Source: a virus. From it: a DNA stretch of 26,326 nt. Under the pieces are notes generated by a model. It ran no database searches and had not been told where the DNA came from. It saw nothing but the letters and a program-made list of their open reading frames with translations. The stretch covers positions 1-26,326 of IMG/VR virus record IMGVR_UViG_3300025769_000711, one strand, 5' to 3'. The translations under genes and the position numbers were made by a program. This document shows, piece by piece, positions 1-26,326 of the stretch (the first letter of the stretch is position 1; the number at the start of each line of letters is the position of its first letter).

Positions 1-1
1 T

Positions 2-499
2 CAGAAAGCAGTACAACAATCTACATTTAAAAAATTACCATCAAGCCTAAACGGTATGAAGTCACAGGTTGGTGGTGGAACAGGTAATAGACCGGACGTT
101 CCTACACCTCCTACAAATTTCTTTGGGGGTCCAACTAAGACAGCCACTTCAGTAAAGAGTGGAGGCGTTAAAGTTGATGTGTCGAAATCTAAAAAAGATG
201 GGACTGTTACAAAAACCAAGAGCGTTAAAGCTAACGGTACTGAAGTTAAAAGAATAAGAAAAAGAAAGACTGCCGCTAAAGCAGCTTCTGATGCTATGAA
301 CACAGCTTCAAGTTTAACTTCTCAAGCTTTAGATAACAACACAGCCAATCAATCAAAAAGACAGAAACGAAACGTAGCAAAAAAGAATACTGTAACAACA
401 AAAAGAAGCTTGAATCAAGAGAAGTATGCTAAAAAACAGGAACAACTAAAAGCGAAAATTGAGAAGAAGAAATTAAAGCAACAGCTAAAAAATTCGTAA
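2..499 (+). CDS. Lysine-rich basic protein, 5'-truncated by the window edge
   Basis: The frame is open from the first full codon of the window, so the gene starts upstream and the ATG at 56 is probably internal. The visible part has a Gly/Pro-rich linker (GGGTGNRPDVPTPP), then a segment of short alternating strands rich in Lys, Thr and Val (VTKTKSVKANGTEVKRIRKRK), then an Ala/Ser-rich stretch and a very basic helical C-terminus (KKQEQLKAKIEKKKLKQQ). There is no membrane segment or known catalytic motif. The strand pattern resembles that of the proteins at 612 and 983, so the three may be distant paralogues. Binding to DNA or to the inside of the virion is an inference from charge only. I do not recognise a named family. 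Confidence 0.7.
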   Translation, partial: QKAVQQSTFKKLPSSLNGMKSQVGGGTGNRPDVPTPPTNFFGGPTKTATSVKSGGVKVDVSKSKKDGTVTKTKSVKANGTEVKRIRKRKTAAKAASDAMNTASSLTSQALDNNTANQSKRQKRNVAKKNTVTTKRSLNQEKYAKKQEQLKAKIEKKKLKQQLKNS

Positions 500-502
500 G
501 TA

Positions 503-610
503 ATGGGAAGAGCTTTAGTATGGTTGGGAAATAAAATCATCGCAATGGGATTGTGGTGCAAGAGAACTTGGAACAAGTTCCTTAGTAAGTTAATGTTTAA
601 AAATATATAA
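503..610 (+). CDS. Putative 35-residue cationic Trp-containing peptide
   Basis: A short ORF fills the gap between two basic-protein genes: ATG at 503, three bases after the preceding stop, and TAA at 608-610, one base before the next ATG. The product has Trp at 7, 18 and 23, one Cys at 19, and Lys/Arg residues alternating with Leu, Ile, Phe and Met, so it could form a cationic amphipathic helix. Snug packing in an otherwise gap-free operon is the main reason to believe it is translated. There is no clear ribosome binding site, but this phage rarely uses one. Function is unknown. A chance ORF is possible. Confidence 0.4.
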   Translation: MGRALVWLGNKIIAMGLWCKRTWNKFLSKLMFKNI

Positions 611-611
611 T

Positions 612-983
612 ATGGCACGAGATTTAGCAAACCCTTTAGCACCTACATATGGCAGTAATAAGCCTAAGAAAGTTAAAAAATTAAAAGAGGTAAAGGTTAA
701 TCCTGTCGGTAGGTATACTGACAAAAAACAATCAATGTCTAAGGCTAAAAAGCAGGCTAAGAACTTTTCAAAAAATGAAAATACGGGATATGCTGCTAAG
801 GTTACACCTAAGAAGGTAAAGACAATCACATATAAGGACGGTAAGAAAGTTAAAACTACTGTAGCGAAAGACGGTAAGCTTGTGAGGGAAAAAGGTAAAG
901 AGGTTCGTTTGGAAAAGAGAAAAGCAGCAAGAGAAAAGCAGCAAGAGAAAAGAGAGATTAGAAAAACTAAAAGAAAAAACTAA
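612..983 (+). CDS. Lysine-rich basic protein with PLA-x-T/KPKK N-terminus
   Basis: A 123-residue protein with about one third Lys plus Arg. The N-terminus MARDLANPLAPTYGSNKPKK closely resembles that of the next protein (MAYRISKPLAATQFDDDKPKK). The middle has two hairpin-like basic units (TITYKDGKKVKTTVAKDGKLV), and the end is a charged helix alternating Lys/Arg and Glu. The stop overlaps the next start (TAATG), so the two are probably translationally coupled. No enzyme motif or membrane segment is visible. A DNA-condensing or internal virion role would suit the charge, but this is inference. The shared N-terminus may be a targeting or docking tag. Confidence 0.75.
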   Translation: MARDLANPLAPTYGSNKPKKVKKLKEVKVNPVGRYTDKKQSMSKAKKQAKNFSKNENTGYAAKVTPKKVKTITYKDGKKVKTTVAKDGKLVREKGKEVRLEKRKAAREKQQEKREIRKTKRKN

Positions 984-1612
984 TGGCATATAGAATATCA
1001 AAACCGTTAGCGGCTACTCAGTTTGACGATGACAAGCCTAAGAAAGGTAGAAAAAAGACAAGTTACTATGATTCTTCAAGTGGCACTACTCAAAATATTG
1101 TCACAAAAAGAAGTGGAGCTCAGAAAATTACAACTACAAATAAATCCGGTACTAAGAAGACTGTAGAAAAGGTAAGTAGAAAAGGTAGAGTAAAATCAAA
1201 AACCGAAGAGATTGACCTTGCAAAAGGGAAAGCTACCACGACAAAGAAGAAGGGTGGTAAAGTTGTAAGTAAGAAAACTTATAAAGACCTTACACCAAAA
1301 CAGGCAATGATGGTTGAAACGGGGCGTGATAGCTTAAAAGCTAAAGCTGCAAGAAATGTTAAAAAAGCAGATAGAGCCGTATCTAAATCCGATGTGAACA
1401 AAGCATTAAATAAAGAAAGAAGAAAGCAAGAAAGAGAGGACAGACGCTACAATCCAAATAAAGAAAGAAGAAAGCAAAACCGGAGAAACAAAAAAAACGA
1501 CAGAGGAAGATTAAAATCCTTTAAGGAAATACGTACTGATATTAAAGATGCTTGCAAAGGTAAAAAGAAAGGTACTAAAAAATGTGCTTCAATGTCAAAA
1601 AGATTTAAGTAA
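983..1612 (+). CDS. Larger lysine/arginine-rich paralogue
   Basis: A 209-residue, extremely basic protein. The first 22 residues match the pattern of the upstream protein (MA-x4-KPLA-x-T...DKPKK). Residues of about 35-95 hold several short Thr/Val/Lys hairpin-like repeats (KITTTNKSGTKKTVEKV; ATTTKKKGGKVVSKKTY). The rest is helical and rich in Arg and Lys, with two copies of a KERRKQ-type motif (KERRKQEREDRR and KERRKQNRRNKK). Two Cys lie near the C-terminus (DACKG, KKCAS). It overlaps both neighbours by one base (TAATG), so it sits in a coupled cluster. Function is unknown; nucleic-acid binding is an inference. Confidence 0.75.
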   Translation: MAYRISKPLAATQFDDDKPKKGRKKTSYYDSSSGTTQNIVTKRSGAQKITTTNKSGTKKTVEKVSRKGRVKSKTEEIDLAKGKATTTKKKGGKVVSKKTYKDLTPKQAMMVETGRDSLKAKAARNVKKADRAVSKSDVNKALNKERRKQEREDRRYNPNKERRKQNRRNKKNDRGRLKSFKEIRTDIKDACKGKKKGTKKCASMSKRFK

Positions 1613-1779
1613 TGGCAAACAAACAAAAGAGTCGAGGTATCGGTGATAGCATCGAGAAGTTTACGAAGGCTACAGGAATAAAAGCTGTGGTTGATAAGGT
1701 TGCTAAGGCTACAGGAAAAGACTGTGGCTGTGGCGAACGTAGAGACTCTTTGAATCGAAGGTTCCCATTTAAAAAATAA
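1612..1779 (+). CDS. Small conserved phage protein with CGC motif
   Basis: A 55-residue ORF whose ATG overlaps the preceding stop (TAATG). It has two similar helical units (IEKFTKATGIK and VDKVAKATGK), followed by DCGCGERRDSLNRRFPFKK. The pattern ATGIK-x-VVDKV-x5-TGKDCGCG-x-R-x4-LN-x2-FP matches a small family that I recall beside structural genes in many environmental phages, although no function is established to my knowledge. C38 and C40 could bind a metal or form disulfides. Only two Cys are present, so a full zinc site would need another chain or His ligands from elsewhere. The repeated K-x-TG unit suggests an internal duplication. Confidence 0.75.
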   Translation: MANKQKSRGIGDSIEKFTKATGIKAVVDKVAKATGKDCGCGERRDSLNRRFPFKK

Positions 1780-1783
1780 TCCT

Positions 1784-3931
1784 ATGCAGATATCCATATC
1801 AAATGCTATAGGTGGTGGCGGAGGTACACAGGGTGGCGGTACACCAACACCGCCTCCATTCAGCAATGTAAATTCATTCTTATTCGATGGAGTTGATGAA
1901 AAAATGTTTTCAACTGCAAATTATACAGAAATAAATGGAACGCAAAATTTTAGTGTTTCTTTTTGGTTGAAACCAATAGATAGCAATGACGGTTTAGTTT
2001 TTAGATTTGGAACACAAGGTAGTACTAATAGGCTTGCGTGTATTTATTATCCTAGTTTAGAAATAGTAATTATTTCTTTTGGTACATCAAGTTACTATTA
2101 TAGAAGTGTGAACGGAAGCATACCTTTAAATCAATGGTCACATATTGTATATACTTATAACGGTACACAATCAAGATATAATAGACCTGAGATTTATGTA
2201 AATGGTGTTTTATCGCAAGGTACAAATAACGGTGTTATAAACTCCCAATCCTATTTTGACGGTACTTTAGAATTAGGTGGTACAGGAACAAGTGGTCAAC
2301 AAAATTTTGGTAATAATTATATAGATGAATTTGCAGTATGGAATAGTACAACATTAACACAAACACAAGCAAATGAATTATATAATAGTGGTACTCCTTC
2401 AGACCTTAACAATATTGCAAGTGGTTTAGCGCAACCAACAACGTGGTTCAGAATGGGCGAAGAAGCAACGTGGAACGGTAAGACTTGGACTATGACAGAT
2501 GTCAACGGAGTCTATACCAATAGGTCTGTATCTATGGTTGAAGCCAATAGAACAACAAACGTACCAACACCGCCACCATTCAGTAATACAAAGTCTATAC
2601 TATTAGACGGTGTTGACGATTTTGTAACTATGGGAAATGTATATGACCAAGCCAATGATGGAAGCGGAACATTTTCTACAAGTTTATGGATTAAAACATC
2701 TCTTTCTTCGCTTGGCTACCTCGTTTCAAAGCAAACAGGATTCACAGATGGTTATGGTGTTTTTATGTTGCCTGCAGGCGCTATTGCTTTTTATTTGGGG
2801 ACTTCGTCGGGAAGTGCAAGAATTTACAAATATACGCAAAACACATTCAACAACGGTGCATGGTATAATATTGTAGTGACATACGATGGCTCACAAGATG
2901 TTAGCGGTGTTAATATATATGTAAACGGTTCATTACAAACGTGTACAACGGTAACAAATAATACACCATCAAATGTTTCCAATGTTGGTGATTTTACTTT
3001 AGGAAGAAGAAATGGCGATACTTATCCTTTTGACGGTTTAATTGATGAGGTTGGTTTTTGGAATGGTACAGAATTAACAAGCGTTCAAGCAAATGCTATA
3101 TACAATTTGGGTACGCCTACAAGTTTAAGCACATATAACCCAAGCTCTTATTGGAGATGCGGAGACGGTGATACTGCGCCAACATTGACAGATAACGGAA
3201 GCGGAGGCAACGATGGAACAATGACCAACTTCAGTACATTCTCTACTGACGTACCAACAATACCATTTTCAACAAAGAGCATACTATTAGACGGTGTTGA
3301 TGACTATGTAGATTGTGGTTTAGGATTAGGCAATTCACAAGGCACAATTACTAACTTTAGTGTTTCAATGTGGATTAAACCAAGCGTAACAAGTGGAAAT
3401 GATTTATTTTTTAACATAGGTAATTTTTCAAATAGTTTTGGTGAAATAGCGTTTCAATTATTGTCAAATAATTTATTTATAAAAATAGACAATTCGGCAT
3501 ATAGAGTTTGGGCGCCATATACAAATACATCGGCTTGGGAACATTTAGCATTTGTTTATGATGGAAGTAATAGTGCAAATACAAAAATGTATATTAATGG
3601 AGTATTGCAATCTCCAAGTACAGGCGGAGTGTACCCAAGTAGTTTAAATTTAAGCGGTCTTAAAACAATAATAGGTGCAGGATATTCAGTTAGTTACCCA
3701 TATTCAGGGTTACAAGATGAGGTAAGTTATTTCAACACAACTTTATCACAAAGCGACATTACAAGCATATATAATGACGGTGTACCAAATGACATCTCTT
3801 CATTAAGCCCACTTTCTTGGTGGCGTTGTGGTGATGGAGATACAGCGCCTACATTGACAGATAATGGTTCAGCAAGTAATGATGGAACTATGACAAACTT
3901 TACAACTTTTAGCACAGATGTGCCAACATAA
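1784..3931 (+). CDS. Triple LamG/ConA-like domain adhesin or fibre protein
   Basis: A 715-residue protein made of a Gly-rich N-terminus and three tandem jelly-roll units that start at about residues 21, 261 and 491. Each begins PT-x-P-F-S-(N/T) followed by a (F/L)LDGVD signature. Each also has a W-L/I-K strand, a (H/N)-x-VYTYNG/VTYDGS-like strand, an IYVNG motif, an (F/L)DG-x-(I/L)DE loop and an IYN-x-G-x-P motif. Units 2 and 3 end in W-R-CGDGDTAPTLTDNG. This is the LamG_3/concanavalin-A-like fold, which in phages usually binds surface glycans or decorates capsids or fibres. There is no catalytic glycoside-hydrolase motif. The protein stops exactly where a fourth unit would begin, which suggests expansion by duplication of a unit. 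Host adsorption is the likeliest role. Confidence 0.85.
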   Translation: MQISISNAIGGGGGTQGGGTPTPPPFSNVNSFLFDGVDEKMFSTANYTEINGTQNFSVSFWLKPIDSNDGLVFRFGTQGSTNRLACIYYPSLEIVIISFGTSSYYYRSVNGSIPLNQWSHIVYTYNGTQSRYNRPEIYVNGVLSQGTNNGVINSQSYFDGTLELGGTGTSGQQNFGNNYIDEFAVWNSTTLTQTQANELYNSGTPSDLNNIASGLAQPTTWFRMGEEATWNGKTWTMTDVNGVYTNRSVSMVEANRTTNVPTPPPFSNTKSILLDGVDDFVTMGNVYDQANDGSGTFSTSLWIKTSLSSLGYLVSKQTGFTDGYGVFMLPAGAIAFYLGTSSGSARIYKYTQNTFNNGAWYNIVVTYDGSQDVSGVNIYVNGSLQTCTTVTNNTPSNVSNVGDFTLGRRNGDTYPFDGLIDEVGFWNGTELTSVQANAIYNLGTPTSLSTYNPSSYWRCGDGDTAPTLTDNGSGGNDGTMTNFSTFSTDVPTIPFSTKSILLDGVDDYVDCGLGLGNSQGTITNFSVSMWIKPSVTSGNDLFFNIGNFSNSFGEIAFQLLSNNLFIKIDNSAYRVWAPYTNTSAWEHLAFVYDGSNSANTKMYINGVLQSPSTGGVYPSSLNLSGLKTIIGAGYSVSYPYSGLQDEVSYFNTTLSQSDITSIYNDGVPNDISSLSPLSWWRCGDGDTAPTLTDNGSASNDGTMTNFTTFSTDVPT

Positions 3932-3952
3932 AAACAAATAAAAAACAAAACT

Positions 3953-4216
3953 ATGTCACATTTACCAAACGTATACGCAATAATATCTACAACGGATATA
4001 GACAACGTAGACTTTACACAAGTACCCGAAGAAAACAACGAATCTTTAAGATATTCTTTAGACGGAACAGAGTTTGTAATAAAGTGGTTTGACGAACACG
4101 AACCAACTTTTATAACAGACGGTACCGTTGTGCCTTTACAAACTTTAACGCACGAAGAAGCTTTAGTGCTTATGGCTACTGCTGAATGGTCAGAGCCTAT
4201 ACCTGTCGAAGAGTAG
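3953..4216 (+). CDS. Conserved small phage protein of unknown function
   Basis: An 87-residue acidic protein: SHLPNVYAIISTTDIDNVDFTQV at the N-terminus, a strand-rich centre (RYSLDGTEFVIKWF), then TFITDGTVVPLQTLTHEEALVLMATAEWSEP. I recall similar proteins beside fibre and lysis genes in marine phages but know of no assigned function. It lies between the LamG protein and a spike-base-like protein, so a role as tail-fibre accessory or assembly factor is possible. There is no signal peptide, membrane segment or catalytic motif. Confidence 0.75.
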   Translation: MSHLPNVYAIISTTDIDNVDFTQVPEENNESLRYSLDGTEFVIKWFDEHEPTFITDGTVVPLQTLTHEEALVLMATAEWSEPIPVEE

Positions 4217-4246
4217 TAGGTGTTTATACATATAAAAAAATAATGC

Positions 4247-4254
4247 TATCTTTG
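4247..4254 (+). promoter_or_regulatory. Bacteroidota-type promoter -7 element
   Basis: TATCTTTG matches TAnnTTTG, the -7 box of the Bacteroidota primary sigma factor. It sits in a noncoding gap, 21 bases before the ATG at 4276, and is followed by TAGG as in two other promoters here. The -33 box is weak: only a TGTTTA about 20 bases upstream. Confidence 0.75.
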
Positions 4255-4275
4255 TAGGTATACAAAAAGATAGAA

Positions 4276-4746
4276 ATGGCTTATCAAAAATTACAGGCTT
4301 CAACAGCTTTAGAAGTAGTACCAAGTGATACTGTAAACATTCCAAACCCTGCGATGCTTGCAATAAACAGCACCGCTACAGGAGCAGCAGCACTTAAGCT
4401 TATAGATGCAAACGGAGACTTTATAAACAAAAGAGTTAAGATTGGAGATATTATATACTCTACAGTAGCCGGAATTGCAAGTAAGGTTACAGGCGTAGAT
4501 AGCTCTACTCAGCTTAGCGTAACAGTAGCGATACCAAACGCAAGACCATATCAGCTATATGCCACAGCAGACACACCTAATAATGGTTGTGTATTGTATG
4601 TTGGAGCAGCGGGAAACATTAAAGTAACAACCGCAGGAGGTAGTGTTGTCACATTTAACGGTGTTCTTGCAGGAAGCTTTATACCGGTGCAGGTATTAAA
4701 AGTTTGGGCAACAGGAAGCCCTACGAACATTGTTGCATTGTGGTAA
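4276..4746 (+). CDS. Spike-base-like virion protein
   Basis: A 156-residue beta-rich protein. Residues 14-24 (VVPSDTVNIPN) and 107-156 (LYVGAAGNIKVTTAGG...FIPVQVLKVWATGSPTNIVALW) fit small spike-base/decoration proteins such as the family of the Rhodobacter gene transfer agent protein RCAP_rcc01079. Residues of about 41-95 look like an inserted beta-barrel module (LIDANGDF-x5-VKIGDIIY...KVTGVD) that recurs in the connector protein at 17209. It has its own promoter, with an A-rich leader (AAAAAGATAGAAATG), so it may be made in quantity. Assignment rests on motif memory and is moderate. Confidence 0.65.
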   Translation: MAYQKLQASTALEVVPSDTVNIPNPAMLAINSTATGAAALKLIDANGDFINKRVKIGDIIYSTVAGIASKVTGVDSSTQLSVTVAIPNARPYQLYATADTPNNGCVLYVGAAGNIKVTTAGGSVVTFNGVLAGSFIPVQVLKVWATGSPTNIVALW

Positions 4747-4800
4747 AATTCTATTCTACCATATCAGTAGATGTTAAAATAAATTATGAAATAGTTAGCG

Positions 4801-5064
4801 ATGGAGACGATTAGTGAGGATACAAAAATAAAACTTTCACCAAGAAACTTTATTTTTATTGCAGGGTTGATAGGAACTTTTGTAAGTATGTACTTCTCTC
4901 TCCAATCTCAGATTGAAGACGCTAAACAACTACCCGCTCAAGACCAAGAGGTGAAAGAAGCGGTAATAAAAACCTCAAATGAGCTTACGTTCATAAAGGA
5001 GGAAATCACAGACATTAAGGGACAACTTCAAATAATGGAAGAGCGTCTCTATGAACTCCAATAG
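4801..5064 (+). CDS. Membrane-anchored coiled-coil protein of the lysis cassette
   Basis: An 87-residue protein with one membrane segment at about residues 17-34 (FIFIAGLIGTFVSMYFSL), followed by a long charged heptad-like helix (EVKEAVIKTSNELTFIKEEITDIKGQLQIMEERLYELQ). This architecture is common for XhlA/haemolysin-like holin accessories and for inner-membrane spanin-like proteins. It is directly upstream of the amidase (3-base gap) and two genes before the holin. No partner lipoprotein typical of o-spanins is seen nearby, so calling it a spanin would go too far. No promoter is visible in the 54 bases upstream. Confidence 0.75.
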   Translation: METISEDTKIKLSPRNFIFIAGLIGTFVSMYFSLQSQIEDAKQLPAQDQEVKEAVIKTSNELTFIKEEITDIKGQLQIMEERLYELQ

Positions 5065-5067
5065 ATT

Positions 5068-5727
5068 ATGGCAAAGGTATGTAGATGCTGTCACCAAGAA
5101 ATCAAGAGTGATTCAAAGTACATTTGGATTCTTGATAATGGTCACGGTGGAATTATTGATGGTGTCTATCAGACACCCGGAAAGCGTAGTCCTATTTGGT
5201 CAGATGGTACTCAGCTCTTTGAAGGTGAGTTCAATCGTGCTATTGTAGACAGGATTGCTAAGTATTGCGATAAGAACAACATCGAGTACATAAACTTGGT
5301 TAATACCAATGAGGATGTTCCTCTATCCACAAGGGTTAAGATGGCTAACGAAATATATCGTGAGTCAGAGAAGCCCTGTATATATGTGAGCGTACACGCA
5401 AATGGATTCAGTGATGAGTCAGCAAATGGTTGGGAGGTGTATACATCTCCGGGAGAGACTCAGTCAGACCATATAGCAACAGTATTGTACGAACAAGTTG
5501 AGAAAGAGTTTCCTAACTACAAGATGCGTAAGGACACAAGAGATGGCGATGTAGACAAGGAGTCAAACTTCTATGTGCTTATACACACAGCAATGCCTGC
5601 TATACTATCTGAGAACTTCTTTATGACAAATGAGAAAGAGTGTAAGACGCTTCTACTTAGTGAGGAGGGAAGAGACCGTATAGCAAAGGCTCACATTGAA
5701 ATGATAAATAAAATCGAGAACGAATGA
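5068..5727 (+). CDS. N-acetylmuramoyl-L-alanine amidase (Amidase_3), endolysin
   Basis: A 219-residue zinc amidase that would cut the bond between the glycan and the stem peptide of peptidoglycan during lysis. The Amidase_3 signatures are present in order: H26 in DNGHGG, E52 in LFEGEFNR, H110 in VSVHAN, and catalytic E182 in LSENFFMTN. There is no signal peptide, so release would depend on the holin encoded next (ATGA overlap). The N-terminus carries an unusual Cys cluster (C5-R-C7-C8-H9) that is not part of the catalytic core and could bind a metal. No separate cell-wall-binding domain is seen, as is normal for phages of Gram-negative hosts. Confidence 0.92.
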   Translation: MAKVCRCCHQEIKSDSKYIWILDNGHGGIIDGVYQTPGKRSPIWSDGTQLFEGEFNRAIVDRIAKYCDKNNIEYINLVNTNEDVPLSTRVKMANEIYRESEKPCIYVSVHANGFSDESANGWEVYTSPGETQSDHIATVLYEQVEKEFPNYKMRKDTRDGDVDKESNFYVLIHTAMPAILSENFFMTNEKECKTLLLSEEGRDRIAKAHIEMINKIENE

Positions 5728-6119
5728 AAGAAATATTAACAAGACTATTTGGAAAGGGTTCGGGAATTGTTGAGCAGGTCGGAGGAGTTGTTGACAAGTT
5801 TGTTAGAACCAAAGAAGAGAAGGCTCAGTTTGAGAAGGAGATGGCAGAGATACTCATCAATGCTGAGGCTGATATGCAGAAGAACGTCACCGAGAGATGG
5901 AGGGCAGATATGACTTCAGACTCTTGGCTGTCAAAGAATGTTAGACCATTGGTATTGATGTTCTTAATTTTCTGTACGATGTTACTTATTTTTATTGATG
6001 CAGGACAGCTTGATTTTAAAGTTGAGGATAATTGGGTTAGTTTGCTTGAGATACTTTTACTCACAGTTATAGCGGCTTATTTTGGTGGAAGAACTATTGA
6101 GAAGACAAGAAAGAAATAA
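5724..6119 (+). CDS. Holin, 3TM gene-transfer-agent type
   Basis: A 131-residue protein with an amphipathic N-terminal half (FVRTKEEKAQFEKEMAEILINAEADMQKN), then SWLSKNVRP and two clear membrane segments at about 74-92 and 105-122, ending in a basic tail (GGRTIEKTRKK). The pattern W-R-ADM-x-S-D-SWLSK-x-RP is typical of the 3TM holin family (Pfam GTA_holin_3TM, PF11351). The ATGA overlap with the amidase gene gives coupled expression of the two lysis proteins. Confidence 0.88.
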   Translation: MKEILTRLFGKGSGIVEQVGGVVDKFVRTKEEKAQFEKEMAEILINAEADMQKNVTERWRADMTSDSWLSKNVRPLVLMFLIFCTMLLIFIDAGQLDFKVEDNWVSLLEILLLTVIAAYFGGRTIEKTRKK

Positions 6120-6137
6120 TTCCTATCTTTGTAGGAA
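6120..6137 (+). promoter_or_regulatory. Bacteroidota-type promoter inside an inverted repeat
   Basis: The -7 box TATCTTTG lies at 6124-6131, directly after the holin stop and 21 bases before the ATG at 6153. It is framed by the inverted repeat TTCCTA (6120-6125) and TAGGAA (6132-6137). A TTG at 6097-6099 could serve as -33 element, with a rather long spacer of 24. Confidence 0.75.
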
Positions 6138-6152
6138 ATAAAATTTAATACA

Positions 6153-6380
6153 ATGAAACTTGATGAAAAAGAATTAGAGACTATCCGTGAGATGCAGGGA
6201 GAGTTTCAGAAGGCAAAACTTGCCTTAGCAGATTTAGAGCTTAACAAGCACCAACTTCTAAAGACTATAGATGTCTTGAAGCAGGACTTCGGTAAGCAAG
6301 AGCAGAAGCTTATAGATAAATATGGAGCCGACTCCGTTATAAATGTTCAGACAGGAGAGGTTACTGAAAACAAAAAATAA
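6153..6380 (+). CDS. Small coiled-coil protein
   Basis: A 75-residue, highly charged, almost wholly helical protein (residues 3-55) with heptad-like Leu/Ile spacing, ending in DKYGADSVINVQTGEVTENKK. I recall similar short proteins in marine Bacteroidota phages near fibre genes but no function. It has its own promoter and is two bases from the fibre gene, so it may be a fibre chaperone or oligomerisation partner (inference). Confidence 0.75.
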   Translation: MKLDEKELETIREMQGEFQKAKLALADLELNKHQLLKTIDVLKQDFGKQEQKLIDKYGADSVINVQTGEVTENKK

Positions 6381-6382
6381 AA

Positions 6383-7522
6383 ATGGCAAGAATAAGTACA
6401 TACACAAATGCAAGTCCGGTAACACTATCGGATAAATTTATTGGAACTGAGGTTGCAGGAACACCTGTAAATGTTACTAAGAACTTTTTAATTAGTGACC
6501 TTCTCGCATTGTTCCAATCGAATATTACTTTGCAGAATGTACTTGATGCAGGTAACACAGCTACACAGAGTATAATACTAACAGGAGATATTACTCAGAC
6601 AGGCAACTTCAGTATAACAGGAGGAGCGTTAAGCTTGGGAGGTACAGTAAGAGACTTCAATGGCGCTCTTGGTAACAATGGTGAGACGCTTGTTTGTAAT
6701 GCAAGCGGTCAGCTTGTTTTTGGTTCGGGACTTACTAATCAAAACCTAAGTCAAGTTTTGGCTATAGGTAACACTGCAACGAATGACATAAACCTCACAG
6801 GAAATTTAAACCTTACGGGCAACATCGTGGAAACGGGGGATATAACGCTTATAGGTAGTATCACTCAGACAGGAGACCAAGATATCACAGGAGATGTCAC
6901 GCAAACAGGAGGTGACTACACTTTAACAGGTAACATCACGCAAACGGGAAACATAAATCTTACAGGTAACTATCAACAAGTAGGAACTATGCGTCTTACA
7001 GGCGATATGATTCACACAGGTGCATATAGCTATAGCGGTGGTCAGTTTTTGATGGGTGCTACAGGAACAATGGTTCTTGGCGGAGCGTTAACTTGTAACA
7101 GTTCAATTAGCTTAACAGGTACAGTAAAAGATTATAACGATACATTGGGTGGAGATGGTCAGATTCTTGTTTCAGATGCAAGTGGTCAAGTTACTTGGCA
7201 GGACAGTGTACCTACAACGGTACGCTCAAGTGCGTTGACTACCACCAACATTATTCTTGCTGACAAGAATGGTGTTGTTATTACAACTGCAGCAACAGCT
7301 ACTGATGTAAGAATACCTACTAACGCAGGAGCAGCATTCCCTATAGGGACTAAGATAACCATCATTCAAGAGGGGGCGGGTACTGTTACCGTAGTAGGGA
7401 CATCGGGTGTTACACTTCAGTCATCTCAAGGACACGATAGCTTGTCTCATCAGTATTCAGTAGCCACTGTTGTAAAGACAGCTACAGACACTTGGTACTT
7501 GTACGGAGAGATAAAAGCATAA
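6383..7522 (+). CDS. Repetitive tail-fibre-like protein
   Basis: A 379-residue protein. Residues 1-50 (MARISTYTNASPVTLSDKFIGTE) look like a virion-attachment N-terminus. Residues of about 66-247 are short repeats of the type (I/L)TG(N/D)I-T-QTGN, which fit a triple-stranded or beta-helical shaft. A longer unit, GGTVRDFNGALGNNGETLVCNASGQLVF, is duplicated at about 246-272 as TGTVKDYNDTLGGDGQILVSDASGQVTW. Residues 295-379 (DVRIPTNAGAAFPIGTKITIIQEGAGTVTVVG) form a C-terminal domain often found on phage fibres. No enzymatic motif. Likely a trimeric adsorption fibre; its exact place in the virion cannot be seen. Confidence 0.8.
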   Translation: MARISTYTNASPVTLSDKFIGTEVAGTPVNVTKNFLISDLLALFQSNITLQNVLDAGNTATQSIILTGDITQTGNFSITGGALSLGGTVRDFNGALGNNGETLVCNASGQLVFGSGLTNQNLSQVLAIGNTATNDINLTGNLNLTGNIVETGDITLIGSITQTGDQDITGDVTQTGGDYTLTGNITQTGNINLTGNYQQVGTMRLTGDMIHTGAYSYSGGQFLMGATGTMVLGGALTCNSSISLTGTVKDYNDTLGGDGQILVSDASGQVTWQDSVPTTVRSSALTTTNIILADKNGVVITTAATATDVRIPTNAGAAFPIGTKITIIQEGAGTVTVVGTSGVTLQSSQGHDSLSHQYSVATVVKTATDTWYLYGEIKA

Positions 7523-7532
7523 ATTTAATTAA

Positions 7533-7760
7533 ATGGATATTAGAAAAGTATCAATAGGAACAGATTTTAAATCAGCAATGCACTACATAGTAGGGCAGGA
7601 GGTTTTAGGAGGCAACTATGTGATACACCTAATAAAGTTCAACTCAACAAATTCTTCTTACAAACTTTATATTGAAGAATCGAAAGGAGATATGGTTGTA
7701 CTTTGGAAGGAATTTAATTCTAATCTTCCTATAACAGTAGAATACAATATAAACTTTTGA
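7533..7760 (+). CDS. Conserved small hypothetical protein
   Basis: A 75-residue, beta-strand-rich protein (MDIRKVSIGTDFKSAMHYIVGQEVLGG...VVLWKEFNSNLPITVEYNINF). I recall close relatives directly before packaging genes in marine Bacteroidota phages, without a function. Its stop TGA overlaps the TTG start of the next gene by two bases, so the two are probably coupled. No membrane or metal motifs. Confidence 0.75.
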   Translation: MDIRKVSIGTDFKSAMHYIVGQEVLGGNYVIHLIKFNSTNSSYKLYIEESKGDMVVLWKEFNSNLPITVEYNINF

Positions 7761-8320
7761 AATCACCAACTCAGTTCATAGTCAAACCATTAAAGGGAAA
7801 ACGATATAACAACACTAAGGATATAGGGGGTGTTGATTTAATTATAAGCACATCAGAGGAGGACCATAAGTTTTCAAACAGGTATGCAGAAGTATTGGAA
7901 ACACCTTTAGATTATAATGGAGAAATAAAAAGAGGAGATACACTCTTGGTGCATCATAATGTTTTTAAGTTCTACAATGATATGAAGGGTCGTAGACAAA
8001 GCGGCAAGAGTTTCTTAAAAGACGATATGTTTCTTGTGGACCCGGACCAATTTTATATGTACAAAAATGAAAATGGTTGGAACTCATATGAAAGATACTG
8101 CTTTGTAAAGCCTGTTTCTGTAGAAGAGTCTTACATATTTAAACCTTTTAGTGAAGAGCCATTGGTAGGAGAAATGAAATACCCTAATGATTACTTGTTA
8201 GAAAAAGGAGTTAAGGCAGGAGATAGAATTAGTTTTAAGCCCGACAGTGAATATGAGTTTACTGTGGATGGTGAAAAGCTTTACAGGATGTATGACCATC
8301 AAATAACAATGCTTGTATGA
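7757..8320 (+). CDS. Tandem GroES/cpn10-like protein (putative co-chaperonin)
   Basis: A 187-residue protein starting at TTG, overlapping the previous stop. It reads as two cpn10-like halves. Half 1 (about 7-102): VKPL, then RYAEVLETP (cf. GEVLAVG), IKRGDTLLVHH (cf. VKVGDIVIF) and DDMFLV (cf. ESDILAIV). Half 2 (about 114-187): VKPV, PLVGEMKYP, VKAGDRISFKP, then EFTVDGEKLYRMYDHQITMLV, which fits the GroES end (KIDNEEVLIMSESDILAIV). Phage co-chaperonins such as T4 gp31 work with host GroEL to fold the capsid protein, and the position just before the head genes fits. Sequence is diverged, so a virion role for the fold cannot be excluded. Confidence 0.65.
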   Translation: MKSPTQFIVKPLKGKRYNNTKDIGGVDLIISTSEEDHKFSNRYAEVLETPLDYNGEIKRGDTLLVHHNVFKFYNDMKGRRQSGKSFLKDDMFLVDPDQFYMYKNENGWNSYERYCFVKPVSVEESYIFKPFSEEPLVGEMKYPNDYLLEKGVKAGDRISFKPDSEYEFTVDGEKLYRMYDHQITMLV

Positions 8321-8595
8321 CACCTACAGAACTAAAAGAAAATATTATTAAGGCAGGAAATATAGCTGTTCAGCAGCTTATAAAGGTTGCCAAAGAAGAA
8401 ATTATCAGACACGACCCCGAAGACGAGCTTGCAGCGGACAGATTAAAGAATGCTGCAGCAACAAAGAAGCTTGCTATTTTTGATGCCTTTGAGATTCTAA
8501 ATAGAATAGAGGCAGAGAAAGAGGCTTTAGAGCTGAGTAAGACAGGAGTTCAAAATAATTCAAAACAGGGTTTTGCAGAAAGACACGCAGGATAA
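8317..8595 (+). CDS. Small helical protein in the small-terminase position
   Basis: A 92-residue, mainly helical protein (LKENIIKAGNIAVQQLIKVAKEEII; AADRLKNAAATKKLAIFDAFEILNRIEAEKEAL). It starts within ATGA of the previous stop and overlaps the terL start by 23 bases. Size, helical content and place directly before terL suit a small terminase subunit, but no helix-turn-helix can be assigned with confidence, so this remains a positional guess. Confidence 0.7.
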   Translation: MTPTELKENIIKAGNIAVQQLIKVAKEEIIRHDPEDELAADRLKNAAATKKLAIFDAFEILNRIEAEKEALELSKTGVQNNSKQGFAERHAG

Positions 8596-10819
8596 TCTAT
8601 ACAGGGTCTTAGAGGATTACATCCCAAAGACTGTAATGACCAACAAAAACAAGAGTGGTAGTTGGAAGTATGGTTATGACTCAAAGTACGATGTGATTAT
8701 AATATCTAAGACGGGTCAGATAGGAGAGGTTGTGAGTATACAAGGTCTACCTATTGCTCTTCCAAAAGCACCCAAGGAGTGTCCTCAACGACACTCAAAA
8801 AAATCAGAACAATATTGGGAACGGTTTGATATACCAAAAGAACTAAGTAAGATTCAATCTATATTTCAGTGGAACGAACAGCACGCAGTATTTAAAAACA
8901 GGTGGGTTGATTATATAGAAGACGAGTTCAACAGAAGAGAAGAAGGTTATTGGTTTATGAACAATGGGAAGAAAACCTATATAACAGGTGGACACTATAT
9001 GTATCTTCAATGGACAAAAATTGACATTGGATATCCGGATTACAGAGAAGCCAATAGAATACTTTACCTTTTTTGGGAAGCCTGTAAAGCAGATAGTAGA
9101 AGCTTTGGTATGGATTATCTTAAGATAAGACGTTCGGGATTTTCTTATATGGGCTCAGAGGAGTGTGCAAACATAGGAACTATATCTAAGGATTCAAGGA
9201 TAGGAATATTATCCAAGACAGGGGCAGATGCAAAGAAGATGTTCACAGATAAGGTTGTCCCTGTGGTAAACAACTATCCTTTCTTCTTCAAGCCCATACA
9301 GGATGGTATGGATAAACCAAAAACAGAATTAGCATTTAGAATACCTGCTTCTAAGATTACAAAGAAAAATATGTACGATGTATCTGAAGATGAGATGCAG
9401 GGACTTGACACAACAATAGATTGGAAGAACACAGACGACAACAGCTATGACGGTGAAAAATTATTATTGCTGATACACGACGAGAGTGGAAAGTGGATTA
9501 AACCAAACAACATTCTAAATAATTGGCGAGTAACTAAAACCTGTTTGCGTTTAGGTAGCAAAATTATAGGCAAGTGTATGATGGGTTCTACATCAAATGC
9601 TTTAGCAAAAGGGGGTGGAAACTTTAAAAAACTTTACGAAGACTCAAGGCTCACAACACGAAATGCTAACGGTCAGACGAAGAGTGGTATGTATTCTTTA
9701 TTTATTCCGATGGAATGGAATATGGAAGGATTCATTGACAGATACGGTATGCCTGTATTTCGAAAACCTCCTGTTGAGGTCTTAGGCGTTGATAATGAAA
9801 TGATTTCAAATGGAGCCATAGATTATTGGGAAGCAGAGGTGGAGTCATTAAAGAATGACCCCGATGCGCTCAATGAATTTTACCGTCAGTTTCCAAGAAC
9901 AGAGTCTCACGCATTCAGAGATGAGAGTAAAGAGTCTTTGTTTAACCTCACAAAAATATATCAGCAGATAGACTACAATGACTCAATGATAAAAGAACAC
10001 CACATAACAAGAGGTTCTTTTCATTGGAGAGACGGTATAAAGGATACCGATGTGATATTCACACCCGATAGTAGAGGCAGGTTTAAAGTTTCTTGGACAC
10101 CAAGGAAAGGTTTGAACAATAGAGTGTCTGTAAAGAACGGAATTAAGTATCCGGGGAATGAACATATGGGGGCATTTGGTTGTGACTCCTATGACATATC
10201 CGGAGTAGTAGGCGGTGGAGGTTCTAATGGTGCACTTCACGGATTAACCAAGTTTAGTATGGAGGATGCTCCTTCTAATGAGTTCTTTCTTGAGTATGTA
10301 GCAAGACCTCAGACAGCCGAGATTTTTTATGAAGAGGTTTTAATGGCGTGTGTTTTTTACGGTATGCCTATACTTATAGAGAACAACAAACCAAGACTGT
10401 TATACCATTTTAAGAATAGAGGATACAGGGGGTTTTGTATGAACAGACCCGACAAGACATATACAAAGCTGTCTAAGACAGAAAGAGAGCTTGGCGGTAT
10501 ACCTAACACAAGTGAGGATGTAAAGCAGGCGCACGCATCAGCTATTGAATCATACATAGAAAAGTATGTGGGTATGGATATGGACGGAACTTTTAGAGAT
10601 GACGATACTATGGGTACAATGCCATTCGTTAGAACGCTTGAAGATTGGGCTAAGTTTGATATAAACAATAGAACCAAGTATGATGCCTCTATTAGTTCGG
10701 GACTTGCAATAATGGCGTGTCAGAAACATCTGTACACCCCGCAGAAAAAAGAGTCAAAAATAAAAGTTAACTTTGCAAGGTATAGTAACACAGGAACATT
10801 AAGTGAAATAATCAGATGA
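8573..10819 (+). CDS. terL: Terminase large subunit
   Basis: A 748-residue DNA-packaging motor. The ATPase domain has a deviant Walker A, K184-I-R-R-S-G-F-S191, in which the usual GK(S/T) lysine is absent and a lysine stands at the front, as in lambda gpA (KSARVGYS). The Walker B is LLLLIHDE, with D303 and E304. The C-terminal RNase H-like nuclease shows D538/D541 (FGCDSYDIS), E603 (ILIENNK) and E648/D649 (SEDVKQAH). The start is TTG at 8573; the frame is closed at 8534-8536 and the first ATG is at codon 22 (8636), so the TTG keeps the conserved-looking LEDYIPKTV segment. It overlaps the portal gene by ATGA. Confidence 0.93.
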   Translation: MQKDTQDNLYRVLEDYIPKTVMTNKNKSGSWKYGYDSKYDVIIISKTGQIGEVVSIQGLPIALPKAPKECPQRHSKKSEQYWERFDIPKELSKIQSIFQWNEQHAVFKNRWVDYIEDEFNRREEGYWFMNNGKKTYITGGHYMYLQWTKIDIGYPDYREANRILYLFWEACKADSRSFGMDYLKIRRSGFSYMGSEECANIGTISKDSRIGILSKTGADAKKMFTDKVVPVVNNYPFFFKPIQDGMDKPKTELAFRIPASKITKKNMYDVSEDEMQGLDTTIDWKNTDDNSYDGEKLLLLIHDESGKWIKPNNILNNWRVTKTCLRLGSKIIGKCMMGSTSNALAKGGGNFKKLYEDSRLTTRNANGQTKSGMYSLFIPMEWNMEGFIDRYGMPVFRKPPVEVLGVDNEMISNGAIDYWEAEVESLKNDPDALNEFYRQFPRTESHAFRDESKESLFNLTKIYQQIDYNDSMIKEHHITRGSFHWRDGIKDTDVIFTPDSRGRFKVSWTPRKGLNNRVSVKNGIKYPGNEHMGAFGCDSYDISGVVGGGGSNGALHGLTKFSMEDAPSNEFFLEYVARPQTAEIFYEEVLMACVFYGMPILIENNKPRLLYHFKNRGYRGFCMNRPDKTYTKLSKTERELGGIPNTSEDVKQAHASAIESYIEKYVGMDMDGTFRDDDTMGTMPFVRTLEDWAKFDINNRTKYDASISSGLAIMACQKHLYTPQKKESKIKVNFARYSNTGTLSEIIR
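8774..8796 (+). repeat. Hairpin repeat copy 1 (inside terL)
   Basis: GAGTGTC (8777-8783), loop CTCAAC, GACACTC (8790-8796), preceded by AAG and followed by a run of A. It matches 22 of 23 bases of the MCP terminator at 15948-15970. The A-run means it is not an intrinsic terminator on the + strand. Confidence 0.85.
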
Positions 10820-13251
10820 AAGACGTAAAAATAAATATTTCATCTGCAGGTTTCCCAAGTCAATTCGTATCGGATGCTGAGAAAGCTACCGACGAATTTG
10901 GATTACAGATTGGACAGGCTATTCAATATGAATGGTTTAAAAAAGACGGGCAACAATGCAGATTCTACAGTCAATGGAGAGACTTTAATAAGCTAAGATT
11001 GTATGCGCGAGGTGAACAGTCTGTTGCTAAATACAAGAACGAACTTGCTATTGATGGTGACCTTTCTTATCTCAACTTAGATTGGACACCCGTCCCTGTT
11101 ATACCTAAATTTGTTGACATCGTTGTTAATGGAATGTCTGACAGATTGTTTAAGGTTAAGGCTTACGCTCAAGACGCATTGTCTCAAGCAAAGAGAAGTA
11201 AATATCAAGATATGGTTGAGGGTCAGATGGTGGCAAAAGATACCCTTAATATTATTAAAGAAAAAACAGGAGCGAATCCTTTTATTATAGACCCCGAAGA
11301 ACTTCCTAATACAGACGAAGAGATGTCCCTGTATATGCAGCTTAAATACAAGCCTGCTATTGAAATAGCAGAAGAGGAGGCTATAAATACTATACTTGAA
11401 GAGAATCATTACCAAGACCTTAGAAAGAGATGCGACTATGACTTAGCTACGTTGGGTGTTAGTATGGCTAAGCATAACTTCTTGAAAGGTTCGGGTGTTG
11501 AGGTAGAGTATGTTGACCCTGCGAACGTGGTATATAGCTACACCGAAGACCCACACTTTAAAGATTGTTTTTATTGGGGAGAGATTAAGACACTACCTAT
11601 CGTAGAGCTGTTAAAGATAGACCCTTCATTGACAAGAGAAGATTTAGAGGAGATAGCTAAGTACAGTCAGAGTTGGTACAACTATTACAATGTTGCTCAG
11701 TATTATGAGAACGATATTTTTTATAGGGATACCGTAACCGTTATGTACTTCAATTATAAGACCACAAAGAAAATGGTCTATAAGAAAAAGATTCTTGAAA
11801 CAGGAGGAAGTAAAGTTGTGGAGAAAGACGACCAATTCAATCCACCTAAAGAGATGATGGAGGAAGGTCGATTCGAAAAGATTGAAAAGACTATTGATGT
11901 ATGGTATGACGGTGTTATGGTTATGGGAACCAACATCCTGCTCAAGTGGGAGCTTGCTCAGAATATGGTTCGTCCAAAGTCATCAAGTCAACACGCACTA
12001 CCAAACTATGTTGCGGTTGCGCCAAGAATGTACAAGGGTGTTATTGAATCATTAGTAAGAAGGATGATTCCATTTGCTGATTTGATTCAGATAACACACC
12101 TCAAGCTTCAGCAGGTAATATCAAGGGTTGTACCCGACGGTGTATACATAGATGCTGATGGATTAAACGAGGTTGACTTAGGAACAGGGCAGGCTTACAA
12201 TCCCGAAGATGCGTTGCGTATGTATTTTCAAACGGGTAGTGTTATCGGAAGGAGCTATACTCAAGACGGAGATTATAACCAAGGCAAGGTTCCGATTAAG
12301 GAGCTTCAGTCATCATCGGGCGCGAGCAAAACTCAGATGCTTTTAACAAACTATAATCATTATCTAAATATGATTAGAACTGTAACAGGGCTTAACGAGG
12401 CTCGTGACGCATCTACTCCGGACCCTAATTCTTTAGTTGGTCTGCAGAAGCTTGCAGCGTTAAACTCTAACACAGCAACACGACACATACTCGATGGTAG
12501 TCTTTATATATTCAGAAGCCTATCAGAAGCTCTTACGTACAGAGTAGCAGACATATTAGAGTATTCAGACTTCAAAGATGATTTTGTAAACAAAATAGGA
12601 AAGTATAACGTAAGTATACTTAATGAAATCTCAGACCTTTACATATATGATTTTGGTATTTTTATAGAGGTCAGTCCCGATGAAGAGCAACAAGCTCAGC
12701 TTGAGCAAAACATTCAGATGGCTCTACAGAAACAGGATATAAATCTTGAGGATGCCATTGATATTAGAGAGCTTAAGAATATAAAGCTTGCGAATCAGTT
12801 GCTTAAAGTAAAGAGAGTTCAGAAGGAGGATAAAGAATTAAAGAAACAAAAAGAGCTACAGCAGAGTCAAGCTCAGCTTAATATGCAATCTCAACAGATG
12901 GCGGCAGAAACTGCTATGCAAAAACAGCAGGCTGAGATACAGGGCAAGATGCAGCTTAAACAAGCTGAGGTGGCATTTGAGATTGAGAAGCTTAAAAATG
13001 AAGCACAGCTTAAAAGAGAGCTTATGCAGACTGAGTTTGATTTCAATATGCAGCTCAGAGATATTAGTGAGAATGCTTTACAGAGTAGAGAGACTCAGAG
13101 AGAGACAGCTAAATCAGAGCGTATTAGTCAGCAGAACACTGAGCAATCTAAGCTTATAGACCAAAGAAAGAACAACCTACCTCCACAGAAATTTGAGTCT
13201 AACGAGGATAGCCTTGATGGATTTGATATGGCTGAGTTCGAGCCGAGATAG
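10816..13251 (+). CDS. Portal protein
   Basis: An 811-residue protein directly after terL (ATGA overlap) and before scaffold and MCP, which is the standard portal position; the size fits crAss-like and other large podovirus portals. Features include a core with YLNLDWTPVPVIPKFVDIVVNGMSDR, a DYDLATLGVSMAKHNFLKG segment, VEYVDPANVVYSYTEDP, and the long crown/stem region with RRMIPFADLIQITHLKLQQVISR. From about residue 640 onward the chain is a long Gln- and Lys-rich coiled coil (KKQKELQQSQAQLNMQSQQ), ending acidic. It would form the dodecameric DNA channel at one capsid vertex. Assignment rests on context plus general resemblance. Confidence 0.88.
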   Translation: MKDVKINISSAGFPSQFVSDAEKATDEFGLQIGQAIQYEWFKKDGQQCRFYSQWRDFNKLRLYARGEQSVAKYKNELAIDGDLSYLNLDWTPVPVIPKFVDIVVNGMSDRLFKVKAYAQDALSQAKRSKYQDMVEGQMVAKDTLNIIKEKTGANPFIIDPEELPNTDEEMSLYMQLKYKPAIEIAEEEAINTILEENHYQDLRKRCDYDLATLGVSMAKHNFLKGSGVEVEYVDPANVVYSYTEDPHFKDCFYWGEIKTLPIVELLKIDPSLTREDLEEIAKYSQSWYNYYNVAQYYENDIFYRDTVTVMYFNYKTTKKMVYKKKILETGGSKVVEKDDQFNPPKEMMEEGRFEKIEKTIDVWYDGVMVMGTNILLKWELAQNMVRPKSSSQHALPNYVAVAPRMYKGVIESLVRRMIPFADLIQITHLKLQQVISRVVPDGVYIDADGLNEVDLGTGQAYNPEDALRMYFQTGSVIGRSYTQDGDYNQGKVPIKELQSSSGASKTQMLLTNYNHYLNMIRTVTGLNEARDASTPDPNSLVGLQKLAALNSNTATRHILDGSLYIFRSLSEALTYRVADILEYSDFKDDFVNKIGKYNVSILNEISDLYIYDFGIFIEVSPDEEQQAQLEQNIQMALQKQDINLEDAIDIRELKNIKLANQLLKVKRVQKEDKELKKQKELQQSQAQLNMQSQQMAAETAMQKQQAEIQGKMQLKQAEVAFEIEKLKNEAQLKRELMQTEFDFNMQLRDISENALQSRETQRETAKSERISQQNTEQSKLIDQRKNNLPPQKFESNEDSLDGFDMAEFEPR

Positions 13252-13279
13252 TTAAATAAAATGTAACAAAATTTATTAT

Positions 13280-13287
13280 TAACTTTG
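13280..13287 (+). promoter_or_regulatory. Promoter -7 element before the scaffold-MCP unit
   Basis: TAACTTTG fits TAnnTTTG in the 51-base gap after the portal gene, 15 bases before the ATG at 13303. No other match lies between here and the MCP gene, so this may drive scaffold and MCP together. The -33 region is AT-rich without a clear TTG. Confidence 0.65.
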
Positions 13288-13302
13288 TAAAAATATAATT
13301 AA

Positions 13303-14436
13303 ATGGAATTTAAAGTAAAAGAAGTTTCCGGTACAGAGCAGAAATCTCGTGCGGAAGTAGAAGAAGAATTATTAGCAAAAGCAGCGGCAGCTAATGAAGA
13401 AAATGAAACTAACTTGGAACGAGTGGAGACAAGCACTGAGAGTGCCCCCACCCCGAAAGAGCAAGAAAGCATACAGCCGCAAGGCGAAACACAAACTCAA
13501 TCCTCAGAGTTAAAAGAGGAAGACGTTCTTTCATATATTAAGAATAGGTACGATAAGGAGATAAGCTCTGTGGGTCAGTTGTTTGATGAGAAAGAATCAA
13601 ATGAGAAACTACCCGAAGATGTTGCAGCTTACTTTGAGTACAAGAAAAAAACAGGACGTGGAATTGAAGACTATGTTAAATTAAACCAAGACTTCGATTC
13701 TATGGACGAAAACACTTTGCTAAAGAATTATCTTCTTTCTACAGAAGAGGGATTAGATTCTGATGATGTAGAGGTTTTGTTAGACGACTATAGTTATGAT
13801 ATAGATGTTGATGACGAAACAGATATAAAGAAAATAAAGTTAGCAAAGAAAAAAGCGATTGGAAAAGCCAAGAAGTATTTCAATGAGCAGAAAGAGATGT
13901 ATAAACAGCCCCTTGAGTCAAGTACGGTTGAACTCTCTGAAAGTGAGAAGGAAGAGCGCGAGGCATATAACCAATATTTACAAGAAGCGAAGAGCTTTGA
14001 AGAAGAACAAAAACGGAGACGTGATTGGTTCGTGGAAAAGACAGATGAGGTATTCTCAGATTTCAAAGGTTTTGATTTCAAAATAGGAGAAGACCAAGTT
14101 TTGACTTACACACCCACAAATGTGGACGACCTAAAGAAAAGAAACTTAGATACAAGTAACTTTATGAAGAAGTTTGTTGATGAGAACGGTTTGATTAGTG
14201 ACGCTACAGGATTTCATAAAGCTTTAGCTATAGCATCAAATCCCGAAAGGTATGCCAAGTTCTTTTACGAACAAGGTTTAGCTGCAGGAACTGAAGGTGT
14301 TACGAAGAAGATGAAAAACATTAATATGTCTGAACGTAAAGCACCCGAAGTTAGCACCAAGGGAGGAGTGCAGGTTAAGTCTTTAAATCCCGACAGTGGT
14401 CGTGGTCTGAAGATTAGAAAAATAAAAAGATTATAA
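13303..14436 (+). CDS. Capsid scaffolding protein
   Basis: A 377-residue, strongly acidic, helical protein between portal and MCP. The N-terminal third is disordered and rich in Glu, Thr, Gln and Pro (STESAPTPKEQESIQPQGET). Acidic helices follow (EGLDSDDVEVLLDDYSYDIDVDDETD), then a long charged coiled coil at about residues 210-245. The C-terminus is basic (NPDSGRGLKIRKIKRL), as in scaffolds whose basic tail contacts the coat protein. No protease motif is seen. It would guide procapsid assembly and then leave. The call is based on position, composition and length. Confidence 0.78.
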   Translation: MEFKVKEVSGTEQKSRAEVEEELLAKAAAANEENETNLERVETSTESAPTPKEQESIQPQGETQTQSSELKEEDVLSYIKNRYDKEISSVGQLFDEKESNEKLPEDVAAYFEYKKKTGRGIEDYVKLNQDFDSMDENTLLKNYLLSTEEGLDSDDVEVLLDDYSYDIDVDDETDIKKIKLAKKKAIGKAKKYFNEQKEMYKQPLESSTVELSESEKEEREAYNQYLQEAKSFEEEQKRRRDWFVEKTDEVFSDFKGFDFKIGEDQVLTYTPTNVDDLKKRNLDTSNFMKKFVDENGLISDATGFHKALAIASNPERYAKFFYEQGLAAGTEGVTKKMKNINMSERKAPEVSTKGGVQVKSLNPDSGRGLKIRKIKRL

Positions 14437-14450
14437 ACAACAAACAAAGT

Positions 14451-14470
14451 CCTCTGAGTAAAGTAAGAGG
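14451..14470 (+). promoter_or_regulatory. Short stem-loop in the MCP leader
   Basis: CCTCT (14451-14455) and AGAGG (14466-14470) form a 5-bp stem with a 10-base loop, ending 12 bases before the MCP ATG. It is followed by an A-rich tract (CAAAAAGAAAAAATG) rather than T, so it is not a terminator. It could protect the mRNA end or influence MCP translation. Confidence 0.35.
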
Positions 14471-14482
14471 CAAAAAGAAAAA

Positions 14483-15931
14483 ATGGCAGTTAGTGCAACT
14501 CCCGGTTTTGATTTGCAGCCATCGGCACAACAGGTCCCGACAGCTACAAACTACATAACCAATTTTGATTTCTTGAATCAGTATCTTCCGGATACTTACG
14601 AGAAAGAATTTGAACGATATGGAAATCGTACAATTAGTTCATTCCTACGATTAGTTGGAGCAGAGATGCCTTCCAACTCTGACTTAGTGAAATGGGCAGA
14701 ACAAGGAAGACTTCACACAAAGTACACTAAAGTTGGTGTAGCTGCAGGTGGAGCAGGAGACAACAGTGCAACATTCCAAGTGAATGACACAGGTGTTCCT
14801 GCCTTTTCAGCAACAAATGCTATTGCTCTTCGCGTTGGACAAACAATTATGATTGTCGCTAACAACGGTGGTGGAAGCAACAAAGCGGTTGTTACAGGAG
14901 TTACTGTAGCAAACAATCGTTTTACAGCGGCTTTTTACGAAGGAGCAGGTCAAGTTATTGCAGGTACAGGTTTGGCAAACTCTGACTTTACTGTATTCAT
15001 TTACGGTTCTGAATTCAAGAAAGGAACAGAAGGAATGGTTGGTTCTTTAGAAGCTGACGATATCTTCTTTGAAAACTCTCCAATTATCTTAAAAGATAAG
15101 TATGCAGTATCGGGTTCTGATATGGCACAGATTGGATGGGTTGAAGTAACAACTGAGAATGGTGCTACAGGATACCTTTGGTATTTGAAGTCTGAGCACG
15201 AAACTCGTTTACGTTTCGATGACTACTTGGAAACTTCAATGATTGAAGCGGTTCCTGCAGCGGCAGAAGCAGTTCCCGGTGCTCCCGGAAACAACGCATC
15301 TGTTGAAGGTTACAAAGGTTCTGAGGGTATTTTCTACTCTGTAAAGAATCGTGGTAACGTATGGTCCGGTGGTAACCCTGTTGCCCTCGCGGATTTTGAT
15401 GCAGTTATCTCTCGTCTTGACAAGCAAGGAGCTATCGAGGAGAATGTTATCTTCCTTGACAGAGACTTTGGTTTCGATATCGACGATATGTTAGCAGCTC
15501 AGAACTCTTACGGAGCAGGTGGTACATCTTACGGATTGTTTGACAATGACGAGGAGATGGCACTTAACCTTGGATTCACAGGATTCCGAAGAGGATATGA
15601 CTTCTACAAGTCTGATTGGAAATACTTAAACGACCCAACAATGCGCGGAGGTTTACCTACAGGTGCAGGTTCGGGAGCGGTAAACGGATTGATGGTTCCT
15701 GCAGGTTCCACATCTGTGTATGACCAAATCCTTGGTAAGAACGCTAAGCGTCCATTCCTACACGTTCGTTACCGAGCGTCAGAAACTGAAGACCGAAGAT
15801 ACAAGTCTTGGGTAACAGGTTCTGCAGGTGGTGCAGCAACATCTTCTTTAGATGCAATGGAAGTTCACTTCCTTTCTGAAAGATGTGTATGTACTATGGG
15901 TGCAAACAACTTCTTCATTTTCGAAGACTAA
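14483..15931 (+). CDS. Major capsid protein (HK97 fold, crAss-like type)
   Basis: A 482-residue protein after the scaffold and before a strong terminator. It contains segments I recognise from the major capsid family of crAss-like and related marine phages: YGSEFKKGTEGMVGSLE, SPIILKDKYAVSGSDMAQIGW, YLKSEHETRLRFDDYLE, LDKQGAIEENVIFLDR, IDDMLAAQNSYGAGGTSYG, FRRGYDFYKSDWKYLNDP and RPFLHVRYRASETEDRRYKSW. Residues of about 97-175 are an additional beta-rich Gly/Asn/Val segment (ALRVGQTIMIVANNGG...AVVTGVTVANNRF) that may be an insertion on the capsid surface. The leader has a stem-loop and a purine-rich A tract. It would build the icosahedral shell. Confidence 0.93.
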   Translation: MAVSATPGFDLQPSAQQVPTATNYITNFDFLNQYLPDTYEKEFERYGNRTISSFLRLVGAEMPSNSDLVKWAEQGRLHTKYTKVGVAAGGAGDNSATFQVNDTGVPAFSATNAIALRVGQTIMIVANNGGGSNKAVVTGVTVANNRFTAAFYEGAGQVIAGTGLANSDFTVFIYGSEFKKGTEGMVGSLEADDIFFENSPIILKDKYAVSGSDMAQIGWVEVTTENGATGYLWYLKSEHETRLRFDDYLETSMIEAVPAAAEAVPGAPGNNASVEGYKGSEGIFYSVKNRGNVWSGGNPVALADFDAVISRLDKQGAIEENVIFLDRDFGFDIDDMLAAQNSYGAGGTSYGLFDNDEEMALNLGFTGFRRGYDFYKSDWKYLNDPTMRGGLPTGAGSGAVNGLMVPAGSTSVYDQILGKNAKRPFLHVRYRASETEDRRYKSWVTGSAGGAATSSLDAMEVHFLSERCVCTMGANNFFIFED

Positions 15932-15947
15932 GAGTTGATACAATACG

Positions 15948-15979
15948 AAGGAGTGTCCTCAGCGACACTCCTTTTTTTT
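15948..15979 (+). terminator. Intrinsic terminator after the MCP gene; hairpin repeat copy 2
   Basis: GGAGTGTC (15950-15957), loop CTCAGC, GACACTCC (15964-15971), extended by AA/TT, then eight T (15972-15979). It lies 17 bases after the MCP stop. The core is repeated in terL (8774) and at 23771. There is no TAnnTTTG between it and the next gene, so that gene probably depends on read-through. Confidence 0.92.
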
Positions 15980-16001
15980 AATTTAATATAAATTCAATCA
16001 A

Positions 16002-16751
16002 ATGAAAAAAAAACAGAAATACGTTGACAAAACGTACAGACTAACGAGGGATGCAGCACCTCTATCTTTTATGCTGCCTGTCAGAAACTCAAGAAGAAGT
16101 CCGCTTCTTTATTTTGATGAAGACAAAGGAATTAACAGAGCACTACGTTACGCAGTAAACCAAAAAACTCCCTTCGAGGATGAGCAAGATGGTAATGCTA
16201 TTGTAGAGCCTGTAGTTTTTGAAGACGGATTTTTAAACGTCTCAAGAACAAACCAAGTTCTGCAGGAGTTCTTACACTACCACCCGCTTAATGGTAAACG
16301 ATTTGAGGAGGTTAATGCTGAGAAAGATGCTGCAGAAGAAGTAGAGTGGTTAAATGCTGAGGTAGATGCTTTGGTAGAAGCACGTAAGCTTACAATAGAC
16401 CAACTTGAAACGCTTGGACGAGTTGCTATTGGAGCCAACGCAGTGAATATGACAACCGCCGAACTCCGTAGAGATATGCTTATCTATGCTAAGCAAGACC
16501 CCGACAGTTTTTTAAAGATGGTGTCAGACCCTATGGTTAAGCTTCAGTCTAATGTTCAAAAGTTATTTGACGAAAGATTGTTAGCTTTTAGAAACAATCA
16601 GAAGGAAGTTTACTTTAACCTACCGGGTAACAAGAAAAGAATGATGAACATACCATTTGGTGAAGACCCTATGTATGTAGTAACTTCTTATATGCAATCT
16701 GACGAGGGAGTAGAGATACTTGAGTATCTTGAAAAGCAGTTGGAAGAATAA
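16002..16751 (+). CDS. Conserved structural-region protein of unknown function
   Basis: A 249-residue protein. The N-terminus is basic with LSFMLPVRNSRRSPLLYFDE. Residues of about 60-100 contain EPVVFEDGFLNVSRTNQVLQEFLHYHPLNGKRFEEV, then an acidic helix (AEEVEWLNAEVDALVEARKL). The second half is helical, with MTTAELRRDMLIYAKQDPDSFLKMV and DPMVKLQSNVQKLFDERLL, ending RMMNIPFGEDPMYVVTSYMQSDEGVEILEYLE. I recall this family after the MCP gene in many marine phages, without a proven role. The position suggests a minor capsid or head-completion protein. There is no enzyme motif. An A8 run near the start codon is a possible slippage site but nothing shows it is used. Confidence 0.75.
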   Translation: MKKKQKYVDKTYRLTRDAAPLSFMLPVRNSRRSPLLYFDEDKGINRALRYAVNQKTPFEDEQDGNAIVEPVVFEDGFLNVSRTNQVLQEFLHYHPLNGKRFEEVNAEKDAAEEVEWLNAEVDALVEARKLTIDQLETLGRVAIGANAVNMTTAELRRDMLIYAKQDPDSFLKMVSDPMVKLQSNVQKLFDERLLAFRNNQKEVYFNLPGNKKRMMNIPFGEDPMYVVTSYMQSDEGVEILEYLEKQLEE

Positions 16752-16775
16752 TTTTATTTTGCTTGTACTATGAAT

Positions 16776-16805
16776 AAGAGGGCTTTTACGAGTCCTCTTT
16801 TTTTT
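16776..16805 (+). terminator. Intrinsic terminator
   Basis: AAGAGGGCT (16776-16784), a 6-base loop, AGTCCTCTT (16791-16799): a 9-bp stem with one G-T pair, running into a T-tract ending at 16805. It ends the transcript of the 249-residue gene. Confidence 0.9.
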
Positions 16806-16807
16806 CT

Positions 16808-16815
16808 TATCTTTG
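16808..16815 (+). promoter_or_regulatory. Bacteroidota-type promoter -7 element
   Basis: TATCTTTG starts three bases after the terminator T-tract, 30 bases before the ATG at 16846. The -33 region falls inside the terminator hairpin, so terminator and promoter share sequence. Confidence 0.8.
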
Positions 16816-16845
16816 TACTATTATTAACCCATTAATTTTTTTACA

Positions 16846-17124
16846 ATGGAAAAATTTTTAAAAGTTACAAACGCACCTGTTACAGGTCAGCTTATTGCTA
16901 TTAACGGAATCAAAGCGGTTGGTACGGCAAGTGCTACCGCAACTACGGTCACTATTAAGTATTTTGACGGAACTACAACTACAGTGACAACTGCAGCTCA
17001 AGTAGGTCACGATGTGTATAGTGAGATTTTGAACGCTATTGCTACAGCAGTCGCTACATCTTGGCAGAAGGCTTACTATGAAGTGGTTCTTCCTAAAGCA
17101 GTAACAAGTATTGTTAATGCTTAA
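16846..17124 (+). CDS. Small beta-rich virion-like protein (possible capsid decoration)
   Basis: A 92-residue protein: MEKFLKVTNAPVTGQLIAINGIKAV, a Thr/Ala/Val-rich strand region (ATATTVTIKYFDGTTTTVTTAAQVG), a helix (VYSEILNAIATAVATSWQKAYYEVV) and LPKAVTSIV. Small proteins beginning MxKFLxVTNxPV are, as I recall, common between capsid and connector genes in marine and crAss-like phages. The gene has its own promoter and its own terminator, which suggests a separate and probably high dose, as for a decoration or head-fibre protein. The leader is AT-rich (TTTTTTTACAATG). Function is not proven. Confidence 0.7.
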   Translation: MEKFLKVTNAPVTGQLIAINGIKAVGTASATATTVTIKYFDGTTTTVTTAAQVGHDVYSEILNAIATAVATSWQKAYYEVVLPKAVTSIVNA

Positions 17125-17150
17125 TAGAATTAACTCTAAACTATGAAACG

Positions 17151-17180
17151 GAGGGCTTTTAAGGAGCCCTCTTTTTTTTT
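17151..17180 (+). terminator. Intrinsic terminator
   Basis: GAGGGCT (17151-17157), loop TTTAAGG, AGCCCTC (17165-17171), then nine T. It ends the one-gene transcript of the 92-residue protein. Confidence 0.92.
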
Positions 17181-17183
17181 GCT

Positions 17184-17191
17184 TATCTTTG
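17184..17191 (+). promoter_or_regulatory. Bacteroidota-type promoter -7 element
   Basis: TATCTTTG three bases after the T-tract of the previous terminator, 17 bases before the ATG at 17209. It would start the connector-stabilisation transcript. As at 16808, the -33 region overlaps the hairpin. Confidence 0.8.
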
Positions 17192-17208
17192 TGTAAAGAA
17201 GATAACGA

Positions 17209-18159
17209 ATGATAAACTCAGTAAGAAATACGGTTCTATCTATACTGAACAAGAACAACTACGGATACATCTCTCCATCAGACTTTAACCTATTTGCCAA
17301 GCAGGCGCAGATGGATATATTTGAGGATTACTTTTATCAGTATAACTATCAGCTATTAAAAGAGAATGCAAGACAATCGGGTACAGGATATGCCGACATA
17401 AAAAAAGGCTATGAAGAAGTGATTGAGATGTTCTCAGAAACTAAGTACCTTACTCACAGCACCAACAACACATTCTTTTTACCTGCTCAGATATACACAG
17501 GAGATGATTACTATTTGATAAACAAGGTATTGGGATATCAAACCACTGCAGCTACAGGAACTGTTACTACAGTTACAGCAGGACAGCTTGTCGATACAAA
17601 TGTAAACTTTCAATCTTTAGGGGTGCAGGTAGGTGATATTGTTTTTAACTACAGACCTACAGCACCAACTTTTGCTACTGTTACTAACGTTGTCAATGCA
17701 ACAACCTTAGATTTATCTTCGGGTATCTTTGATAATGTTTTAGACTTAGGTGCTTCATATGCAGTGTTTAAGCCTAAACAGAATGAGCTTGAGAAGGTTA
17801 CGCTTAGTAAGATTACAATGCTAAACAATTCAATGCTAACCGCACCAAACAGATTGTTTCCTGCATACTCACAAGAAGGCGGTCTTTTAACCGCGTATCC
17901 ATCTGATTTAACAGAGGGAATACTTTGTCAGTACATTCGATACCCTAAAGACCCCAAGTGGACGTATGTGCAATTAACAAATGGAGAGCCATCGTTTGAT
18001 TCAAGTCAGTCAGACTATCAAGATTTTGAGCTTCCTAATGATGATGAGCCATCTTTGATTATGAAGATACTTCAGTACGCGGGAATGTCTATCAGAGAGA
18101 TTCAAGCTGTACAGTTTGGACAGGCACAGGACCAAGAAGATTCACAAGAAGAAAGATAA
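17209..18159 (+). CDS. Connector/ring-type virion protein
   Basis: A 316-residue protein. The helical N-terminus (MINSVRNTVLSILNKNNYGYISPSDFNLFAKQAQMDIFEDYF) and the IRYPKDPKWTYVQL...FELPNDDEPSLIMKILQYAGMSIRE end resemble conserved proteins that follow MCP genes in crAss-like and marine podoviruses, where they are thought to form the neck or tail rings. Residues of about 112-187 (LVDTNVNFQSLGVQVGDIVF...TVTNVVNATTLDL) look like an inserted beta-barrel, similar to part of the protein at 4276. It is first in a promoter-led unit with the next two genes. The exact ring position cannot be assigned. Confidence 0.75.
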   Translation: MINSVRNTVLSILNKNNYGYISPSDFNLFAKQAQMDIFEDYFYQYNYQLLKENARQSGTGYADIKKGYEEVIEMFSETKYLTHSTNNTFFLPAQIYTGDDYYLINKVLGYQTTAATGTVTTVTAGQLVDTNVNFQSLGVQVGDIVFNYRPTAPTFATVTNVVNATTLDLSSGIFDNVLDLGASYAVFKPKQNELEKVTLSKITMLNNSMLTAPNRLFPAYSQEGGLLTAYPSDLTEGILCQYIRYPKDPKWTYVQLTNGEPSFDSSQSDYQDFELPNDDEPSLIMKILQYAGMSIREIQAVQFGQAQDQEDSQEER

Positions 18160-18162
18160 ACT

Positions 18163-19086
18163 ATGGCATACATAACAGCATATCAATACTATGAAAACGG
18201 AGGTAACAATCCCGAAAATGCAAATTGGGGTTCCTATCAGTACGTAAGTCTGTACGACATTGTAAACAACTTTATGTTGATGTACAGCGGAAATCATAGT
18301 CTAATAAATAACGAGGAGAGATACAAGGTTCTGTTTCACGCTAAACGTGGTATACAAGAGTTGAACTACGATGCGTTCAAGGAGATAAAAATATTAGAGC
18401 TTGACGTTTGTGATAGCCTAAGATTTGTTCTTCCTCCCGACTTTGTTAATTGGGTGAGAATATCTATATATCAGAACGGAGTTCTAAGACCATTGACAGA
18501 AAATATTCAGACGAACTATAGCGATGCTTATTTGCAAGACAATAACTGTAGAATTTTATTTGATGAAGACGGTAACATTTTAAAACCGGAAAACTCTAAC
18601 ATAGACTTTGACAGGATTGTTGGTAGCAAGAGGTCCATATATCTAAATCAGAATAGTGTATATAATAACTATGAGGGTTGGAATATAGATGGTACTTGGT
18701 ACTTTGACTATAGCATTGGTGCAAGGTTTGGATTAAATACAGAGACAGCAAACATAAACCCTACATTTAAGATAGACAAGAAAGGTGGTGTTATAAACTT
18801 CAGTTCTGATATGGCGAACCAACAGTGCATACTTGAATATGTTTCCGACGGTATGGAGAATGGAGATGATTCTTTGGTGAGCGTTAACAAGCTCTTTGAA
18901 GATTATATTTACGCCTACATTGAATACAGTCTTGCAAGTTCTAAGATGGGTATGCAGGAGTATATTATTGCAAGATTAAGAAAGAAGTCTACAGCTTTGT
19001 TAAGAAATGCTAAAATTAGAATGAGTAACATTCACCCCGGAAGATTGTTGATGAATCTTCGAGGTAGAGATAAGTGGATAAAATAA
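18163..19086 (+). CDS. Tail connector/ring protein (gp4-like position)
   Basis: A 307-residue protein just before the stabilisation protein (one-base gap). It begins MAYITAYQYYENGGNNPENANWGSYQYVSLYDIVNNFML and has a helix with a conserved-looking RYKVLFHAKRGIQELNYDAFKEIK. It then has strands VLPPDFVNWVRISIYQNGVLRPL, a QCILEYVSDG strand, and a helical end with YAYIEYSLASSKMGMQEYIIARLRKKSTALLRNAKIR. This helix-strand-helix plan and position are like P22 gp4/T7 gp11-type tail adaptors and the ring protein next to the crAss muzzle protein. Assignment is by context and plan rather than a catalytic motif. Confidence 0.72.
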   Translation: MAYITAYQYYENGGNNPENANWGSYQYVSLYDIVNNFMLMYSGNHSLINNEERYKVLFHAKRGIQELNYDAFKEIKILELDVCDSLRFVLPPDFVNWVRISIYQNGVLRPLTENIQTNYSDAYLQDNNCRILFDEDGNILKPENSNIDFDRIVGSKRSIYLNQNSVYNNYEGWNIDGTWYFDYSIGARFGLNTETANINPTFKIDKKGGVINFSSDMANQQCILEYVSDGMENGDDSLVSVNKLFEDYIYAYIEYSLASSKMGMQEYIIARLRKKSTALLRNAKIRMSNIHPGRLLMNLRGRDKWIK

Positions 19087-19087
19087 T

Positions 19088-22000
19088 ATGGCAAATTTAA
19101 AGAGACATTTTATAGCAGGCAGAATGAACAAGTCTGTGGACGAAAGACTTGTGCCTAACGGTGAGTACATTGATGCAATGAATGTTAGACTTGGTTCTAC
19201 TGAAGCTTCAGAGATAGGCTCAGTTGAGAACTCAAAGGGTAATACTCAAATTAGTTCACTTCAATACAACAACACAGCGTTAAGTCCATCGGCAAAATGT
19301 ATAGGGGCTTACGAAGACGGAGCGAGAGAAACTATATATTGGTTTGTTCACGACCCTGCATTTACAGGTGCAGGTGCAGGAGCTACAGGTAAGCTTGATA
19401 TGATTGTTTCTATGAACGTAAACACAGAAACAATTACATATCACGTAATTAGTGTTAAGAATGGCTCAACCACAAACACTACTTTGAACTTTAATCCTGC
19501 GTATTTAATAAACGGTGTCAATATGGCGGGACAGGACTTGCTTATTTTTACCGACAATATAAATCCTCCAAGGATAATTAATGTTAGAAAAAATTATCAA
19601 GACCCTACAGGGGCTCCTTTGGTAGACCAATTCACTGAAGAAGAAATACTTGTAATAAAAAAACCACCTGTTACAGCACCAATAATAAAGACTAATACCA
19701 TACCGGGGAACGATGACTTCATAGAAGAAAGGTTTCTTTGCTTTGCTTACAGGTACAGGTATGCAGATAATCAATACTCTGCTATATCTCAGTTTAGCAA
19801 ACCTGCATTTGAGCCGGACTTTTTTAATGTAACTATAGCTACATTTTTAAATGAAGGAATGCAGAATGCGGACAACAATGTAATCATAACTATGGATACA
19901 GGAGGTCCATTAGTAGTTGGGTTTGATTTGCTATACAAAGAATCTACAAACTCTGTTGTTCGAGTCGTGCAAAAATTTGACAAGAACACAGATGGTATTT
20001 CTGACAATACTAATTTTATTTATCAATTAAGTGGATATAAAGTTTTTACTGTACTTCCGGATTCTGAAATTTTAAGAACTTATGACAACGTACCTTTATT
20101 AGCCAATACTCAAACGTTAATGGGCAATCGTCTTGTTTATGGTAACTATGTAGAAGGTTATGACTTAAAGGACAAAAACGGAAACAATATTAATCTAAAT
20201 TTTAACACCTCTTTAATAACTGAAGAGGTATCTACGTTAGATATTCCTACAACACTTGGTAATCCGGGTTATTCTGCAGACCCTGCCAATTCACCGTATC
20301 TCGTTCTCAATGCTTTAATGCAGATGAACTTTAATGGCATTGAGCTTACAAGGGGTTCTACAATATCTATAGATTTTACCTTAGACCACGCAGACTTTAC
20401 AAGCAACACTGTTCCCGCTTTAGTTGAGGAACAACAGCCTATTGAGATTACTTGGGAGTATACTCTTATTCAAGATTATCTTACTGATGGAACTTCTACA
20501 GGAGCATACAAACTTGCTACGTCGGCGGATTTTTTAAATTCCCTTGGTACATCACCCCCAACAGGAACAATGCTACCCGTGTACGATGCAACTAATCCTA
20601 CATCTTGTAATGGGTTTACTCTTACGGATGTTATAAACTGTGCTATTCAGAATACCTTAGATGCGGGTACACCTCAAGCAAGAACAAAATATGAATCGGG
20701 GTATGATGATATTCCTGCAAATGGTAACCAAGGTATAGCGTATGTATTAGCATTAGTTCCACCTGCGGTTACATCGGATGTGATAAACATACAGCTTCCT
20801 GCAATGCGAAGGGTAGATGATGTTGTTACTCCAACAGCAAGCACCTATGAATACTTTCAAATAGTTAATCCACTAAATAGATTTAGTTCTGTTAAAAGCC
20901 CATTGAGCTTACACAGTAACAGAAACTACGAGGTAGGTATAATATATATGGATGAGTATAACAGAGCTACAACAGCCTTGGTGAGTACCAACAACTCAGT
21001 GCAGGTTCCTTGTTCTAATTCAATATTTAGAAACTTTATTCAGCTTAATATACCCCCTTCTCAAATTGCTCCTTCTTTTGCAACAAGGTACAAGTTATGT
21101 ATTAAGCCGGACAAAAAAGGATACGATACTATTTATTCTAATTTTTATGTTCAAGACACAAGCACAGGAGATACCTATATTTTATTGGAAGGTCAGAACA
21201 CACGGAAGGTAGAAGAGGGTGATACTTTAAATGTAAAGAGAGATTCTGTTGGTCCGATTACTTCGTGCACCGAAGTAGTAGTATTAGAGAAAAAACCACA
21301 ACAACAAAACTTTTTAGACCCTGCTCCAACTGATGATGCAGGTGACCCAATTCCTTTGCCTTCGGGTACATATATCAAGTTAGCTACAAATAGCATTAGC
21401 TTAGACCTACCCGACAATGCGTTAGTTAATCCCGGACAAGAAACCGTATTTAACAATTTCAATAATAAGGACCAACCGCTTATGGCTTATGGGGAGCTTG
21501 GTGATTTTACAATTCCGGAAAGAGCAAGAATAGTTTTAAAGTTTAAGTTTGAAAGACTTGGTACAGGAGATGGAAATAATAACTGTGAAAGAAGAATATA
21601 TGAGTACGAGCGTACTTTCTTTGCGGATGCTGATTATGACGATATAGTTTTGTGGTTTGAAGGGCAAGGAATACAGGGTACTTTAGCAGATGGTGAAACA
21701 ACCACAGGAAATGGCAGCTCTATTACTAATACTTATCTTGCACCCACATCCACAACAGCTAACGATTATCAGATGCCAACTGATTCTTTTACAAACTATT
21801 ACAGGTGGTATAAAAACGGAACTGACATCAGATTTATTATGACGGGTCCACCGAGATGCGGCAATGGTAACAGCGAAAAGAAAAGGTCATCCATTACTTG
21901 TGAGTGGCAGATATTCCGTTCAGAAAATCTTCTCGTGTTTGAAACACAACCGGAAGATGCAACTCCCGACCTTTGGTATGAAGGGTCAGAATCTTATGCG

Positions 22001-23566
22001 ATAGACCAAGCTACAGGTTTTCATAGTGGCTCTCCTGCTATAGTAGGAGGTCAAGACCAAACCGCAGTAGACGATGCTATTGTTAAAACTACTTTTGGAA
22101 ACTGCTACTCTTTTGGGAATGGTGTTGAAAGCTTCAAGATTTTAGATTCTATAGTTGGTAAGCCTATGGAGCTTGGAGAAAGATTCTTTTCTACATCCGC
22201 TGAAGATTATTCAAGAGTTCACAGGTTTGCAGACTTAACGTACAGCGGTGTATTTAACGATGAGACGAACGTTAACAAGCTGAATGAATTCAACCTTGGT
22301 CTTTTAAACTTCAAGACCTTAGAGGACTCCTTTGGACCTGTATACTTGATTGACGGAAGAGAAACAGATATACTAACACTACAGGAAGACAAGATATCTT
22401 ATGTGCTTGCAGGAAAAAATCTGCTTAGCGACTCTACAGGAGGAGGTTCTATCGCGTCTGTGCCCGAAGTATTAGGAACACAGATAGCGAGAGTAGAGAA
22501 GTATGGCATAAGTCAAAACCCGGAGAGTTATGTAAAGTGGGGGTTCTATAAATTCTTTACCGATGCAAAAAGAGGTGCACTAATACAGCTTAAAGGTTCG
22601 GGACAGGCGGAACAGCTAACTGTTATTTCAGAATTGGGGATGCGTTCTTGGTTTAGAGATTTATTTATTGGAAGTTCAGACACGCAGAAGCTCGGTGCTT
22701 TTGACCCGTATATGAATGAGTACGTATTGTCATCCAATGAAATTAAAATTCCACAGGAAGAACCGGCACAAAACTGCGGAGTTAAACGCACTATTACTGT
22801 TACACAAGCCGACCCGCTTAGCTTCACAGTGAACCTTGGAGAAACCACAGGGGTGTGTACGATATCTTACGATATAATATCTATAGCCTCAGATGCAGGC
22901 GCAACAGGAGGCATAACCATAGCTGAAGACTACCAAGGAACCTCAACATTTATTAATACTCTTGGTGCAGGAACGATTACTTTCGACAAGAATAGTGTTG
23001 GAGATGATGATGTTGTTGTTACACTGACACCTTCATCCGGAGCGGGTAAGCAGACTGTTGTTCTTGAAATAACTGTAGGTTGCCCTGCGGCACAGCAAAT
23101 AACACTTACGACTTTTTGTGTTAGCGATGCTGCTGATGCAGGCAAGTTTATTCATAATCAATATCAATGGACAGACGGTTCGTTTATCTCAGCACTTCAG
23201 AGTGAGCGAGTTCAGTTTTCACCGGGTAAACCCGCTATATCTGCACCTATTGTATCTTCCACAACAGTGGTTACAGCTCTTCAAGGAGGCGGTATAATAC
23301 CTAACAACGGTGATGTTTTATCTGTGATAAGCAATGCTATACCACCATCAGATGATTACAAGTTTCAACCAAGTAATAGAATGTTGTTCTGTAGAAGCAC
23401 AACGCTTTACCCTCCTACATTCTTAGGGTACAACTCTTTACTAACAGACCCCGGATTGCAGGTGCTTCCGCAGACAGGTGCAATACCTACAATCACAGGA
23501 ACATACACGATTCCTGCAGGCGGAACAGAGGAGTATATGTATATTGTATTTGATTACTTTAGCTAA
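19088..23566 (+). CDS. Tail stabilisation (muzzle) protein, P22 gp10-like
   Basis: A 1492-residue virion protein. The N-terminus FIAGRMNKSVDERLVPNGEYIDAMNVRLGSTE followed by IGSVENSKGNT is a strong signature of the P22 gp10-like stabilisation proteins of crAss-like and marine podoviruses. DPYMNEYVLSSNEI near 1220 is a second family motif. Residues of about 1233-1335 (two flanking Cys, CGVKRTITV...LEITVGCP) look like an Ig-like beta-sandwich. The last 150 residues are another beta-rich domain starting HNQYQWTDGSFISAL. There is no signal peptide or hydrolase motif. It would close the tail end and hold the DNA until ejection. The gene after it may supply further distal parts. Confidence 0.88.
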   Translation: MANLKRHFIAGRMNKSVDERLVPNGEYIDAMNVRLGSTEASEIGSVENSKGNTQISSLQYNNTALSPSAKCIGAYEDGARETIYWFVHDPAFTGAGAGATGKLDMIVSMNVNTETITYHVISVKNGSTTNTTLNFNPAYLINGVNMAGQDLLIFTDNINPPRIINVRKNYQDPTGAPLVDQFTEEEILVIKKPPVTAPIIKTNTIPGNDDFIEERFLCFAYRYRYADNQYSAISQFSKPAFEPDFFNVTIATFLNEGMQNADNNVIITMDTGGPLVVGFDLLYKESTNSVVRVVQKFDKNTDGISDNTNFIYQLSGYKVFTVLPDSEILRTYDNVPLLANTQTLMGNRLVYGNYVEGYDLKDKNGNNINLNFNTSLITEEVSTLDIPTTLGNPGYSADPANSPYLVLNALMQMNFNGIELTRGSTISIDFTLDHADFTSNTVPALVEEQQPIEITWEYTLIQDYLTDGTSTGAYKLATSADFLNSLGTSPPTGTMLPVYDATNPTSCNGFTLTDVINCAIQNTLDAGTPQARTKYESGYDDIPANGNQGIAYVLALVPPAVTSDVINIQLPAMRRVDDVVTPTASTYEYFQIVNPLNRFSSVKSPLSLHSNRNYEVGIIYMDEYNRATTALVSTNNSVQVPCSNSIFRNFIQLNIPPSQIAPSFATRYKLCIKPDKKGYDTIYSNFYVQDTSTGDTYILLEGQNTRKVEEGDTLNVKRDSVGPITSCTEVVVLEKKPQQQNFLDPAPTDDAGDPIPLPSGTYIKLATNSISLDLPDNALVNPGQETVFNNFNNKDQPLMAYGELGDFTIPERARIVLKFKFERLGTGDGNNNCERRIYEYERTFFADADYDDIVLWFEGQGIQGTLADGETTTGNGSSITNTYLAPTSTTANDYQMPTDSFTNYYRWYKNGTDIRFIMTGPPRCGNGNSEKKRSSITCEWQIFRSENLLVFETQPEDATPDLWYEGSESYAIDQATGFHSGSPAIVGGQDQTAVDDAIVKTTFGNCYSFGNGVESFKILDSIVGKPMELGERFFSTSAEDYSRVHRFADLTYSGVFNDETNVNKLNEFNLGLLNFKTLEDSFGPVYLIDGRETDILTLQEDKISYVLAGKNLLSDSTGGGSIASVPEVLGTQIARVEKYGISQNPESYVKWGFYKFFTDAKRGALIQLKGSGQAEQLTVISELGMRSWFRDLFIGSSDTQKLGAFDPYMNEYVLSSNEIKIPQEEPAQNCGVKRTITVTQADPLSFTVNLGETTGVCTISYDIISIASDAGATGGITIAEDYQGTSTFINTLGAGTITFDKNSVGDDDVVVTLTPSSGAGKQTVVLEITVGCPAAQQITLTTFCVSDAADAGKFIHNQYQWTDGSFISALQSERVQFSPGKPAISAPIVSSTTVVTALQGGGIIPNNGDVLSVISNAIPPSDDYKFQPSNRMLFCRSTTLYPPTFLGYNSLLTDPGLQVLPQTGAIPTITGTYTIPAGGTEEYMYIVFDYFS

Positions 23567-23571
23567 AAGAT

Positions 23572-24384
23572 ATGGCAGGAACAACAGGAAACTACACATT
23601 AACGTACAGCGAATCTTCAAAAGGATTCCCGTCTTTCTATTCGTATTATCCCGATATGATGATAGGTATGAACAACTATCTATACTCGTTCAAAGGAGGA
23701 AACCTTTACAGGCACAACACCAATGAAGAAAGAAACACTTACTATGGTACGTTTACTTCTTCTAAGATGACGAGTGTCTTCAACGACACTCCGTTGGAGA
23801 ATAAAATATTTAAGACTATACACCTTGAGTCTGACTCAGCTTGGACAGGAACGTTTACATCAGACCAACAGACGGGAGGAAATATAGATGCAGATTGGTT
23901 CGTTAAGAAAGAGGGGAATTGGTTTGCTTTTATTAGAGACACAGGATTTACTCCTGCATCTACAGCAGAATATCCATTACGTTCTTTAAATGGTATCAGC
24001 TCTTCTCAGACGGTGAATTCTGTAGTTCCCGCAGCGGTAGAGATAAACTTTAATATCAACACATCTATAGGAAGCATATTGAGCATTGGAGACACGTTGT
24101 ATTTTATTCCTTCGCCCGTTGTTTCGGGGTCAACACCCACTTTATGCGGAGCTGTTACGGAAATAAATATTGACCTTCCTGCAGGACTTAATCAGATTGT
24201 GGTTGATACATCAGCAGGTGCTATACCTCCGGGGCAGACAGATTACTTTTTATTCATAAAGAACCAAGTTGCCGAATCACACGGTGTATTAGGTCACTAT
24301 TGCGAGTTTACTTTAACCAATGATGACACAACAGCTACAGAGTTATTTACCGTAGAGTCTGAGGTAATGAAAAGTTTCCCTTAA
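23572..24384 (+). CDS. Distal partner of the stabilisation protein
   Basis: A 270-residue beta-rich protein five bases after the stabilisation gene. The first third (YSESSKGFPSFYSYYPDMMIGMNNYLYSFKGGNLYRHNTNEERNTYYGTF...VFNDTPLENKIFKTIHLESD) is a segment that, as I recall, forms the C-terminal part of the stabilisation protein in some crAss-like phages, so here it is probably a split-off module. The rest is Ser/Thr-rich strands ending LGHYCEFTLTNDDTTATELFTVESEVMKSFP. No enzymatic motif. It probably assembles with the preceding protein at the tail tip. Confidence 0.75.
   Translation: MAGTTGNYTLTYSESSKGFPSFYSYYPDMMIGMNNYLYSFKGGNLYRHNTNEERNTYYGTFTSSKMTSVFNDTPLENKIFKTIHLESDSAWTGTFTSDQQTGGNIDADWFVKKEGNWFAFIRDTGFTPASTAEYPLRSLNGISSSQTVNSVVPAAVEINFNINTSIGSILSIGDTLYFIPSPVVSGSTPTLCGAVTEINIDLPAGLNQIVVDTSAGAIPPGQTDYFLFIKNQVAESHGVLGHYCEFTLTNDDTTATELFTVESEVMKSFP
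23772..23792 (+). repeat. Hairpin repeat copy 3 (inside the 270-residue gene)
   Basis: GAGTGTC (23772-23778), loop TTCAAC, GACACTCC (23785-23792). It has the same stem as copies at 8774 and 15948 and differs by one base in the loop from copy 1. It reads in a different frame (Ser-Val-Phe-Asn-Asp-Thr) from the terL copy (Glu-Cys-Pro-Gln-Arg-His). No T-tract. Confidence 0.8.
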
Positions 24385-24390
24385 AATTCC

Positions 24391-24398
24391 TATCTTTG
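24391..24398 (+). promoter_or_regulatory. Promoter -7 element almost touching a start codon
   Basis: TATCTTTG in the 21-base gap before the ATG at 24406, framed by TTCCTA and TAGGAG as in the 6124 promoter. Only seven bases separate the box from the ATG, so the transcript would be leaderless or nearly so. Confidence 0.72.
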
Positions 24399-24405
24399 TA
24401 GGAGT

Positions 24406-24945
24406 ATGGAGATATCAGAAGTTTCTACAACAGAAGAGTACCGACCCGAACAGATTCTTGAGTATGTTCAAGAGAGTAGAGGTCTTATATGGGATAGAAT
24501 AGAAGACTTTCAAAATCAATTAAAAAAAATTGAAGGTTTCTTAGAGCATAAAGCAGGTACACCTCAGTCAAAAGAAATGGCAGAAATGTATCCACTAAAG
24601 CAGCACATTGAGGGTGGTCTTTACACAAGAGAATTGTTTATGCCCAAGGGCTCTCTTGTTGTTAGTATGATTCATAAGCAACAGCATCCGTCTTTTTTAT
24701 TGAAGGGTAAAGTTTCTTATCTGACTGACAGTGGAGAACTTAAAACAATAGTCGGACCCCATACTATTTTTACGCAGACAGGAACTCAAAGGGTTCTTTA
24801 TATTCACGAAGACACGGAGTGGTGTTGTGTATATAAAACGGATGCAAAAACTTTTGAAGAAGCAGAGGCAGATGTTTATACAAATAACTATAAGGAGTTG
24901 CCTCAAGAAACTATAAACAAAATTAAAGGATTATGTCGGGAATAG
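24406..24945 (+). CDS. Cupin-fold protein
   Basis: A 179-residue protein with a helical N-terminus (1-50) and a cupin-like beta-barrel at about 64-145. Motif 1 resembles LYTRELFMPKGSLVVSMIHKQQHPSFLLKGKVS (H90, H94, G101) and motif 2 GPHTIFTQTGTQRVLYIHED (P118, G126, H134), so three His could bind a metal. Similar cupin proteins are found among virion-region genes of many marine phages; their role is unknown, and could be structural or a sugar- or metal-related activity. The gene has its own promoter with almost no leader. It overlaps the next gene by 13 bases. Confidence 0.78.
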   Translation: MEISEVSTTEEYRPEQILEYVQESRGLIWDRIEDFQNQLKKIEGFLEHKAGTPQSKEMAEMYPLKQHIEGGLYTRELFMPKGSLVVSMIHKQQHPSFLLKGKVSYLTDSGELKTIVGPHTIFTQTGTQRVLYIHEDTEWCCVYKTDAKTFEEAEADVYTNNYKELPQETINKIKGLCRE

Positions 24946-25751
24946 CGATAGCAGGATTAGCGTTAACAGTGGGAACAACCACCGCTTCATTTATACAAGC
25001 AGGCAAGCAAAAGAAATTAGCTGAGGATGCGGCAACCAAAGCAGATGATGCTATGAAAGACGCTCGTTCGGCTTTAGACGTGAACTACTTTGAGGACCTT
25101 GCTGTAAACAAAGAAGCTTATGAGTTAGAGCGTGATGCCACGCTCCAAGCAGAAGCGGGAGCACTACAGGCTCTACAGGAATCCGGTCAGCGAGGGGTTG
25201 CAGGTGGGGTTGGAAGACTTGCATTAGCAGGACAAAAACAGCAGGCGGCTACACGAACAGCTATGGCAAAAGAGCTTGGAGACCTTGAGAAGCTCACAGC
25301 TCAAGAGGACTCACGACTACGTGACCTCGGTGTTCAGTTAGACTTAGAGGAGGTTGCAGGTGCACAGCAGGCTGCAGCACAAGCTCAAGAGATGCGTGCC
25401 GCTAAAATATCTGAGGGTATACAGGGAATTGGAAGTGCGGCTCAACAGGGATTGAGTATGGTCCCATTGTACCAACAAAATATGGGTAATCAACGAACAG
25501 CTTTGGCAGCCACAGATTTAGCTAAGGCAGGTACGGCGAATGATGCTATCACAGGTGGAGGGAAATATAATCCATTTAAAGGAATGAGCACATATGAGGC
25601 ACAACAAAATATCAACTCTAATAGAGATTTAAGAAGATTTAACAGGGCACTATCCCCTATGCAGATGTTTGATATTTACGGTACTACAGATTTCACCACA
25701 AATCTTGAAACCGCAAGACAATCTTCACAAAGTCAAAACCCATTTAGATAA
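24933..25751 (+). CDS. Internal virion (ejection) protein, small
   Basis: A 272-residue, Ala/Gln-rich helical protein. A hydrophobic N-terminal segment (IAIAGLALTVGTTTASFI, about 3-20) is followed by long helices (KQKKLAEDAATKADDAMKDARSAL; ALQALQESGQRGVAGGVGRLALAGQKQQAATRT; GAQQAAAQAQEMRAAKI). This plan, followed by a larger helical gene, fits T7 gp14/P22-type pilot proteins or the crAss cargo proteins, which are packed in the capsid or tail and leave with the DNA to form a channel. It overlaps the cupin gene by 13 bases. The C-terminus (NRALSPMQMFDIYG) is less repetitive. Confidence 0.75.
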   Translation: MSGIAIAGLALTVGTTTASFIQAGKQKKLAEDAATKADDAMKDARSALDVNYFEDLAVNKEAYELERDATLQAEAGALQALQESGQRGVAGGVGRLALAGQKQQAATRTAMAKELGDLEKLTAQEDSRLRDLGVQLDLEEVAGAQQAAAQAQEMRAAKISEGIQGIGSAAQQGLSMVPLYQQNMGNQRTALAATDLAKAGTANDAITGGGKYNPFKGMSTYEAQQNINSNRDLRRFNRALSPMQMFDIYGTTDFTTNLETARQSSQSQNPFR

Positions 25752-25757
25752 TAAACT

Positions 25758-26326
25758 ATGGCTACTTATTACAAATACGCAGAGAGGAGCGCAGACTCAA
25801 CAATAAATTGGGCACAGGTCGGACAGGGAATGACCGATATGCTTCAAGAAGAAGCACGTATCCGAGAGGAAAAGAAAGCGGCTATCGACGAAGCATCAAG
25901 AGAGTACGGAAAAACATTACAAGACTTACCTTCGGGTGATTTTCAAACTGCAAATGAGTTTGCAATTAAGTTTGGTGGTAAGGCACAGGAGCAGTTATTA
26001 ATTCAAGATAGATTGTTGAAGGCGGGTATGTTAAAACCAAATGACTATGCGGTCCTAAGACAGAACCTTAACGACGGAACAACTCAGATGTTTGACTTAG
26101 CAAAAGAGTATGAGGCTGAGTATCAAGATAAGTTGGCAAGGATAGATAATGTAGACCCTGCTAATAGAAGTCAGCAATTAGAATCTTTTTTAATGGGTCA
26201 GATAGAGGGACTCAGCAACCTTTCAAACGTAGATGCTGTTATTAATCCAATCACAGGGGTAGTTAGCTTAGGCAAGTATGTTACCAAGAACATTGATGGA
26301 AAAGAGGTTAGGGTTCTTAGTGATAG
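25758..26326 (+). CDS. Large internal virion (ejection) protein, 3'-truncated by the window edge
   Basis: ATG at 25758 and 189 open codons to the window end. The product begins MATYYKYAERSADSTINWAQVGQGMTDMLQEEARIREEKKAAIDEA, then mixed helices (AQEQLLIQDRLLKAGMLKPNDYAVLRQNLNDG) and a later part with ESFLMGQIEGLSNLSNVDAVINPITGVV. I recall this N-terminus on very large internal or cargo proteins of marine and crAss-like phages. The position after the small internal protein supports a role in DNA ejection. Its full length and any lytic domain lie outside the window. Confidence 0.75.
   Translation, partial: MATYYKYAERSADSTINWAQVGQGMTDMLQEEARIREEKKAAIDEASREYGKTLQDLPSGDFQTANEFAIKFGGKAQEQLLIQDRLLKAGMLKPNDYAVLRQNLNDGTTQMFDLAKEYEAEYQDKLARIDNVDPANRSQQLESFLMGQIEGLSNLSNVDAVINPITGVVSLGKYVTKNIDGKEVRVLSD

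Follow-up and report, generated by a model that had tools for sequence, protein, structure and literature searches.

Predicted terminator-promoter blocks bound a small, variably present gene among the virion genes of presumed flavobacterial phages

We analysed a 26,326-base linear virus record (the window, meaning the whole stretch of DNA at that length) and found that a small gene, S, sits between two repeated terminator-promoter blocks in the virion-gene region. Comparison with relatives leads us to propose, at a probability of roughly 0.8, that S is an accessory promoter-gene-terminator cassette that occupies one slot between its neighbours U and D and is exchanged through the blocks. The features of the locus are as follows.

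16002..16751, + strand: gene U, an ORF of 249 aa, upstream neighbour of the slot.
16768..16816, + strand: block 1, a terminator-like hairpin, T-tract and −7 promoter box on the S side, direct repeat of block 2; sequence CTATGAATAAGAGGGCTTTTACGAGTCCTCTTTTTTTTCTTATCTTTGT.
16776..16799, + strand: stem-loop of block 1, intrinsic-terminator-like (pattern scan and fold).
16808..16815, + strand: predicted sigma-A −7 box of the S promoter, TATCTTTG (pattern scan with the TAnnTTTG consensus).
16846..17124, + strand: gene S, an ORF of 92 aa, accessory gene of the slot.
17141..17192, + strand: block 2, a terminator-like hairpin, T-tract and −7 promoter box on the D side; sequence CTATGAAACGGAGGGCTTTTAAGGAGCCCTCTTTTTTTTTGCTTATCTTTGT.
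17150..17172, + strand: stem-loop of block 2, intrinsic-terminator-like (pattern scan and fold).
17184..17191, + strand: predicted sigma-A −7 box of the D promoter, TATCTTTG (pattern scan with the TAnnTTTG consensus).
17209..18159, + strand: gene D, 316 aa, downstream neighbour of the slot, a virion structural protein.

The terminase, portal and virion genes of the window match proteins of phages of Flavobacteriia, and the named phages closest to it are MW202828 (Manatee Spring), Maribacter phage Panino, Elemovirus and Cellulophaga phages; these are marine phages, presumed to infect flavobacteria. The local gene order is a PHROG 13704 virion-protein gene (14483-15931), followed by U, S and D. 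Judging from its position, the product of the PHROG 13704 gene is probably the major capsid protein. U, which relatives keep upstream of the slot, matches phrog_34748, a family of unknown function (E = 6.5e-28), while D matches phrog_14543, a head and packaging family (E = 1.2e-34). For U, D, the PHROG 13704 protein and the gene that follows D, sequence searches turned up no solved homologue. In addition, a 156-aa gene at 4276-4746 matches part of D (E = 2e-8), apparently through an insert domain that is also found in long variants of S.

Both blocks have the same layout, namely a GC-rich hairpin, 8-9 T and then TATCTTTG, which conforms to TAnnTTTG, the sigma-A −7 box mapped in Flavobacterium psychrophilum (PMC9723704). 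A repeat search of the window recovers them as direct repeats, at the coordinates and around the 92-codon ORF that a preliminary description had given and that the sequence and the ORF list bear out. Specifically, the two intergenic spacers align locally with a score of 63, compared with a mean of 17 and a maximum of 29 for 2000 dinucleotide shuffles. The hairpin part alone scores 30, which lies at the edge of the shuffled range (matched by 1 of 2000 shuffles), indicating that the likeness of the blocks exceeds the T-tract and promoter, in agreement with the preliminary claim that it goes beyond generic terminator and promoter motifs. The predicted folds have energies of −13.4 kcal/mol for block 1 and −15.8 kcal/mol for block 2, and no shuffle folds as well. 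The closing arm, which had been described as shared, differs between the blocks (GTCCTC in block 1 and GCCCTC in block 2), the differing pair being retained as a G-U wobble in block 1. By sequence, S thus has the promoter-gene-terminator layout ascribed to it, with a −7 box before it and a hairpin and T-tract after it. The stem-loop of block 2 would serve as a terminator for S, or for U where S is absent.

TAnnTTTG alone occurs at 36 sites in the window compared with 31 expected, so the composite, and not the box, is the signal, and generic promoter enrichment was rejected. A sigma-70 scan of the window is uninformative for this type of host, and there is no Rfam match anywhere in the window. 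Another strong terminator-like hairpin (15947-15974, −16.8 kcal/mol) follows the PHROG 13704 gene and, unlike blocks 1 and 2, has no TATCTTTG box behind it. A short perfect inverted repeat, TTCCTA-TCTTTG-TAGGA(A), encloses a −7 box at 6121-6138 and at 24386-24402, preceding the genes at 6153 and 24406, respectively; a weaker form is present at 4244-4258.

IMG/VR holds 79 relatives of S and at least 598 of D, and our comparison covers the 79 and 80 of the latter. S lies between U and D in 89 loci. Among the 70 D-anchored loci with a full slot, 20 carry S and 50 do not; the U-D spacers of the S-less loci measure 63-157 nt, and each of the 50 contains a hairpin-T-promoter block before D. A gene that is absent together with a single remaining block is what the preliminary description had proposed to look for in related phages. 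S is single copy, and S-less contigs have no S elsewhere.

Single-block S-less relatives include L081, L082, L083, L085, L098 and L105. L081 and L082 are the closest, with a D protein 100% identical to that of the window, no S and one block. BLASTN aligns L082 with the window in two pieces, 13318-16816 (89.6% identity) and 17140-19794 (93.2%), that overlap by 54 nt of L082, corresponding to its single block; these breakpoints were obtained independently of the coordinates in the preliminary description. The single block of L081 and L082 is chimeric, with its left flank from block 1 (TTTTATTTTGCTTGTACTATGA) and its right half from block 2 (AAGGAGCCCTC-T9-GC), and the change-over from one to the other falls between the hairpin foot and GGGCTTTTA. 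L084 and L085 provide a second, independent pair with and without S, in which the switch falls within GAAAGAGGGCTTTTAAG. The switch point is at the hairpin foot in L095/L092 and at the T-tract in L126/L127, and L108 holds a scar-like double T-tract (hairpin-T9-GCCTC-T9).

In nine further comparisons of loci with and without S, the D-side homology picks up again at the downstream hairpin or near it. Homology on the U side ends about 2 nt or less from the −7 box in L084, L095 and L126, in the hairpin in L107, and at the U stop codon in L012, L103, L087, L152 and L139; in four of these last five it stops there because the S promoter follows directly. The left junction of promoter-only loci and of L087 is the U stop codon, outside any block.

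A D-side block is found in essentially every relative. On the S side, 50 of the 89 S-carrying loci have a hairpin, 14 have a promoter without a hairpin, and 25 have neither, the last group being apparently mostly one clade with a degenerate box that overlaps the U stop codon. Since the S-side hairpin is missing in 39 of 89 loci, full insulation of S is not required, and the suggestion of selection on both copies of the block holds for the D side but not for the S-side hairpin, where it is usually the promoter that remains. Near-identical block pairs, as the preliminary description called them, are found in the window, L084 and L087, whereas most S-carrying relatives have two differing hairpins; a rule that S always has two like blocks was rejected on this ground, and repeat-mediated loss is not equally open to all. 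Hairpin likeness is 0.14 within a genome and 0.03 between genomes, a comparison that is confounded by ancestry.

The hairpin had also been said to stay paired despite substitutions. In 70 distinct hairpins, seven stem positions are each paired in 68-70 cases through many pair types, in agreement with that statement, although the count is partly circular, as the search itself demanded pairing; the better test is comparison with shuffles, whose 99th percentile is surpassed in 61 of 62 distinct D-side contexts. The strict composite occurs 0-2 times per long contig and almost only at the U-S-D locus, once before D in S-less genomes and up to twice around S elsewhere; four long records lack it, their signals being looser. 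Among 95 matches listed for T8-N0-4-TATCTTTGTG in IMG/VR, 63 are before D and 8 before S. MW202828.1 (L161) has an additional terminator-promoter composite upstream of U, at 24206-24222, and other genes of the virion module can thus carry one.

Comparison of closely related loci reveals replacement of S between conserved flanks. In particular, L007 and L088 are 99% identical from the U stop codon to the −7 box, 54% identical in S and 100% identical from the hairpin to D, as expected for a replaced S allele. L084 and L087 show the reverse, with a leader 100% identical and an S 97% identical next to a U 3′ end and a D 5′ part at 79%; their upstream capsid region is also about 95% alike, indicating that these genomes are mosaic beyond S. 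Furthermore, the slot of some relatives holds 2-4 genes of the S family, in part of these loci with a terminator-promoter block between copies; these loci surfaced through a search with a second S allele. Arrays of S-like genes are found at L305:2963-5119 and L293:3960-5003, with blocks or promoters between some of the genes, and L305 may by eye hold six (the extra ones at about 2963 and 4765). L078:1262-2470, and likewise L079, has a further gene of about 400 aa after S and before the D-side block.

A U+D tree of 96 loci shows 14 changes between presence and absence of S, of which at least 12 fall on starred (strongly supported) branches. The number is below that of shuffles (mean 31), since close relatives agree in state. 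Both gain and loss of S seem to occur, given the cassette on diverged flanks and the scar in L108. The loss, exchange and duplication by recombination that the preliminary description anticipated thus have their counterparts in relatives with an empty slot, swapped alleles and several S-family genes, and the junctions of the closest pairs lie in the blocks.

These patterns might arise without any role of the blocks in exchange. The blocks could be purely regulatory, with S gained and lost through ordinary homologous exchange between long flanking genes, and the breakpoints lying simply where homology between S-carrying and S-less loci stops. A hairpin, a T-tract and a −7 box are indeed expected for any gene with its own transcript, two hairpins within one genome are usually unlike, and close pairs have 87-99% identity in their U and D flanks, which would make these usable for later spread through the population. 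We nevertheless consider this explanation unlikely. In the window and in L084 the likeness of the blocks extends past the generic parts to loop and foot sequence, their S-less sisters have a single block made of the left half of block 1 and the right half of block 2, and L084 and L087 have a common cassette on diverged neighbouring flanks; whatever the later spread, the founding event of each S allele ended at the −7 box and the hairpin.

Another reading has S as an ancient member of the module that undergoes loss alone, through slippage or annealing between short repeats and with no phage-to-phage transfer. The chimeric single blocks, the scar-like double T-tract of L108 and the occurrence of S in deep-branching clades of the U+D tree all fit such loss. 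Transfer is nevertheless needed where nearly identical flanks enclose strongly divergent S alleles, as in L007/L088 and L012/L103, and where diverged flanks carry near-identical cassettes, as in L084/L087; S arrays in turn need gain or duplication, making loss alone improbable. Finally, the close relatives are all metagenome assemblies, in which short repeats are a known cause of collapse, so collapsed or expanded repeats could give false forms with and without S. That an artefact of this kind accounts for the locus is very improbable: the structures recur in separate contigs (L081 and L082 without S; L015, L016 and L017 with S; L012 and L013 versus L098 and L105) that are not copies of each other, as their flanks have diverged, S alleles differ among contigs, and isolate genomes (Elemovirus) have the S-less form with a terminator and a promoter before D.

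The AlphaFold2 model of S (pLDDT 84.8) has a small confident fold of beta-strands and one helix. Searches of PHROGs, Pfam and PDB by sequence gave nothing convincing on its function, Foldseek with the model matched only unnamed or uncharacterised viral proteins at E ≤ 0.001, and no solved structure in the PDB matched by Foldseek. No relative of S, as a prophage or host copy, was found in 84,980 bacterial and archaeal genomes, and no isolate carrying S was found among 50,697 phage records with four S alleles as queries, S-carrying genomes being metagenome assemblies in all cases. Long S and D variants have in common an insert of the VGDIVHNSTDN type. The location of S, its restriction to phages and the turnover of its alleles suggest that it is most likely a virion or assembly protein that is both variable and dispensable. 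The protein family it defines is confined to phages, has neither a cellular homologue nor one of solved structure, and turns over among the virion genes of marine phages.

In our preferred explanation, exchange of an S cassette through the blocks, the basic unit would be the composite block before D, whose hairpin and T-tract would end the upstream transcript and whose sigma-A −7 box would start that of D. Where S is present, a second promoter, and usually a second full block, would precede it to give the order U-[T-P]-S-[T-P]-D, in which S would be an insulated unit. Within one genome the blocks form direct repeats of up to about 50 nt, and related genomes have them in the same position, so that they could mediate recombination or annealing. 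Such events could delete S and leave one chimeric block, and by the same route could insert S, swap its allele or build arrays with the neighbouring genes intact. Sister genomes show the products of deletion, insertion, replacement and array formation, and recombination probably used the blocks in producing them, as the junctions suggest. Pfam families RecT, Rad52 and RecA are absent from the long marine contigs, and the ERF family is found only in Panino and Elemovirus.

Sister genomes on either side of an event make the steering of phage mosaicism by regulatory repeats testable at one small locus, and in these phages, which have no relation to the T4 group, promoter-terminator blocks bound the gain, loss and replacement of a gene. 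A bolder idea, which we hold only tentatively and rather doubt, is that the block before D is a dedicated exchange port, one per genome, through which S, as a family of fast-changing small virion proteins, is swapped, stacked or dropped. If true, the port would give the particle a component that can be altered, rather as host range is changed by tail-fibre cassettes, and one terminator-promoter element would serve both expression and recombination outside the T4 group.

Among named phages, Elemovirus, MW202828 and Panino share with the window the order portal, hypothetical gene, PHROG 13704 virion protein, U and D, and Elemovirus and MW202828 also have a hairpin and TATCTTTG before D; they differ from the window in having no match to S. 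In Panino, the slot between U and D (L162:3710-5001) contains five small annotated ORFs unrelated to S.

A moron is a gene inserted, together with a promoter and a terminator of its own, between genes that relatives have side by side; classically it is expressed independently, from the prophage. S resembles a moron, as the preliminary description held, in lying between two genes that are adjacent in relatives (50 loci) and in having its own predicted promoter (−7 box) and terminator (hairpin and T-tract). It differs in that its base composition is like that of its neighbours (GC 40.1% for S, 39.5% for U and 38.3% for D, with 38.6% for the window), and no prophage copy of S was found in the 84,980 genomes. 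The slot also keeps receiving members of a single family, with as many as four genes, which makes S more than a random passenger; the moron-like layout stands, with this departure.

PeSLs are reportedly composite promoter-terminator motifs, or mobile regulatory cassettes, of T4-like phages, and are said to have been described by Arbiol in 2010 and Comeau in 2014. In the published description (PMC4503421), a stem-loop terminator is joined to a promoter, is repeated beside accessory genes and is credited with gene shuffling between related phages. Blocks 1 and 2 likewise unite a terminator stem-loop and a promoter in one composite element. Relative to that description, the promoter here is a flavophage Bacteroidetes −7 box (TAnnTTTG) and not the T4 early promoter of a T4-like myovirus, the terminase, portal and virion genes are of flavophage type, the composite is confined to one virion-region locus with 1-2 copies per genome and not many copies in hyperplastic early regions, and one gene family, S, fills the slot. 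As expected from the exchange role credited to PeSLs, the junctions and allele swaps here, seen as sequence, are bounded by the blocks. The block would work like PeSL elements, yet is no PeSL by promoter type, phage group and copy number, and such a design has so far been known mainly from T4-type phages.
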